A DNA stretch of 64,000 bases from Enterobacter cloacae (GTDB lineage Bacteria > Pseudomonadota > Gammaproteobacteria > Enterobacterales > Enterobacteriaceae). Position 1 is the stretch's first letter; each line of letters begins with the position of its first letter. Under the pieces are notes generated by a model that did no database searches, was not told the origin of the DNA, and worked only from the letters and a program-made list of their open reading frames with translations. The translations under genes and the position numbers were made by a program. The stretch covers positions 4,340,001-4,404,000 of the forward strand of contig NZ_CP056117.1 in NCBI RefSeq assembly GCF_013375935.1, in the 5' to 3' direction. Positions 1-64,000 of the stretch are shown here, piece after piece.

Positions 1-379
1 CTACAGCAGTGATATCACCACTAGTTCCTTTAGAGTTTATACCAATAATTGTTGATTGGCCTGAAGCTAAACTTCCTGAACCAATTGCCATTGAACCAGA
101 TGCGCTCGGATAAGCACAGATGCCAGCAGTAACATCAGCTGTAGTACACAGTAAACCACCGTCTGCAGTATAAGCTGCATAAGCGGGAGATATACCACCT
201 AACTCTGATAACATTAGAAATGCAGATGAAATAGCAGATAATCGAAAAAGCTTAAAAACCCCACAGGAAACCACAGCCCCACAAACGCTGTGACTTTTAC
301 CTTTTGAAACGGTGAGTTCACTGACAGGTATCAACATTCCCCTATCTGCATCCCATATCAATCTATATATTTTATTCAT
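1..379 (-). CDS. Trimeric autotransporter adhesin (YadA-like), 5' part only
   Basis: Partial gene, running off the left edge; about 126 codons are visible. The start is an ATG at 379 with AAGGGAAG just upstream. The product begins MNKIYRLIWDADRGM, the pattern of the extended signal peptide region (ESPR) typical of large type V autotransporters, followed by a hydrophobic signal segment ending near AYAAY at about residues 70-75. After it come glycine/serine-rich repeats (AIGSGSLASGQSTIIG) of the left-handed parallel beta-roll kind found in YadA/Hia heads. Such proteins form trimers on the outer membrane and bind host or abiotic surfaces. It lies 99 bp downstream of a LuxR-like regulator on the same strand. 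The membrane anchor lies outside the window, so full length and intactness are unknown. Highly AT-rich, unlike the core genes. Confidence 0.8.
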   Translation of the reverse strand, partial: MNKIYRLIWDADRGMLIPVSELTVSKGKSHSVCGAVVSCGVFKLFRLSAISSAFLMLSELGGISPAYAAYTADGGLLCTTADVTAGICAYPSASGSMAIGSGSLASGQSTIIGINSKGTSGDITAV

Positions 380-478
380 TTTCTTCCCTTAATTTTTCAT
401 AAAATAATATTTTTAAAGCTATAGTTGATGAAATGCCTCCCAATAGTTAGAGCAAATTAGAATGAAAAATTGTCCAGG

Positions 479-1075
479 TTATAAATCAACGCGCTGACGA
501 ACCATTGGCCTTATATGACATAAAGCTTTGACTATAGAGTATGCAGCTCCATCTCCAGACACTCTAAATTTCTGATAAGCAGAGCGCTTATAATAACTTA
601 CTCTCTTTCGCTCAATATCCTTCTGTAAATAGCTAAATCGTTTAAAAGTGAGTCCAAAATAGTTAAAAATAACCATCTCCTCTTTTTTCGACAAAGATGC
701 TTCAGTCCTGGATAAAATAGCAGGAGTTTTGATAAAAAGTCTGTTCAGCCGATCCAGAGAAATATATCGATCGATAACCAAAGAATCTTTGTAAAAAAGA
801 ACCATGTCGTTTTTACTAAGGGTTCGAATAGAGTAGATTACATTGGTGTTATCTAAGCAAGATATTTCCTTAATGATATTTAAATCATCCACAGCTAAAA
901 GAACAACATCATCCATAGTCCTGGCTGACGTAAGGAAAATATCTATTAACCCACCACGAGTCAGATCGTACAGGTAATAACATGTAACATTCAAATATCG
1001 TTTACCATTAAATAGAGACTGTAAACCTCTAATATAATAGTAATCGTCAGATATGATTTTAACATTCTTTCGCAT
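479..1075 (-). CDS. LuxR-type HTH regulator, degenerate
   Basis: 198-residue protein. I chose the ATG at 1075 (MRKNVKII) because AAGGGTG lies 7 nt upstream; a longer reading from 1102 has no ribosome site. The C-terminal third (LSKKEEMVIFNYFG, then VSYYKRSAYQKFRV) aligns by eye with the LuxR/FixJ helix-turn-helix, but the middle of the motif is poorly conserved. The N-terminal half has no recognisable phosphoacceptor receiver, so it resembles the YjjQ/BglJ kind of orphan LuxR-like regulator often found with fimbriae and adhesins. Only 10 bp separate it from the upstream EAL gene, and the adhesin starts 99 bp downstream, suggesting one transcription unit and a role in adhesin control. Direct targets are not visible. 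AT-rich, probably horizontally acquired. Confidence 0.65.
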   Translation of the reverse strand: MRKNVKIISDDYYYIRGLQSLFNGKRYLNVTCYYLYDLTRGGLIDIFLTSARTMDDVVLLAVDDLNIIKEISCLDNTNVIYSIRTLSKNDMVLFYKDSLVIDRYISLDRLNRLFIKTPAILSRTEASLSKKEEMVIFNYFGLTFKRFSYLQKDIERKRVSYYKRSAYQKFRVSGDGAAYSIVKALCHIRPMVRQRVDL

Positions 1076-1085
1076 AGACGCACCC

Positions 1086-1892
1086 TTATCCCTGGCCTCC
1101 AAATTTACTTAACAAAATGCAAAACTCTTTAACCGGAACTGGCTTTGAGTAATAAAAACCTTGCATTAAAGAAATGCCACACTCTTCAAGTGCATGTTGC
1201 TGGTTAGAATTTTCGACTCCTTCAGCAATAACTTTTACATCACAAAAACTCGATAGACTTACTATACTGTTAACTAGTTTCTTGTGTATTAATTCGTTTT
1301 TTTCAGTGATACGAGTTACAGAACGATCTAGTTTCAGCATCGCAACGTTAGTGATTCCAAAGTATCGCATTGCTGCGGAGTTTATCCCTGCATCATCAAT
1401 AGCAATTTTTACACCAATTGAATCATAAAAAGCGATTGATTCGATTAACCCTTCCGTTAAATCCATAACATTTCTTTCGACGATCTCAAGCAACACTTCA
1501 ACATTTGAAGGGAAGCAATGTTTAAATCTGACGATCTCTTTCTTCATCGCTTCTGACATAATCTGTGATGCAGTTATGTTCAATGTGAAAATAAACCCTT
1601 GCGGTATATTTCCTATAGCATTATATCGACTCAGTTGCTCAACTGTTTTAAGTAACAATTGCCTGGCGTAGAAATCTGCTCGACCCGGAGCTTCGAGTTC
1701 TTCTATTTGAAATTGATTTAGGATGTAACCTTTATTTGTCTCAACCCGACAAAGAATTTCTACGCCTGCAAGCGTGCCATCTAAAACATTAACAATCGGT
1801 TGCAAGAAGGGAGTTACATCCATTATAGATGCTGAGTTATAAACAGCATTGAACTCCATTCGAGACTTCCCACTATTGTTCGTTATCAGCAT
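1086..1892 (-). CDS. EAL-domain protein (putative c-di-GMP phosphodiesterase)
   Basis: 268 residues, essentially a stand-alone EAL domain with no membrane segment or receiver domain. The ATG at 1892 is preferred to a GTG at 1913 because AAGGG lies 8 nt before it. Motifs seen in order: EIL in place of EAL, LNIT (metal-binding Asn), LEIVE (Glu), DDAG in place of DDFG, LKLDR (Lys), AEGVEN (Glu) and QGFYYSKP (Gln). All residues normally needed for two-metal hydrolysis of c-di-GMP to pGpG therefore appear present, though the first motif and the DDFG loop are altered, so activity is plausible but not certain. Small soluble EAL proteins near adhesins (for example YdiV-like proteins) can also act as non-enzymatic protein binders. 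It is the first gene of the leftward set EAL, LuxR-like, adhesin. Confidence 0.8.
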   Translation of the reverse strand: MLITNNSGKSRMEFNAVYNSASIMDVTPFLQPIVNVLDGTLAGVEILCRVETNKGYILNQFQIEELEAPGRADFYARQLLLKTVEQLSRYNAIGNIPQGFIFTLNITASQIMSEAMKKEIVRFKHCFPSNVEVLLEIVERNVMDLTEGLIESIAFYDSIGVKIAIDDAGINSAAMRYFGITNVAMLKLDRSVTRITEKNELIHKKLVNSIVSLSSFCDVKVIAEGVENSNQQHALEECGISLMQGFYYSKPVPVKEFCILLSKFGGQG

Positions 1893-2330
1893 CGTACGTT
1901 CCCTTCTGGCCACCAGGTTGTGTTGCCCTGAACATGTATGTGTATGTTGTCAACGCCTGCGTTGATTGATCTAAACCAATGGTTACTTGCTGTAACACAT
2001 TTTACATCACCCCTCCCCTTTCAGAATATTATATTAAACAAAAGCAAAAATACGGGATTAACATCTAGTGATATAAAAAAACAAAGACATTTAAACCATG
2101 AATATATAAAATACATAAAAGTATAAGATTATAATTTTACGAAACATCTCTATATTAATAAAAAAAGACTCACAAATTCCCCAAAAATATAAAAAATAAT
2201 CAACAATTATCATCTTTGTTTATTTAACTTAGTGACATAGATTATTCTTATGATAAAGTAGCACTACTAAACAGGCGGGCAATAAATACACAAACTGTAG
2301 GCACAACAACTATATATAGGTCAGAAGGTT
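1893..2330 (+). other. AT-rich divergent intergenic region
   Basis: 438 bp separate the leftward EAL gene from the rightward MarT-like gene and must carry both promoters. The stretch 2040-2300 is very AT-rich, with A/T runs typical of H-NS-bound horizontally acquired DNA. A 62-codon open frame at 1938-2126 has no ribosome site and no recognisable motif, so I do not call it. No clear operator palindrome was found. Confidence 0.5.
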
Positions 2331-3182
2331 ATGTTATATATTTTTAATGATAAGGTTGTTTATGATGATACTCAGTGTTCTTTAACCAACATTGATACTA
2401 ATGATACAATACTGCTCCCGGCTACAGCCTCGCGGTTGTTATCACTATTCATTAAATATCAAGGAACTACGTTAACTCGCACCGAAATTTTAAACAGTGT
2501 CTGGGATGAATACGGATATAAGGCCTCGAACAATACTCTTTCACAATACATATCCCTTATCCGTAAAAACTTTCAACTTCTTGGAGACAATACTGAATTT
2601 CTGATAACTATACCGCGGACTGGATTTGTGCTGACAACGAAAGTCGAAGTCAGGCTAGTTGAAAGCTTAACTGATGCGTCTTCTTTTGTGTCTACATTGG
2701 ATAACCCTTTGACACCTCTTGAACATTCGGAGTCGTTAGCTTCTTTCCATACCGAACATACCGATAATTCATTAATTATGACAAAAGATAATCTCAGTTC
2801 TTTATTGAAAGAAAATGATATTAAATACTTTCATTATATTAATGTGCTTTCATTCATCATACTTTGCTCTGTCCTGCTTTTATTTTACTTATATAGAGGG
2901 GAGATTAAAACTACGAAACTTTATCTGGCCGGAAAAATTGACTCCTGCTCAGTTTACACGCTTTATAAAAGCTCGAAGGATTTAATCGGTTCTAAATTAG
3001 TCACCATTGAACATATTGCTAAAGATAAATTACCATGCGTCGCTAATAACTTCTATATCTCACAACTTGAAGACAGTCTGCTTTATGATAAAACAGGTCG
3101 GTTATTTATTAGCCGATGTGGTTATCAGGATAATATATCTAAAGTTATCTCTACCTGTAAGAGCCTTTTTACTCATGAATAA
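2331..3182 (+). CDS. Membrane-anchored winged-helix regulator (ToxR/CadC/MarT-like)
   Basis: 283 residues; ATG at 2331 with AGAAGG just upstream. Residues 1 to about 108 form an OmpR/PhoB-type winged helix (TLTRTEILNSVW, NNTLSQYISLIRKNF, ITIPRTGFVL), followed by a polar linker of about 60 residues, one transmembrane helix at about 168-188 (VLSFIILCSVLLLFYLY) and a periplasmic tail of about 95 residues with four cysteines that could form disulfides. This is the ToxR architecture: DNA binding in the cytoplasm, sensing in the periplasm. The next gene overlaps it by 8 bp and looks like FidL, so the closest analogue is the Salmonella MarT-FidL pair, where MarT activates the adhesin MisL. By inference it controls the divergent EAL/LuxR/adhesin genes. 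Confidence 0.75.
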   Translation: MLYIFNDKVVYDDTQCSLTNIDTNDTILLPATASRLLSLFIKYQGTTLTRTEILNSVWDEYGYKASNNTLSQYISLIRKNFQLLGDNTEFLITIPRTGFVLTTKVEVRLVESLTDASSFVSTLDNPLTPLEHSESLASFHTEHTDNSLIMTKDNLSSLLKENDIKYFHYINVLSFIILCSVLLLFYLYRGEIKTTKLYLAGKIDSCSVYTLYKSSKDLIGSKLVTIEHIAKDKLPCVANNFYISQLEDSLLYDKTGRLFISRCGYQDNISKVISTCKSLFTHE

Positions 3183-3666
3183 AAAATATAAAATCTTGAC
3201 GTGTTTTATTTTTATCACTCTTATAATAATCCTTACCGTTATTACCTTATGCTTTATCTCGAATAGTAATAATGTAAATTGTACTGCCGCCGTTGAAATG
3301 AACTCTCCAGGGGATCATGAATATACTTTTAATGGTACAATCAGCGTTAAGATCCGCCCAGGAACAGGCATGATCAGCATCTTTGGAACATCTGTATCAG
3401 CCAGGCAACCCGTTCCAATTAATAAACATCTTGTCAATCGCGACATAACCTTTAAGGTGCTTGGCAGAAACAAGAGTGATTTTTATTTATCTGATATATT
3501 AGTTTCTAAACACCCTGATGATAATATGACCCAAAATGAATCAGCAGGGTTATTGTTCGATCTGTTTGATTTTGAAAACAAAAGAATTACGATTCGAAAA
3601 TATACAAACTCATTTATTATTGGGGATTTACCACTACCCTCCTTCATTTGCATTAAAAAGAAATAA
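3175..3666 (+). CDS. FidL-like small membrane protein
   Basis: 163 residues. The open frame extends upstream to 3007, but the ATG at 3175 (MNKKYKIL) is the sensible start: it overlaps the end of the regulator gene by 8 bp and puts a hydrophobic helix at about residues 7-28, which would anchor the protein in the inner membrane with the rest in the periplasm. The periplasmic part has no enzyme motif that I recognise. The size, the topology and the position directly after a MarT/ToxR-like gene match FidL-like proteins, which by analogy with ToxS/TcpH may stabilise or modulate the partner regulator. The function of FidL itself is poorly known. AT-rich like its neighbours. Confidence 0.65.
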   Translation: MNKKYKILTCFIFITLIIILTVITLCFISNSNNVNCTAAVEMNSPGDHEYTFNGTISVKIRPGTGMISIFGTSVSARQPVPINKHLVNRDITFKVLGRNKSDFYLSDILVSKHPDDNMTQNESAGLLFDLFDFENKRITIRKYTNSFIIGDLPLPSFICIKKK

Positions 3667-4054
3667 AACACATTAAGCAATAATTATTGAATAATTTTGA
3701 TTTGCGTGGATTAAAAAAGTATATGATGGGCTTTATCTTCGCCGCTACTTTCAGATTCTGGGAAAGCAGGTTATGCCTGTTAGACTCTTTCCAGTCTATT
3801 CCTTCATGCGCAGCTGGATTATTGCCAGCCCGTGGTTGCACTTACGGATTACCTGGAGAAGTATGAAGGGAACATCAGCGGGCTGCAGCCCTGGTGAATT
3901 ACAAAACCAATATCAGCGCGCTGTCGTAGCGGCTATGAAAATTGCAGGTATTTCATTTACTGGAGTTTTCTGTTTGAACAAAAATGATGAGTACCATAAC
4001 TTCTTAAGGCCTTCCCCCCCGGCAAGCGACGCGCCGCCGGGGGGGGAAGGAAGG
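3667..4054 (+). other. Composition boundary with possible gene remnant
   Basis: 388 bp between the AT-rich adhesin block and the GC-rich core. Around 3800-3897 one frame reads ALTDYLEKYEGNISGLQPW before a TGA, with a stop about 36 codons upstream; it looks like the 3' end of a decayed gene, but I do not recognise it. The base composition changes within this interval, which suggests that one end of the acquired block lies here. Confidence 0.35.
4010..4050. terminator. Very GC-rich hairpin downstream of the aldo/keto reductase
   Basis: CCTT plus seven C and GGC pairs with GCC, eight G and AAGG across a loop of about 12 nt. The stem is nearly perfect, with a one-base bulge. It begins 4 bp past the leftward reductase gene and probably ends that transcript, although there is no clear U tract. 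Confidence 0.5.
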
Positions 4055-5095
4055 TTACTGCTGCGCGAGCTGGCTGCGGCGATGCTCGCCCTGCCGCTCC
4101 AGCATCCAGCCCGGATATTCGCGCGGCAGCGCGCTGACGGCATCAAGCTCTCTAAGCTCGTCTTCGCTCAGGCGGATCCCGGTGGCGGCAATGTTGTCCT
4201 CCAGCTGCTCGACGCGCTTCGCGCCGATAATCACGCTGGTCACCGCTTTTTGATGCAGCAGCCACGCCAGCGCGATTTGCGCCACGGAAACGCCCTTACG
4301 CTCGGCAATGACGCGCATCACGTCCACGCAGTCGAAGGCGCGATCTTTATTCACCGGCGGGAAGTCAAACTCCAGTCGGCGGCCTCCGGTTTCGCTCTGC
4401 CCGTCACGACCGTATTTCCCGCTCAGCAGGCCGCCCGCCAGCGGGCTCCAGACCATCAGCCCGACGCCTTCGCTCTGCATCATCGGCACCAGCTCGCGCT
4501 CCAGGTCGCGTCCGGCGATGGTGTAATACGCCTGGAGTGAGGCGAAACGGGACAGGCCCAGGCGTTCGGAAATGCCCAGCGCTTTGGCAATCTGCCAGGC
4601 CGCCCAGTTAGAGACACCGATATAGCGAACGTGGCCGTGCTGCACCAGGTTATCCAGGGCGTGGAGGGTCTCTTCGATGGGGGTTGCCGGATCGAAGCCG
4701 TGTAGCTGATAGAGATCGATATGATCCAGCTGCAGGCGGCGCAGGCTCTCCTTCACGCTGCCGATAATGTGATAGCGCGAGCCACCGCGTGAGTTCACTC
4801 CCGCGGTACCCGTTTCGCCGAACACCTTGGTGGCGACCACCACGTTTTCGCGCGGGACGTTCAGGTTTTTCAGCGCCTGACCGAGGATCTCCTCCGAGCG
4901 TCCTTCCGAATAGACGTCGGCTGTGTCGATAAAGTTGATGCCGGCGTCCAGCGCGCGGCCCACCAGCTGCTCGGCGTCGTTTTGCCTGAGCTGGCCAATC
5001 TTGCCCCACATGCCGCCCTCGCCGCCGAAGGTCATGGTGCCGAGGCAGAGTTCTGAAACAAACAGTCCGGTATTGCCCAGTTTTTGATAACGCAT
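4055..5095 (-). CDS. Aldo/keto reductase
   Basis: 346 residues. ATG at 5095 (MRYQKLGNTGLFVSELCLG) preceded by GAGGAAAG; the longer open frame to 5194 lacks a start signal. NADPH-dependent reductase of the AKR superfamily with a TIM-barrel fold. The catalytic tetrad is visible: Asp in FIDTADVY, Tyr in the same motif, Lys in VVATKVF and His in LYQLHGFD. The C-terminal IIGAKRVEQLEDN segment is typical of the NADPH-binding region. It reduces aldehydes or ketones; the substrate cannot be told from sequence. It lies about 100 bp downstream of the efflux operon on the same strand and may be co-transcribed or simply adjacent. E. coli K-12 has no gene of this kind next to ybiR. Confidence 0.88.
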   Translation of the reverse strand: MRYQKLGNTGLFVSELCLGTMTFGGEGGMWGKIGQLRQNDAEQLVGRALDAGINFIDTADVYSEGRSEEILGQALKNLNVPRENVVVATKVFGETGTAGVNSRGGSRYHIIGSVKESLRRLQLDHIDLYQLHGFDPATPIEETLHALDNLVQHGHVRYIGVSNWAAWQIAKALGISERLGLSRFASLQAYYTIAGRDLERELVPMMQSEGVGLMVWSPLAGGLLSGKYGRDGQSETGGRRLEFDFPPVNKDRAFDCVDVMRVIAERKGVSVAQIALAWLLHQKAVTSVIIGAKRVEQLEDNIAATGIRLSEDELRELDAVSALPREYPGWMLERQGEHRRSQLAQQ

Positions 5096-5196
5096 AACGC
5101 TTTCCTCGCATGTCGATGGGTGTCCGTTAGTTATACCCGCCCCTCGGCCATCGCGAATGTGGCGTTCCTGTCCGTTTCTTGCCCAATCCTCCAAAT

Positions 5197-6720
5197 CTAT
5201 CCGCGCGGGGCGTCGCCAAAGACGGCGTAATCCGGGAGCTGCACCTGCTGATACGGCTCCCAGCCGCCGCCGAGGGCTTTGTAGAGCGCCACCAGGTCAA
5301 GCGCGCTCTGCACCTGCGCCTGCGCGCGCTGCTGCTGCGCCTGCGCCAGCTGCCGCTGGGCGTCCAGCACGTCGATAAAGCTGGCGATTCCCTGCCGGTA
5401 GCTGTCGCTCGCCAGGTCAAAGGCGTTTTGCAGCGCATCGATGGTTTTCGCGAGGCCCGCCTCACGCTGCTGGTCGGTGCGATAGCTCACCAGGGCATTT
5501 TCGACGTCGCCGAGCGCCGTCAGCACCGTCTGACGGTAGTCCAGTACCGCCGCGCCCTGCTGCGCGCGCGCCACCTTCACGCTGGAGACCAGCCGACCGC
5601 CCTGGAAGATGGGAATGGAAACCTGCGGGCCAAAGCTGTAGAAGTGGCTGCTCCAGTCGGTCAGCCAGCCGGATTCGCTGTTGCGCATGCCAAACTGACC
5701 GGAGAGGGTAAAGCTCGGGAACAGCTCCGCCACCGAGACGCCGATTTGCGCCGTGGCGGCATGGAGGTTCGCCTCCGCTTCGCGCACGTCCGGGCGACGC
5801 CGCGCCAGCGTTGACGGAATGCCCGTTTGCACAATATCTGGCAACGCGGGCATGGGCTGTGAAGACTGGAGTTCAGCATCCAGCGCGCCCGGCGGCTTGC
5901 CGAGGAGGATCGCCAGGCCGTTCATCGCCTGACGCGCCTGCGCCTCATACTGCGGCAGCTGGGCTTCAAGAGTGCCCAGCTGCGCCCGGGCGTTTTCCAC
6001 GTCCATCTGCGGCGACAGCCCGCCGCGCTGGCGGCTCTCCGTGAGCGCCAGCGTCTGCCGGGCGCTCTCGATCTGGGTATTGAGCGTAGCGATGATGCTT
6101 TGCGCGCCATGCAGCTGTAGCCAGGCGCGAGCCACTTCCGCCTCCAGCGACACCAGCGCATCGTTACGCTGCTCGACTGCCGCCCTCTGCTGCGCCTCCG
6201 CCGCCTCCACCTGACGGCGCACCTTGCCCCACAGGTCGATTTCCCACCGGGCGTCAAAGCTGCCCTGATAAAGGTTGATCGGCTGCGTCAGCGGTCCTAA
6301 CGCCCCCCGCAGCTGCGGATCGACGTTATCCAGCTGGTCGTACACGCCGTGGGATTTCAGCTCCCCTTCCAGGCCGAGCTGCTGGCGCGTGGCCTGCACG
6401 CTGCCGTTCACCGACGGGAAAAATGCCCCGCCCGCCTGGTTTATCTGTTCACGCGCGCCGGCAATGCGCAGTACCGCCTGCTGTAGCGTCAGGTTCCCGG
6501 CGATGGCGCGCTCAACCAGGCTATCGAGCTGCGGCGAGCCGAAGGTTTTCCACCAGCGCGGATTGGTCGCGGCGGAGGTAGTTTGCGATTTCACCGCGCC
6601 GTCGCCCTTATCGTTCCAGCGCGCGGCCGCAGGCGGTGCGGGCTGCTGGTAGTCCGGCCCGACGGCGCAGCCCACCAGCAGCATCATTATCATCAGGGGG
6701 TGTAAACGTCTGTGTATCAT
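5197..6720 (-). CDS. Efflux outer-membrane factor lipoprotein (OprM/NodT type)
   Basis: 507 residues. It begins with a short signal peptide and a lipobox, LLVGC with Cys18, so it is expected to be acylated and inserted in the outer membrane. Two repeated long helical segments rich in Ala/Gln (EAAEAQQRAAVEQ, QRQLAQAQQQRAQAQ) and the YQ..F..RWEIDLWGKV motif identify the TolC/OprM fold, a trimeric trans-periplasmic tunnel. It starts where the transporter gene ends (shared base at 6720), making it the last gene of an EmrA-EmrB-OMF operon; the pump therefore brings its own channel and need not rely on TolC. Confidence 0.9.
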   Translation of the reverse strand: MIHRRLHPLMIMMLLVGCAVGPDYQQPAPPAAARWNDKGDGAVKSQTTSAATNPRWWKTFGSPQLDSLVERAIAGNLTLQQAVLRIAGAREQINQAGGAFFPSVNGSVQATRQQLGLEGELKSHGVYDQLDNVDPQLRGALGPLTQPINLYQGSFDARWEIDLWGKVRRQVEAAEAQQRAAVEQRNDALVSLEAEVARAWLQLHGAQSIIATLNTQIESARQTLALTESRQRGGLSPQMDVENARAQLGTLEAQLPQYEAQARQAMNGLAILLGKPPGALDAELQSSQPMPALPDIVQTGIPSTLARRRPDVREAEANLHAATAQIGVSVAELFPSFTLSGQFGMRNSESGWLTDWSSHFYSFGPQVSIPIFQGGRLVSSVKVARAQQGAAVLDYRQTVLTALGDVENALVSYRTDQQREAGLAKTIDALQNAFDLASDSYRQGIASFIDVLDAQRQLAQAQQQRAQAQVQSALDLVALYKALGGGWEPYQQVQLPDYAVFGDAPRG

Positions 6721-8291
6721 CAGTGTGCTCCTGCACTCCCCTCGCTCTTAACCGGCGAGAGCAACAAACAAAACGGAATCAGTAAAAAGGCCACCGCGCT
6801 CAGCAGGGTGAAGACGTCGATGTAGGCCAGGAAGCGCGACTGCTCGATCATCGTCTGGTACATCCGCCCGGTGGCAATGCCGGTCGGATCGCCCACCTGG
6901 GTGGTGAAGTTCTGGATCGCCTGCGCGCTTTCGCGTATCGCCAGCTGGAACTGTTCGTTAAACGGCGTAGCGTGGTACGCCAGGTGCGCGCTGTGCGCCT
7001 GCGAGCGCTCGGTAATGGCGGCCGTCGATAGCGAAATGCCAATCGAGCCTGCCACGTTGCGGAACATGGTGAATAGCGCAGCCGCATCGGCGTTGAGCCG
7101 CCTCGGAATCGAGATAAACGCGATGGTGGTCAGCGGCACGAACAGGAACCCCAGCCCAATCGACTGGGCGCTGCGGAACAGCACCAGGGTTTCGAAGTCA
7201 ATATCCGGCGTCAGCGTGCGCGACCAGAAGAACGACACCGCCAGGCAGGTAAAGCCAAAGGCGATGATCCAGCGCGTCTGCACCACCGGCATCAGCTTCA
7301 GCACCAGCGGAATAGTTAAGACGATCAGCACCGCCCCGGGCGACAGCACCAGCCCGGACCAGGTGGCGGTATAGCCTAAATCCTGCTGCGCCAGCTGCGG
7401 GATAACAACCGAGCTGCCGTACAGGATCATCGCCATCCCCGCCATCAGCAGGCTGGAGACGGCGAAGTTACGGTCCTTCATGCAGTGCAGATCCACCACA
7501 GGCTTTTTGGCATACACCAGCCAGTAGATCGCGCCGATAATGCCGACCAGCGTCAGCACCGCAAAGGTGCGGATAAAGTTCGAGTAGAACCAGTCGTCGT
7601 CCTCGCCCCGGTCGAGCATCACCTGCAAACAGCCCAGACCGAGGGCGATCAGGCCGATCCCCATCCAGTCGACGGTGAGCTTCTCTTCCGATTTTTTCTC
7701 CCACGGCGGATCTTCCAGCAGCTGGTAGATCGCCAGCACCGTCACGATCCCCACCGGAATATTGATGAAGAACACCCAGCGCCAGGAGTAGTTATCGGTG
7801 ATCCAGCCGCCCAGCGTCGGGCCAAGCACCGGCGCAACGATAATGGCAATCGACGAAAGACCGAAAGCTTTGCCCCTGTCCTCCGGCTTGAAGTAGTCGA
7901 GCAAAACCGACTGCTGCGTGGGCTGCAATCCGCCGCCGAAGAAGCCCTGCATCACGCGGAACAGGATAATTTGCCACAGCTCGGTGGCGATGCCGCACAG
8001 GAACGAGCAGATGGTGAACATGACGATGCAGATCAGGAAGAACTGCTTGCGGCCAAACAGGCGGCTCAGGAACGCCGAGATGGGCAGCACGATGCCGTTC
8101 GCCACCAGGTAGCTGGTGAGCACCCAGGTGGATTCGTCATAGCTGGCCGAAAGCGACCCCGCCACGTGCGGCAGCGCCACGTTGACGATGGTGGTGTCCA
8201 GAATTTCCATAAACACCGCCAGGGTGACCACAATCGCCACCGCCCACGGGTTGCTGGCGGGCTTCCAGTTTTCGTGGCTGCTGTCCGTCAT
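6720..8291 (-). CDS. DHA2-family MFS drug exporter (EmrB-like)
   Basis: 523 residues with 14 predicted transmembrane helices, the 14-TMS drug:H+ antiporter-2 layout. Typical motifs are visible: LDTTIVNVALPHVAGSL in the first helix region, a motif A-like LSRLFGRKQFFL loop and GPTLGGWITDNYSWRWVFFINIPVG (motif C and following loop). It drives proton-coupled export of hydrophobic drugs through its partner adaptor and outer-membrane factor. Its start overlaps the adaptor stop by 4 bp, implying translational coupling. Substrates are unknown. It resembles EmrB, but the three-gene set with its own channel is different from E. coli emrAB. Confidence 0.92.
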   Translation of the reverse strand: MTDSSHENWKPASNPWAVAIVVTLAVFMEILDTTIVNVALPHVAGSLSASYDESTWVLTSYLVANGIVLPISAFLSRLFGRKQFFLICIVMFTICSFLCGIATELWQIILFRVMQGFFGGGLQPTQQSVLLDYFKPEDRGKAFGLSSIAIIVAPVLGPTLGGWITDNYSWRWVFFINIPVGIVTVLAIYQLLEDPPWEKKSEEKLTVDWMGIGLIALGLGCLQVMLDRGEDDDWFYSNFIRTFAVLTLVGIIGAIYWLVYAKKPVVDLHCMKDRNFAVSSLLMAGMAMILYGSSVVIPQLAQQDLGYTATWSGLVLSPGAVLIVLTIPLVLKLMPVVQTRWIIAFGFTCLAVSFFWSRTLTPDIDFETLVLFRSAQSIGLGFLFVPLTTIAFISIPRRLNADAAALFTMFRNVAGSIGISLSTAAITERSQAHSAHLAYHATPFNEQFQLAIRESAQAIQNFTTQVGDPTGIATGRMYQTMIEQSRFLAYIDVFTLLSAVAFLLIPFCLLLSPVKSEGSAGAH

Positions 8292-9382
8292 TCCACGGTG
8301 ACCTTCGGTTCAACCGACAGCCCCAGCGGCAGCGGCCTGTTCGGATCCAGCCCTTTATCAATGACGATTTTCACCGGCACGCGCTGAACGATCTTCACAA
8401 AGTTACCGGTAGCGTTTTCCGACGGGAAGGCGGAGAAGCGCGAGCCGCTGCCCTGCTGGATGCTGTCGATGTGGCCTTCCAGCGCCATATCCGGCCAGGC
8501 ATCCACGGAGACGGTGACCCTATCTCCGGGCTTCATGCGCTCAAGCTGCGACTCCTTGAAGTTCGCCACTACCCACACGTTCGGGGACACCAGCGAGAAC
8601 AGCGCCGTGCCCGCCTGCACCAGCGTGCCGGGCTGCACGTTGCGTTTGGTCACAAAGCCGTCGAACGGGGCGCGGACTTCGGTATAAGAGAGGTTCAGGT
8701 TGGCGGTTTCCAGCTGCGCTCTGGCCTGGTCGACCTGCCGCTCGCGGGCTTCGACGTTGGTCTCCTGCTGGCGAATTTGCAGCTGAACCTGCTCCGCCAC
8801 CTCCAGCTGCGCCCGGGCGCTGGCAAGACCCGCCTGCGCGCTGCGCAGCTGGGCATTCGCGGAATCGATACTTTGCTGAGTGGTCGCGCGCGGGTCAACG
8901 CCGCGCTGGCGGCGATACTCCGCCTGCGCGTTCGCCATATCCGCCTGCGCTTTCAGCACCTGAGCCCTGGCTTCGTCGCGCTGGGCGGGATATTGCACCT
9001 TCGAGAGCGCCAGCTGCGCCTGAGCCTGATGCAGCTGAGCCTGCGCCAGCCCGAGCTCGGCCTTAGCCCGATCGCGCTGGGCGATGTTATCGCGAGGATC
9101 GATTACCACCAGCACGTCGCCTTTTTTCACGCGCTGGTTATCCCGCACGCGAAGCTCGGTAACGTAGCCCGCCGTTTTAGGGGCAATCGTCACCACGTCA
9201 CCGTCGGTAAAGGCGTCGTCGGTGGTCTCTTCGTTACGGGTCAAAAACCACCACACCAGCGCCACAATCACCATCACGATGACCACGATGCCAAGGATAA
9301 TTAACGGTTTTTTGCCCGGGCGCTTGCGCTCGTTATTATTGTTTTCCTGCTCGTCAGCAGGTGGGTTTTGATCTTCTGCCAT
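8288..9382 (-). CDS. HlyD/EmrA-like periplasmic adaptor
   Basis: 364 residues, first gene of the efflux operon. A Lys/Arg-rich cytoplasmic stretch (residues about 16-27) precedes a single transmembrane helix (about 28-47, LIILGIVVIVMVIVALVWWFL), followed by a biotinyl-lipoyl half-motif, a long alpha-helical hairpin rich in Ala/Gln/Arg (about 100-210), the second lipoyl half (LSYTEVRAPFDGFVTKRNVQPG) and a beta-barrel domain. This is the membrane fusion protein that joins the MFS exporter to the outer-membrane channel. The start is supported by AGGA upstream, and an imperfect 12-bp inverted repeat lies about 21-50 bp before it. Note that the coding strand is unusually rich in Ala/Gln codons. 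Confidence 0.92.
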   Translation of the reverse strand: MAEDQNPPADEQENNNNERKRPGKKPLIILGIVVIVMVIVALVWWFLTRNEETTDDAFTDGDVVTIAPKTAGYVTELRVRDNQRVKKGDVLVVIDPRDNIAQRDRAKAELGLAQAQLHQAQAQLALSKVQYPAQRDEARAQVLKAQADMANAQAEYRRQRGVDPRATTQQSIDSANAQLRSAQAGLASARAQLEVAEQVQLQIRQQETNVEARERQVDQARAQLETANLNLSYTEVRAPFDGFVTKRNVQPGTLVQAGTALFSLVSPNVWVVANFKESQLERMKPGDRVTVSVDAWPDMALEGHIDSIQQGSGSRFSAFPSENATGNFVKIVQRVPVKIVIDKGLDPNRPLPLGLSVEPKVTVE

Positions 9383-9402
9383 AGTTCAGCAACGGTCCTG
9401 TC

Positions 9403-9432
9403 AGTGAGCGGCATCACACTATGCCGTTCACT
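9403..9432. promoter_or_regulatory. Operator-like inverted repeat before the efflux operon
   Basis: AGTGAGCGGCAT is repeated inverted as ATGCCGTTCACT, 12-bp arms with one mismatch, separated by 6 bp, and lies 21 bp upstream of the adaptor start. It could be the binding site of a repressor (no regulator gene is adjacent) or the stem of a weak terminator for ybiR. Confidence 0.4.
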
Positions 9433-9483
9433 AAAGCTAGGACGTTGCTATACATTTGCCAGGAAAAACTGACAAATTGCGCA

Positions 9484-10593
9484 CTATATGAGAAGGAATA
9501 GTCCGAAACCGACCGCCGCTGACCAGAGCAGCATCGGGATTGACCAGAGATGGAAGCGCCACCAGATGCGGCGGTCGTTTGCCATACGCAGGGCGATCAG
9601 GTTCGCCAGCGAGCCGGGCAGCAGCCCAAAGCCACCGACGTTAACCGCCCAGGCCAGCAGCGCCGTAGGGGGAACATAGTTAAGCAGTAAAATGGTGGAC
9701 GGCACGTTGCTGATGACCTGCGAAAGACCAATCGCCGTCAGCCACAGCCCCGCCTGGGACAGGCCGCTGACGCCGTGAAGAACGCTCTGCAATACCGGGA
9801 GCTGGATCAGCAGATGCACATCGATAAACATCGCCATAAAGACCAGCAGCAGCGTCCAGTCAACGCTCACCAGCACCCGCCGGGCGAGGAACAGGAAACC
9901 GCACGCCACCAGCAGCGCGCCCGCCAGGGCCTGGTTTAGCTCCAGCGCGGTGAGGAAAACGATATACAGGCCGAGGCAGCTCCAGACCAGGCGCGGCTGC
10001 CACTGCGGGCCGGCCGTACCGCTGTGGTACTGCAGCGATTTATTAGGGAAGGCAAACCAGCAGACCACCAGTAGCGTCAGCACGATCGCCAGCGCCAGCG
10101 GCGCCATCCGCCAGGTAAAGGCGGTAAACGACAGGCCGGAGCGTCCCCACAGCAAAATGTTCTGCGGGTTTCCAATCGGCGTGAGCAGCGAGCCGGCGTT
10201 AACGGCCAGCGCTTCAAAAATGATCAGACGGGTCACCGGAATTTCGCACAGCTTACGCAACGTGAGCGTAAGCGGCACCACGATAAACAGCGCCACGTCG
10301 TTGGTCAGAAACGTCGACAGCAGCGCCGCCGAGAAGACCATAAACAGCGCCAGCCTGCGCTCGGTGGCAAAGCGGCGCACCATTTTGCGCCCCAGGACGT
10401 CGAAATAGCCGCTCAGCTCAACGCCCTTGGTGAGCATCATCAGCCCGCTCAGGGTGATGATGGTGCGCCAGTCAATGGCCGCAGGCCAGGCCTGCGGCGC
10501 AAAGGGCACAAACAGGCTGAGCCCGACGCCAATAATAAGCAGCAGATGGAAAAAGCGATCGCGTTTCAGGGCCTGCAGGCCGGGGATGTTCAT
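9484..10593 (-). CDS. ybiR: Putative anion transporter YbiR
   Basis: 369 residues with about 10-12 hydrophobic helices, matching YbiR of the SLC13/ArsB-NhaD (ion transporter) superfamily. Visible features are the internal repeat with [17 protein letters not shown] and [13 protein letters not shown], the Asn-rich hairpin motifs found in this superfamily, and [15 protein letters not shown]. The substrate is not established. The ATG overlaps the mntR stop (ATGA), so the two are translationally coupled, the same order as in E. coli. In E. coli, ldtB follows ybiR; here an efflux operon stands in its place. Confidence 0.85.
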
Positions 10594-11060
10594 TCAGCGG
10601 AGGGACCGTATTTGAGCGTAAATTCGCGGAACCGTACCAGCGTCTCTTCGCTGACGTGGTGCTCCATCCCTTCGGCATCCCGACGGGCAATTTCCGGGCT
10701 CACGCCCAGCACCAGTAAAAAATTCTCGACGATCTGATGGCGCTCGCGGCTCTCCTGCGCCAGCTTTTCGCCTTCAGCGGTGAGGAACACCCCGCGCCAC
10801 GGGATCATCTCGATCAGCCCTACCGACGCCAGACGTTTTAACATTTTGGCAACCGTTGGCTGTGAAACGCCCAGACGTGCGGCCATATCCACCTGACGCG
10901 CTTCCCCGACTTCACGAATCAGGTCGGAGATCAGCTCAACATAATCATCAATCAGCTCCCGGCGGTGCGCCTCACGCACCTGACGAAACCCTTCCACATG
11001 CTCTTCAACGTTCACCAGTTGCGTCGTTTTTTTAGTTGGCTTACCTGCGCGACGGTTCAT
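10590..11060 (-). CDS. mntR: Manganese-responsive regulator MntR
   Basis: 156 residues, close to the 155 of E. coli MntR. DtxR/MntR-family protein: an N-terminal winged helix ([21 protein letters not shown], about residues 55-76) then a dimerisation and metal-binding domain with [11 protein letters not shown], which carries His/Glu metal ligands. With bound Mn(II) it represses manganese import (mntH) and mntS and activates mntP. Divergently placed from mntS, with a MntR-box-like palindrome between them. The gene continues into ybiR with a 4-bp overlap. Confidence 0.95.
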
Positions 11061-11168
11061 TGTGCTTCCTCAATGGGGTTGACGCTTCCAGCGCCCTGTA
11101 ACGGAGCGCACATTGTAAACCATAGCTCTACAAGCACAAAAAATTAACGAATTAGCCATAGCTATACA

Positions 11169-11186
11169 ATATAGCCTGTGCTATAT
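11169..11186. promoter_or_regulatory. MntR-box-like palindrome upstream of mntS
   Basis: ATATAGCCTGTGCTATAT is a perfect palindrome with 7-bp arms and a 4-bp centre. It shares the ATAGC/GCTAT core of known MntR sites and lies 58 bp before mntS. Nearby CATAGCT at 11157-11163 gives a possible additional half-site. E. coli mntS is repressed by Mn-MntR at the equivalent place. Confidence 0.7.
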
Positions 11187-11243
11187 CTGTATGTAATGCA
11201 GTCACCCTTCACGGATCGAAGGGATCAAAAATCAGGAGGTCTT

Positions 11244-11372
11244 ATGAACGAATTCAAGAGGTGTATGACCGTGTTTACCCACTCTCCCTTCAAAGTGCGC
11301 TTAATGCTGTTGAACATGCTGTGCGATATGTTTAACAACAAACCGCACCAGGACGACAAATCCTCCCACTAA
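11244..11372 (+). CDS. mntS: Small manganese regulatory protein MntS
   Basis: 42 residues beginning MNEFKRCMTVFTHSPF, near-identical in pattern to the E. coli MntS small protein (42 residues), including the central VRLMLLNMLCDM segment. A strong AGGAGGT lies 6 nt before the ATG. MntS is made when manganese is scarce; it raises the available Mn(II) pool, apparently by blocking the MntP exporter. The E. coli locus was once annotated as the small RNA rybA, so the transcript may also have been counted as ncRNA. The open frame extends 66 nt further upstream, but without a start signal. Confidence 0.93.
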   Translation: MNEFKRCMTVFTHSPFKVRLMLLNMLCDMFNNKPHQDDKSSH

Positions 11373-11640
11373 GCGGCGTCGCGGCACGCCGCTTCATTTT
11401 CCCTTCACGCTTTCCCTGTAAACGGCCAATTCCCGATTATTTTTGCGGATTTGCAGCCCCCTTCGCAAAACATCTGTTTAGCAACTGTTGACCTTAATTC
11501 ACGCTCGCACTATCTTCTTGCAGCCCTGCACAATTTGCGGCTCGCTGAAGCGGACCTCGCATTCCCTTTCCACGCACTGTCCGGCAGGCTTTGACCCTTG
11601 GCGCCAGGGTGAGCACATGGCGTTTTCGTGATAGTGATCT

Positions 11641-13224
11641 ATGAACGTAACCCTGATTGATACGCTTGTTACCCGCAGCCGGGCCTTAAGCCCGTGGACG
11701 GGATTCTATTTTTTGCAGTCGCTGCTGATTAACTTTGCGCTTGGCTACCCCTTCAGTCTGCTTTATGCCGTCGCGTTCACCTGCATCCTGCACCTGCTGT
11801 GGCGAAGCGCACCGCGCGTGCAGAAAGTGCTTCTGGGTCTCTGCTCCCTGGTCGCCGCGGCCTATTTCCCGTTTGGCCAGGCGTATGGCGCGCCAAACTT
11901 TAATACCCTGCTGGCGCTGCACTCCACCAATATGGAAGAGTCCACGGAGATCCTGACGATCTTCCCGTGGTACAGCTACGTCGTTGGCCTTTTTATTTTT
12001 GCCCTTGGGGTGATTGCGGTTCGCCGTAAGCCGGATGCGAGAAAGGCGTGGGGTAAAATTGAAAGCCTGTGCCTGGCCTTCAGCGTGGTGACGTTTTTTG
12101 TCGCGCCGGTACAAAACCTGGCCTGGGGCGGCGTGTTTAAGCTTAAAGATACCGGGTATCCGGTGTTTCGCTTCGTCAAGGACGTGGTGGTCAATAACGA
12201 GGAAGTGCTCGACGAGCAGGCGCGCATGGCCGAGCTTTCCACGATGAAAGATACCTGGAACGTGCTGGCGGTGAAGCCGAAGTACCACACCTACGTCGTG
12301 GTGATCGGCGAAAGCGCGCGTCGCGATGCGCTTGGCGCGTTTGGCGGCCACTGGGACAACACGCCGTTTGCCAGCACCGTCAACGGCACGCTGTTTACCG
12401 ACTACGTTGCCGCCAGCGGCTCGACGCAGAAATCCCTCGGCCTGACGCTTAACCGCGTGGTGGATGGCAAACCGCAGTTTCAGGATAATTTTGTCACGCT
12501 GGCTAACCGCGCCAGTTTCCAGACCTGGTGGTTCTCAAATCAGGGACAGATTGGTGAATACGATACCGCTATTGCCAGCATCGCGAAGCGTGCCGACGAG
12601 GTGCAGTTCCTGAAGAGCGGTGACTTTGAAGCGGATAAAAATACCAAAGATGAAGCGCTGCTGAAGATGACGGCGCAGGTTTTTGCCACCCAGCGCACCC
12701 AGCCGCAGCTGATTGTCCTGCATCTGATGGGGTCCCATCCGCAGGCCTGCGACCGCACGCAGGGTAAGTACGCCGACTTTGTGCAGTCGAAAGAGACCTC
12801 CTGCTACCTCTACACCATGACGCAAACCGACGATCTGCTCAGCAAGCTGTACGCGCAGCTGCGCAACAGCGGCGACAGCTTCTCCATGGTCTATTTCTCA
12901 GACCGCGGCCTGGCGTTTAAGGAGCGCGGCAAAGAGGTGCAGTATCTGGCGCACGATGATAAATTCCAGCAGAACTTCCAGGTGCCGTTCATGGTGCTGT
13001 CGAGCGATGACAAAACGCATCGCATCATTAAGGCACGCCGTTCCGCCAACGACTTCCTGAAATTCTTCTCACAGTGGACGGGCATTAAGGCGAAGGAGAT
13101 AAAAAATGATTACCCGTTTATCTCCGGGAAGAAGGGTCCGCCAGTTTACATTACCAACTTCAGGTTACAGAAAGTTGACTATAACCATCTGGGGACGGAT
13201 ATTTTCGATATTAAGAGCAAGTGA
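11641..13224 (+). CDS. opgE: Phosphoethanolamine transferase OpgE, with altered metal motif
   Basis: 527 residues, the same length as E. coli OpgE (YbiP). Inner-membrane enzyme that adds phosphoethanolamine to osmoregulated periplasmic glucans. N-terminal membrane helices occupy roughly residues 1-150; the periplasmic sulfatase-like domain follows with VVVIGESARRDALGAFGG (metal Glu), SGSTQKSLGLTLNR (nucleophile Thr region) and VLHLMGSHP. The usual DHG metal-binding motif reads YFSDRGLAF at about residues 418-426: His is replaced by Arg, a one-base change (CAC or CAT to CGC). This residue coordinates zinc in related EptA enzymes, so activity may be lost. Everything else looks intact. The start has only a weak ribosome site, but its N-terminus matches the family. 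Confidence 0.93.
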   Translation: MNVTLIDTLVTRSRALSPWTGFYFLQSLLINFALGYPFSLLYAVAFTCILHLLWRSAPRVQKVLLGLCSLVAAAYFPFGQAYGAPNFNTLLALHSTNMEESTEILTIFPWYSYVVGLFIFALGVIAVRRKPDARKAWGKIESLCLAFSVVTFFVAPVQNLAWGGVFKLKDTGYPVFRFVKDVVVNNEEVLDEQARMAELSTMKDTWNVLAVKPKYHTYVVVIGESARRDALGAFGGHWDNTPFASTVNGTLFTDYVAASGSTQKSLGLTLNRVVDGKPQFQDNFVTLANRASFQTWWFSNQGQIGEYDTAIASIAKRADEVQFLKSGDFEADKNTKDEALLKMTAQVFATQRTQPQLIVLHLMGSHPQACDRTQGKYADFVQSKETSCYLYTMTQTDDLLSKLYAQLRNSGDSFSMVYFSDRGLAFKERGKEVQYLAHDDKFQQNFQVPFMVLSSDDKTHRIIKARRSANDFLKFFSQWTGIKAKEIKNDYPFISGKKGPPVYITNFRLQKVDYNHLGTDIFDIKSK

Positions 13225-13274
13225 TCTCCGCTGACTCGGGCGGCCTGTTGCCCTCACCCGCGGGGAACGAACGT

Positions 13275-13304
13275 AAAAAACGGCAATCATGGATTGCCGT
13301 TTTG
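13275..13304 (+). terminator. Rho-independent terminator after opgE
   Basis: CGGCAATC ATG GATTGCCG hairpin flanked by A runs and T runs; can work in both directions. Confidence 0.85.
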
Positions 13305-13317
13305 CTTTAAGCTTCTC

Positions 13318-13350
13318 AAAAAAAATCCGCCACAAGGGGCGGATTTTTTA
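13318..13350 (-). terminator. Rho-independent terminator after ompX
   Basis: AAAAATCCGCC, loop, GGCGGATTTTTT hairpin 18 bp past the leftward ompX stop, with a U tract in the ompX direction. Confidence 0.88.
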
Positions 13351-13367
13351 CTGGCTCACCGAAGTGA

Positions 13368-13886
13368 TTAGAAGCGGTAACCTACGCCCGCGATCCAGGT
13401 GCCAACGTCAACGTTGCGGATACGGCTCTGCTCATAGGAGAAGTCCAGAGCAACGTTTTCGATTGGGTTGAACTGCATACCTGCGCCATAGGAGAAACCG
13501 TAGTCGCTGTTGCTAGCAGTACGGTTCAGACCCTGGTTTTCGGTCTGCTGGAATTTACCGTAGCCAACACCTACAACACCGTAGATGCTTGCCCAGTCAT
13601 TCAGGCGGTAAGCAGGACCCGCGGTGATGCCGTAGTACTGACCTTTATTGTAAGAGCCATTTTCAGTACGATCTTTCTCGGTGTAGGTGAAAGAACCGAT
13701 CACGCCCAGCGGGTTGTTGTCTTGCTCGTAACGGTACTTCAGGTTGAAACCGTTGGTTTTGTTCATCACGCCCTGCATATCGCTCTGAGCGTAACCACCA
13801 GTTACAGTTGAAGTTGCCGCTACAGCGGTACCTGCGGAAACAGCCAGAACAGCTGCCAGTGCTGAAAGACATGCAATTTTTTTCAT
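13368..13886 (-). CDS. ompX: Outer-membrane protein OmpX
   Basis: 172 residues. ATG at 13886 (MKKIACLSALAAVLAVSAG) with GAGGT upstream; signal peptide cleaved after AVAA at about residue 23. The mature protein is a small eight-stranded beta-barrel of the Ail/Lom family with the conserved NLKYRYEQDNNPLGVIGSFTYTEK and the terminal aromatic residue (VGYRF) required for outer-membrane assembly. OmpX-family proteins take part in adhesion and complement interaction; OmpX is also regulated by sRNAs (CyaR, MicA) in E. coli. Convergent with opgE. Confidence 0.96.
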   Translation of the reverse strand: MKKIACLSALAAVLAVSAGTAVAATSTVTGGYAQSDMQGVMNKTNGFNLKYRYEQDNNPLGVIGSFTYTEKDRTENGSYNKGQYYGITAGPAYRLNDWASIYGVVGVGYGKFQQTENQGLNRTASNSDYGFSYGAGMQFNPIENVALDFSYEQSRIRNVDVGTWIAGVGYRF

Positions 13887-14240
13887 AACCACCTCAAATG
13901 TGCTTCAAGTAAGTCCGTAAGTTTTAAATATATCAAAAAATTCTGTGAAACTCTTTGTTCTTCACGATGTCTAATGAGACCTTTCCTGTAACAGAACATT
14001 TCCAGAAGGCTCTATCTTGTTAAAATAACTCCAGATTTTCACCTTTTAACGCTAATAGTGCGCGCCATCGCCGTTACATTCATCCAGATTATTCCTAATC
14101 TTTCAGGCGATAAAATCATCAACCTTTCCTCATTTTACGGATTTTCCCTGGTTTTTTTTCAACAGTAGCTCAACCGTTGCAGCTTATTTCCATTACACTG
14201 CCACTTTTACCTCATTTGACATAAATTGACAGGAGAAAGG
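13887..14240. other. Divergent promoter region ompX-rhtA
   Basis: 354 bp without a gene; AT-rich near ompX. It must hold the leftward ompX promoter and the rightward rhtA promoter. Beyond the rhtA ribosome site (AGGAGAAAGG at 14231-14240) I could not assign a site with certainty. Confidence 0.5.
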
Positions 14241-15128
14241 ATGCCTGGTTTACCCCGCAAGTCTTCGGTCTGGATGCCGGTTGTAGTCATACTTATCGCG
14301 ATGATGTCCATTCAGAGTGGCGCGTCGCTGGCGAAATCCCTCTTTCCGCTGGTCGGTGCGCCGGGCGTCACGGCGCTGCGCATCGCGTTAGGCACCCTGA
14401 TCCTCGTGGTTATCTTTAAGCCCTGGCGGTTACGCTTTAAAAAGGAGCAGCGGCTGCCCCTGCTCTTTTATGGGCTGGCGCTGGGAGGGATGAACTATAT
14501 GTTCTATCTCTCAATTCAGACCATCCCGCTGGGGATCGCGGTTGCGCTTGAATTTACCGGCCCGCTGGCCGTCGCCCTCTTCTCTTCCCGTCGTCCGGTA
14601 GACTTTATCTGGGTGATCCTTGCCGTGCTGGGGCTATGGTTCCTGCTGCCGCTGGGTCAAAGCGTGTCGCAAGTCGATTTAACGGGTGCCGCTCTGGCGC
14701 TGGGCGCAGGGGCGTGCTGGGCGGTTTACATACTAACCGGCCAGCGTGCAGGTGAAGAACACGGTCCGGCGACGGTCGCGTTAGGGTCGCTGATTGCCGC
14801 CATCATTTTTGTTCCGCTTGGCATGGCGCAGGCCACGGACTCAATATGGCAGTGGTCCATCCTGCCGGTGGGGCTGGCGGTCGCTATCCTCTCTACGGCG
14901 CTGCCCTACTCTCTGGAGATGATCGCCCTGACGCGCCTGCCCACGCGCATTTTCGGCACCCTGATGAGCATGGAACCCGCCCTGGCCGCCGTTTCGGGAA
15001 TGATTTTCCTCGGCGAAACCCTGACGCTGGTGCAAACGCTGGCGCTCTGCTCCATTATTGCGGCATCAATGGGCTCCACGCTGACCATGCGTCCAGAACC
15101 TAAGGTTCAAAAAATCGACCTCGGCTAA
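14241..15128 (+). CDS. rhtA: Threonine/homoserine exporter RhtA
   Basis: 295 residues. ATG at 14241 (MPGLPRKSSVW) directly after AGGAGAAAGG; the open frame begins 15 nt earlier, but this start matches E. coli RhtA. Ten transmembrane helices with two EamA repeats (drug/metabolite transporter superfamily). Inner-membrane exporter of threonine, homoserine and some amino-acid analogues. Followed within 5 bp by a perfect 14-bp inverted repeat, and then the dps promoter region. Confidence 0.95.
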   Translation: MPGLPRKSSVWMPVVVILIAMMSIQSGASLAKSLFPLVGAPGVTALRIALGTLILVVIFKPWRLRFKKEQRLPLLFYGLALGGMNYMFYLSIQTIPLGIAVALEFTGPLAVALFSSRRPVDFIWVILAVLGLWFLLPLGQSVSQVDLTGAALALGAGACWAVYILTGQRAGEEHGPATVALGSLIAAIIFVPLGMAQATDSIWQWSILPVGLAVAILSTALPYSLEMIALTRLPTRIFGTLMSMEPALAAVSGMIFLGETLTLVQTLALCSIIAASMGSTLTMRPEPKVQKIDLG

Positions 15129-15133
15129 CCCCT

Positions 15134-15169
15134 TATATTCTGCATGGTTCATCCGCCATGCAGAATATA
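15134..15169. repeat. Perfect 14-bp inverted repeat after rhtA
   Basis: TATATTCTGCATGG and its exact reverse complement are separated by 8 nt, starting 5 bp past the rhtA stop. It forms a long stem but has no following U tract, so it may be a transcript-end or RNA-stability hairpin rather than a classical terminator. Confidence 0.7.
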
Positions 15170-15374
15170 CGCCGAATCCGTTCGCCCAAATACTTTCTTA
15201 CAAAGTCGCCTTTATTGCTGAAATATGTCACCCGCCCGCCTTGCCAGAGGATAAATTAAGATTGATCTGCATCAATTTTTATAGATTCCTTTTATTTCAA
15301 CTAGTTAATAATACAACCATCCTTTCGCTATTAAACCGATAGGCAGCGCCAAACCGCAGAGAAAAAATCCGGTG

Positions 15375-15382
15375 CTATACTT
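15375..15382 (+). promoter_or_regulatory. dps promoter -10 element
   Basis: CTATACTT, 46 bp before the dps start, in a context matching the E. coli dps promoter from memory (followed by GGGACAtaAcATCAAGAGGA-like leader). E. coli uses this promoter with sigma-S plus IHF in stationary phase and with OxyR plus sigma-70 under peroxide stress. Confidence 0.65.
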
Positions 15383-15392
15383 AGTTCCGTAA

Positions 15393-15932
<540 letters not shown>

Positions 15933-15953
15933 TCCCTGCGGATTATCTGAATA

Positions 15954-15977
15954 GCCCTCGCCCCTGGCGGGGGTTTT
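15954..15977 (+). terminator. Terminator after dps
   Basis: CCCTCGCC/GGCGGGGG hairpin followed by TTTT, 22 bp past the dps stop. Confidence 0.75.
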
Positions 15978-16121
15978 GCACATTTATGGTGCGCACTTTT
16001 GGGCGAAACGGCCGCAAAAGTGAATAAAATGTAATAATCACCTCACACAACCGTTAACGGAAGATTGTTTTTCCGTCAGATTCTGCGCTAAATACCTCCC
16101 TGTCGGAAGCCCCTAACGAAG

Positions 16122-16151
16122 TGCACCAAAACGGTGCTCCATTCTGGTGCA
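16122..16151 (+). promoter_or_regulatory. Two overlapping NtrC enhancer sites for glnHPQ
   Basis: TGCACCAAAACGGTGCT at 16122-16138 and TGCTCCATTCTGGTGCA at 16135-16151 each fit the NtrC dyad TGCACCA-N3-TGGTGCA with one or two mismatches, and share the central half-site. They lie about 75-100 bp upstream of the sigma-54 promoter, as in E. coli glnH. Confidence 0.85.
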
Positions 16152-16221
16152 ACAAAACAGGATTGCCACGCTTATTGTGCAATGCGTGACATCATCTCCT
16201 TTGCAAAACAACAGGTTGTAA

Positions 16222-17037
<816 letters not shown>

Positions 17038-17062
17038 TTTTACCTGATCTCAGGTTTGTAAC

Positions 17063-17093
17063 GCCCGGTGGCGCCCACGCTTGCCGGGCCTAC
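17063..17093. repeat. REP-type palindrome between glnH and glnP
   Basis: GCCCGGTGGCGCCCACGC followed by TTGCCGGGCCTAC, a REP (palindromic unit) element. Lying after the binding-protein gene, it can stabilise the upstream mRNA so that GlnH is made in excess over GlnPQ, as described for malE-malF. Confidence 0.8.
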
Positions 17094-17130
17094 GTTTTTT
17101 GTTTTTCACCACGGTATACAGGAATACATC

Positions 17131-17790
17131 ATGCAGTTTGACTGGAGCGCCATCTGGCCTGCCATTCCTCTCTTGCTTGAAGGCGCCAAAATGACCCTAT
17201 GGATCTCAGTCCTTGGTCTGGTTGGCGGGTTGATTATCGGTCTGGTGGCCGGTTTCGCTCGCACCTACGGCGGCTGGATTGCAAACCACATCGCACTGGT
17301 TTTCATCGAAGTGATCCGCGGCACCCCGATTGTGGTGCAGGTGATGTTTATCTACTTCGCCCTGCCAATGGCATTCACCGACCTGCGCATTGACCCGTTC
17401 AGCGCCGCCGTTGTGACCATAATGATCAACTCAGGTGCCTACATTGCGGAAATCACCCGCGGTGCGGTGCTGTCGATTCATAAAGGCTTCAGCGAAGCCG
17501 GCCTGGCGCTAGGCCTTTCACGTCGCGAAACGATCCGTCACGTGATCCTGCCGCTGGCGCTGCGCCGCATGCTGCCACCGCTGGGCAACCAGTGGATCAT
17601 CAGTATCAAAGACACCTCGCTGTTCATTGTAATCGGCGTTGCCGAGCTGACCCGCCAGGGCCAGGAGATCATTGCGGGTAACTTCCGCGCCCTGGAAATC
17701 TGGAGTGCGGTCGCCGTTGTTTATCTGATTATCACGCTTGTCCTGAGCTTTGTTCTGCGTCGTCTTGAAAGAAGGATGAAAATCCTGTGA
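17131..17790 (+). CDS. glnP: Glutamine ABC permease GlnP
   Basis: 219 residues, the same length as in E. coli; ATG at 17131 ([13 protein letters not shown]). About five transmembrane helices, HisM/GlnP family, with the EAA loop ([26 protein letters not shown]) that docks on the ATPase. A homodimer forms the inner-membrane channel of the glutamine importer. Its stop overlaps the glnQ GTG start by 4 bp. Confidence 0.97.
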
Positions 17791-18509
17791 TTGAATTTAA
17801 AAACGTTTCCAAGCACTTTGGCCCAACCCAGGTGCTGCACAATATTGATTTGAACATCAGGCAGGGTGAAGTGGTGGTCATTATCGGGCCGTCCGGCTCC
17901 GGTAAATCCACCCTGCTGCGCTGCATTAACAAGCTCGAAGAGATCACCAGCGGCGATTTAATCGTCGATGGTCTGAAGGTTAACGATCCGAAAGTGGACG
18001 AGCGCCTGATCCGCCAGGAAGCGGGCATGGTGTTCCAGCAGTTCTACCTGTTCCCGCACCTGACGGCGCTGGAAAACGTGATGTTCGGTCCGCTGCGCGT
18101 GCGCGGAGCCAGCAAAGCGGCGGCCGAAACGCTGGCCAAAGATCTGCTGGCAAAAGTGGGCCTGGCGGAGCGTGCCCATCACTATCCTTCCGAGCTGTCC
18201 GGCGGCCAGCAGCAGCGCGTGGCGATTGCCCGAGCGCTGGCGGTGAAGCCAAAAATGATGCTGTTTGATGAGCCAACCTCCGCACTCGACCCGGAGCTGC
18301 GTCACGAGGTGCTTAAGGTCATGCAGGATCTGGCGGAAGAAGGCATGACGATGGTTATCGTTACCCACGAAATCGGCTTTGCCGAAAAGGTGGCGTCCCG
18401 TCTGATCTTCATTGATAAAGGCCGTATCGCGGAAGACGGAAATCCGCAGGCGCTGATCGCGAACCCGCCAAGCCAGCGCCTCCAGGAATTCCTTCAGCAC
18501 GTCTCCTGA
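17787..18509 (+). CDS. glnQ: Glutamine ABC ATPase GlnQ
   Basis: 240 residues, starting with GTG at 17787 (as in E. coli) and overlapping glnP by 4 bp. Complete ABC ATPase: Walker [10 protein letters not shown] at about residues 32-40, Q-loop FQQF, signature LSGGQQQR, Walker [14 protein letters not shown]-loop VTHE. It powers glutamine import with GlnH and GlnP. Followed by a strong terminator. Confidence 0.98.
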
Positions 18510-18521
18510 CAGCAGTACGCT

Positions 18522-18546
18522 AAGCCGGGCTTGCCCGGCTTTTTTA
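18522..18546 (+). terminator. Terminator after glnQ
   Basis: AAGCCGGGC/GCCCGGCTT hairpin with TTTTTT, 13 bp past the stop. Confidence 0.92.
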
Positions 18547-18629
18547 CGCCGGATTGTTCCCAAAAACTCCCCTCCGCTTCTCGCCCTCTATACTTATCAT
18601 TTTGCACGATATTTTTGTCGGAGGACGCC

Positions 18630-20840
18630 GTGCCGTGGATCCTGTTGCTCTTGTTTAGCCTGCTTAGCGCGCCATCGCTGGCTGTAACCATTCCTGGCGT
18701 CACCACCGGAGCCACCGCCACCCAGCAGAATGCGCCGCCGGAGCCAGACGCCGAAAAGAAAAAAGCCGCCTACAGCGCCCTGGCCGACGTGCTTGAGAAC
18801 GACACGTCCCGGCAGGAGTTAATCGATCAGCTAAGGAAGGTGGCCGCCACGCCGCCTCAGGATCCGGTACCGAGCATAGCGCCGCCGCAGGTCGAAGAAG
18901 AAAAAACGGTGCTGGAAAACGTCACCGACATCAGCCGTCACTACGGTGAAGCGCTGTCGTCGCGTTTTGCCCAGCTCTACCGAAACCTGATTGGCACATC
19001 CCACAAGCCTTTTAACCCCCACACCTTCTCCGCTGCAGCCACGCAGTTTGCTATTCTGGCGGGTGCCGTATTCATTTTTTACTGGCTGCTGCGCCTGTGC
19101 GTCTGGCCGCTGTACCGAAAAATGGGCCAGTGGGGACGTAAAAAGAATCAGCAAAAAAGCAGCTGGTTACATCTTCCGGCGATGATTACCGGAGCCTTTA
19201 TCATCGATTTGCTGCTGCTGGCGATGACGCTGTTTGTCGGCCAGCTGCTGGCAGACCGGCTTAACACCGGAAACAAAACCATCGCCTTTCAGCAGGCGCT
19301 GTTCCTCAACGCGTTTGCGCTGATAGAATTCTTTAAGGCCCTTCTGCGGCTGATCTTCTGCCCGCGCGTGCCGGATCTTCGCCCCTTCGCGATTCAGGAT
19401 CGGAGCGCCAAATACTGGGCGGTGCGGCTCAGCGTGCTGAGCGGGTTAATTGGTTACGGCCTGCTGGTTGCCGTGCCGATTATTTCCAACCAGGTTAACG
19501 TGCAGTTTGGGGCGCTGGCGAACGTGCTAATCATGCTCTGTATAACCGTCTGGGCGCTGTACCTCATCTTCCATAATAAAAAAGCGATTACCGAGAGCCT
19601 GCTGCACCTGGCCGATCGCTCCCTCTCCTTTTTCAGCCTGTTTATCCGCGCCTTTGCCCTGGTGTGGCACTGGCTGGCCAGCGCCTATTTTATTGTGCTG
19701 TGCTTCTTCTCGCTGTTCGACCCGGGCAACAGCCTGAAGTTTATGATGGGGGCGACGTTTAAAAGCCTGGCGATTATCGGCATAGCGGCGTTTGTCTCCG
19801 GCCTGCTCTCCCGCTGGCTTTCGAAAACCATTACCCTGTCGCCGCCGGTTCAGCGGAATTACCCGGAGCTGCAAAAACGGGTTAACGGCTGGATGTCGGT
19901 CTCCCTGAAAGCGGCGCGTATTCTGACGGTCTGCGTGGCAATCATGCTGCTGCTGAACGCGTGGAGCCTGTTTGATTTCTGGAACTGGCTGCATAACGGC
20001 GCGGGGGAAAAGACCGTCGATATACTTATTCGTATCGCGCTGATCCTGTTCTTCTCCGCCGTCGGCTGGACGCTGCTGGCAAGCCTCATTGAGAACCGTC
20101 TGGTCTCGGATGTCCATGGCAGGCCGCTGCCCAGCGCCCGCGCCCGCACGCTGCTCACGCTGTTTCGCAACGCGCTGGCGGTGATCATCAGCACCATTAC
20201 CATCATGATTGTGCTGTCGGAGATCGGCGTGAATATCGCCCCGCTGCTGGCAGGCGCCGGTGCCCTGGGGCTGGCGATCTCCTTCGGTTCGCAGACGCTG
20301 GTAAAAGATATTATCACCGGCATCTTTATCCAGTTTGAGAACGGGATGAACACCGGAGATCTCGTAACCATCGGGCCGCTCACCGGCACGGTGGAGCGGA
20401 TGTCCATTCGCTCCGTCGGCGTGCGTCAGGACACCGGGGCGTACCACATCATTCCGTGGTCATCGATCACCACCTTTGCCAACTTTGTGCGCGGCATTGG
20501 TTCAGTGGTGGCGAACTACGACGTGGATCGCCATGAAGACGCGGAGAAAGCGAAGCAGGCGCTGCGGGACGCGGTGAGCGAACTGATGGAGATGGAGGAT
20601 ATTCGCGGGCTGGTGATTGGCGAGCCGTCGTTCGCCGGCATCGTCGGGCTGACGAATACCGCCTTTACCCTGCGCGTATCGTTCACCACCCAGCCGCTAA
20701 AGCAGTGGACGGTGCGCTTCGCGCTCGACAGCATGGTGAAAAAACACTTCGATCTGGCGGAGGTGCGCGCGCCGGTACAGACCTATCAGGTACTGCCATC
20801 GCCGGCTACGCCGCCACCGCCGCAGGCGCCGACGCTGTAA
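18630..20840 (+). CDS. ybiO: Mechanosensitive channel YbiO (MscS family)
   Basis: 736 residues. Start GTG at 18630 (VPWILLLLFSLL), with GGAGGA 5-10 nt before it; the open frame runs 33 codons further upstream through the glnQ terminator, so that is not the real start. Signal peptide at residues 1 to about 18, a periplasmic domain, multiple extra transmembrane helices, then the MscS core (GALGLAISFGSQTLVKDIITGIF, about residues 545-567) and cytoplasmic cage. A large MscM-type channel of moderate conductance that releases solutes on hypo-osmotic shock. The tail is Pro-rich. Ends just before a REP element; convergent with rlmF. Confidence 0.93.
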   Translation: MPWILLLLFSLLSAPSLAVTIPGVTTGATATQQNAPPEPDAEKKKAAYSALADVLENDTSRQELIDQLRKVAATPPQDPVPSIAPPQVEEEKTVLENVTDISRHYGEALSSRFAQLYRNLIGTSHKPFNPHTFSAAATQFAILAGAVFIFYWLLRLCVWPLYRKMGQWGRKKNQQKSSWLHLPAMITGAFIIDLLLLAMTLFVGQLLADRLNTGNKTIAFQQALFLNAFALIEFFKALLRLIFCPRVPDLRPFAIQDRSAKYWAVRLSVLSGLIGYGLLVAVPIISNQVNVQFGALANVLIMLCITVWALYLIFHNKKAITESLLHLADRSLSFFSLFIRAFALVWHWLASAYFIVLCFFSLFDPGNSLKFMMGATFKSLAIIGIAAFVSGLLSRWLSKTITLSPPVQRNYPELQKRVNGWMSVSLKAARILTVCVAIMLLLNAWSLFDFWNWLHNGAGEKTVDILIRIALILFFSAVGWTLLASLIENRLVSDVHGRPLPSARARTLLTLFRNALAVIISTITIMIVLSEIGVNIAPLLAGAGALGLAISFGSQTLVKDIITGIFIQFENGMNTGDLVTIGPLTGTVERMSIRSVGVRQDTGAYHIIPWSSITTFANFVRGIGSVVANYDVDRHEDAEKAKQALRDAVSELMEMEDIRGLVIGEPSFAGIVGLTNTAFTLRVSFTTQPLKQWTVRFALDSMVKKHFDLAEVRAPVQTYQVLPSPATPPPPQAPTL

Positions 20841-20847
20841 TCGTTCT

Positions 20848-20876
20848 GCCCGGCGGCGCTACGCTTGCCGGGCCTG
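20848..20876. repeat. REP-type palindrome between ybiO and rlmF
   Basis: GCCCGGCGGCGCTACGC followed by TTGCCGGGCCTG, the same family as the unit between glnH and glnP, placed between convergent genes. Confidence 0.75.
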
Positions 20877-20881
20877 AAACC

Positions 20882-21793
20882 CTATTTGCGGCGTTTGTTA
20901 TCGTCCATAAACGACCAGGCGATGAAGCGGCTCTGCTTCTGTCCCTGCGCCATCTCTTTTTTCACCACTTTTACGGCGCCGGCTTCGGTCAGCGCGCGGT
21001 AGAGCGGCGGCAGGTTATCGCCACGGGAGACCAGCGTCGTAAACCATTTCACCTGACGGCCAAAGCTTTTGCTTTCGGCAATCATGCGCAGAATGAACGC
21101 CACTTCCCCGCCCTCGCACCAGAGTTCCTGCTGCTGGCCGCCAAAGTTCAGCGCACCATCTTCAGCCTGGCCGAGATTACGACGCTTGCGCTCGCTTCCC
21201 GCGCGTGCGGAAGCGGCCGAGTCGTGGAACGGCGGGTTACACATGGTGGCATCGTAGCTTTCGTTCTTATGAATAATGCCGTTGAAAATGGCCGCGGCGT
21301 CCTTCTGACGGCGCAGACGAACGGCACGGCTTAAGCCCGGGTTGGCGTTGATAATGGCCTGCGCGCTGGCGAACGCGTCGGCACCGATCTCGCTGCCGGT
21401 AAACCGCCACTGGTATTCATGCGCGCCTATCAGCGGATAGATTAGGTTCGCGCCTGTACCGATATCAAGAACGGTGGCCTGGTTTGGCACCGCGCCGCCG
21501 TTGTCATCCGCCAGCAGATCGGCAAGGTGATGGACGTAATCCGCACGCCCCGGCACCGGTGGGCAGAGAAAGCCTTCAGGGATGTCCCAGTTCGCTACGC
21601 CATAAAAGTGGGCCAGCAGCGCCTTGTTCAGCGCTTTAACCGCCAGCGGATCGGCGAAGTTGATCGACGGTTCACCGGCAGGGGTCTGAACGATAAACGC
21701 CCGTAACTGAGGGCAGCTCAGGCACAGGGCATTCATGTCGTAGCGGCTACGGTGGCGGTTTCGCGGGTGCAATCCCGGCTTTTGGGAAGTCAT
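20882..21793 (-). CDS. rlmF: 23S rRNA m6A1618 methyltransferase RlmF
   Basis: 303 residues; ATG at 21793 with AGGAGAATGCC upstream. SAM-dependent adenine-N6 methyltransferase: the SAM motif [15 protein letters not shown] at about residues 111-125 and the catalytic motif MCNPPFHDS (NPPF) at about residues 182-190. Methylates A1618 of 23S rRNA. The conserved start [16 protein letters not shown] matches the E. coli protein (YbiN). Confidence 0.95.
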
Positions 21794-22037
21794 GGCATTC
21801 TCCTTTAAACAGCCGCGTAAGATACCCTGTGAAGGCGCAGGGGTAAATATCTGTCTGAGAGGCGCAAAAAAACGACCAAAATCAGTGGCCTGTATGTCTA
21901 TGATCTGTCAAGAAAATGTCAGATTATATCGTTCAAAAAATAAGCAGATCATCATCAAATTTTTGCGCTAAATCACACTCGTCAGGCTTCTAAACTTAAG
22001 GGGAATCACCTGTTGTTTCCCTCCTGAGGATGTGATT

Positions 22038-22301
22038 ATGAAAAAGTATCTGACCTTTATTATTGCGGGTGCGCTGGCAGGCGCCTCGTTCTCTGCCTGG
22101 TCCGTTCAACCCCTGACCAACGGCAACGACACCAGCCAGCTGCGTGCGGCCGGGACCGTCTCCGTCAGCCGGGCTAGCAACCTTGATGACCTTCAGGACA
22201 AGCTGGCTGAAAAAGCCCGTCAGGAAGGAGCTAAAGGGTTTGTGGTGAACGCCGCCGGCGGGGATAACCACATGTACGGTACGGCGACCATCTATAAATA
22301 A
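22038..22301 (+). CDS. mcbA: McbA, YhcN/BhsA-family periplasmic protein
   Basis: 87 residues, ATG at 22038 (MKKYLTFIIAG), signal peptide cleaved near WSVQ. The mature part is a single DUF1471 domain (GTVSVSRASNLDDLQDKLAEKARQ ... MYGTATIYK). Close in pattern to E. coli McbA (YbiM), whose overexpression affects colanic-acid mucoidy and biofilm and which is repressed by McbR. A paralogue, ybiJ, lies 0.7 kb downstream. Followed by a hairpin with 10-bp arms. Confidence 0.88.
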   Translation: MKKYLTFIIAGALAGASFSAWSVQPLTNGNDTSQLRAAGTVSVSRASNLDDLQDKLAEKARQEGAKGFVVNAAGGDNHMYGTATIYK

Positions 22302-22315
22302 CCCCTTCCAGTCCC

Positions 22316-22350
22316 GAACTGCATCTGCCCGACGGATGCAGTTCTCTTTC
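22316..22350 (+). terminator. Terminator after mcbA
   Basis: GAACTGCATC/GATGCAGTTC perfect hairpin followed by TCTTTCTTT, 14 bp past the stop. Confidence 0.82.
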
Positions 22351-22419
22351 TTTGCGCCTTGTCTGCGCGTTTTTTAACCCCATATTGATAATATGGCTTA
22401 AACCACTCAGGGGAACAGC

Positions 22420-22686
22420 ATGGCTTCCGGTTGGGCGAATGACGACGCCGTTAATGAACAGATCAACAGTACTATTGAAGATGCCGTAGCGCGCGCACGC
22501 GGTGAAATTCCGCGCGGCGAAAGCCTGGCTGAATGCGAGGAGTGCGGGGAACCCATTCCCGAGGCGCGCCGTAAGGCCATTCCCGGCGTACGGCTTTGCA
22601 TTGCCTGTCAGCAGGAGAAAGATTCAAAAAATGCATCACATTCAGGATATAATCGCAGAGGATCGAAAGACAGCCAGTTACGTTGA
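22420..22686 (+). CDS. ybiI: DksA/TraR-type zinc-finger protein YbiI
   Basis: 88 residues, ATG at 22420 after CAGGGGAA. A four-cysteine zinc finger (CEECGEPIPEARRKAIPG then CIAC) follows a short charged helix. It lacks the long DksA coiled coil, so any effect on RNA polymerase is unproven; function unknown. Same length as E. coli YbiI. In E. coli ybiX and fiu follow; here the next genes are mcbA on one side and ybiJ on the other. Confidence 0.9.
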   Translation: MASGWANDDAVNEQINSTIEDAVARARGEIPRGESLAECEECGEPIPEARRKAIPGVRLCIACQQEKDSKNASHSGYNRRGSKDSQLR

Positions 22687-22971
22687 CTTTCCTTTACCTA
22701 AGTTAACCGCGCAAGCGCTTAGCTTTACGCTCACGACTTTCAGCGAACCGCGTAGCAAAACGTGCCCTTCTCAGCGCTTCTGTAAAGCGCAGCCGCAAGA
22801 AGTGTAAATCGCACCTGCGAATTTATTAGTAATCAATAAGTTATTTGTCATTCAAATTTTTTGAGTAACCACGTCAATTCTCTTCGATTTTATCTTCCGC
22901 AAAAAAGCGTGATACTTATCACATCGACGGAACATCGTCCCCTTAACAGAATAACCTGCGAGAATTTGACA

Positions 22972-23232
22972 ATGAAAACTATCAAATATGCTGTTGCCGC
23001 TGTTGCCCTGTCCGCTCTGTCCTTCGGCGCTTTCGCCGTAGAGCCGGTCTCTTCCACTCAGGCACAGAGCCTGAACAAAATAGGTGTGGTGAGTGCTGAA
23101 GGCGCGACCACGCTGGACGGTCTGGAAGCAAAACTGGCTGAGAAAGCAGCGGCTGCCGGCGCAAGTGGATACACCATTACCTCCGCTAACGGTAATAACA
23201 AACTGAGCGGTACCGCGGTTATCTACAAATAA
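22972..23232 (+). CDS. ybiJ: YbiJ, YhcN/BhsA-family periplasmic protein
   Basis: 86 residues; ATG at 22972 (MKTIKYAVAAVALSALSFG). The open frame extends 111 nt upstream, but this start begins a clear signal peptide cleaved after AFA. The mature part is one DUF1471 domain (LNKIGVVSAEGATTLDGLEAKLAEK ... GTAVIYK). Matches E. coli YbiJ; members of the family respond to stress and affect biofilm. Two hairpins follow, the second a strong terminator. Confidence 0.9.
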   Translation: MKTIKYAVAAVALSALSFGAFAVEPVSSTQAQSLNKIGVVSAEGATTLDGLEAKLAEKAAAAGASGYTITSANGNNKLSGTAVIYK

Positions 23233-23316
23233 TCGAATGAATTATGCTCCCCCCTCACCATCCCTCTGGTGAGATGCTCCAACCCTCATTGACCCTGTTG
23301 TTGTTACCCTTTGCTT

Positions 23317-23348
23317 GCCCGTCCGCCACTGGACGGGCTTTTTTTTTG
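23317..23348 (+). terminator. Terminator after ybiJ
   Basis: GCCCGTCC, loop GCCACT, GGACGGGC, then nine T. A smaller hairpin (CTCACCA/TGGTGAG) lies upstream at 23254-23273. Confidence 0.92.
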
Positions 23349-23349
23349 C

Positions 23350-24312
23350 TTAAAACGACTGCGCCACGCGCTGCATTCCCGCTTCCACCGTCTCCGCTTC
23401 CCCTGTCGCCACCAGGCAGCACGCCATTTGCAGCCTGATGGAGTGTGGAACAGGCACGTTTCCGGCGAGGCATTGCTCAATCCAGCGAGCGGTCGTATGC
23501 GGATCTTTCGCCTCGGGCAATATCACGCCGGTATTTTCCTCGCCGCGTTCCAGAATGGCGCGCGTTCCGGTGGAATCAATAAGCATAAGCTGAGGGCAAC
23601 GCTGGGGATTGGCGTACACTTCCCCTTCCGTCCCGTGCATTAACAGCGCCCTTCCGCCAATGTCCTCAAAGAATTTACCCACGCGGGTGACGTATTCCGG
23701 GTGCGATACGCTGGAAAGGCGCAGCGCCGCATCTTCAGCAAACGGTGTCGCCAGCTTTGCCAGCGTGTGGGCGCTGTTACGGACCCCCATACGCCAGCGC
23801 ATATCCAGCTGCTTTTCCAGCGGAGGACACAGCGCCCCGACCGGAATGTAGACCGGCTGATGTCCGTCAAGCCTGGCCTGCACCTGCCCGGCGTGCAGGG
23901 TTGGCGCTATGCCCAGCAGATCAAAGATTGTCTCAGTCAGGACGCGGGTTGGATCTTCCGTTACGCCATGCACAACAACCGGGAATCCGAGCCTGTGCAG
24001 CAATATTGCCAGCAGTGGCGTCAGGTTTGCCTGCTTGCGGGCACCGTTATAGCTTGGGATCACAATCGGCATCGGTTTTGCCGCCGGCGGCGTTAAGCGC
24101 AGCGTTTGCGCCTGCATGGCTTCATAAAAGCCGCGCATCTCCGCTTCACCTTCGCCTTTGATGCGTAGCGCAATCAGGATACCGCCCATCTCCAGATCGG
24201 GGACATCACCGTTTAGCATATGGGTGTACAGGGCCCGGGCCGTTTCCCGATCCAGGTCGCGGGCATGGTTCTTTCCACGCCCTACCTCTTTGATAATTTT
24301 ACGATAATCCAC
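23350..24312 (-). CDS. ybiB: YbiB, TrpD2-like nucleic-acid-binding protein
   Basis: 320 residues. Belongs to the glycosyltransferase family 3 fold (anthranilate phosphoribosyltransferase-like): N-terminal helical domain (KNHARDLDRETARALYTHML), then the alpha/beta domain (PMPIVIPSYNGARKQANLTPLLAILL). E. coli YbiB is reported to bind DNA/RNA non-specifically and not to act as TrpD. In E. coli it is directly downstream of dinG and SOS-induced with it; here a 5.5-kb fimbrial operon on the opposite strand separates the two, and I see no LexA box upstream of ybiB. Confidence 0.9.
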   Translation of the reverse strand: MDYRKIIKEVGRGKNHARDLDRETARALYTHMLNGDVPDLEMGGILIALRIKGEGEAEMRGFYEAMQAQTLRLTPPAAKPMPIVIPSYNGARKQANLTPLLAILLHRLGFPVVVHGVTEDPTRVLTETIFDLLGIAPTLHAGQVQARLDGHQPVYIPVGALCPPLEKQLDMRWRMGVRNSAHTLAKLATPFAEDAALRLSSVSHPEYVTRVGKFFEDIGGRALLMHGTEGEVYANPQRCPQLMLIDSTGTRAILERGEENTGVILPEAKDPHTTARWIEQCLAGNVPVPHSIRLQMACCLVATGEAETVEAGMQRVAQSF

Positions 24313-24472
24313 GACATCTCTCCTTGCGGCTCTATGCAGATACTATAGCCCTGATAAATGTCGAGCGGGTAATCATTTTCCGCCCTTAGGTGCTGGAGCA
24401 GACGCTTCGAGGATAAAAATGGTCTGAAGAGAAATTGAACGAAAAATAAATCTCAGCGATAGTTCGCCCCGA

Positions 24473-24497
24473 ATTAATCAGCCAGGTGATGATTAAT
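24473..24497. promoter_or_regulatory. Inverted repeat upstream of the fimbrial operon
   Basis: ATTAATCA and TGATTAAT, 8-bp arms separated by 9 bp, 36 bp before the major subunit start. Possible operator. No fimS-like invertible repeat or recombinase gene is present, so phase inversion is not indicated. Confidence 0.4.
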
Positions 24498-24532
24498 GCG
24501 AGAAGTACCACACTTTCATTCAGAGGATTAAA

Positions 24533-25066
24533 ATGAAAAAAATGATTATTGCGGGCATCGCTGCCGGGATGGCGTGTGCTTCCGTTTCTGCATTTGCATC
24601 AAGTGGTGAAGGACAAATTAATTTCACGGGTGAAATTATTGATTCCGCATGTACTGTTGTAAATGGTTTAAGCAATCCACTTAATGTTTCATTAGGTAAG
24701 GTGGCTAAATCTGCATTTTCGGGAAGTGGTTCGACGACGTCGACAACCCGCTTTAGCATTCAACTCAAAGATTGTCCTGAAACGGTCACCAGCGCCTCAG
24801 TGACTTTCGGTGGGACGCCTGACGGTAACAATAAGGATATCCTTGCGGTTACGTCAGGAACAGGCGCGGCGTCGGGAGTGGGAGTCCAGCTGCTGGATAA
24901 AACCCAAAACCCGCTGAGCTTATATACTGCTTCCACAGAATATGCGCTCACGCCAGGTGCCACAACGAACGATTTACAGTTTGGCGCACGCTATATCCAG
25001 ACCGGAGACATCATTTCTGCCGGGCTGGCGAACGCCGCATCAACCTTCACCATCGTTTACAACTAA
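24533..25066 (+). CDS. Major fimbrial subunit (type 1-like pilin)
   Basis: 177 residues, ATG at 24533 after CAGAGGA. Signal peptide MKKMIIAGIAAGMACASVSAFA, mature start SSGEGQINFTGEIIDSACTV. The two cysteines (ACTV and KDCPE) that form the pilin disulfide, and the C-terminal Tyr motif (ASTFTIVYN) for donor-strand exchange, are present. It polymerises into the fimbrial rod. First gene of the operon; a strong hairpin separates it from the chaperone gene, which normally gives an excess of the major subunit. The base composition is more AT-rich than that of the core. Confidence 0.92.
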   Translation: MKKMIIAGIAAGMACASVSAFASSGEGQINFTGEIIDSACTVVNGLSNPLNVSLGKVAKSAFSGSGSTTSTTRFSIQLKDCPETVTSASVTFGGTPDGNNKDILAVTSGTGAASGVGVQLLDKTQNPLSLYTASTEYALTPGATTNDLQFGARYIQTGDIISAGLANAASTFTIVYN

Positions 25067-25069
25067 TAA

Positions 25070-25113
25070 AACAGATATTAGCTACCCCAGTGGCTAATAT
25101 CTGTTACTTCTTT
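25070..25113 (+). terminator. Attenuator hairpin after the major pilin gene
   Basis: AACAGATATTAGC pairs perfectly with GCTAATATCTGTT over a 10-nt loop, followed by TACTTCTTTATT. A partial terminator here would let only some transcripts read into the chaperone and usher genes. Confidence 0.8.
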
Positions 25114-25127
25114 ATTACGGTGTCGCT

Positions 25128-25801
25128 ATGCGCAAATATCTTCTGCTCTCCTCCTTTTTATTGATCACCACTGCCGCGCACGCCGGAATTACCATCGGCG
25201 GCACGCGCGTGGTATACCCGGAAAATAAAAAAGAATCTTCCATTGGTATCAGCAACCCGGACAATCTTGATTATCTGGTGCAGTCATGGGTAGAGACGGA
25301 AGATAACGCGCGGGAGAAAGCACCGTTTTTGATCACACCGCCGCTGTTCCGCCTGGACGGTAAACAGGACAACGTTCTGCGCATCATCCGGACCGGGGGA
25401 AATTTGCCTGCCGATCGTGAATCGCTTTTCTGGCTAAATATTAAATCTATTCCGTCTTCTAAGCGCAATGAAATCAGCAACACGCTGCAAATTGCCATTA
25501 AAACCCGAATTAAGCTTATCTATCGCCCGGCGGGTATTACCGGTAAACCGGAAGATGTTGCCGCGCAATTATCCTGGCACATGCAGGGTAACCAGCTTAT
25601 TGTCAACAACCCTACGCCATTTTATATGAACTTCCAGGAAATAAAGCTGGACGGTAAAAAGGTTGACAAAGTCACCTATGCAGCCCCTGACAGTGAAACG
25701 CGTTTTGCTACCCCGGGAATATCACCGCGCGCTCGGTGAGCTGGAAAATCATTAATGACTACGGCGGCATTAGCCCGTCTTATACCGCAAAGATTAACTA
25801 A
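25128..25801 (+). pseudogene. Fimbrial periplasmic chaperone, frameshifted near the 3' end
   Basis: PapD/FimC-family chaperone. The unbroken frame runs 25128-25739 (203 residues) with a signal peptide (MRKYLLLSSFLLITTAAHA), the edge-strand Arg in GGTRVVYPENKKE, and KTRIKLIYRP with the conserved Lys. At the CCCC run at 25711-25714 one base appears missing: adding one C restores the frame, giving PGNITARSVSWKIINDYGG and then ISPSYTAKIN with a stop at 25799-25801, the expected family C-terminus. As read, the last two beta-strands are replaced by GISPRAR. The mutant might still fold partly, but the second domain is damaged. A sequencing error in a homopolymer is the main alternative. Confidence 0.82.
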
Positions 25802-25827
25802 CTCGCCGGGAATATCTGAACATCATT

Positions 25828-28371
25828 ATGCGCTGGGAATATAGCACCGAACCACCCAAACAGCACGGACGCTCAATGCTAATTGCGCTGGGCTGTACCC
25901 TGCTGGGCGTTTGCGTGCAAAAAGTTCTGGCCGATGATTATTTCAACCCGGCGCTGCTGGATATTGACAACCCTGGACAGGGAAAAACCGACCTCAGTAT
26001 TTACGAGATCGGCCCCGGTCAGGCTCCCGGTAAATATCACGTCGACGTCTACGTCAATAATAATAAAGTCGCCAGTAAAGAGATTGAGTTCACGCTAAAG
26101 AAAGACGCCAGCGGAAAATCGACGCTGCAGCCGTGCCTGAACGCGGCCCAGTTAAAAAGCTTCGGCATTAAAATTGATAAATTCGTGCAGGATGATAAGG
26201 CGCAGTGCATTGACCTGAGCGTTATCCCCTCCGCCAGCGCCACGTTTCACGTTAACCCTCAGCAGCTGCTGTTAAGCATCCCGCAGACCGCTATTACCCG
26301 TGTGCCGCGCGACTATGTCGACCCGCAGGAGTATGACGAGGGGATCAACGCCCTGCTGCTGAACTACAGCTTTACCGCCGGGGACAACCGCGGCAAGGGC
26401 GAGAACGGCACAGACCAGCGCAGCGAGTTTCTTAACCTGCGTCCCGGTCTTAACCTCGGGGCGTGGCGTTTGCGAAACTACTCCACCTGGAGCAAAACCA
26501 GCGGAGACGGTGACGCGGAGAGCCAGTTTTCTTCCGTGTACACCTACGTCCAGCGGGATATTATTTCCCTTGGCAGCAGCGTTAAATTCGGGCAAAGCTC
26601 GTCGCCTTCGGACGTGTTTGACAGCATTTCATTCACCGGGGCGCAGATCGCGTCGGACGACGATATGCTGCCGGACAGCATGAAAGGTTTTGCCCCCGTC
26701 ATCCGCGGAACGGCACACAGCAACGCCCAGGTTATCGTCCGCCAGAACGGCTACGTCATCTATCAAAACTACGTTGCGCCGGGCCCGTTTGAAATAAACG
26801 ACCTCTACCCCACCGGCGGTAGCGGGGACTTAAACGTCACCGTGAAAGAGACCGACGGCAGCGAACAGCATTTTGTGGTGCCCTACGCTTCGGTGCCGGT
26901 ATTGCAGCGTGAGGGCCGCTTTAAGTACAGCCTCACCGCAGGACGCTACCGCAGCTACGACAGCGACGTCGAAAAAACGCCTTTCATGCAGGGTACGGCA
27001 ATCTACGGGTTGCCTTACGGCTTTACTGCCTACGGCGGCGTGCAGGCCAGCCAGTATTACGATGCCCTTGCGCTGGGAGTCGGTAAGAATATCGGCGATC
27101 TCGGCGCGTTTTCGGTGGATGTCACCGGTGCCAAATCAGAGATGCAGGACAAGGCGCCGACCCACGGGCGCTCCTGGCGCATCCGCTACAGCAAAGATTT
27201 CGCCACCACCGGCACCCATTTTTCCATTGCCGGCTACCGCTACAACAGCAAAGGGTTTTATACGCTACAGGACACCCTGGATTCGCATACCCGCAATGAC
27301 GACCGGGAAATGCCGGACACCCGACGCAGCCGGGAAGAGGCCACCGTCGATCAGTCCCTGGGCGGAAGGTTTGGATCCCTGACCCTGAGCCTGGTGAAGG
27401 AGAACTACTGGAATTCCAGCGAAAGCATGACGTCAGTGAACGTCGGCTATAACAACTCCTGGCACGGGGTGAGCTACGGCCTGAACTACGGACTCAATAA
27501 AAACACCCGTGACGGCAGCGACGACAATAACGAGAAAACCAGCGAGCAGACCATCGCCTTTAACGTCTCCGTGCCGCTCGATCGCTGGCTTCGCAACACC
27601 TGGGTCAACTACAACCTGAACAGCACGAAACACGACTCCACCCAAAGCGTGGGCCTGAACGGCACCGCGCTCGCCGGCGATAACCTCAGCTGGGGCGTCC
27701 AGCAGAGCCACGGTCAGAGCAGCGGCGACAGCACCAGCCTGAACGCCGATTACAAAGGCACCTACGGGGAGGTCAGCGCCGGATATTCACAGGATAGCCA
27801 GCAGCAGCAGCTTAACGTCGGCCTTCAGGGCAGCATGGTCGCTCATGCGCATGGCGTCACGCTGGGCCAGCCGATGGGCGAGACGGCCGCGCTGGTCGAA
27901 GCGCCGGGCGCAGACGACACGAACATTACCAATCAGACCGGCGTGAGCACCGATTTCCGCGGCTATGCCATCGTGCCGTACGTGTCGCCATACCGCCATA
28001 ACACCCTTGCGCTCAACACCGAAACGCTGCCGGAAAAGGCGGACGTTGCTCAGGCCGCAAAAACCGTAACGCCGACGCGCGGGGCGATTGTTCGCGCGCA
28101 TTACGAAACGCACGTGGGCAGCCGGGTATTAATTACGCTGAAACGCGCGGACGGACGCGCGATCCCGTTCGGCGCAACGGCATCGCAGCCCCATCAGGAG
28201 GGCGAATTTATCGTGGGCGATGGCGGGCAGGTTTATATGACCGGCATGCAGAAAAAAGGCAGGGTTGAGGTCAGCTGGGGGAAAACCGCCGACAGCCGCT
28301 GCTCCGCAACCTATCACCTTCCCGCAAAAGACGACGGGGCTGTTATTAACGTTACGGCGCGGTGCGTGTGA
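25828..28371 (+). CDS. Fimbrial outer-membrane usher (FimD/PapC family)
   Basis: 847 residues, full family length. A predicted signal region with a longer polar start (ATG at 25828), then the periplasmic N-terminal domain (DDYFNPALLDIDN, about residues 36-175), the 24-stranded barrel with a plug (VRQNGYVIYQNYVAPGPFEINDLYPTG at about 309-335), and C-terminal domains with a Cys pair (SRCSATYHLP and TARCV). It receives chaperone-subunit complexes and threads the pilus across the outer membrane. Its start is 27 bp after the end of the frameshifted chaperone. Appears intact. Confidence 0.94.
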   Translation: MRWEYSTEPPKQHGRSMLIALGCTLLGVCVQKVLADDYFNPALLDIDNPGQGKTDLSIYEIGPGQAPGKYHVDVYVNNNKVASKEIEFTLKKDASGKSTLQPCLNAAQLKSFGIKIDKFVQDDKAQCIDLSVIPSASATFHVNPQQLLLSIPQTAITRVPRDYVDPQEYDEGINALLLNYSFTAGDNRGKGENGTDQRSEFLNLRPGLNLGAWRLRNYSTWSKTSGDGDAESQFSSVYTYVQRDIISLGSSVKFGQSSSPSDVFDSISFTGAQIASDDDMLPDSMKGFAPVIRGTAHSNAQVIVRQNGYVIYQNYVAPGPFEINDLYPTGGSGDLNVTVKETDGSEQHFVVPYASVPVLQREGRFKYSLTAGRYRSYDSDVEKTPFMQGTAIYGLPYGFTAYGGVQASQYYDALALGVGKNIGDLGAFSVDVTGAKSEMQDKAPTHGRSWRIRYSKDFATTGTHFSIAGYRYNSKGFYTLQDTLDSHTRNDDREMPDTRRSREEATVDQSLGGRFGSLTLSLVKENYWNSSESMTSVNVGYNNSWHGVSYGLNYGLNKNTRDGSDDNNEKTSEQTIAFNVSVPLDRWLRNTWVNYNLNSTKHDSTQSVGLNGTALAGDNLSWGVQQSHGQSSGDSTSLNADYKGTYGEVSAGYSQDSQQQQLNVGLQGSMVAHAHGVTLGQPMGETAALVEAPGADDTNITNQTGVSTDFRGYAIVPYVSPYRHNTLALNTETLPEKADVAQAAKTVTPTRGAIVRAHYETHVGSRVLITLKRADGRAIPFGATASQPHQEGEFIVGDGGQVYMTGMQKKGRVEVSWGKTADSRCSATYHLPAKDDGAVINVTARCV

Positions 28372-28388
28372 GACTTTTCGAGGTAAAA

Positions 28389-29387
28389 ATGAACATATTG
28401 AGATTTGCCTTTGCGATGGTTGTCTTGCTCTCAGGCGCGTGCCTGATGCCGCATGCGCAGGCGGCAACCACCTGCGACAGCACCGACCTGCCTTATACCC
28501 TTGATGCAGGCACGCTTTCCGTCCCCACGACCCTCGACATTGGCGGCATCATCCCGGGGTCGGCAAAGACGCACACCGTTAACGGCAGCTGTGTCGGGCC
28601 AATGACTAATCACACCATTATTTCCTGCTATTACGGAACGGGAACGGAAGTGCCGGGCATGCCGGGCGTGTACTCAACCAACGTAGACGGCATTGGCATT
28701 GAGCTTCTGAACAGTAACGGGCAGATCGTTCGCGGAAAGGGCTACTCATGTGATACCTCCGCGACGCCCGTCGGGACGGTCAGCAGCGACAGCGGACAAA
28801 CGTTCTCGTTCAGCTATACCCAGCGCTTAATCAAAACGGCGTCACACATCGGGAGCGGCACCCTGTCGGCGGCGATGGATCCCTTTGGATTCGGCGTTTT
28901 TCGTTCTGTCGGAATCTCTGGCGCGCGAAATACGAGCCACTATTCCGCCACGGTTAGCGAAAGAACGGCGACCTGCTCTATCGATCCCCTCAATCTGACG
29001 GTCTCACTCGGCGATTTCCCGGTATCACAGTTTACCCACGTGGGCAGCTATACGGCCTGGAAGTATTTCAGCATCACCACCACCTGCACGGAAGAGGTCA
29101 ACCTTACGGCCTCGGTGACCAGCGCGAACGGCGTTAACGGCGTTAACGGCCAGTTTGGTGATGTCCTGAACCTTACGCCCGGCAGCGACAGCGCCACGGG
29201 CGTCGGGGTGCGAATGCTGCTTGACGGTGTCGATCTTAAATACGACTTCCCTATCCCGGTCGGTGGTAGAGCAGAGCCAGGCGTCCCGGATGTGATCCCG
29301 TTCGCCGTGCAGTATTACCAGACGGATGCCACCGTCACCGCGGGGAAAGCTAATACGATCGCCACAATCGATCTTGAATACCAGTGA
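28389..29387 (+). CDS. Fimbrial tip adhesin
   Basis: 332 residues; ATG at 28389 (MNILRFAFAMVVLL) is 18 bp after the usher stop. A signal peptide is cleaved after PHAQA. About twice the length of a pilin: an N-terminal lectin-like receptor domain (about residues 26-200, with Cys pairs) and a C-terminal pilin domain (ATCSIDPLNLTVSLGDF to IATIDLEYQ). This two-domain layout marks the tip adhesin, which decides what the fimbria sticks to. Receptor not predictable. A short repeated stretch (GVNGVNG) is encoded near 29130-29150. Confidence 0.85.
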   Translation: MNILRFAFAMVVLLSGACLMPHAQAATTCDSTDLPYTLDAGTLSVPTTLDIGGIIPGSAKTHTVNGSCVGPMTNHTIISCYYGTGTEVPGMPGVYSTNVDGIGIELLNSNGQIVRGKGYSCDTSATPVGTVSSDSGQTFSFSYTQRLIKTASHIGSGTLSAAMDPFGFGVFRSVGISGARNTSHYSATVSERTATCSIDPLNLTVSLGDFPVSQFTHVGSYTAWKYFSITTTCTEEVNLTASVTSANGVNGVNGQFGDVLNLTPGSDSATGVGVRMLLDGVDLKYDFPIPVGGRAEPGVPDVIPFAVQYYQTDATVTAGKANTIATIDLEYQ

Positions 29388-29397
29388 CGGAGCGAAG

Positions 29398-29898
29398 ATG
29401 AAAACGTTACCCCTTTTACTCGCACTGACGAGCCTCCCGGCGGTCGCGACCGACGTTACGCTCAATATCGAAGGAAATATTTACGACACCACCTGTCAGG
29501 TGGACGGTGGCAGCCAGAATATGGTGGTGGATCTGGGGCAGGGCGTTGCCAGCGACTTCCGTGACATCGGCGATACCGGTCCGTGGAAAAAATTCGATTT
29601 AACGCTGACGAACTGCCCGCCCACGCTGACGGTCGCCACCGTTTCCGTTGACGGCCCGCGCGACAGGGACCATCCCTTCAAATTCGCCAATAGCGGCACC
29701 GCAACGGGGGTGGCGCTAGAGCTGGCCGATCGCCTGGACTACATCGTGCTTGCCCCCGAGGCCCGGTTCAGCGTGGTGATCGATGCCGGCACCCACACCG
29801 CCACTTTCCCCATGGCCGCACGCTATTACGCAACCGCCATGCCCGTGACTGCCGGCACGTTCAACAGCGTTGTTCAGGCCACCTTTACTTACCAGTAG
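29398..29898 (+). CDS. Minor fimbrial subunit
   Basis: 166 residues; ATG at 29398, 10 bp after the adhesin stop. Signal peptide MKTLPLLLALTSLPAVA, then a single pilin domain with the Cys pair (DTTCQVDGG, LTNCPP) and the C-terminal donor-strand motif (SVVQATFTYQ). Likely an adaptor or tip-fibrillum subunit linking adhesin and rod. Its last 14 bp overlap, antisense, the end of dinG, so this is the right-hand edge of the fimbrial insertion. Confidence 0.88.
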   Translation: MKTLPLLLALTSLPAVATDVTLNIEGNIYDTTCQVDGGSQNMVVDLGQGVASDFRDIGDTGPWKKFDLTLTNCPPTLTVATVSVDGPRDRDHPFKFANSGTATGVALELADRLDYIVLAPEARFSVVIDAGTHTATFPMAARYYATAMPVTAGTFNSVVQATFTYQ

Positions 29899-32062
29899 GA
29901 CCGCGCCCTCTGGCATGGATGCCTTTTTTACGCCCGGCGGCCAGTTTTGCCGGGCGTTTTTTCACTTCCGGTACCTCCGGCTGCTCAATCGGGAACACCG
30001 GCAGCGCGTTCAGCAGCCGCTGCCCGTAGTTTTTGGTGAGCAGACGCTTGTCGTATATCACCACTTCGCCCCAGCAGCCGTGGCTGCGAATAAGACGACC
30101 GACCTGCTGAATCAAGTTAAACGACGCCGCCGGCAGGCTTTGCACCTCAAACGGGTAGCGGTTGAGGCTTTTCAGCCACTCGCCTTCGGTGATGACTACC
30201 GGGCTGTCGATGGGCGGGAAGGCGATTTTATGAATATGCACCTGCGTCAGATAATCACCCTTGAGATCCAGACCTTCAGCAAAAGACTGAAGCCCCACCA
30301 GCACGCTGCGCTCGCCGTTATCAATCCGCTTGCGGTGGGTTTCCACCAGCCTGTAGCGCGGCTGGTCGCCCTGCACCAGCAGGAGTAAACGCAGATCGGT
30401 AACGTGCTCCAGAAAGCGCTGCATCGCGCGCCCGCTGGCAAACAGCACCAGCATGCCGGGGTATTTTTTGCTCTCGACCTGTTCGCGGAAGTAGGCCGCC
30501 ATCTCCGCAATGTGCTGCTCTTCGTTGTCGATAAGCGGCTCAAAGTTCATGCGCGGGATGACCAGCTTGCCCTGCTCGCAGTGGTTAAACGGCGAGTCCA
30601 GCGCCACAAAGCGGTCGCCCGCTTTCTCTTTCAGGCCGCTCATCTCCTGCAGTCTTGAGAAGCTGTTCAGGGAACGCAGCGTCGCGGACGTCACCACCAC
30701 GTGCGGCACGCTGCGCCAGATCAGCTTTTCCAGCTGATCCGCCACGCGGATGCCCACGCAGTGGAAGAACAGATGCACCTGCCCTTCCCGCACCTCGCGG
30801 GTCGCCCATTTCGTCACCGGCGCGCCGGAGGCCTGCGCCATCGAGGCCAGCCGCCAGAGCTTGCTCTGCGCTTCAAACATCCCCAGCACGCGGTTCATTT
30901 GCAGCAGAATGCGGTGCAAGCGCACCACGTCATGGGTACCGGTTTTCTCGCTGAGATCGTTTAAGAACATCTCCGCCAGCCCGCGCAGCTTTTCGAGGTG
31001 CTTCGCCAGCTGCTGGCAAATCTCCATTACCTCTTCCGGCAGCTCCCCCATCGCAAAGCGGTGTTCCGCCTCCTGGGCGGCGGGAAGATAGAGGTTGAGG
31101 ATGTTATTCAGCGAGGAGATAAGGCCGTAAACCTCGTCGCAGTGCTCGCTCAGCCGCTCCGGGACCGCCAGCGGCGGCGTGGTTTTCGGGCGGAACTGCT
31201 CCATGCAGGTGGCCACCAGCTTGCAGAACAGATCCAGCTGTAGACGAAACCACGGCGCGGTGATTTCCGCGCTCATCTCCAGCGCGTCCCGCGCCACGTC
31301 GGGCAGATGGTGACCTTCGTCGAGCACCAGCAGCAGGTTTTTCGGCTCCGGCAGCACCGCTTCGCTCTCCAGCGCGGCCATCACCAGCGCGTGGTTTGCC
31401 ACAACCACCTCCGCCTCCTGAATCTCGCGCCGGGCGACAAAGAACGGGCACTCGCGGTAGTAGTGACAGTTGCGGTTCAGGCAGCTCGCTTTATCGGTGC
31501 TGAGCCTGCGCCACAGGTCGTCGCTAATCGCCTGGCTGGTGTGATCCCGCAGGCCGTCCCACCTATAGCCGTCGAGCTCGGTTTTCAGCTTTGCACACAG
31601 CTCCTGCTCCGCCTTATTGTTTGGCGTCAGCTCGTCGTCGAGAAAGGCGAGCAGATCCTGCTGGGAAGGTTCACTGCTGGCCAGCGCCGCGAGGTTACGC
31701 GGACAAACATAGCGCCCGCGCCCAAAGGCGGCGGTGAACCGCAGGTCGGGGATGATTTTGCGCAGCAGCGGTAAATCTTTGCTGAAGATCTGATCCTGCA
31801 GCGCCACGTTGGCGGTGCTGACCACCAGCGTTTTGTCTTCTTCCCGGGCAATCGCGATGCCGGGAATGAGATACGACAGGGTTTTCCCGACCCCGGTCGG
31901 GGCTTCTATCGCCAGATGTCGCCCGTCGTCCCCGGCGAGCGTTTTAGCCACGTCGGCAATCATCTGCCGCTGCGGCGCTCGGGGGATAAAATCGGGGATC
32001 TGCTGCTGTAGCGCCTTATACCATGCGCCAATTTGCGCTTTTAGCGCCGCGGTTAAAGCCAT
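29885..32062 (-). CDS. dinG: ATP-dependent DNA helicase DinG
   Basis: 725 residues. XPD-like superfamily 2 helicase of the SOS regulon with an Fe-S cluster: Walker A EAPTGVGKTLSY, cysteines YVCPRN and KASCLNRNCHYYRECPF (four ligands), DEAH-like VLDEGHHLPD, and the C-terminal helicase motif QQVGRLIRS. Unwinds 5'-tailed DNA, R-loops and D-loops and helps resolve replication-transcription conflicts. A LexA box lies 15-34 bp upstream. The C-terminal tail (AGRKKGIHARGRGPTGK) extends into the fimbrial gene on the other strand, so the insertion may have replaced the original 3' end. Confidence 0.94.
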   Translation of the reverse strand: MALTAALKAQIGAWYKALQQQIPDFIPRAPQRQMIADVAKTLAGDDGRHLAIEAPTGVGKTLSYLIPGIAIAREEDKTLVVSTANVALQDQIFSKDLPLLRKIIPDLRFTAAFGRGRYVCPRNLAALASSEPSQQDLLAFLDDELTPNNKAEQELCAKLKTELDGYRWDGLRDHTSQAISDDLWRRLSTDKASCLNRNCHYYRECPFFVARREIQEAEVVVANHALVMAALESEAVLPEPKNLLLVLDEGHHLPDVARDALEMSAEITAPWFRLQLDLFCKLVATCMEQFRPKTTPPLAVPERLSEHCDEVYGLISSLNNILNLYLPAAQEAEHRFAMGELPEEVMEICQQLAKHLEKLRGLAEMFLNDLSEKTGTHDVVRLHRILLQMNRVLGMFEAQSKLWRLASMAQASGAPVTKWATREVREGQVHLFFHCVGIRVADQLEKLIWRSVPHVVVTSATLRSLNSFSRLQEMSGLKEKAGDRFVALDSPFNHCEQGKLVIPRMNFEPLIDNEEQHIAEMAAYFREQVESKKYPGMLVLFASGRAMQRFLEHVTDLRLLLLVQGDQPRYRLVETHRKRIDNGERSVLVGLQSFAEGLDLKGDYLTQVHIHKIAFPPIDSPVVITEGEWLKSLNRYPFEVQSLPAASFNLIQQVGRLIRSHGCWGEVVIYDKRLLTKNYGQRLLNALPVFPIEQPEVPEVKKRPAKLAAGRKKGIHARGRGPTGK

Positions 32063-32076
32063 CGGAAAACCTGGAA

Positions 32077-32096
32077 TACTGTATAAACAGCCACTA
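32077..32096 (-). promoter_or_regulatory. LexA (SOS) box of dinG
   Basis: On the minus strand TAGTGGCTGTTTATACAGTA, one base from the E. coli dinG box as I recall it (TATTGGCTGTTTATACAGTA), 15 bp upstream of the start codon. One half (CAGTA) is consensus; the other is weak. Confidence 0.82.
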
Positions 32097-32127
32097 TTGT
32101 GGCACTTTCTTCCCGCTGCCGCAAAAA

Positions 32128-32155
32128 GAAAAGCCCGGCATTACGACCGGGCTTC
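32128..32155 (-). terminator. Terminator after rhlE
   Basis: AAGCCCGG, 8-nt loop, CCGGGCTT, then TTCTTTTTG in the rhlE direction; lies 5 bp past the rhlE stop and just upstream of the dinG promoter. Confidence 0.85.
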
Positions 32156-32159
32156 CAGA

Positions 32160-33542
32160 TTACTGCGGGTTAGCAGGCTTGCGCGGGCGGCGTCGGCGCT
32201 GCCCTTCCCCTGCCGGCTTCCCTTCGCCGCTGCGCCACGGGTTTTCACCGGCCGGTTTGCTGTCGTTATTACGACGCGGCGGTTTGCCCGGGGATTTCGC
32301 GGCGCCGCCTTCTGAACGACGCGGCTGCTGGCCGCGGCCGCCGCCGCCCTGACCGCGACCGCCGCCCTGGCGGCCGTTCTGAATCGGCTCGGCTTTGATT
32401 GACGGATCAACCTCATAGCCCGGGGTTTCGATGCGCGGGATCTCTTTCTTCAGCAGACGTTCAATATCGCGCAGCAGCTTGTGTTCATCCACGCAAACCA
32501 GAGAGAGCGCTTCACCGGTTGCCGCAGCACGGCCGGTACGGCCAATGCGGTGAACGTAGTCTTCCGGCACGTTTGGCAGCTCGTAGTTCACCACGTGCGG
32601 CAGCTCTTCAATGTCCAGACCGCGGGCGGCGATGTCGGTCGCCACCAGCACGCGGATATCGCCAGACTTAAAGTCCGCCAGCGCCCGGGTACGCGCGCCC
32701 TGGCTCTTGTTGCCGTGGATCGCCGCGCTGCGGATGCCGTCTTTGTTCAGCTGTTCCGCCAGGTGGTTCGCGCCGTGCTTGGTGCGGGTAAAGACCAGCA
32801 CCTGCTGCCAGTTGCCCTGGCCGATCATCTGGGAGAGCAGCTCCCGCTTGCGTTTTTTATCAACGAAGTGAACGTGCTGCGTCACCTGCTCGGAGGCGGT
32901 ATTGCGGCGCGCCACTTCCACTTCCAGCGGGTTATGCAGCAGCTTTTCCGCCAGCGCCTTGATCTCGTCGGAGAAGGTCGCGGAGAACAGCAGGTTCTGA
33001 CGACGCGCGGGCAGCTTCGCCAGCACGCGGCGAATATCGTGAATAAAGCCCATGTCGAGCATGCGGTCCGCTTCGTCCAGCACCAGAATTTCGATGCTGT
33101 CCAGCTTCACCGCGTTCTGGTGTTCCAGATCCAGCAGACGGCCCGGCGTTGCCACCAGCACGTCCACGCCGCCGCGCAGCTTCATCATCTGTGGGTTAAT
33201 GCTCACCCCACCGAACACCACCAGCGAACGGATGTTGAGGTAGCGGCTGTACTCACGCACGTTCTCGCCGATCTGTGCCGCCAGCTCGCGGGTTGGGGTA
33301 AGGATCAGGGCGCGTACCGGACGACGGCCTTTGGCGTGCGGCTGATTTTTTACCAGCAGCTCTAACAGCGGCAGGGTAAAGCCCGCGGTTTTACCGGTGC
33401 CGGTCTGGGCGCTGGCCATCAGGTCACGGCCCTGCAACACGGCCGGAATGGCCTGCTGCTGAATAGGGGTTGGCTCAACGTAGCCCTGCTCTGCGATGGC
33501 GCGCAGAATTTCCGGGTTCAGGCCAAGGGAATCAAAAGACAT
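32160..33542 (-). CDS. rhlE: DEAD-box RNA helicase RhlE
   Basis: 460 residues. Conserved helicase motifs in order: Q motif [10 protein letters not shown], motif I AQTGTGKT (about residues 45-52), [19 protein letters not shown] in [18 protein letters not shown], and [10 protein letters not shown] basic Gly/Arg/Gln-rich tail (about 390-460) gives RNA binding. Takes part in ribosome assembly at low temperature and RNA turnover. In E. coli ybiA lies between rhlE and dinG; it is absent here. Confidence 0.96.
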
Positions 33543-33713
33543 AAAAACTCCGAACCGCCCCGACCATCACAGGTGTAGTTTTCAGGGAGATATAACAAAC
33601 GGGAAGGACAAAAACCACAATGTCACGAAGGTGCGGAGTGTAGCAGCTTTTGTGACGTGGCGCATAAAATATCCCCGGCGATGCCTCGACGTTTGCGCGA
33701 TTCCGGCATAATC

Positions 33714-33733
33714 TTAATCAATCGATTGATTAA
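33714..33733. promoter_or_regulatory. CecR operator
   Basis: TTAATCAATCGATTGATTAA, a perfect 20-bp palindrome 15 bp before cecR, between divergent cecR and rhlE. Its position and form fit autoregulation by the TetR-family CecR, which in E. coli also represses rhlE. Confidence 0.85.
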
Positions 33734-33747
33734 TTTTTAATACCGCC

Positions 33748-34425
33748 ATGAATACGACCCCAACGACAACCAAAGGCGAACAGGCAAAAAGCCAGCTTAT
33801 CGCCGCCGCGCTGGCGCAGTTTGGTGAGTATGGCCTGCATGCCACCACGCGGGATATCGCCGCCCAGGCCGGACAGAACATTGCGGCCATTACCTACTAT
33901 TTTGGCTCAAAAGAGGATTTGTACCTCGCCTGCGCCCAGTGGATCGCCGATTTTATTGGCACCCACTTTCGTTCGCACGTTGAAGAGGCCACCGCGCTGT
34001 TCAGCCAGCCAGAACCCGACCGTGCCGCCATCCGCCAGCTTATTCTTAACGCCTGTCACAACATGATCCGCCTGCTGACGCACGACGATACGCTGAACCT
34101 GAGCAGGTTTATCTCCCGCGAGCAGCTCTCCCCCACTGCCGCCTACCAGCTGGTTCACGAACAGGTGATCGCCCCGATGCACACCCATCTGACCCGGCTT
34201 GTCGCAGCCTATACCGGACGGGACGCCAGCGATACCGCCACCATTTTGCATACCCACGCCCTGTTGGGCGAAGTACTCGCCTTCCGTCTGGGGCGCGAAA
34301 CCATCCTGTTACGTACGGGCTGGACACAATTCGATGAGGATAAAGCCGCGCAAATTAGCCAGGTCATTACCCGCCACGTTGATCTGATCCTGCAAGGCTT
34401 AACGCAAAGGAGCGAGAAGTCATGA
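33748..34425 (+). CDS. cecR: TetR-family repressor CecR
   Basis: 225 residues (E. coli 223). The N-terminal TetR helix-turn-helix ([28 protein letters not shown], about residues 32-59) is followed by the CecR/YbiH C-terminal domain. In E. coli it controls rhlE and ybhGFSR and affects sensitivity to cefoperazone and chloramphenicol. First gene of cecR-ybhG-ybhF-ybhS-ybhR; its stop overlaps the ybhG start (ATGA). Confidence 0.94.
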
Positions 34426-35417
34426 AAAAACCTGTCGCCATCATTCTGGTGGTTGTTATTTTGCTTGCTGCGGGCATTGGCGGCTGGCTGTGGTATCAGA
34501 GCCAGCAGGATCGTGGCCTGACGCTCTACGGCAACGTTGATATCCGCACCGTGAATATGAGCTTCCGCGTCGGCGGCCGGCTGGCCTCGCTGAACGTTGA
34601 CGAAGGCGATGCCATTAAAGCCGGGCAGACGCTGGGGATGCTGGACAAGGCCCCGTTTGAGAACGCCCTGATGCAGGCAAAAGCAGGCGTTTCGGTCGCG
34701 CAGGCGCAGTATGACCTGATGCTGGCGGGCTATCGCGATGAAGAAATTTCTCAGGCCGCCGCTGCCGTTAAGCAGGCGAAAGCCGCCTATGACTACGCGC
34801 AGAATTTCTACAACCGCCAGCAGGGGCTGTGGAAAAGCCGCACCATTTCCGCCAACGATCTGGAAAATGCGCGCTCATCCCGCGACCAGGCCCAGGCGAC
34901 GCTGAAATCCGCGCAGGATAAGCTCAGCCAGTACCGCTCCGGTAACCGCGCGCAGGACATTACTCAGGCAAAAGCCAGCCTCGAACAGGCCCAGGCGCAG
35001 CTGGCCCAGGCGGAGCTGGATCTGCGCGATACCACCCTCATCGCCCCGTCTGACGGCACCCTGATGACCCGCGCCGTGGAGCCGGGCAGCATGCTCAGCG
35101 CGGGCAGCACCGTATTAACGCTCTCCTTAACGCGTCCGGTATGGGTGCGCGCCTACATTGATGAGCCCAATCTCGGCCAGATGCAGCCGGGCCGCGAGCT
35201 GCTGCTCTACACCGACGGTCGCCCGGACAGGCCGTATCACGGCAAGGTGGGCTTTGTCTCCCCAACGGCTGAATTTACGCCGAAAACGGTTGAAACCCCG
35301 GATCTGCGTACCGACCTGGTGTATCGCCTGCGCATTATCGTTACCGACGCGGACGACGCGCTGCGCCAGGGTATGCCCGTTACCGTGACCTTAAACGACG
35401 GGGAACGACATGAATGA
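34422..35417 (+). CDS. ybhG: Membrane fusion protein YbhG
   Basis: 331 residues, HlyD family. An N-terminal membrane helix (about residues 5-23), lipoyl half-motifs ([24 protein letters not shown] and [18 protein letters not shown]), and a long Ala/Gln coiled-coil hairpin (about 75-195). Periplasmic adaptor of the YbhGFSR exporter, reported to affect drug resistance and Na+ tolerance. Starts inside the cecR stop and overlaps ybhF by 8 bp. Confidence 0.95.
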
Positions 35418-37149
35418 TGCGGTTATCCAGCTCAATAATCTGGTCAAACGCTTTGCGGGGATGGACAAACCGGCGGTCGCGCCGCTGAACTGTACCATTC
35501 ACAAAGGCTATGTGACCGGGCTGGTCGGCCCGGACGGCGCGGGTAAAACCACGCTGATGCGGATGCTGGCCGGGCTGCTGAAGCCGGATGAAGGCGCGGC
35601 AAGCGTGCTTGGCCTCGATCCGATTAAAGACGACGCGGCGCTCCACGGCATGCTCGGCTATATGCCGCAGAAGTTTGGCCTGTACGAAGATTTGACGGTG
35701 ATGGAAAACCTCAATCTGTACGCCGACCTGCGCAGCGTCACCGGCGAAACCCGGCAGAACACCTTTGCGCGCCTGCTGGAGTTTACCTCCCTCGGCCCGT
35801 TCACTGACCGGCTGGCGGGCAAGCTCTCCGGCGGGATGAAGCAGAAGCTGGGGCTGGCCTGTACGCTGGTGGGCGAGCCGAAAGTGCTGCTGCTGGATGA
35901 ACCCGGCGTGGGCGTGGACCCGATTTCCCGCCGCGAGCTGTGGCAGATGGTGCACGAGCTGGCGGGCGACGGCATGCTTATCCTCTGGAGCACCTCCTAC
36001 CTTGATGAAGCAGAACAGTGCCGCGACGTGCTGCTGATGAACGAAGGGGAACTGCTCTATCAGGGCGAACCCACTAAGCTGACGCAAACCATGGCCGGAC
36101 GCAGCTTCCTGCTGCACAGCCCGCAGGAGTCGAACCGCAGACTGCTCCAGCGGGTGCTGAAGCTCCCGCAGATCAGCGACGGGATGATTCAGGGACGTTC
36201 GGTGCGGGCGATCCTCAAAAAAGAGGCCACCGCCGACGATATCCGCCGGGCGCAGGGTATGCCTGAAATTGAGATGCAGGAAACTACCCCGCGCTTTGAA
36301 GACGCGTTTATCGATCTGCTGGGGGGCGCGGGAACCTCGGAGTCGCCGCTTGGCGCCATTCTGCACACGGTTGAAGGCACGGCGGGCGAAACGGTGATTG
36401 AAGCGAAATCGCTCACCAAGAAATTTGGCGACTTCGCCGCCACCGACAACGTCAACTTTGCCGTGAAGCGCGGCGAGATTTTTGGCCTGCTGGGGCCGAA
36501 CGGCGCGGGAAAATCGACCACCTTTAAAATGATGTGCGGCCTGCTGGTGCCGACCTCCGGCAAGGCGCTGGTGCTGGACATGGATCTCAAGGTCAGTTCC
36601 GGCAAGGCGCGCCAGCACCTGGGCTATATGGCGCAGAAGTTTTCCCTGTACGGCAACCTGACGGTTGAGCAGAACCTGCGCTTTTTCTCCGGCGTCTACG
36701 GCCTGCGGGGACGGGCGCAGAACGAGAAGATCGGCCGCATGTGCGACGCCTTCGGCCTGACCGACATCGCCTCCCAGGCGACCGACGCGCTGCCGCTCGG
36801 CTTCAAGCAGCGGCTGGCGCTGGCCTGCTCGTTGATGCATGAGCCGGATATCCTGTTTCTTGATGAACCCACCTCGGGCGTGGATCCCCTCACCCGCCGC
36901 GAGTTCTGGCTGCATATCAACAGCATGGTGGAGAAAGGGGTTACGGTGATGGTCACCACCCACTTTATGGACGAGGCGGAGTACTGTGACCGCATCGGGC
37001 TGGTTTACCGCGGCAAGCTGATTGCTCACGGCACGCCGGACGATCTGAAAGCGCAGGCCGCCGACGACGAACAGCCGGACCCGACCATGGAGCAGGCGTT
37101 TATCACCCTCATCCACGACTGGGATAAGGAGAATGCCCATGCGCAGTAA
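35410..37149 (+). CDS. ybhF: Double ABC ATPase YbhF
   Basis: 579 residues carrying two nucleotide-binding domains. First domain: Walker [10 protein letters not shown], signature [13 protein letters not shown], Walker [12 protein letters not shown]. Second: Walker [10 protein letters not shown], signature [13 protein letters not shown] (Ser-Gly-Gly replaced by Pro-Leu-Gly), Walker [12 protein letters not shown]. Powers the DrrA/NatA-type exporter with permeases YbhS and YbhR and adaptor YbhG. The unequal second signature suggests asymmetric sites, as in the E. coli protein. Overlaps both neighbours by a few bases. Confidence 0.96.
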
Positions 37150-38272
37150 CGCCCTCTCCTGGCGCCGGGTACGCGCCCTGTGCGTCAAAGAGACCCGCCA
37201 GATCGTGCGCGATCCCAGCAGCTGGCTGATTGCGGTGGTGATCCCCCTGCTGCTGCTGTTTATTTTCGGCTACGGCATTAACCTCGACTCCAGCAAGCTG
37301 CGGATCGGGATTTTGCTGGAGCAGCAGAGCGAAGAGGCGCTGGACTTCACCCACGCCATGACCGGCTCGCCCTACATCGATGCCACCATCAGCGACAGCC
37401 GACAGGAATTGATCCAGAAAATGCAGGCCGGGAAAATTCGCGGCCTGATCGTCATCCCGGTGGATTTCGCGGCCAACATGGCGCGCCCGGGCGCCGATGC
37501 GCCGATCCAGGTGATTACCGACGGCAGCGAGCCGAACACCGCGAACTTTGTGCAGGGCTACGCGGAGGGGATCTGGCAGCTATGGCAGTTGCAGCGCGCC
37601 GAGGACCGGGGGGAAAAGTTTGAACCGCTGATTGACGTGCAGACGCGCTACTGGTTTAACCCCGCCGCCATCAGCCAGCACTTTATTATTCCGGGCGCGG
37701 TGACCATCATCATGACGGTGATAGGGGCGATCCTCACCTCGCTGGTCATCGCCCGCGAATGGGAGCGCGGCACCATGGAGGCACTGCTCTCCACCGAAGT
37801 GACGCGCGTCGAGCTGCTGCTCTGCAAGCTCATCCCCTACTACTTCCTCGGCATGCTGGCGATGCTGCTCTGCATGCTTGTCGCGGTCTTTATCCTCGGC
37901 GTGCCGTACCGCGGTTCACTCATCGTGCTGTTCTTTATTACCAGCCTGTTTTTACTGAGCACGCTGGGAATGGGGCTGCTGATCTCCACCATCACCCGCA
38001 ACCAGTTTAACGCCGCGCAGGTGGCGCTTAACGCCGCCTTCCTGCCGTCGATTATGTTATCCGGGTTTATCTTCCAGATAGACAGTATGCCCGCGGTGAT
38101 CCGCGCCGTGACCTACGTCATCCCGGCGCGCTACTTTGTCAGCACGCTGCAAAGCCTGTTCCTGGCGGGGAATATTCCGGTGGTGCTGATTATTAACACC
38201 CTGTTCTTGATGGCGTCGGCGGTGATGTTTATCGGCCTGACGTGGCTGAAAACCAGACGGCGACTGGACTGA
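37139..38272 (+). CDS. ybhS: ABC exporter permease YbhS
   Basis: 377 residues, the same as E. coli. Two ATGs compete at 37133 and 37139; AAGGAG at 37126-37131 is 7 nt before the second and only 1 nt before the first, so the start is 37139 ([10 protein letters not shown]). ABC-2 permease: one N-terminal helix, a large periplasmic domain (about residues 45-170), then five helices with the [16 protein letters not shown] coupling motif. Partner of YbhR in the heterodimeric channel. Confidence 0.95.
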
Positions 38273-38281
38273 GGAGTAAGT

Positions 38282-39388
38282 ATGTTTCACCGTTTATGGA
38301 CACTGATCCGCAAAGAGCTGCAATCGCTGCTGCGCGAGCCGCAGACCCGCGCCATTCTGGTGCTGCCGGTGCTGCTTCAGGTTTTACTGTTTCCGTTTGC
38401 CGCCACGCTGGAGGTGACTAACGCCACCATCGCCGTCTACAACGAGGACAACGGCAGGCATTCCGTCGAGCTGACCCAGCGCTTCGCCCGCGCCAAAGCC
38501 TTTACCCACGTGCTTTTGCTGAAAAGCCCGCAGGAGATCCAGCCCACCATCGACACGCAGAAAGCGTTGCTGCTGGTGCGCTTCCCGGCGGATTTCTCCC
38601 GTAACCTGGACACCTTCCAGACCGCGCCGATGCAGCTGATCCTCGACGGGCGTAACTCCAACAGCGCCCAGATAGCGGCGAACTACCTGCAACAGGTGGT
38701 GAAGGATTACCAGCAGGAGCTGATGACGGGCAAACCTAAACCCAACAACAGCGAGCTGGTGGTGCGCAACTGGTATAACCCGAATCTGGACTACAAGTGG
38801 TTCGTGGTACCGTCGCTTATCGCCATGATCACCACCATCGGTGTGATGATCGTCACCTCGCTGTCCGTGGCCCGCGAGCGGGAACAAGGTACGCTCGATC
38901 AGCTGCTGGTCTCCCCGCTCGCCACCTGGCAGATCTTCGTCGGCAAGGCGGTGCCGGCGCTGATTGTCGCCACCTTCCAGGCCACCATCGTGCTGGGTAT
39001 TGGGATTTGGGCCTACCAGATCCCGTTCGCCGGTTCGCTGGCGCTGTTTTACTTCACGATGGTGATTTACGGCCTGTCGCTGGTAGGGTTTGGACTGCTG
39101 ATTTCCGCGCTCTGCTCCACGCAGCAGCAGGCGTTTATCGGGGTGTTTGTCTTTATGATGCCGGCGATTTTGCTTTCAGGGTACGTTTCGCCTGTTGAGA
39201 ACATGCCGGTATGGCTACAGGATTTGACGTGGATAAACCCGATTCGTCACTTTACGGATATCACCAAGCAAATCTATCTGAAGGATGCGAGTCTGGATAT
39301 TGTGTGGGGAAGCTTGTGGCCGCTACTGGTCATCGCGGCCACAACGGGCTCAGTGGCCTATGCGATGTTTAGACGAAACATCGCGTAG
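38282..39388 (+). CDS. ybhR: ABC exporter permease YbhR
   Basis: 368 residues, the same length as in E. coli; ATG at 38282 after GAGGAG. ABC-2 permease with an N-terminal helix, a periplasmic domain and five C-terminal helices including [16 protein letters not shown]. Completes the YbhGFSR exporter. Its last 39 bp overlap, antisense, the end of ybhQ, leaving no room for a separate terminator. Confidence 0.95.
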
Positions 39389-39760
39389 CTTTTTCTCTTT
39401 GGTGAGCAACGACACCACCGCAGGCCCTGCGAGGATAGCCAGACCCGCCAGGGCCAGCAGCAGGTTGTTTTGCAGCACGCGTGACAGCAGCCACAGGACG
39501 ATCATTGCCGCACCGAAATACCAGGTGGTGGTGAGCTCTTCGAGCACATCACCCACTTCACGCCAGCGCGCGTCGTGATGACGCTGTAAAAACAGCATCG
39601 ACAGCACGGTCACGCCGTAAAGCACGCATAAGCCTAAGCCAACACGCACCAGCGTGCCGCTCATCCAGCCCATCACCAGTACGGCCACGACCAGTAAATG
39701 CAACATTATCTGCCAGCAACTCAAACCGGTTGCGACACGAACGCGTTGTTGCCACTTCAT
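39350..39760 (-). CDS. ybhQ: Inner-membrane protein YbhQ
   Basis: 136 residues, matching E. coli YbhQ in length and order. Four hydrophobic helices, no enzymatic motif; function unknown. Overlaps ybhR tail to tail by 39 bp, so both ends are under joint constraint. Confidence 0.88.
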
Positions 39761-39893
39761 GGCTTCTCTCCTGAAGGATTTTTCTCTGCTAATTCAGACT
39801 ACCGCACTTTACGGAAAATTCCGTAACGCCGCATCTTTTTGTGACGCCTACTACACTTTATTTTCATCGGGATAGTCACCCAGGAAGGTGTTT

Positions 39894-40655
39894 ATGAGCA
39901 AAAAAACGCAGCATTTCTCGCTTAAGGTGCTGACGATAAACATTCATAAGGGCTTCACAGCATTTAACCGCCGCTTCATTTTACCGGAGCTGCGCGACGC
40001 GGTACGCACCGTCAGCGCCGATATTGTCTGCCTGCAGGAGGTCATGGGCGCCCACGAGGTGCATCCGATGCATTTCGAAAACTGGCCCGACACGCCCCAC
40101 TACGAATTTCTGGCGGATACCATGTGGAGCGATTACGCCTACGGGCGCAACGCGGTCTATCCGGAGGGGCATCACGGTAACGCCGTGCTGTCGCGTTATC
40201 CAATTGAACATTATGAGAATCGCGACGTCTCCGTTGGGGAGAGCGAAAAGCGCGGGCTGCTATACTGCCGCATCACGCCGCCGGACCTTGATTACCCCAT
40301 ACACGTGGGCTGCGTGCACCTGGGCCTGCGTGAAGCCCACCGTCAGGCCCAGCTGCAGATGCTGGCAGAGTGGACGAATGCGCTGCCCGAGGGCGAGCCC
40401 GTGGTGGTTGCCGGTGATTTCAACGACTGGCGGCAGCGCGCCAACCATCCGCTGAAGGTGAACGCGGGGCTGGAGGAGATTTTCACCCGCGCGCGCGGGC
40501 GTCCCGCACGGACGTTTCCGGTGCGCTTCCCCCTGCTGCGCCTGGACCGCATCTACGTTAAAAATGCCCATGCCAGCAGCCCGACGGCGCTGGCCTTACT
40601 CAACTGGCGACATCTCTCCGACCATGCCCCACTCAGCGCGGAGATACACTTATGA
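39894..40655 (+). CDS. ybhP: YbhP, endonuclease/exonuclease/phosphatase-family protein
   Basis: 253 residues; ATG at 39894 with AGGAAGG 6-12 nt before it. EEP-fold motifs are visible: TINIHKG, CLQEV (Glu), GDFND (Asp/Asn) and SDHAPL (Asp-His). The family includes Mg-dependent phosphodiesterases; YbhP's substrate is unknown, but its fixed linkage with clsB suggests phospholipid metabolism. Its stop overlaps clsB by 4 bp. Confidence 0.92.
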
Positions 40656-41890
40656 AATGCACATGGCAGGAAGGTAACCGCATTACGCTGCTGGAAAACG
40701 GCGATAACTTTTATCCGGCGGTCTTTGAGGCGATTAGCCACGCACAGCAGAAAGTATTCCTGGAAACGTTTATCTGGTTTGAAGACGACGTTGGCCGACA
40801 GCTGCACGGCACGCTGCTGCAGGCCGCCCGGCGCGGTATAAAAATCGAGGTTCTGCTCGACGGGTATGGCTCGCCGGATCTCAGCGATGAATTTGTTAAT
40901 GAGCTCACCGCCGCGGGCGTGGTGTTCCGCTATTACGACCCCGGCCCGCGCCTGTTCGGCATGCGCACCAACCTGTTCCGCCGTATGCACCGCAAAATCG
41001 TGGTGGTGGACGAAACGGTAGCGTTCGTGGGCGGCATTAACTACTCCGCTGAGCATATGTCGGATTACGGTCCGGAGGCCAAGCAGGACTACGCCATCCG
41101 CATTGAAGGACCGGTGGTGCAGGACATTCAGCTGTTCGTGCTGGAAAACCTGCCCGGCAAAGAGGCCGCTCGCCGCTGGTGGCGACGCCGCCATCGCCCG
41201 GAAGAGAACCGCAAGCCGGGCGAAGCCCAGGCGCTGTTTGTCTGGCGGGACAACGAGGAGCATCGGGACGACATCGAGCGCCACTACCTGAAGATGCTGG
41301 CCAACGCCAAACGCGAGGTAATTATCGCCAACGCCTACTTCTTCCCCGGCTACCGTATTTTGCACGCCATGCGCAACGCGGCCCGACGCGGCGTGAGCGT
41401 GAAGCTCATCGTGCAGGGCGAGCCGGATATGCCGATTGTGAAGGTCGGTGCCCGTCTGCTCTACCGCTACCTGGTGAAAAGCGGCGTGCAGATCTATGAA
41501 TATCGCCGCCGCCCGCTGCACGGCAAAGTGGCCGTTATGGATGACCACTGGGCAACCGTCGGCTCCAGCAACCTCGATCCGCTGAGCCTGTCGCTCAATC
41601 TGGAGGCGAACCTGATTATTCACGATCGCCAGTTTAACCAGACCCTGCGCGACAACCTTCAGGGGCTTATCAAGAATGACTGCGTGCGGGTGGATGAATC
41701 CATGGTGCCGAAACGCAGCTGGTGGAACGTTGGCATCGGCGTGGTGGTGTTCCACTTCCTGCGCCACTTCCCGGCGATGGTGGGCTGGCTGCCCGCGCAC
41801 ACGCCGAAGCTGGCGCTGGTTGATCCTCCGGTTCAACCCGAAATGGAAACCCAGGACCGCGTTGAAGCGGAAGATGGAGGGAAAACCTGA
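40652..41890 (+). CDS. clsB: Cardiolipin synthase B
   Basis: 412 residues (E. coli ClsB 413). Phospholipase D superfamily with two HKD motifs: HRKIVVVD at about residues 113-120 and HGKVAVMD near residue 290. Makes cardiolipin from phosphatidylglycerol and can also make phosphatidylglycerol from phosphatidylethanolamine and glycerol. Middle gene of ybhP-clsB-ybhN; overlaps ybhN by 1 bp (TGATG). Confidence 0.95.
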
Positions 41891-42852
41891 TGTCAAAATC
41901 GCATCCTCGCTGGCGGCTGGCGAAAAAAATACTCACCTGGCTGTTCTTTATTGCCGTCGCGGTACTGCTGGTGGTGTACGCCCAGAAAGTGGACTGGGAA
42001 GAGGTGTGGAAAGTTATCCGCAACTACAACCGGATGGTGCTGCTGGGGGCCGTTGGGCTGGTCATCGTGAGCTACCTGATGTACGGCTGCTACGACCTGC
42101 TCGGGCGTGCCTACTGCGGCCATAAGCTGGCAAAGCGGCAGGTGATGCTGGTGTCGCTCATCTGCTACGCCTTCAACCTGACGCTGAGCACCTGGGTGGG
42201 CGGCATCGGCATGCGCTATCGCCTGTACTCGCGCCTCGGATTACCCGGCGGAACCATCACCCGCATTTTCTCGCTGAGTATCACCACCAACTGGCTGGGA
42301 TACATCCTGCTGGGCGGGGTGATTTTCACCATCGGCGTCGTGCAGCTGCCTGCGCACTGGTATATCGATGAAGCAACGTTGCGCATTCTGGGCATTGTGC
42401 TGCTGTTGATTATCGCGGTCTATCTGTGGGCGTGCGCCTTTGCTAAACGTCGCCATATGACCATTAAAGGTCAGAAGCTGGTGCTGCCGTCGTGGAAGTT
42501 CGCCGTTCTGCAAATGGTGGTTTCCAGCGCCAACTGGATGGCGATGGGGGCAATTATCTGGCTGTTGATCGGGGAAGATGTGAACTACTTCTTCGTGCTG
42601 GGCGTGCTGCTGGTGAGCAGTATTGCCGGCGTGATAGTCCATATCCCGGCGGGCATTGGCGTGCTGGAGGCGGTATTTATTGCCCTGCTGGCCGGCGAGC
42701 ATGTCTCTCAGGGAACGATCATCGCTGCCCTCCTTGCGTACCGCATGATCTACTACTTCCTGCCGCTGGCGCTGGCAACGGTCTGCTATCTGGTGCTGGA
42801 AAGTCGGGCGAAGAAGCTGCGGGCGAAGAACGAGAAGGCGATGGCAAAATAA
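41890..42852 (+). CDS. ybhN: Inner-membrane protein YbhN (UPF0104/AglD family)
   Basis: 320 residues with about eight helices of the lysylphosphatidylglycerol synthetase transmembrane/UPF0104 family, with NLTLSTWVGGIGMRYRLYSRLG. Its association with clsB suggests a role at the membrane, perhaps phospholipid flipping or transport, but this is not proven. Ends with a strong terminator. Confidence 0.93.
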   Translation: MSKSHPRWRLAKKILTWLFFIAVAVLLVVYAQKVDWEEVWKVIRNYNRMVLLGAVGLVIVSYLMYGCYDLLGRAYCGHKLAKRQVMLVSLICYAFNLTLSTWVGGIGMRYRLYSRLGLPGGTITRIFSLSITTNWLGYILLGGVIFTIGVVQLPAHWYIDEATLRILGIVLLLIIAVYLWACAFAKRRHMTIKGQKLVLPSWKFAVLQMVVSSANWMAMGAIIWLLIGEDVNYFFVLGVLLVSSIAGVIVHIPAGIGVLEAVFIALLAGEHVSQGTIIAALLAYRMIYYFLPLALATVCYLVLESRAKKLRAKNEKAMAK

Positions 42853-42856
42853 AAGC

Positions 42857-42882
42857 AAAACGGCAACTTCGTTGCCGTTTTT
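42857..42882 (+). terminator. Terminator after ybhN
   Basis: AAAACGGCAAC/GTTGCCGTTTTT hairpin 5 bp past the stop. Confidence 0.9.
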
Positions 42883-42892
42883 AGGGTTTGTT

Positions 42893-42926
42893 CCCTCTCC
42901 CGTGGGAGAGGATCAGGGTGAGGGCA
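42893..42926. repeat. Dispersed CCCTCTCCC palindrome, copy 1
   Basis: CCCTCTCCCGTGGGAGAGG followed by ATCAGGGTGAGGGC. The same motif occurs near 47699, 56734-56760 and 58046-58106, always between genes that face each other or beyond operon ends. Confidence 0.75.
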
Positions 42927-42945
42927 TCAGACAGCGCCATCCTCA

Positions 42946-43653
42946 CTAACGACGGTTGCCGAAAATACGCAGCAGCATCAGGAACAGATTGATAAAGTCC
43001 AGATAAAGCGTCAGCGCGCCCAGAATTGAATATTTGCGCAGGTTAGCACTGTCGCGAACGTCAATCTGTTCACCGATATTTTTTAGCTTCTGGGTGTCAT
43101 AGGCGGTTAAGCCGACAAAGATGACGACACCGATATAGGTTACCGCCCACATCAGCGCTTCACTCTTCAGCCACAGGTTCACCAGCGACGCCAGCACAAT
43201 CCCAATCAGCCCCATAAACAGCATGCTGCCGAAACCGCTCAGATCGCGTTTGGTGGTGTAGCCGTACAGGCTCATCACGCCAAACATTCCACCGGTCACC
43301 ACAAACGTGCTGGCGATTGAGGAGTAGGTGTAGACGATGAAGATGCTGGAAAGCGTCAGCCCGGTCAGCGCCGAGTAGAGCATAAACAGCGTGGTCGCCA
43401 TCCCCGCGCTGAGCTTGTGCACCAGCCCGGAGAGGACGAACACCAGCGCCAGCTGCGCGATAATCAGCCCAAAGAAGGTGATTTTGCTGGAGAAGATGAA
43501 CATCATCAGTTCAGGCGTTTTTGCCGCATACCAGGCGATAAACGCGGTAAGCAGCAGGCCAACCGTCATCCAGCCATATACCTGAGCCATGTAGGTCTGC
43601 AACCCGCTACGGGTCTGCTGTACTATCGAATCGGAACGCGGAAATCGGTCCAT
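42946..43653 (-). CDS. ybhL: Bax inhibitor-1-family membrane protein YbhL
   Basis: 235 residues with seven predicted helices. Matches YbhL of the BI-1/YccA (TMBIM) family; homologues of this family can conduct protons or calcium, and the two Asp of the pH sensor region appear near the C-terminus (LTAYDTQKLKNIG and TLYLDFINLFLMLLRI). Physiological role unknown. Convergent with ybhN. Confidence 0.93.
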   Translation of the reverse strand: MDRFPRSDSIVQQTRSGLQTYMAQVYGWMTVGLLLTAFIAWYAAKTPELMMFIFSSKITFFGLIIAQLALVFVLSGLVHKLSAGMATTLFMLYSALTGLTLSSIFIVYTYSSIASTFVVTGGMFGVMSLYGYTTKRDLSGFGSMLFMGLIGIVLASLVNLWLKSEALMWAVTYIGVVIFVGLTAYDTQKLKNIGEQIDVRDSANLRKYSILGALTLYLDFINLFLMLLRIFGNRR

Positions 43654-43711
43654 GATTCACTCCTGATTAAGTAAACACACACGTTAAGACTAACACATCC
43701 TCATAAACCTG

Positions 43712-44164
43712 TTACCAGCGGCTGGCAGCCTGCTTGTCGCTGTCGCGCGATTCTACCCAGCGCTCGCCTTCCGGCGTCGCCTCACGCTTCCAGAACGGGG
43801 CTTTGGTTTTAAGGTAGTCCATGATGAACTCCCCTGCCGCAAAGGCGCTCCCGCGGTGCGCGCTGGTGACGCCGACAAACACAATCTCTTCGCCGGGCCA
43901 CATCTCACCGATGCGATGAATAACCGTAACGCGCCCCAGCGGCCAGCGGCCTCGCGCCTCTTCCACGATCGCCGCCAGCGATTTTTCGGTCATCCCCGGA
44001 TAGTGCTCGAGCGTCAACGCTTTTACGCTGTCGCCGAGGTTGTGGTTACGCACTTTTCCGGTGAAGGTCACGACCGCGCCGTCTTCATCGCGCTCTGCCA
44101 GCCAGCCGTATTCGGTACCAACGCTAAAGCGTTCAGGGCCGACCAGAATTCGGGTTTCCACCAT
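43712..44164 (-). CDS. moaE: Molybdopterin synthase catalytic subunit MoaE
   Basis: 150 residues, the same length as in E. coli; ATG at 44164 (MVETRILVGPERFSVG), 1 bp after moaD. Carries FTGKVRNHN and the catalytic Lys region in FMDYLKTKAPFWKRE. With MoaD it adds two sulfurs to cyclic pyranopterin monophosphate to make molybdopterin. Last gene of moaABCDE. Confidence 0.97.
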   Translation of the reverse strand: MVETRILVGPERFSVGTEYGWLAERDEDGAVVTFTGKVRNHNLGDSVKALTLEHYPGMTEKSLAAIVEEARGRWPLGRVTVIHRIGEMWPGEEIVFVGVTSAHRGSAFAAGEFIMDYLKTKAPFWKREATPEGERWVESRDSDKQAASRW

Positions 44165-44165
44165 T

Positions 44166-44411
44166 TTAACCCCCCGTAACCGGCGGGAAGAATGCCACTT
44201 CATCCCCTTCGGCCAGCGGGTGGGTCATTTCCACCAGCGTCTGGTTAACGGCGGCCAGCAGCTTGCCCTCGTCCAGCGCCAGCGCCCAGCGGTCGCTTTG
44301 CGCAGCCAGATGCGCGCGCAGGGCGGCGACGTTTTCAAAAGTAGCGTCCAGCGTCAGGCTGTCGGTATCCACCAGCTCGCGGACCTGGGCAAAAAAGAGC
44401 ACCTTAATCAT
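44166..44411 (-). CDS. moaD: Molybdopterin synthase sulfur carrier MoaD
   Basis: 81 residues; ATG at 44411 overlaps moaC by 8 bp. Ubiquitin-like fold, ending in the Gly-Gly tail (PPVTGG) that becomes a thiocarboxylate after MoeB adenylation. Confidence 0.96.
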
Positions 44412-44889
44412 GGCTGTCCACCTTAAAATCACCGGATTTGCCGCCGCTTTTCGCCAGCAGACGCACCGGGCCAATCACCATATCCTTCTGCACCGCTTTG
44501 CACATATCGTAGATGGTCAGCGCCGCCACGGACGCTGCCGTCAGCGCCTCCATCTCCACGCCGGTCTTCCCGGTCAAGCGGCAGAGGGATTCAATACGCA
44601 CGCGGTTATGCTCCGGCTGCGCCTGCAGGTTCACCTCCACCTTGCTGAGCATCAGCGGATGGCAAAGCGGGATTAAGTCCCAGGTACGTTTTGCAGCCTG
44701 AATACCGGCGATGCGGGCGGTGGCAAACACGTCGCCCTTGTGATGGCTGCCGTCGATAATCATCGCCAGCGTCTGCGGCAGCATAGTGACGAACGCTTCA
44801 GCGCGCGCCTCGCGCACCGTTTCAGCCTTGGCGGAGACATCCACCATATGCGCTTCGCCGGCGGCGTTAATGTGGGTCAGTTGTGACAT
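44404..44889 (-). CDS. moaC: Cyclic pyranopterin monophosphate synthase MoaC
   Basis: 161 residues. Contains the MoaC signatures [19 protein letters not shown], the [13 protein letters not shown] segment and [22 protein letters not shown] with catalytic Lys/Asp (KAVQKDM). Converts the MoaA product 3',8-cyclo-GTP to cyclic pyranopterin monophosphate, the second step of Moco synthesis. Lies 3 bp after moaB. Confidence 0.97.
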
Positions 44890-44892
44890 AGC

Positions 44893-45405
44893 TTATTTCT
44901 TTAAATGGGGATGAAAATTACACGGACGGGTACGGGCATCCAGCTGCGGGGCAATAATATTCTCCCACGCGGTGCGGCAGGCCTTAGTCGAACCCGGCAT
45001 GGCGAAGATCAGCGTGTTGTTCGCCACGCCCGCTACGGCGCGCGACTGAAGCGTGGAGGTGCCAATCTCTTCAAAGGAGAGCATGCGGAACACTTCACCG
45101 AAGCCTTCCACTTCGCGATCGAACAGCGGGAGCAGCGCTTCTGGCGCCTGGTCGCCTGCGGTAAAGCCGGTACCGCCGGTAATCAGCACCACCTGGACGT
45201 CCTCACCCGCAATCCACTGCGAGACCTGCGCGCGAATGGCGTAACGGTTCTCTTTGACGATCGCTTTATCAACAACCTGGTGTCCGGCTTCGTGTGCCGC
45301 CTCGCGCAGCCAGTGGCCGGAGGTGTCATCCTCTTCACCGCGACGATCGGAAACGGTAAGAATAGCAATGCGTGTCGGGATAAATTCTGCGCTTACCTGA
45401 CTCAT
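44893..45405 (-). CDS. moaB: Molybdenum cofactor protein MoaB
   Basis: 170 residues, MogA/MoaB fold with ITGGTGFTAGDQAPEAL and the TRIAILTVSDRRGEEDDTSG start. Binds molybdopterin; a MogA-like adenylyltransferase role is shown in some species, but E. coli MoaB is inactive in that step. Second gene of the moa operon. Confidence 0.96.
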   Translation of the reverse strand: MSQVSAEFIPTRIAILTVSDRRGEEDDTSGHWLREAAHEAGHQVVDKAIVKENRYAIRAQVSQWIAGEDVQVVLITGGTGFTAGDQAPEALLPLFDREVEGFGEVFRMLSFEEIGTSTLQSRAVAGVANNTLIFAMPGSTKACRTAWENIIAPQLDARTRPCNFHPHLKK

Positions 45406-45429
45406 CTTCTGGTTCCTTCTAAAGCCTGA

Positions 45430-46419
45430 TTACCCGCCGATATAAGACAGGTTCTGAGTAATTCCGGTATTGCCCTGATGCAGGAAATGGGTCTGCTTTT
45501 TGTGCGTCAGCGCCTCGGAAATGCGTGCTTCAAGCGCGTCCTGCTGGGCATCGTCTTCCAGCAAATCACGCAGATCGACGCCGCCATCTCCGAACAGGCA
45601 GAGGTGCAGTTTGCCCACGGAGGAGACGCGCAGGCGGTTGCAGCTGGCACAGAAGTCTTTCTCATAGGGCATGATAAGCCCGATTTCGCCTTCATAATCC
45701 GGGTGACAGAAGACCTGCGCCGGGCCATCGCTACGCTGGCGGATCTGATGGATCCAGCCGCGCTTCAGCAGTTCATCGCGCAGCACCATGCCGGAGATGT
45801 GATGCCGGCGGAACAGCTCGCTGCCCTCTCCGGTTTCCATCAGCTCAATAAAACGCAGTTGAATGCGGCGCGGTTTGATCCACGCCAGGAAGGTGTCCAG
45901 CTGATGGTGATTCACATCACGCATCAAAACGGTATTGACTTTGACCTTGTCGAAACCGGCCGTAAACGCCGCGTCAATGCCGTCCATCACCTGACGGAAC
46001 TTGTCCTGGCCGGTAATGGCGTGGAACTGACGGGCGTCAAGGCTATCGACGCTGACGTTAATCGCCGTCAGGCCCGCTTCGCGCCAGTTCGCCACGTCGC
46101 GCGCCATGCGATAGCCATTGGTGGTCACCGCAATCTGGCGGATACGCTCGTTTTCGCGCACGGCGGCAATGATGTCAGGGAAATCACGACGCAGGGAGGG
46201 TTCTCCCCCGGTCAGACGGACCTTTTCCGTACCGAGTTCAGAGAACGCACGCGTGACGCGGCGCACTTCATCCACGGAGAGAAAGCCGTTATTGGTGACG
46301 CTGCCAGGCTTATAGCCGTCGGGCAGACAGTAGGTGCAACGGAAGTTACACACATCGGTAATCGACAAACGTAAGTAGAAAAACTTACGCGCGAAAGCAT
46401 CAGTAAGTTGTGAAGCCAT
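45430..46419 (-). CDS. moaA: GTP 3',8-cyclase MoaA
   Basis: 329 residues, the same as in E. coli; ATG at 46419 with AAAGGTG upstream, just below the Moco riboswitch. Radical SAM enzyme: CNFRCTYC carries the SAM cluster, and [18 protein letters not shown] the second 4Fe-4S cluster that binds GTP; the GG tail (YIGG) is needed for activity. First committed step of molybdenum cofactor synthesis, made only when the riboswitch senses low Moco. Confidence 0.98.
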
Positions 46420-46424
46420 GTACA

Positions 46425-46530
46425 CCTTTCCAGATACGGGAGGCACAGTCATTTCTTTCTGTACCCTGGTGGCAAATCCGCCACGGCCAGGGCGCCATAT
46501 CTCTCGACACAGGCGCCAGGGCTAGAGTGT
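46425..46530 (-). promoter_or_regulatory. Moco riboswitch leader of moaA
   Basis: The minus strand between 46530 and the moaA start reads ACTCTAGCCCTGGCG, then TGGCCGTGGCGG, then TTGCCACCAGGG, then GCCTCCCGTATCTGGAAAGG. These blocks match the E. coli moaA leader (Moco RNA motif) in order and spacing as I recall it, including the CACTCTAGCC entry and the ribosome site within the final stem. Moco binding lowers translation of moaA. Confidence 0.85.
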
Positions 46531-46768
46531 ATGTTTTCAGTTTTGAAAACGTGGTTATGGCGATAGTAGCGTGGAAATCTCCACTGCGCCATTCTCGCTT
46601 TTCGCTATATAAATTTATACATAACGGTGTTATCGTGCATTTTCACTACAGAATACGCAAAAACAGCGCTTTCGCATTGATATACGTCATTATGGATTGT
46701 GAGAAGCATCGTCTTTTAGGGGTAGTTGCGTTACTGTGACGCAAGATAAAACAGGATAAGGAATGGGT

Positions 46769-47677
46769 ATGCGCAATCGCACTTTTGCGGATCTGGACCG
46801 CGTGGTCGCACTTGGAGGAGGCCATGGCCTGGGTCGGGTTATGTCGTCGTTATCGTCACTTGGCTCACGCCTGACGGGCATCGTGACCACCACCGACAAC
46901 GGCGGCTCCACCGGGCGGATCCGACGCGCCGAAGGCGGGATTGCCTGGGGTGACATGCGCAACTGTCTTAACCAGCTCATTACGGAGCCAAGCGTGGCCT
47001 CGGCGATGTTTGAGTACCGTTTTGGCGGGAATGGCGAACTTTCAGGCCATAACCTGGGAAATCTGATGTTAAAGGCGCTGGACCACCTGAGCGTGCGGCC
47101 TCTGGAGGCGATCAACTTAATTCGTAACCTCCTCAAAGTGGATGCGTTTCTGATCCCGATGTCGGAACAGCCGGTGGATTTGATGGCGATCGATGCCGAC
47201 GATCACGAGGTATACGGCGAGGTGAATATCGATCAGCTTATTCTGCCGCCAAAAGAGTTGATGACCTACCCCAGCGTACACGCAACGCGTGAAGCGGTAG
47301 AAGCGATTGGCGAAGCCGATCTTATCCTGATTGGGCCGGGAAGTTTTTATACCAGCCTGATGCCGATCCTGCTGGTAAACGAGCTGGCGCAGGCGCTGCG
47401 CAGAACGCCCGCGCCCATGGTGTATATCGGTAATTTAGGTCGCGAACTCAGCCCGGCGGCGGCGAGCCTGTCGCTGGCAGACAAGCTTGAACTGATGGAG
47501 CAGTACGTCGGCAAAAAAATTATCGACGGTGTCGTGGTCGGGCCGAAAGTGGATGTGTCGGGAATTGGCGATCGCGTGGTGGTGCAGGAGCCGCTGGAGG
47601 CGAGCGACATTAAATACCGTCACGACCGCCATCTGCTGCGCGAGGCGCTGGAGAAGGCGATTCAGGAGTTGGGGTAG
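46769..47677 (+). CDS. ybhK: YbhK (YvcK/CofD-like family)
   Basis: 302 residues. The first ATG (46763) touches the ribosome site AAGGA at 46758-46762; the second, at 46769, is 6 nt away, so it is taken as the start ([20 protein letters not shown]). Contains the nucleotide-binding GGGHGLGRV loop and [12 protein letters not shown], which bind UDP-sugars in YvcK. Role in carbon metabolism or morphology is known for the Bacillus homologue; not established for YbhK. Confidence 0.93.
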
Positions 47678-47698
47678 GATCGTTTTGTGCGGCCTGAT

Positions 47699-47722
47699 GC
47701 CCTCTCCCACAGGGAGAGGACG
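47699..47722. repeat. Dispersed CCCTCTCCC palindrome, copy 2
   Basis: GCCCTCTCCCACAGGGAGAGGAC lies between the convergent ybhK and uvrB. Same palindrome core as the copies at 42893 and 56734-58106. Confidence 0.75.
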
Positions 47723-47739
47723 AAAACACGCTGCTTTAC

Positions 47740-49755
47740 CTAAGATGCGGCGATGAAGAGATCCCGCAGCTGATGCAGCTGGTCGCGGATTTGCGCCGCC
47801 TCTTCGAACTCCAGGTTCTGGGCGTGCTGCATCATCTGCCCTTCCAGCTCGTGGATCTTCTGCTGCAGCGCTTTCGGCGTCAGCGCGACGGTATCCTCTT
47901 CAACCACTGAACGGGCCTTGCCGCGGCCTTTCGCTTTGGTCTTCGCAATGTTCTGACCCAGCGCCAGAATATCCACCACCTTCTTGTTCAGCCCCTGCGG
48001 TGTAATGCCGTGCTCTTCGTTATAGCGCTGCTGCTTCTCGCGACGACGTTCCGTTTCGCCAATGGCTTTCGCCATCGACGGGGTAATTTTATCCCCGTAC
48101 AGGATCGCCTTCCCGTTGACGTTACGCGCGGCGCGGCCAATGGTCTGGATCAGCGAACGCTCGGAGCGCAGGAAGCCCTCTTTGTCGGCGTCCAGAATGG
48201 CCACCAGAGAAACTTCCGGCATGTCCAGACCTTCTCGCAGAAGGTTGATCCCCACCAGCACGTCGAACTCGCCAAGACGCAGATCGCGGATAATCTCCAT
48301 GCGCTCCACGGTATCGATATCCGAGTGCAGATAACGCACCTTCTCGCCGTGCTCTTCCAGATACTCCGTCAGATCTTCCGCCATGCGCTTGGTGAGCGTG
48401 GTAACCAGCACGCGCTCGTTGATGGCGGAACGGGCGCGAATTTCCGAGAGCAGGTCGTCCACCTGGGTTGCCACCGGACGCACTTCGATAATCGGATCCA
48501 GCAGCCCGGTCGGGCGCACCACCTGGTCCACCACGTCATCACCGGATTTTTCCAGCTCGTAGTTGCCCGGCGTTGCCGATACGTAGATAGTCTGCGGGGC
48601 AAGCGCCTCAAACTCTTCAAACTTCATCGGACGGTTATCCAGCGCTGACGGCAGACGGAACCCGTACTCCACCAGCGTCTCTTTACGCGCGCGGTCACCG
48701 CGGTACATCCCGCCGATCTGGGGGATGGTGACGTGGGATTCGTCGATCACCAGCAGGCCGTCCGCCGGAAGGTAGTCAAACAGCGTAGGCGGCGCTTCGC
48801 CCGGCCCGCGCCCGGAAAGATAGCGTGAGTAGTTTTCAATGCCGGAGCAGTATCCCAGCTCGTTCATCATCTCGATATCGAACTGGGTACGCTGGCTCAG
48901 GCGCTGCTCTTCCAGCAGCTTGTTGTTCGCCAGCAGCACCTTGCGGCGGTCCGCCAGCTCAACCTTGATCTCTTCCATCGCCTGCACGATACGCTCGCGT
49001 GGCGTGACGTAGTGCGTTTTCGGGTAGATGGTGAAGCGCTGGATAACGGACTCGACGTGGCCGGTCAGCGGATCGAACAGCGACAGCCGTTCCACCTCTT
49101 CGTCGAACAGCTCAACGCGCAGCGCCATGTCGTCCGATTCCGCCGGGAAGATGTCGATCACCTCACCGCGCACGCGGAAGGTCCCGCGCTGAAACGCCTG
49201 GTCGTTACGGGTGTACTGCAGCTCCGCCAGACGGCGCAAAATCGCGCGCTGATCGATGATCATCCCCTGCGTCAGGTGCAGCATCATCTTGAGATAGAGA
49301 TCCGGATCGCCCAGGCCGTAGATCGCCGAAACCGAGGCCACCACCACCACGTCGCGACGCTCCAGCAGCGCTTTGGTCGCCGACAGACGCATCTGCTCAA
49401 TGTGTTCATTCACCGAGGCATCTTTTTCGATGAACGTGTCGGAGCTGGGAACGTAGGCTTCCGGCTGGTAATAGTCGTAGTAGGAGACGAAATACTCTAC
49501 GGCGTTTTCCGGGAAGAACTCTTTCATCTCACCGTACAGCTGCGCCGCCAGCGTTTTGTTGGGCGCCAGGACCATGGTTGGCCGCTGAAGATCGGCAATG
49601 ACGTTGGCAATGGTAAACGTTTTACCCGAACCGGTTACTCCAAGCAGGGTCTGGTGCGCCAGCCCGTCTTCCAGCCCCTCTTCCAGGCGACGAATAGCCT
49701 CGGGCTGGTCCCCGGATGGACGGAAAGCAGAATTCAATTTGAACGGTTTACTCAT
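47740..49755 (-). CDS. uvrB: Excinuclease ABC subunit UvrB
   Basis: 671 residues; ATG at 49755 ([18 protein letters not shown]). Superfamily 2 helicase-like damage-recognition protein: Walker A GVTGSGKT (about 39-46), the beta-hairpin [12 protein letters not shown] (about 92-103), DESH in [24 protein letters not shown] and the C-terminal UVR motif ([13 protein letters not shown]) that recruits UvrC. Core of nucleotide excision repair. A LexA box lies about 75 bp upstream. Confidence 0.98.
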
Positions 49756-49830
49756 GGGCAACGACCTGATGACGTAATAAGCGGCAGGTGAGTAATTTTA
49801 CTCGTTGTGGCCAGGATTGCCAGTAAAAAA

Positions 49831-49850
49831 CACTGGATGAAAAACCAGTA
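49831..49850 (-). promoter_or_regulatory. LexA (SOS) box of uvrB
   Basis: On the minus strand TACTGGTTTTTCATCCAGTG: CTG-N10-CAG with flanking TA, an excellent fit to the LexA consensus and similar to the E. coli uvrB box. It lies about 75 bp upstream of uvrB. Confidence 0.9.
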
Positions 49851-50152
49851 GCGTGTCAGGATATTTAGCGTAGCGGGGAGAGGTTTAGCGCGATCCCGAC
49901 CAAAATTTTATATCAGACAAAATAAAACACCACGCTTTGGGGGTTATCCCCAGAACTATTACTTTTTTAACATTTGTCAAGGGACGATATGAAAGTTTTG
50001 TGGCAACCCGTCGTGGTGCGGTGCCGGGAATTGCATTTATCTAATTCGTTAATAAACAAAGACTATTTCATCAAGCCGCGTTTCGCATCAATTTGGGCGT
50101 AACCCGCGTATTCTCTCGCTTATCGCGTGTTTTCTAACTCTAATGCACAAGG

Positions 50153-50175
50153 TTATCCACAGGAATAGTGGATAA
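50153..50175. promoter_or_regulatory. Inverted pair of DnaA boxes
   Basis: TTATCCACAGGAATA followed by GTGGATAA: two perfect, opposed DnaA boxes (TTATCCACA and TTATCCACT) 6-7 bp apart. Another, TTATCCCCA, lies at 49944-49952. No gene uses them obviously. Confidence 0.6.
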
Positions 50176-50506
50176 CTGCCTCCAGCCCGTATGGCGCGTA
50201 CTTCAGCAAATTCCCGGTTTTTCCCACGAAGCGGCGGTAAAAAATTTTTATCACTCTTTTTTGCCTGGAAAGCGCTCAATTTTTCATAAGCCGTCGGTGA
50301 GATCTTAATCACATTTCCGTCATTTTCCCCTGCACCACAATTCAACATGTTCGGCACCGGGAGCGTGCATTTGAAGCAGCCGTATTACTTTTAAGCAGTG
50401 TGTTATTCCTAAAAACGGCCTTTTTTTAATCATTATTCAGCTTCTGGCAGGCGTTTTGCAGACATCAACCTGAGCCTTACACCCACACATTTTTAAGGAG
50501 AGAAAG

Positions 50507-51229
50507 ATGTTGAGTCTGCGTGCTGTAAATCAGTTTTACGGGAGCCAACATACGCTATGGAACGTGAATGTCGACTTTCCACAAGGGATCTGTACAGGCA
50601 TCGTTGGCCTGCCCGGCATGGGCAAATCCACGCTCATGAACTGCATTACCGGAAAAGTGCCCGTCGAGAGCGGCACCATCATCTGGCATGAAGCCGGTGC
50701 GCCGCCGCGTAATTTGCTCAGCCCGTCGGCAGAACCCCCTGCGCCGCCAACGATAGGCTACGTCCCGCAGGATCGGCGGATATTTTCCCAGCTGACCATT
50801 GATGAAAACCTGCATATCGCCATGCGGGCGACGGGGAAACCCGATCCTGCCGCAAAAAGCGAGGCGTATGATCTGTTTCCGGAGCTGTATCCGCTGCGCC
50901 AGGTCCGCGCCGCTACGCTTTCGCCTGACGACCAGTATCGGCTGGCCCTGGCCAGCGCGCTGGTTAACCGCCCGCGGGTGCTGATCCTGGATGAGCCCAT
51001 GCATGGCGCCGGGCAGAGTTTCGCCCACAGGCTGGGACAGCTGCTGTTGCGGCTGAATCGGGAGCTGGGAATGACGGTGCTGTTAGCGGAGCAGCAGCTG
51101 TCGTTTATCCGCCGGGTGGCGGACCGTTTCTGCATGCTCTATCGCGGGCGTAACGTGGCGCAGGGCCACGTTAACGAACTGAATGACGAGCTTATTGCAC
51201 ACTGGATGGCGCGGGACGTAAGGCGCTGA
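50507..51229 (+). CDS. Orphan ABC ATPase, UrtE/LivF-like, degraded signature
   Basis: 240 residues; ATG at 50507 with a strong AAGGAGAG. The start (MLSLRAVNQFYGSQHTLWNVNVDFPQG) matches the urea/branched-chain amino-acid importer ATPases UrtE/LivF. Walker A GLPGMGKST and Walker B LILDEPMHG are intact, as are the Q-loop region (YVPQDRRIFSQLT) and the LLAEQQ in place of the His switch usual for LivF. The signature, however, reads LSPDDQYRLA rather than LSGGQQQ. No permease, binding protein or second ATPase is adjacent, so it is an orphan between uvrB and bioD and absent from that place in E. coli. Either a partner of a distant transporter or a repurposed ATPase. Confidence 0.82.
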   Translation: MLSLRAVNQFYGSQHTLWNVNVDFPQGICTGIVGLPGMGKSTLMNCITGKVPVESGTIIWHEAGAPPRNLLSPSAEPPAPPTIGYVPQDRRIFSQLTIDENLHIAMRATGKPDPAAKSEAYDLFPELYPLRQVRAATLSPDDQYRLALASALVNRPRVLILDEPMHGAGQSFAHRLGQLLLRLNRELGMTVLLAEQQLSFIRRVADRFCMLYRGRNVAQGHVNELNDELIAHWMARDVRR

Positions 51230-51893
51230 GATTGAGATACTGCCCGGTTTCCGCCTGCTCTGCACCGTCGGCAAGCCACGGGATCTCCCCCAGGAACGGC
51301 GCTGGCAGCATCCGCTTCAGCGTCGCCAGATACTCAGCATGGCGCTTACCCGGCGCAACCACGTCGTTGGCTATCCAGCCTGCCAGCGGCAGCCCGGCCT
51401 GCCGTACGGCCTGAGCGGTCAGCACGGCGTGGTTAATACACCCAAGCTTCACGCCAACCACCAGAATCACCGGGAGCCGTTCGGCCTGCACCCAGTCGGC
51501 AAACGTCTGCTGTTCCGAAAGCGGGGTAAACCAGCCGCCGGCCCCTTCCACCAGCACCCAGTCGGCCTGACTTTCAAGCGCGCGCAGGCCGGATGAGAGC
51601 ACGGCGAACTCAATCGGACGGCCTTCATCAGCACTCACGATGTGCGGCGAGGTTGGCTCGGCAAAGGTGTAGGGATTTACCGCAGAATAGGCAAGGCTGA
51701 GGCTGCCGTTACGCTGTAGCGCCAGCGCGTCGGTATTGCGTAACCCCTCAGGGGTCATCTCGCTGCCGGAGGCCACGGGCTTATATCCGGCGGCCTTTTT
51801 CCCCAGCCGTTTCGCCGCCTGCAGCAGCGCGGCGCTGGCAACCGTTTTACCGACTTCGGTGTCCGTGCCGGTAACAAAATAACGTTCAGTCAC
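51192..51893 (-). CDS. bioD: Dethiobiotin synthetase BioD
   Basis: 233 residues from the GTG at 51893 (reads [16 protein letters not shown]), the start that lines up with E. coli BioD and overlaps the bioC end by 8 bp; an ATG at 51908 would add five residues. P-loop GTDTEVGKT (about residues 8-16), ATP site, [10 protein letters not shown] and the EGAGGW motif identify BioD. Uses ATP and CO2 to form the ureido ring of dethiobiotin, the step before BioB. It overlaps the orphan ABC gene, antisense, by 38 bp. Confidence 0.95.
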
Positions 51894-52641
51894 GTTCAAT
51901 AATCCCATGAAAAAGATGATAGGAGAGCGGGAACTGGCCCCGCGCCTGCGGCCAGGCCAGCTCCAGACGCTGTAGCTGACCGCGGGTGAGCGGCTTCTTC
52001 TCCCGCCCGGCGTGCAGGTGCGTGGCGCCAATGCCCTTCAGAGAGCGCATGGCGCTTAGCGCATCGCTAAATTCGAGGGTGACGGTCTGGGCCACGCCGC
52101 GATAGCGCCAGCCGTCCAGCGCCTGGATGACCTGCCCGTGGGAGAGAAACCGGTTGGCGTGCGGCTGCGCATCCACCGCCCTCCACGCCTGATTCAGCTC
52201 CGGCAGCGAACTTTTCAGCAGGGTGGTAAACGCCACCGTCCCGCCGGGCCGCGCCACGCGGTACAGCTCGCGCAGCGCCTGCGGCAGGCTGGTGCACCAC
52301 TGCACCGCCAGATGGCTCCAGACCAGGTCGAACCGGGCGTCCGCCAGCGGAATGGACTCGATATCTGCCACCAGATAATGGTCCGCCGACTGCTGATGAC
52401 GGGCTTCTTCCAGCATTCGCGAGGACAGATCCAGCGCCGTAACGTGGCTGCCGTTCTCGCGCCAGTAGCGGCTGTTGCTTCCCGGCCCGCAGCCCGCGTC
52501 CAGCACCTGCGCAAACCGTTTGTCGCCGAGCGCGGAGAGCAGCCCGCGCGCGCTCAGGCGCTGCAGCTCATCGTGCTGTGAATAGCTTTGCGCAGCCCGG
52601 CCAAACGCCGCGGCAACGGCCTGCTTATTGACGGGAGACAT
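51886..52641 (-). CDS. bioC: Malonyl-ACP O-methyltransferase BioC
   Basis: 251 residues, the same as E. coli. SAM methyltransferase: [14 protein letters not shown] (about residues 47-60) and [10 protein letters not shown]. Methylates malonyl-ACP so that fatty-acid enzymes can build the pimeloyl chain. Overlaps bioF by 17 bp and bioD by 8 bp. Confidence 0.96.
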
Positions 52642-53782
52642 GCAGGGCCTCCAGAAGGGCGTCGATATCCCCGGCTTCGTGCGCTGCCGTGAGCGTCAGA
52701 CGCAAACGCGCGGTGCCCGGCGGAACGGTAGGCGGACGGATAGCCGTCACCCACATTCCGCTTTCCCGCAGCGCCTGTGCCAGCGCCAGCGCCCGGTGGT
52801 TTTCGCCCACGATCAGAGGCTGTATGGCGCTTTGTGAATCGGTCAGGCGGAACGGGAGCTCGCTAATGCCCCGGCGAAAACGCTGAATATGTTCAGCCAG
52901 GCGCGCACGGCGTTCAGCCCCCTCTTCGCCGCGGATCACGGACAGTGACGCGCAAAGCGCCACGGCCTGCGCCGGGGGCATGCTGGTGCTGTAGATCAGA
53001 TGCCGGGCGAACTGGACCAGGTAATCGGCCACCGGCTCGCTGCACAGCACCGCGGCGCCGCTAACGCCAAACCCTTTTCCGAAGGTAACCACCAGCAGCT
53101 CCGGCCTGACGCGCTGCCGGTACGCGCTTCCGCGCCCCTCTTCGCCAACGACGCCAGTGCCGTGGGCATCGTCAACCATCAGCCAGGCATTATGCCGTTT
53201 TGCGGCCTCGTGCAGGGCGGCGAGCGGCGCGCTGTCGCCATCCATGCTGAATATCCCTTCCGTCACCGCCAGCTGGAGACCTGTACCGTTTTTTTCCAGC
53301 AGGGCGTTCAGCTGAGCGACATCGTTATGGGCAAAACGCCGCAGCTGCGCCGGGCTGAGATGTGCCGCTTCGAGCAGCGAGGCGTGGCTCAGGCGGTCTG
53401 CAACAATGCGGTCCTCTTTGCCCATCAGGGCAGAAATTACCGCCTGATTGGCGGCAAAACCGGAGATAAACAGCAGCGCGCGCGGATAGCCCAGCCAGTC
53501 GGCCAGCGCCTCCTCCAGCGCCTGATGCGCGGCGGTGTAGCCGCTGACGTGCCCGGAGCCGCCGCTGCCCACGCCGTAACTTTCCGCGCCCTGCTGCCAG
53601 GCACGAACGACCTGCGGGTGCTGGCTCAGGCCAAGATAGTCGTTGCTGGAGAAATTGCAGAACCGCTGGCCTTCCCGGGTGAGAAAACGGCCTGCGCCGT
53701 GTTCCACCACCCCGCGTACCCGAAACGCATCCGCCGCCCGACGCTCGTCGAGCGCGGTACTGATGCGCGCCTGCCAGGTCAT
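52625..53782 (-). CDS. bioF: 8-amino-7-oxononanoate synthase BioF
   Basis: 385 residues. PLP-dependent alpha-oxoamine synthase: [27 protein letters not shown] and the PLP lysine in [13 protein letters not shown] (near residue 237). Joins pimeloyl-ACP and alanine. Second gene of bioBFCD; overlaps bioB by 4 bp. Confidence 0.97.
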
Positions 53783-54819
53783 ACGGCTGCCGCGTTGTAG
53801 AACCGATCGGTGTCGGCATTGAAAATCTGCTGCTCCAGCTGCTGCTGTTGCTCGTTATCCCCCGCCTGCACCCCGGTCTGGTGCGGGTTCAGCCCCAGCT
53901 TGCGGAACAGCTGAACGTCTTTGTCCTCTTCCGGGTTCGGCGTGGTCAGCAGCTTGCAGCCGTAGAAAATGGAGTTGGCCCCGGCCATAAAGCACATCGC
54001 CTGGGTCTGCTCGCTCATCTGCTCGCGACCGGCAGAAAGGCGAACGTAAGAGGTCGGCATCATGATGCGCGCCACCGCGATGGTGCGGATAAAATCAAAC
54101 GCATCCACGTCGTCGTTATCCGCCAGCGGCGTGCCTTTCACCTTCACCAGCATGTTGATTGGCACGCTTTCCGGCGGGGTCGGCAGGTTCGCCAGCTGTA
54201 ACAGCAGGCCGGCACGATCCTTCACCGTCTCGCCCAGGCCCACGATACCGCCGGAACAGACCTTGATCCCCGCGTCACGCACCTTATCCAGCGTGTCCAG
54301 ACGCTCCTGATAGGTGCGCGTGGTGATGATGTTGCCGTAGAACTCCGGCGAGGTGTCGAGGTTGTGGTTGTAATAATCCAGCCCCGCCGCCGACAGACGC
54401 TGCGCCTGCTCGTCGTTCAGCGTGCCGAGCGTCATGCAGGCTTCGAGCCCCATCTCCTTCACGCCCTTTACCATCTGCTCCAGATACGGCATGTCGCGAT
54501 CGCTGGGGTTTTTCCACGCCGCCCCCATGCAGAAACGGGTCGAGCCGGCGTTTTTTGCCTTACGCGCGGAGTCGAGCACCTGCTCCACCTCCATCAGGCG
54601 CTCGGATTCAAGTCCGGTTTTATAGCGCGCGCTTTGCGGGCAATATTTGCAGTCTTCCGGGCAGGCACCGGTTTTGATCGACAGCAGCGTGCTGACCTGA
54701 ACATGGCGAGGGTCGAAGTGCTGACGGTGCACCTGCTGCGCTTCAAACATCAGCTCCAGGAAAGGTTTATTGAATAATTCAGTGACTTGCGACATCGTCC
54801 AGCGTGCGTGGTGAGCCAT
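53779..54819 (-). CDS. bioB: Biotin synthase BioB
   Basis: 346 residues, the same as E. coli. Radical SAM enzyme: CPEDCKYC places Cys53, Cys57 and Cys60 on the 4Fe-4S cluster; the 2Fe-2S cluster Cys/Arg ligands are in [29 protein letters not shown] and [10 protein letters not shown]. Inserts sulfur into dethiobiotin. First gene of the leftward biotin operon, controlled by the BirA operator next to it. Confidence 0.98.
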
Positions 54820-54863
54820 CGGGCTTCTCCAAAGGGTTTTGTTAATTGTCGGTTCGGTTTATA

Positions 54864-54899
54864 CTTGTAAACCTAAAACTTTTCAAAATGGTTTACAAG
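54864..54899. promoter_or_regulatory. BirA operator between bioB and bioA
   Basis: Inverted repeat CTTGTAAACC and GGTTTACAAG separated by 16 bp, the bioO operator of enterobacteria. It overlaps both divergent promoters; the BirA-biotinyl-AMP complex bound here shuts both operons when biotin is plentiful. Confidence 0.92.
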
Positions 54900-54905
54900 T
54901 CGATT

Positions 54906-56195
54906 ATGACCCAGGACGATCTCGCCTTCGACAGACAGCATATCTGGCACCCTTACACCTCCACGTCCCGTCCCCTTCCCGTCTATCCGGTGGCCTCCGC
55001 ACACGGATGCGAGCTGCATCTCGCCAGCGGCGAGCGGCTTGTGGACGGAATGTCCTCCTGGTGGGCAGCGATCCATGGCTATAACCATCCGCGGCTGAAC
55101 GCGGCGATGAAGTCCCAGATTGACCGGATGTCACACGTGATGTTTGGCGGGATCGCCCATCAGCCTGCGGTCGATCTGTGCCGCCGTCTGGTAGCGATGA
55201 CTCCCGACGCGCTGGAGTGCGTGTTTCTTGCCGACTCCGGCTCGGTGGCCGTGGAGGTGGCAATGAAAATGGCGTTGCAGTACTGGCATGCGAAAGGCGA
55301 AACGCGCCAGCGGTTCCTCACCTTCCGCAACGGCTATCACGGCGACACCTTTGGCGCGATGTCGGTGTGCGATCCGGACAACTCCATGCACAGCCTGTGG
55401 AAAGGCTATCTGCCGGAAAACCTGTTTGCTCCGGCTCCGCAGAGCCGCTTCGACGGCGAATGGGACGAGATGGACATAGTGGGCTTTGCGCGGCTGATGG
55501 CGGCCCATCGCCATGAGATTGCTGCCGTGATTCTCGAGCCGATTGTGCAGGGCGCGGGCGGAATGCGGATGTACCATCCCGAATGGCTGAAGCGCATTCG
55601 AAAAATGTGCGACCGCGAGGGCATTCTGCTGATAGCCGATGAGATCGCCACCGGCTTTGGCCGCACCGGGAAGCTTTTCGCCTGCGAGCATGCGGGTATT
55701 GCGCCGGATATTCTGTGCCTGGGCAAAGCGTTGACCGGCGGCACCATGACGCTCTCCGCCACGCTTACCACACGCCACGTTGCCGACACCATCAGCGACG
55801 GCGAAGCGGGCTGTTTTATGCACGGCCCAACGTTTATGGGCAACCCGCTGGCCTGCGCGGTGGCAAGCGAAAGCCTCGCCATTCTGGAGAGCGGCGAATG
55901 GCAGGCGCAGGTGGCGGCGATTGAGGCGCAGCTGAAACAGGCGCTGAGCGCGGCGGCGGATGCGCCATACGTGACGGACGTCCGCGTGCTGGGCGCCATC
56001 GGCGTGGTCGAAACGACGCATCCGGTTAACATGGCCGCGTTGCAGCGCTTCTTCGTTGACCAGGGCGTGTGGGTGCGGCCGTTCGGTAAGCTGATCTACC
56101 TGATGCCCCCGTACAGCATATCGCAGGAGCAGTTACGCAAGCTCACGTCGGCGGTGGTTAAAGCCGTGACTATACCGGCGCATTTCACGATTTAA
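54906..56195 (+). CDS. bioA: DAPA aminotransferase BioA
   Basis: 429 residues, the same as E. coli; ATG at 54906 ([19 protein letters not shown]), 6 bp beyond the BirA operator, so the leader is short. Class III PLP aminotransferase: [27 protein letters not shown] and the PLP lysine in [10 protein letters not shown] (near residue 274). Converts KAPA to DAPA using SAM as amino donor. Divergent from bioBFCD, followed by ybhB. Confidence 0.98.
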
Positions 56196-56243
56196 CCCTA
56201 TGGGTTACACTTTGTGAACGAGTGACTCACGAGGGTAAACCGT

Positions 56244-56720
56244 ATGAAAATCATCAGCAAAGACTTACGCGACGGCGAAAAGCTGCCGGAACGACACGTT
56301 TTTAACGGGATGGGCTATCAGGGAGATAATATCTCTCCCCATCTGGCGTGGGACGATGTGCCCGCCGGAACCAAAAGCTTTGTCGTGACCTGCTACGATC
56401 CGGACGCCCCGACCGGCTCCGGCTGGTGGCACTGGATTGTGGCAAACCTGCCTGCGGATACGCGCGTGCTGCCGCAGGGTTCCGGCTCCGACCTGGTTGC
56501 CCTCCCTGAAGGTGCAATACAGACGCGCACTGATTTTGGCAAAGCGGGCTACGGCGGCGCGGCGCCGCCAAAAGGGGAAACCCACCGCTATATCTTCACG
56601 GTGCACGCGCTGGACGTGGATAAGATTGAGGTCGACGAAGGGGCAAGCGGCGCGATGGTGGGCTTTAACGTGCATTTCCATTCGCTCGGGAGCGCATCGA
56701 TTACGGCGATGTATTCGTAA
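56244..56720 (+). CDS. ybhB: PEBP-family protein YbhB
   Basis: 158 residues, the same as E. coli YbhB. Phosphatidylethanolamine-binding protein fold with DNISPHLAWDDVP, VTCYDPDAPTGSGWWHWIV and GGAAPPKGETHRY, which form the anion site. Biochemical role unclear. Follows bioA by 48 bp as in E. coli; in E. coli ybhC follows it, here an IS481 element. Confidence 0.94.
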   Translation: MKIISKDLRDGEKLPERHVFNGMGYQGDNISPHLAWDDVPAGTKSFVVTCYDPDAPTGSGWWHWIVANLPADTRVLPQGSGSDLVALPEGAIQTRTDFGKAGYGGAAPPKGETHRYIFTVHALDVDKIEVDEGASGAMVGFNVHFHSLGSASITAMYS

Positions 56721-56733
56721 TCCTGCGGTCTGA

Positions 56734-56760
56734 TGGCCCCTCACCCCAGCCCTCTCCCAC
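56734..56760. repeat. Dispersed CCCTCTCCC palindrome, left half split by IS481
   Basis: CCCCTCACCCCAGCCCTCTCCCAC runs straight into the IS end; its other arm GGGGAGAGGG starts after the IS at 58051. Joining the flanks restores CCCTCTCCC-AC-GGGGAGAGGG, the same palindrome as at 42893 and 47699. Confidence 0.85.
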
Positions 56761-58045
56761 TGTACGGTCCGGGGACATGGTAGACAGGTGTTCGGGGACA
56801 TGGTGAACACTTTTTAACATCCTTTACCCATGGTGATCGACTTTTTCTTCAGGTCGATCACCCCCACTTTCGTGCTGTACCACCACACCTCGTAGCGGCC
56901 GTCTTCCTGCATCTCCTTCAGCCCGACCCGTTCTCCCCTGAACGCCTTGCCTGCGCTCAGACTTACCCCTTTCACGCTCAGCTTTCCGCTGATATCCACT
57001 TTCCTGACCATCACGCCCTCGTCGTATTCCGGGGGCGGTGTGTTGCCGCTGTACTGCCGTGCAGACGGCTTATATCGCGAGCCCGGTACCGCCATATCCA
57101 GCGCCTCATGCGGGCGTTCAAGGTTATAGACCGTCCGCCAGTGGTCGAAGGCGCGCTGCAGTTCGCCCTCGTTCGCGAACCACTTCCCCTGCAGCACCTC
57201 CGTCTTCAGGCTGCGGTGAAAACGCTCCAGCTTGCCCTGCGTCTGCGGATGATACGGCCGGGAGCGCCCCACCCGGATACCATGGCGCATCAGCCACAGC
57301 TCCAGCGCCGTCCAGGTACCGGTGGTGTCTCCCCACGGTGAGCCGTTATCCATCGTCATCCGGTCCGGCAGGCCGTAACGCTCAAACACGCTGACCAGCT
57401 GCTGCTGCACGGTCTCGCGCCGTTCATCGGTACAGTGCGCCAGGCACAGGGAAAAACGGGAGTGGTCGTCCAGCAGGGTGAGCGGATGGCAGCGGCCCCC
57501 GCCAAAGGAAAAGTGGCCCTTAAAATCCATCTGCCAGAGCCGGTTCGGCGCGTCATGTTCGAACCGCCCCGTGGCGGGAATGCCCGGTAAAGTGCCCGGC
57601 AGCAGGCCGTGACGGGCCATCAGGTTATGAACGGTGCTGAAGGCGGGCATATGGTGCCCCTGGTCTTCCAGCCAGCGCTTTATCTTGCGTGCGCCCCAGC
57701 GTTGATGGCGGCCATGGGCCATACGCAGCAGGGCAGTGATGTCGTCAGATGAGCGGTTCGGGGAATGGTGCGGTATGCGCGGGCGGTCCTGAAGGCCGGA
57801 GGCACCTTCCTCTCCCCAGCGGCGAAGCCACTTGTAGCCGGTCGCAGGTGAAATGCCAAAGTGACGGCAGAGGGAACGGATGTTCGCCCCGTCCTGCGAG
57901 GCGAACAAAACAAACTCGGTACGTAATGACATGGTATCTCTCGCATCCCAGGGCATAAGCGACTCCATAAACGGGTTCTTATGCCTTAGTTGTAAGTGTC
58001 TACCATGTCCCCGAACAAGTGTTCACTATGTCCCCGGACCGTACA
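56761..58045 (-). mobile_element. IS481-family insertion sequence, complete
   Basis: 1285 bp. The ends are matching inverted repeats beginning TGTACGGTCCGGGGACAT, each also carrying a second GGGGACATGGT unit about 16-17 bp inside, so transposase probably binds two sites per end. Directly flanking CCCAC on both sides (56756-56760 and 58046-58050) is the target duplication. One transposase gene fills most of the element. It lies between the convergent ybhB and hutH, inside a palindromic repeat, so it does not break a gene. Confidence 0.93.
56814..57956 (-). CDS. IS481-family transposase
   Basis: 380 residues from the ATG at 57956 (MPWDARDTMSLRTEFVLFASQ); a start 4 codons upstream is also possible. 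N-terminal helix-turn-helix (IRSLCRHFGISPATGYKWLRRW), a leucine-rich linker and the rve integrase core with the DDE triad: Asp in MDFKGHF, Asp in TMDNGSPWG and Glu in KLERFHRSLK. Intact reading frame and intact ends suggest recent activity. Confidence 0.94.
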   Translation of the reverse strand: MPWDARDTMSLRTEFVLFASQDGANIRSLCRHFGISPATGYKWLRRWGEEGASGLQDRPRIPHHSPNRSSDDITALLRMAHGRHQRWGARKIKRWLEDQGHHMPAFSTVHNLMARHGLLPGTLPGIPATGRFEHDAPNRLWQMDFKGHFSFGGGRCHPLTLLDDHSRFSLCLAHCTDERRETVQQQLVSVFERYGLPDRMTMDNGSPWGDTTGTWTALELWLMRHGIRVGRSRPYHPQTQGKLERFHRSLKTEVLQGKWFANEGELQRAFDHWRTVYNLERPHEALDMAVPGSRYKPSARQYSGNTPPPEYDEGVMVRKVDISGKLSVKGVSLSAGKAFRGERVGLKEMQEDGRYEVWWYSTKVGVIDLKKKSITMGKGC

Positions 58046-58106
58046 CCCACGGGGAGAGGGTGTTCAAGTCCCCTCGCCCCTTTGGGGAGAGGGTTAGGGT
58101 GAGGGG
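58046..58106. repeat. Dispersed CCCTCTCCC palindrome, right half plus a second copy
   Basis: After the target duplication comes GGGGAGAGGGTG (right arm of the split unit), then CCCCTCGCCCCTTTGGGGAG with AGGGTTAGGGTGAGGGG, another copy, ending just past hutH. Confidence 0.75.
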
Positions 58107-58111
58107 AAACA

Positions 58112-59632
58112 TCACAGCACCGGCGGCAGCAACCCCACCAGCCGTCCTTCGTCCAGAAGCTGCATCGCCTTATCAATATCCGGGGCAAAGAAGCGGTCGT
58201 CATCGTAGTGCGTAACGTGCTCGCGCAGCGCGTGACGCGCCTGCTCCAGCAGCGGGCTGGACGTCAGCCCTTCGCGCAGATCGATGCCCTGACACGCCGC
58301 CAGCCACTCTACCGCCAGCACGCCGCGGGTGTTGGCGGCCATCTCCCACAGGCGACGCCCGGCAGCCGGGGCCATCGAGACGTGATCCTCCTGGTTTGCG
58401 GAGGTGGGCAGGCTGTCCACGCTGTGCGGATGCGACAGCGCTTTGTTCTCGCTCGCCAGCGCCGCGGCGGTCACCTGGGCGATCATGAAGCCCGAGTTTA
58501 CGCCGCCGTTGCGCACCAGGAACGGCGGCAGCTGGGACATATGCTTATCCATCATCAGCGCAATGCGGCGCTCGGACAGCGCGCCCACTTCGGCAACCGC
58601 CAGCGCAATATTATCCGCCGCCATCGCCACGGGTTCGGCGTGGAAGTTGCCCCCGGACACCACCTCGTTTTCCTGCGCAAACACCAGCGGGTTATCGGAC
58701 ACCGCATTGGCTTCCACCAGCAGCACCTCTGCCGCCTGACGAAGCTGCGTCAGGCACGCGCCCATCACCTGCGGCTGACAGCGCAGGGAATACGGATCCT
58801 GCACCTTCTCACAGTTGTGGTGTGAATCGGCAATGGCGCTGGTGTCGGTGAGCAGATGACGGTACATCGCGGCGGCATCAATCTGGCCGCGCTGGCCGCG
58901 CACCTCGTGAATACGCGCGTCGAACGGCCGACGCGAGCCGAGCACCGCCTCGGTGGTCAGCGCGCCGCAGACCACCGCCGACGCAAACAGATCTTCCGCT
59001 TCAAACAGGCCGCGCAGCGCGAAAGCCGTCGATGCCTGAGTGCCGTTGAGCAGTGCCAGCCCCTCTTTTGCCGCGAGGGTGACTGGCGCCAGCCCGGCTT
59101 TCTTCAGCGCCTCTCTGGCAGGCAGCCACTCCCCCTGCCAGCGGGCCTGGCCCTCGCCCAGCAGCAGCAGGGACATATGCGCCAGCGGCGCCAGATCGCC
59201 CGATGCACCGACGGAGCCTTTTGCCGGGATCCACGGATAAACTTCTGCATTAACCAGCGCCATCAGCGCCTGGATCACGCTCAGACGAATGCCGGAAAAA
59301 CCGCGCGCCAGGCTGTTGATTTTCAACACCATCATCAGGCGGACAATGTCGTCGTCCAGCGGCTGGCCAACGCCCGCCGCGTGCGACAGCACCAGCGAAC
59401 GCTGTAAATTCTCCAGATCGTGCGTGGCAATGCGGGTCTGGGCCAGCAGGCCAAAACCGGTGTTGATGCCGTAAGCGGTGCGCCCTTCAGCCACGATGGC
59501 CTCGACGCACGCCACGCTGTCGTTAATCGCACGGTGGGCGCTTTCATCAAGCGTGAGCGTGACCGGCTGGCGCCAGACGCGACGTAGCTGTTTGAGCGTC
59601 AGCGAGCCGGGAGTAACAGTTAAGGCGTTCAT
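58112..59632 (-). CDS. hutH: Histidine ammonia-lyase HutH
   Basis: 506 residues. Contains the Ala143-Ser144-Gly145 triad ([15 protein letters not shown]) that cyclises to the MIO cofactor, and the conserved YGINTGFG and [14 protein letters not shown]... motifs. Splits histidine to urocanate and ammonia, the first step of histidine use. Downstream of hutU with a 4-bp overlap. E. coli K-12 lacks hut, so this marks a Klebsiella/Salmonella/Enterobacter-type chromosome. Confidence 0.97.
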
Positions 59633-61317
59633 GCAGGCTTTCCTTCTGTGGCGGTAATCATCGGCAGGTTCAGCCCCTGCTCTCTGGCACAGTCAATGGC
59701 AATCTCGTAACCCGCATCCGCATGGCGCATTACGCCCGTCGCCGGGTCGTTGTGCAGCACGCGGGCAATGCGCGCGGCGGCTTCATCCGTTCCGTCACAG
59801 ACGATGACCATCCCGGAGTGCTGGGAGAAGCCCATCCCGACGCCGCCGCCGTGGTGGAGAGACACCCAGGTTGCGCCGCTAGCGGTATTGAGTAGGGCAT
59901 TCAGCAGCGGCCAGTCGGAGACCGCATCGGAGCCGTCGCGCATGGCTTCGGTTTCACGGTTCGGGCTGGCGACGGAGCCAGAGTCCAGGTGGTCGCGACC
60001 AATCACGATCGGCGCGGAGACTTCGCCGCTGCGCACCATTTCGTTAAAGGCCAGGCCGAGCTTTTGCCGCCACTCCAGCCCTACCCAGCAGATGCGCGCC
60101 GGTAAGCCCTGGAAGCTGATGCGTTCGCGGGCCATGTCCAGCCAGCGGTGCAGATGCTCGTCGTCGGCGACAATCTCCTTCACTTTAGCGTCGGTTTTAT
60201 AGATATCCTCCGGATCGCCGGACAGGGCAACCCAGCGGAACGGCCCTATGCCGCGGCAGAACAGCGGACGAATATAGGCAGGCACGAAGCCGGGGAAGTC
60301 AAAGGCATTGCTGACGCCCATCTCTTTTGCCATCTGGCGGATGTTGTTGCCGTAATCAAAGACCGGAATGCCCATCCTGCTGAAGGCGAGCATCGCGGAT
60401 ACGTGTTCCGCCATCGAACGCTTGGCCGCCAGCACCGTGCCCTCCGGATCGGAATCCGCTTTTTGCTGGTACGTTTCCCAGCTCCAGCCTTTAGGCAGAT
60501 AGCCGTGCAGCGGATCGTGGGCGCTGGTCTGGTCGGTAACGAGATCCGGGCGCACGCCGCGCGCCACCAGCTCCGGCAGAATATCCGCCGCGTTGCCGCA
60601 CAGGACAACCGACACCGCTTTGCCTTCGGCGGTGTAGCGCTTAATTCGCGCCAGGGCGTCGTCAAGGTCGGTGGCCTGCTCGTCCACGTAGCGTGTGCGC
60701 AGACGGAAGTCGATGCGGCTCTGCTGGCATTCGATGTTCAGCGAGCAGGCTCCCGCCAGCGTTGCGGCCAGCGGCTGCGCGCCGCCCATGCCGCCCAGAC
60801 CGGCGGTGAGCACCCAGCGGCCCTTCAGCGAGCCGCTATAGTGCTGGCGGCCTGCCTCCACGAAGGTTTCGTAGGTGCCCTGCACGATGCCCTGGCTGCC
60901 AATGTAGATCCAGCTGCCGGCGGTCATCTGGCCGTACATTGCCAGCCCTTTAGCGTCCAGCTCGTTAAAGTGCTCCCACGTCGCCCAGTGCGGCACCAGG
61001 TTGGAGTTGGCAATCAGCACGCGGGGCGCATTTTTGTGGGTTTTGAATACGCCGACCGGCTTGCCGGACTGCACCAGCAGGGTTTCGTCGTTTTCCAGAT
61101 TCGTTAAAGACTCAACAATGGCGTCATAGCACGCCCAGTTGCGCGCGGCGCGGCCAATGCCGCCGTAAACCACCAGCTCGTGGGGGTTTTCTGCCACCTC
61201 AGGATCGAGGTTGTTCATCAACATGCGCAGCGGCGCTTCGGTGAGCCAGCTTTTTGCAGTGAGGGTGGTGCCGCGCGCGGCGCGGACATCCTGCTTGCGG
61301 TATTTATCTGACGACAT
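59629..61317 (-). CDS. hutU: Urocanate hydratase HutU
   Basis: 562 residues; ATG at 61317 ([16 protein letters not shown]), the upstream 20 codons being leader. NAD-dependent urocanase: the NAD-binding [17 protein letters not shown] and the conserved [18 protein letters not shown] and [16 protein letters not shown]. Converts urocanate to imidazolonepropionate. First gene of the hutUH operon, with a HutC-type operator in its promoter. Confidence 0.97.
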
Positions 61318-61352
61318 TGTGTGTTCCTTATAAGGGACAGGTGATGCATTTA

Positions 61353-61381
61353 GATATACTTGTATAGACAAGCACACACAA
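61353..61381 (-). promoter_or_regulatory. hutUH promoter with HutC operator in the spacer
   Basis: On the minus strand TTGTGT (61376-61381), a 17-bp spacer and TATATC (61353-61358) form a sigma-70 promoter. The palindrome CTTGTATAGACAAG (plus strand 61359-61372) fills most of the spacer and resembles the CTTGTATGTACAAG HutC site of Pseudomonas, so HutC would block polymerase until urocanate is present. Confidence 0.78.
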
Positions 61382-61444
61382 GGCCGGATTTAACAGAAAA
61401 GATACAATTTTGCTATATTGCGTTAGCGATCACGCTTATCGATC

Positions 61445-62179
61445 TTATGACATAAAGTGGCCCTGCAGCCGGTAGCGATTCCCCGGGAACAGCAGCTTCG
61501 CGTGCGACACAATTTGCGAGGATGACCAGGTACGGCGGCGGATCAGCAGGCAGGGATCGTGCTCTTTAATGCGCAACAGCTCGCATTCCTGCGGCGTGGC
61601 GCGCACTGCCTCCACAATATGCTCCCCTTCCGTCAGCGGGGCGACGAGGGAGAGATACGCATGCGGCGTCGTTTGCGTGTAGTCCTGGTTAAGATAGTCC
61701 GGGATCAGCCCGGCGTTAACGCAGCGATCTTCAATTTGTACCGGAACGTCGTTCTCATAGTGCACCATCACCGAATGGAAGATGCGCGTGCCCTCCTTCA
61801 CGTTCAGCTCAGCGGCCTGCCCGGCGCTGGCCTGCGTCTCCTCAAGCACCAGCACTTCGCAATGGTGCTGATGATGACGGGAGGTAATTTCATCGGCAAT
61901 GCTGCGGATTTCAAACAGCGCCGATTGTCCTTTTGGCTCGGCAACAAAGGTTCCGACACCCTGCAAACGCACCAGCAGCCCTTCATCGGTAAGTTCGCGC
62001 AGCGCACGGTTGATGGTCATGCGGCTAAAGCCAAACTGCGCCACCAGCTCGGCTTCTGACGGAATGCGGTCGTGCGGACGCCAGACGCCCGCGGCGATTT
62101 TTTCACTGATCGCCTTTTTCACCTTTTCATAAAAAGGTGCGGGCGGGCTGGCCGGTTGCTGCGGTGAGCGTGAAAACAT
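61445..62179 (-). CDS. hutC: Histidine utilisation repressor HutC
   Basis: 244 residues, GntR family, HutC subfamily. N-terminal winged helix (RIPSEAELVAQFGFSRMTINRALRELTDEGLLVRLQGVGTFV begins near residue 40; shown in parts: SEAELVAQFGFSRMTINRAL), then the UTRA ligand domain that binds urocanate (ending RYRLQGHFMS). Represses the hut promoters until urocanate accumulates. Part of the hutIGC operon. Confidence 0.95.
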   Translation of the reverse strand: MFSRSPQQPASPPAPFYEKVKKAISEKIAAGVWRPHDRIPSEAELVAQFGFSRMTINRALRELTDEGLLVRLQGVGTFVAEPKGQSALFEIRSIADEITSRHHQHHCEVLVLEETQASAGQAAELNVKEGTRIFHSVMVHYENDVPVQIEDRCVNAGLIPDYLNQDYTQTTPHAYLSLVAPLTEGEHIVEAVRATPQECELLRIKEHDPCLLIRRRTWSSSQIVSHAKLLFPGNRYRLQGHFMS

Positions 62180-62198
62180 GCTGACTCCTGTAATGTTG

Positions 62199-63137
62199 TT
62201 ATGCCCACCAGTGAGCTATTTGCCAGGCCAGTCGGGCGGCTAGCTTCGCGCCCTGACCGTCCCGATCGTAGTGCGGGTTAAATTCCACGAGATCTGCCGC
62301 CTGTAGTTTACCGCTTCGGCAGATACGCTCAATCACCGGCAAGAGATCCAGGGCCGGAACCCCCAGCGCCGCAGGGGCCGACACGGCGGGCATTTCTGCG
62401 CCGGGCAGCACATCGAGATCGATAGTGAGATAAACCCGGTCTGCCCCCGCGAGCACGCGGTCCAGGGAGGATAACGCATCGCGGCGAAAATGCAGATCTT
62501 CCACCAGCGTTACGTTTAGCCGCTCGGCTTCATCCCACAGCGCCTGCGTATTCGCCGCACGGCTTACGCCCAGGCAGGCGTAGTGAAACTCGCGCGATTG
62601 GGACGCGCAATAGTGCGCCAGCTGGCGGAACGGCGTGCCGGATGTCGCCCGATCAGCCTTGCGTAAATCCAGGTGCGCATCAAGGTTGATCGTCGCAACG
62701 CGTTCAGTGGCGAAGGCATCAAGCACGCCGCGCCCGTGCGCCCAGGCGGTTTCATGTCCGCCGCCGAAAATCAGGGTTCGCATCCCGGACTGCTGGCACG
62801 CGGTTACCGCATCGCTCAGCGCCCGCTGTGCCGCCTCCAGGGCGTTGCCTTCAACATAAACAGAGCCCATATCCACCAGCCGCGCGTGTCCCTGATGGCT
62901 TGCCATATTCGCCAGCGCGCCGCGCAGCACGTCTGGGGCCTGCGCGGCTCCGGGCCTGCCCTGGTTACGCTTTACCCCTTCATCACACTCAAAGCCCATC
63001 AGGGCGATGCCTGACGGCTCGGGGGAGAAGCGTTCACGCTGCCGTATCGTCTGGAAAAGGCGCTTTGCGGTGCTGGACTCGGCGCTGTCGTCACGCCCCT
63101 GCCAGACCTGCGGAGAAACGGGATGCCACAGCTTCAT
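62199..63137 (-). CDS. hutG: Formimidoylglutamase HutG
   Basis: 312 residues. Ureohydrolase (arginase) family with the binuclear Mn ligands in [23 protein letters not shown] and TIDLDVLPG. Hydrolyses formimidoylglutamate to glutamate and formamide, the last step of the pathway. Its start overlaps the hutI stop by 4 bp and hutC follows 19 bp later. Confidence 0.96.
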
Positions 63138-64000
63138 GCTATCTGCCCCCTAAATACGCGATGATATAAGGGATTACGCCCCGGCTCGTAAACCATCTCA
63201 ACCGGATGATTGGCCTCCCAGACGACAAAGTCGGCCACGTAGCCCGCCTTCAACTGCCCGTGCGTCGCGCCGCGCCCCAGCGCCTGCGCGGCATGGCGCG
63301 TCACGCCTGCCCAGGCTTCTTCCGGCGTCAGGCCAAACTGGACGCAGGCCATATTCATCGCCAGATGCAGGCTGGCAAACGGGCTGGTGCCCGGATTGTA
63401 ATCGGTGGCTACGGCCATCGGCACGCCCTGTTTTCTGAGCTGCTCCACCGGGGGACGCTGACGCTCCTGAAGAAAGTAGAACGCCCCCGGGAGTAATACG
63501 GCGACCGTGCCGCCGTGCGCCATCGCCTGGATCCCCGCCTCATCAAGGTACTCAATATGATCCGCGGAAAGCCCCCTGTAGCGGCTGACCAGCGCCGCAC
63601 CGCCCAGGCTGGAGAGCTGCTCTACGTGCCCTTTTACCGGGATACCGAGCGCGGCGGCGGCCCGGAACAGGCGTTCGGTTTGTGCCGGGGTAAAGCCCAC
63701 GTTTTCACAAAACACGTCCACCGCTTCAAACAGTTCTTTTTGCCAAAGCGCGGGGACGATCTCCTCACAGACCAGCGTCATATACGCGTCCGGATCCTGC
63801 CGGTACTCCGCAGGGACGGCGTGCGCCGCCAGCAGCGTCGGGCTGATGTCCACCAGGTTGTTCAGGCCGAGCTGGCGCGTAACCAGCAGCATTTTCTCTT
63901 CGGTATCGGCATTGAGCCCGTATCCCGATTTGATTTCAACGGTGGTTACCCCTTCGTTCATCAGGCGCCGGAGACGCTGCTGCGCCAGAGCCAGCAGGGT
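63134..64000 (-). CDS. hutI: Imidazolonepropionase HutI, 3' part
   Basis: Partial: about 288 C-terminal codons, of roughly 406 in the family; the start lies beyond the right edge (the open frame continues to 64000, so the ATG at 63961 is internal). Amidohydrolase with metal and substrate residues in [11 protein letters not shown] (His), [12 protein letters not shown] (His) and [11 protein letters not shown] (Asp). Opens the imidazolone ring to give formimidoylglutamate. First gene of the leftward hutIGC operon. Confidence 0.93.

Follow-up and report, generated by a model that had tools for sequence, protein, structure and literature searches.

What controls the large adhesin encoded at the left edge of this DNA, and do the regulatory genes beside it belong to it? 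The window (the whole 64,000-nucleotide stretch that was analysed) opens inside an adhesin gene. The initial annotation proposed that its first 3.7 kb form a self-contained adhesion switch, in which a membrane sensor, a c-di-GMP enzyme and a DNA-binding regulator jointly act on a trimeric autotransporter. With moderate confidence, we consider the locus to be a horizontally acquired adhesion island in which a set of EAL, LuxR-like, trimeric autotransporter, TpgA-like and 286-aa protein genes is paired divergently with a VtrA/VtrC-type sensor-regulator that would control it.

The adhesin genes lie on an acquired island

Two uninterrupted loci (G144 and G166) were compared by BLASTN with L002 (G000:C1:4325001-4344500; an L002 coordinate minus 15000 gives the window coordinate). 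Alignments stop at L002:1370 and restart at L002:19017, and window positions 1-4016 are the right end of the resulting ~17.6-kb island (Table 1). Of 61 genus genomes, 20 were dropped beforehand; among the 40 other scorable ones, 34 carry at most 111 bp at this site. GC content is low across the island except in the adhesin repeats. The adhesion island is therefore horizontally acquired, as judged from the near-empty site in relatives and the low GC outside these repeats. Cargo at the same insertion site varies among relatives and includes fimbriae, glycoside hydrolases, a siderophore-like set and a T6SS effector-like gene. DNA searches with window positions 380-3700 gave no match in E. coli genomes or in plasmids.

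Analysis of the open reading frames and Pfam domains placed all five genes of the initial annotation at or very near the positions it had given. Its leftward and rightward sets, described as facing each other, actually stand back to back and diverge from the 417-bp region between them. The leftward order is EAL, LuxR-like, trimeric autotransporter, TpgA-like and 286-aa protein genes, and the MarT/FidL-like pair is divergent. Only 10 bp and 99 bp separate the EAL, LuxR-like and adhesin genes, which share one strand and would be co-transcribed with two more genes of the presumed operon that sit beyond the window edge.

Table 1. Features of the locus (window coordinates unless prefixed L002)
Feature	Coordinates	Strand	Evidence
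Trimeric autotransporter adhesin, N-terminal 126 aa with ESPR	2-379 (feature 1..379)	-	Pfam ESPR 1.2e-13
Spacer between LuxR-like and adhesin genes, 99 bp; possible separate adhesin promoter region	380..478	.	Sequence
Divergent LuxR-like regulator, 198 aa (ATG start)	479..1075	-	ORF; profile-profile comparison
Stand-alone EAL-domain protein, 275 aa	1086..1913	-	Pfam EAL (PF00563) 2.6e-35; alignments
Divergent AT-rich regulatory region, EAL to MarT-like	1914..2330	.	Sequence, 417 bp, 29% GC
MarT/ToxR-like membrane regulator, 283 aa	2331..3182	+	Trans_reg_C (PF00486) 1.2e-11; alignment of 20
FidL-like protein, 163 aa	3175..3666	+	Sequence; alignment of 18
Island right boundary	4016..4017	.	BLASTN, two uninterrupted loci (G144, G166) vs L002
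Island left boundary	L002:1370/1371, outside window	.	Same G144/G166 BLASTN

The adhesin is a trimeric autotransporter with a TpgA-like neighbour

The complete adhesin gene (L002:5903-15379) runs leftward out of the window and encodes 3,158 aa. Pfam annotation of the full product, with all four families above cut-off, gives ESPR, YadA_stalk (26 copies), YadA_head (7 copies) and YadA_anchor (3.4e-19), so that by its domains the adhesin is a type Vc trimeric autotransporter, and the ESPR-containing adhesin read from its first residues is borne out. The next gene encodes an anchor lipoprotein with a BamE-like (PF04355) and an OmpA-like (PF00691) domain, the N-terminal half of which matches the TpgA-N structure 9vnj (9vnj_B; 1.1e-11). 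Its score of 142.4 bits lies under the NCBIfam TpgA equivalog cut-off of 350, and we therefore name it TpgA-like. The gene for the 286-aa protein follows.

The rightward pair resembles co-component regulators

The MarT-like protein has an N-terminal winged helix, one hydrophobic stretch at about residues 168-188 (read by eye from the translation) and a predicted periplasmic domain. When a profile of 20 MarT-like sequences was compared with the PDB, the ToxR DNA-binding domain was matched first (3.6e-22), in agreement with the ToxR architecture originally assigned. The periplasmic cysteines are C206, C236, C263 and C276, and conserved Cys follows the hydrophobic stretch in the 20 aligned proteins. 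The FidL-like gene starts inside the MarT-like gene, sharing 8 bp with its end (3175-3182), and its product combines an N-terminal transmembrane helix with a predicted periplasmic domain bearing C36 and C159. Its FidL-like identity finds nothing above any Pfam or NCBIfam family cut-off (sub-threshold matches only) but does hold in an alignment with 17 further proteins whose genes adjoin MarT-like ones, in which C36, R89 and C159 are invariant. A putative C36-C159 disulfide is suggested by both cysteines being present in 18 of 18 sequences. In a single-sequence AlphaFold2 model of the FidL-like protein, only the N-terminal helix 3-32 is confident (mean pLDDT 44.9). The overlapping genes fit the VtrA/VtrC-type 'co-component' regulators as these are described in an excerpt of PMC9214523.

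A dedicated EAL clade and a divergent LuxR-like protein

The EAL assignment is confirmed by Pfam, and the closest solved EAL structure by sequence is 4kie (PdeL; 4e-22). In an alignment with PdeL and relatives, the window protein keeps all nine positions that we take to be the catalytic set (E, N, E, E, D, D, K, E, Q). Canonical EAL domains carry DDFGxGYS in loop 6; the window protein has DDAGINSA in place of the usual DDFGTGYS, and this loop varies across its clade. The altered loop may reduce the predicted activity. As loop 6 is not canonical, we speak of an EAL-domain protein rather than a proven phosphodiesterase. In the EAL tree, built without the EAL ORF of L124, the second EAL copy of L108 and L163 from the window's own genome, the protein falls in a clade of small, stand-alone, MarT-linked EALs (support 100/99), into which 0 of the 18 non-cassette EALs of its own genome fall.

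The LuxR-like protein (207 aa if an alternative TTG start at 1102 is used) lacks the usual IA..L..S.KT core in its HTH and matched no Pfam or NCBIfam family, with no GerE domain above the Pfam cut-off. On this count the earlier LuxR-like call found no backing, but it is supported by a profile-profile comparison with hhalign (Prob 89, E 2.3e-6, 144 columns; alignments of only 2 and 3 sequences) against three relatives encoded at EAL/MarT loci. Of these, two were tested and both match GerE, which supports a relationship of the window protein to GerE-containing regulators. Single-sequence searches used window:479-1054 as the query, which lacks seven N-terminal residues. They returned no full-length relative and one weak 65-residue match (G096) in 148 other family genomes, no relative in 60 other genus genomes or in genome_contigs, and one relative with 27.7% identity in the plasmids collection. 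A single-sequence AlphaFold2 model was unusable (mean pLDDT 33.6).

The altered loop 6, the missing HTH core and the failure of Pfam to recognise the LuxR-like protein would suit a decaying remnant, with a weakened EAL and a drifted HTH, in which only MarT/FidL, or nothing, still regulates the adhesin; two relatives of the cassette also look broken, one in Kluyvera (L108, with ORFs in pieces) and one in G061 (L226, with a short autotransporter ORF). We consider such decay unlikely, since none of the five window ORFs is interrupted, nor is the adhesin anywhere in its 3,158 aa, and the EAL protein retains its nine catalytic positions.

The control genes recur beside several classes of adhesin

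We surveyed the neighbourhoods of 39 MarT-like loci taken from the list of MarT matches, with 16-18 kb examined at each. L056 (picked for its LuxR-like match), L035 and the window were left out, and of 42 genome_contigs loci, 23 from other phyla or with weak matches were dropped before counting. An EAL ORF is found at 10 of the 39 loci, where the EAL density of the genomes themselves predicts 3.2 (binomial P 0.0009), and an usher at 21 against 2.4 expected (20 usher matches taken as 17 genes). This null allows neither for the tendency of island genes to cluster nor for genome relatedness. The examined stretch holds an usher or classical autotransporter at 23 loci and no EAL at 29; an adjacent FidL-like gene is present at 28. 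MarT-like genes also adjoin other type V adhesins, and beside inverse autotransporters no EAL was seen.

The linkage was also read from the EAL side. Every one of the seven best-scoring loci in the EAL clade has MarT/FidL nearby (within 1.5 kb at six, at 2 kb at one); six of these loci were in the query alignment and one, L226, was independent, coming from the EAL search and absent from its alignment; among 53 lower-scoring EAL loci, none has the pair within 1.5 kb. G061 carries two sites at which EAL, LuxR-like and MarT/FidL genes occur with an autotransporter. L070 encodes a LuxR-like protein, an ESPR/AIDA-type autotransporter, a TibC-like glycosyltransferase and an EAL divergent from MarT and FidL, and L226 has FidL and MarT opposite an EAL, a 120-aa autotransporter remnant (weak, 2.4e-5) and a LuxR-like gene. 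In the window's own genome, a second locus (L057) sets an EAL opposite MarT/FidL beside a fimbrial operon. The adhesin next to the EAL/MarT/FidL core varies between fimbriae, classical autotransporters and, in the window, a trimeric one.

The exact gene set was found in no other genome searched. The initial annotation had called for a neighbourhood survey and named rare co-occurrence as the sign against a joint switch: EAL with MarT/FidL does recur, but the full five-gene set does not, and with a LuxR-like protein that has no full-length relatives in the searched family and genus genomes, the full set is rare by that standard. An E. coli locus (L035) was rejected as the same system; there a chaperone-usher operon follows the LuxR-like gene, 7.6 kb separate this gene from the start of the MarT/FidL-like pair, and the 536-aa EAL lies outside the small-EAL clade. 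Fused or overlapping EAL-LuxR genes occur at L066 (where the fusion ORF adjoins MarT/FidL), L058 and L063, and as their EALs sit on a different, distant branch, they speak only indirectly for the window protein.

Could the genes have accreted independently, with the MarT/FidL or EAL/LuxR targets elsewhere and the adhesin constitutive or globally regulated? Trimeric adhesin-TpgA-286-aa sets at two other genus loci (G194 and G185) have no EAL, FidL or LuxR-like neighbours, so this set can exist without the control unit. The varied cargo at the insertion site is in keeping with accretion, as are 10 of the 28 FidL-adjacent loci where no usher or classical autotransporter was detected in the examined stretch. 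The divergent regions also lack a shared promoter motif: across seven EAL/MarT regions no 8-mer occurs in 5 or more, whereas six 7-mers do, against 1.8 in shuffles (maximum 10). Promoter-like matches in window 1-4100 (16 against 16.1 in shuffles) and a terminator scan were likewise at chance level. Accretion nevertheless appears unlikely to us, given that EAL, LuxR-like, autotransporter and MarT/FidL genes stand together at both G061 sites, that the pair accompanies every one of the top seven EAL-clade loci, and that only short spacers lie between the EAL, LuxR-like and adhesin genes on their common strand.

A proposed two-layer control of adhesion

We thus return to the paired control unit as the preferred reading, for which we infer the following order of events. 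The FidL-like periplasmic domain, held by the putative disulfide, and that of the MarT-like protein would form one sensor for an envelope cue, which by analogy with VtrC and from the conserved cysteines might be a lipid or bile-like ligand or a redox change. The signal-bound MarT-like protein, still at the membrane, would bind the AT-rich region between the divergent genes, relieve silencing and switch on the leftward genes and its own. The EAL and LuxR-like proteins may add a second layer linked to c-di-GMP, comparable to PdeL, STM0551 or MrkI/MrkJ, that gates adhesin transcription at the 99-bp spacer. The adhesin would be exported as a trimeric fibre, and the TpgA-like lipoprotein, attached to peptidoglycan, would strengthen its anchor.

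A broader reading, possible but doubtful, is that MarT/FidL and the dedicated small-EAL clade form a transferable controller plugged into fimbriae, classical and trimeric autotransporters, with EAL and LuxR-like proteins as a split PdeL-like trigger enzyme; we rate it lower because the EAL-LuxR fusion in G122 sits on another EAL branch. If it were true, adhesin output would depend on an envelope signal together with a specific c-di-GMP state. The linkage to EAL and adhesin genes bears on what co-component sensors detect and regulate: a small-EAL clade that apparently travels with these sensors offers a direct, testable link from envelope sensing to c-di-GMP, and the exchange of adhesins next to them suggests what their target genes are.

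Comparison with known systems

MisL of Salmonella is a type Va autotransporter. Its activation by MarT with FidL, invoked by the initial annotation, is stated in an excerpt of PMC9214523. The window shares with this SPI-3 system a membrane winged-helix regulator gene overlapping a FidL-like gene, two cysteines close to either end of the FidL periplasmic domain and an adjacent type V adhesin (PMC9214523, same excerpt), a likeness to published features. The parallel holds for protein family and gene architecture (overlap, ToxR-like winged helix, periplasmic cysteines, adjacent adhesin). The locus is not the SPI-3 MarT/FidL/MisL system proper, as its adhesin, by domain content, is type Vc, and it adds EAL and LuxR-like genes.

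For the second layer, PdeL (YahA) of E. coli, whose EAL domain is by sequence the closest solved one to that of the window, combines LuxR-type and EAL domains in a single polypeptide, whereas the window has two adjacent genes. The products of Salmonella fimY, fimZ and fimW are LuxR-type. Among these fim regulator genes lies stm0551, whose EAL phosphodiesterase represses the adhesin; this adhesin is of the chaperone-usher class, and the excerpt of PMC3487979 names no co-component pair. In Klebsiella, mrkHIJ similarly encodes a LuxR-type regulator and an EAL phosphodiesterase beside type 3 fimbriae, but includes the PilZ regulator MrkH and serves a fimbria rather than an autotransporter, with no MarT/FidL pair mentioned in the excerpt of PMC3161979. 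The combination is therefore less new than the initial annotation suggested: control of an adhesin by EAL and LuxR-type proteins is already reported for mrkHIJ (PMC3161979), an EAL gene in the company of fim regulators for stm0551 (PMC3487979), and activation of MisL by MarT/FidL in PMC9214523. The main text of PMC9214523, on the co-component superfamily, does not contain 'EAL', 'LuxR' or 'fimbria', that of PMC11737180 does not contain stb, STM0341 or STM0344, and in the literature searched 'FidL' appears together with 'EAL domain' in just 2 papers, both on acidithiobacilli to judge by their titles.

AtaA/TpgA of Acinetobacter likewise pairs a trimeric adhesin with a peptidoglycan-binding periplasmic anchor protein (excerpt of PMC13082670); the island's TpgA-like protein differs in falling below the TpgA cut-off, and the island has the third, 286-aa gene. 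The closest overall layout found is L070, which shares the LuxR-like gene, an ESPR adhesin and an EAL divergent from MarT/FidL, but has a type Va adhesin with a glycosyltransferase, places the adhesin between EAL and LuxR-like genes, and has no TpgA-like gene.

Gene content and the MarT/FidL-like pair

ORF calling in the window (G000:C1:4340001-4404000), which comes from a 4.9 Mb genome, recovered all five open reading frames of the initial annotation. The adhesin gene extends past the window edge and was complete once 15 kb upstream had been added (locus L002, G000:C1:4325001-4344500). Read from right to left, the leftward strand carries the genes in the order of the table, and for the last of them the family-model scan returned zero families above cut-off. 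A 417-bp region (29% GC) separates the EAL gene from the divergent MarT-like and FidL-like pair, whose two reading frames share 8 bp.

Leftward genes, in order from right to left
Feature	Length	Strand	Family matches or features
EAL protein	275 aa	leftward	
LuxR-like protein	198 aa from ATG	leftward	
Trimeric autotransporter	3,158 aa	leftward	
TpgA-like lipoprotein	264 aa	leftward	BamE 2.1e-13, OmpA 1.1e-17
286-aa protein	286 aa	leftward	signal-like N-terminus

Kinch et al., 2022 (PMC9214523) define co-component systems as a membrane winged helix (wHTH) regulator with an adjacent, often overlapping gene for a lipocalin-like partner, and a disulfide-containing FidL/YqeJ branch in which the bond joins the N- and C-terminal strands. 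The winged helix of the MarT-like protein is backed by Pfam, and a profile of 20 MarT-like relatives had the ToxR DNA-binding domain as its top PDB match (3.6e-22). In the alignment of these 20, periplasmic C236, C263 and C276 are kept in all and C206 in at least 90%; C36, R89 and C159 of the FidL-like protein are common to all 17 aligned partners. By sequence, the window pair has the co-component features tested, together with a putative transmembrane helix judged by eye. The MarT/FidL naming proposed initially is therefore sound at the family level (wHTH, gene overlap, conserved cysteines), the comparison having been made through family models and aligned relatives rather than directly with Salmonella sequences.

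The island and its insertion site

Two uninterrupted genomes, G144 and G166, match L002 only up to 1370 and again from 19017, hence about 17.6 kb is extra in our genome. Both flanks could be placed on a single contig in 41 of the 61 genus genomes (own included); the other 20 were unscored because their flanks were partial, missing or split over contigs. The inter-flank distance is 17.7 kb in our genome and at most 111 bp in 34 of the 40 others scored, while six have longer inserts (G196, 16.6; G161, 16.2; G155, 8.8; G182, 3.6; G204, 1.4; G200, 0.27 kb). Given these inserts, the site is an insertion hotspot. In G155 the insert contains fimbrial genes together with a LuxR-like one. Cargo at the four largest of these inserts (L099-L102) differs from ours and includes glycoside hydrolases (GH2/GH32), the fimbrial set, a PAAR/Tle1-like gene and an ABC exporter/MacB/TonB-receptor set resembling a siderophore cluster. 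The scanned stretches contain no tRNA at this site. GC content is about 0.32-0.43 across the non-adhesin part of the island, against 0.6-0.7 for the repeats of the adhesin. Near its left end the island encodes a KfrA_N-domain protein (plasmid-type DNA-binding, 4.2e-15; L002:2403-3380). Elsewhere in the window lies a fimbrial usher gene (26431-28101; Pfam usher model matched over 2-548 of 549).

Genes for a trimeric adhesin, a TpgA-like protein and a 286-aa-type protein recur at a different chromosomal site in G194 (L088) and G185 (L089). Upstream of the G194 set are a solitary winged-helix ORF (164 aa) and a 234-aa ORF; EAL, FidL and LuxR-like ORFs were absent from the roughly 20 kb fetched in either genome. 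From these sets we infer that the island seems to combine an adhesin set with a control unit.

The EAL and LuxR-like proteins

Aligned to the nine reference EAL catalytic positions, the window EAL keeps all nine, with an altered loop 6. A maximum-likelihood tree was built from 37 EAL domains, of which 19 represent the window, L035 and the MarT loci and 18 are other EALs of our genome. The window EAL falls within a seven-member clade (support 100/99) of small stand-alone EALs; every member is MarT-linked and none of the 18 belongs to it. MarT-linked EALs overall are not monophyletic (7 changes on the tree versus 12.7 in shuffles). Because most tree rows came from MarT loci, we ran a profile of the clade against 149 genomes of the family and 61 of the genus. 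The scores form two cleanly separated groups: 288 bits or more for seven loci (two in G061, two in our genome, one each in G011, G027 and G183) and 197 or less for the remainder. MarT and FidL lie near all seven, within about 0.55 kb at six and at about 2 kb in G183. Under the same +/-1.5-kb rule the pair is found at 6/7 top loci versus 0/53 of the lower-scoring ones checked; among these 53, a weak MarT-like ORF occurs at one locus and a FidL-like ORF at another. As only G061:C9 was outside the query alignment, the test is free of bias for that single locus. This locus (L226, G061:C9:762000-781500) has FidL and MarT, then a divergent EAL, an autotransporter remnant (120 aa, 2.4e-5) and a LuxR-like gene (2.4e-7), and is a second, apparently decayed copy of the layout in the genome that L070 also comes from. 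Our genome's own second EAL-MarT/FidL cassette (L057, G000:C1:3675500-3693500) has its EAL gene followed downstream by a chaperone-usher fimbrial operon.

The LuxR-like protein matched no family model. When the ORFs of the fetched loci were searched with an iterated HMM, it was linked to 18 others; the iterations may have broadened the profile until it covered LuxR-type HTH proteins generally. Three of the closer relatives were aligned, and both of the two tested match GerE; profile-profile comparison gave Prob 89 and E 2.3e-6, the two input alignments having just 2 and 3 sequences. Adjoining MarT/FidL in G122, a single 465-aa ORF (L066:9877-11274) contains both EAL (4e-12) and GerE (4e-8), and in L058 and L063 the EAL ORF overlaps a LuxR-like ORF. 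This fusion and these overlaps suggest that the two kinds of protein can act jointly, but the EALs involved belong to another, long branch of the tree and fall outside the clade of the window EAL.

Census of MarT-like loci

The family census covered 39 loci from the MarT hit list (L037-L055 and L057-L076; the window, L035 and L056 were excluded). Most of them rank high in that list, although the selection did not follow its order exactly, and two genomes contribute seven (four from our own, three from one of the same genus). FidL is adjacent at 28, an usher is present at 21, a LuxR-like gene at 15 and a classical autotransporter at 3; EAL occurs at 10, each with adjacent FidL. A search of genome_contigs returned 42 loci, of which the 19 from Enterobacterales were kept (L106-L124): 16 with adjacent FidL, seven with EAL, four with an usher and four with an autotransporter. 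The two sets partly overlap (the EAL of L065 is also that of L109, and L116 and L122 lie on a contig equal in length to that of L038). Classical autotransporters adjoin the pair in Citrobacter (L106, L115) and an invasin-type inverse autotransporter does so in L121; L118 and L119 have comparable giant ORFs, candidates for the same type, L119 being without a called FidL. Four adhesin classes thus stand next to MarT-like genes: fimbriae, classical and inverse autotransporters, and the window's trimeric autotransporter. Against the control-unit reading, 29 of the 39 family loci have no EAL and 21 lack the combination of pair and detected adhesin, a count made with two adhesin profiles that overlook some types (e.g., the TcfC-type usher of L061).

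The E. coli locus L035 (NZ_CP134663.1, a record labelled plasmid yet 4.9 Mb long) carries a LuxR-like gene, a chaperone-usher operon, a MarT/FidL-like pair and EAL and GGDEF genes. Among 5,426 complete E. coli genomes, 401 match it in part or whole; in one of the records listed the EAL gene is called pdeT.

Comparison with known systems

We moderately favor a model in which the MarT/FidL-like pair would sense the envelope, the EAL and LuxR-like proteins would add a c-di-GMP layer, and together they would control a TpgA-anchored fibre. A search of open-licence papers did not find these control layers combined with a trimeric adhesin. Single-layer parallels appear in published work: MarT/FidL-MisL (PMC9214523), MrkI/MrkJ (PMC3161979) and STM0551 (PMC3487979). 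The single layers are already published and the kind of system itself is not new; what appears to be new is their combination with a trimeric adhesin.
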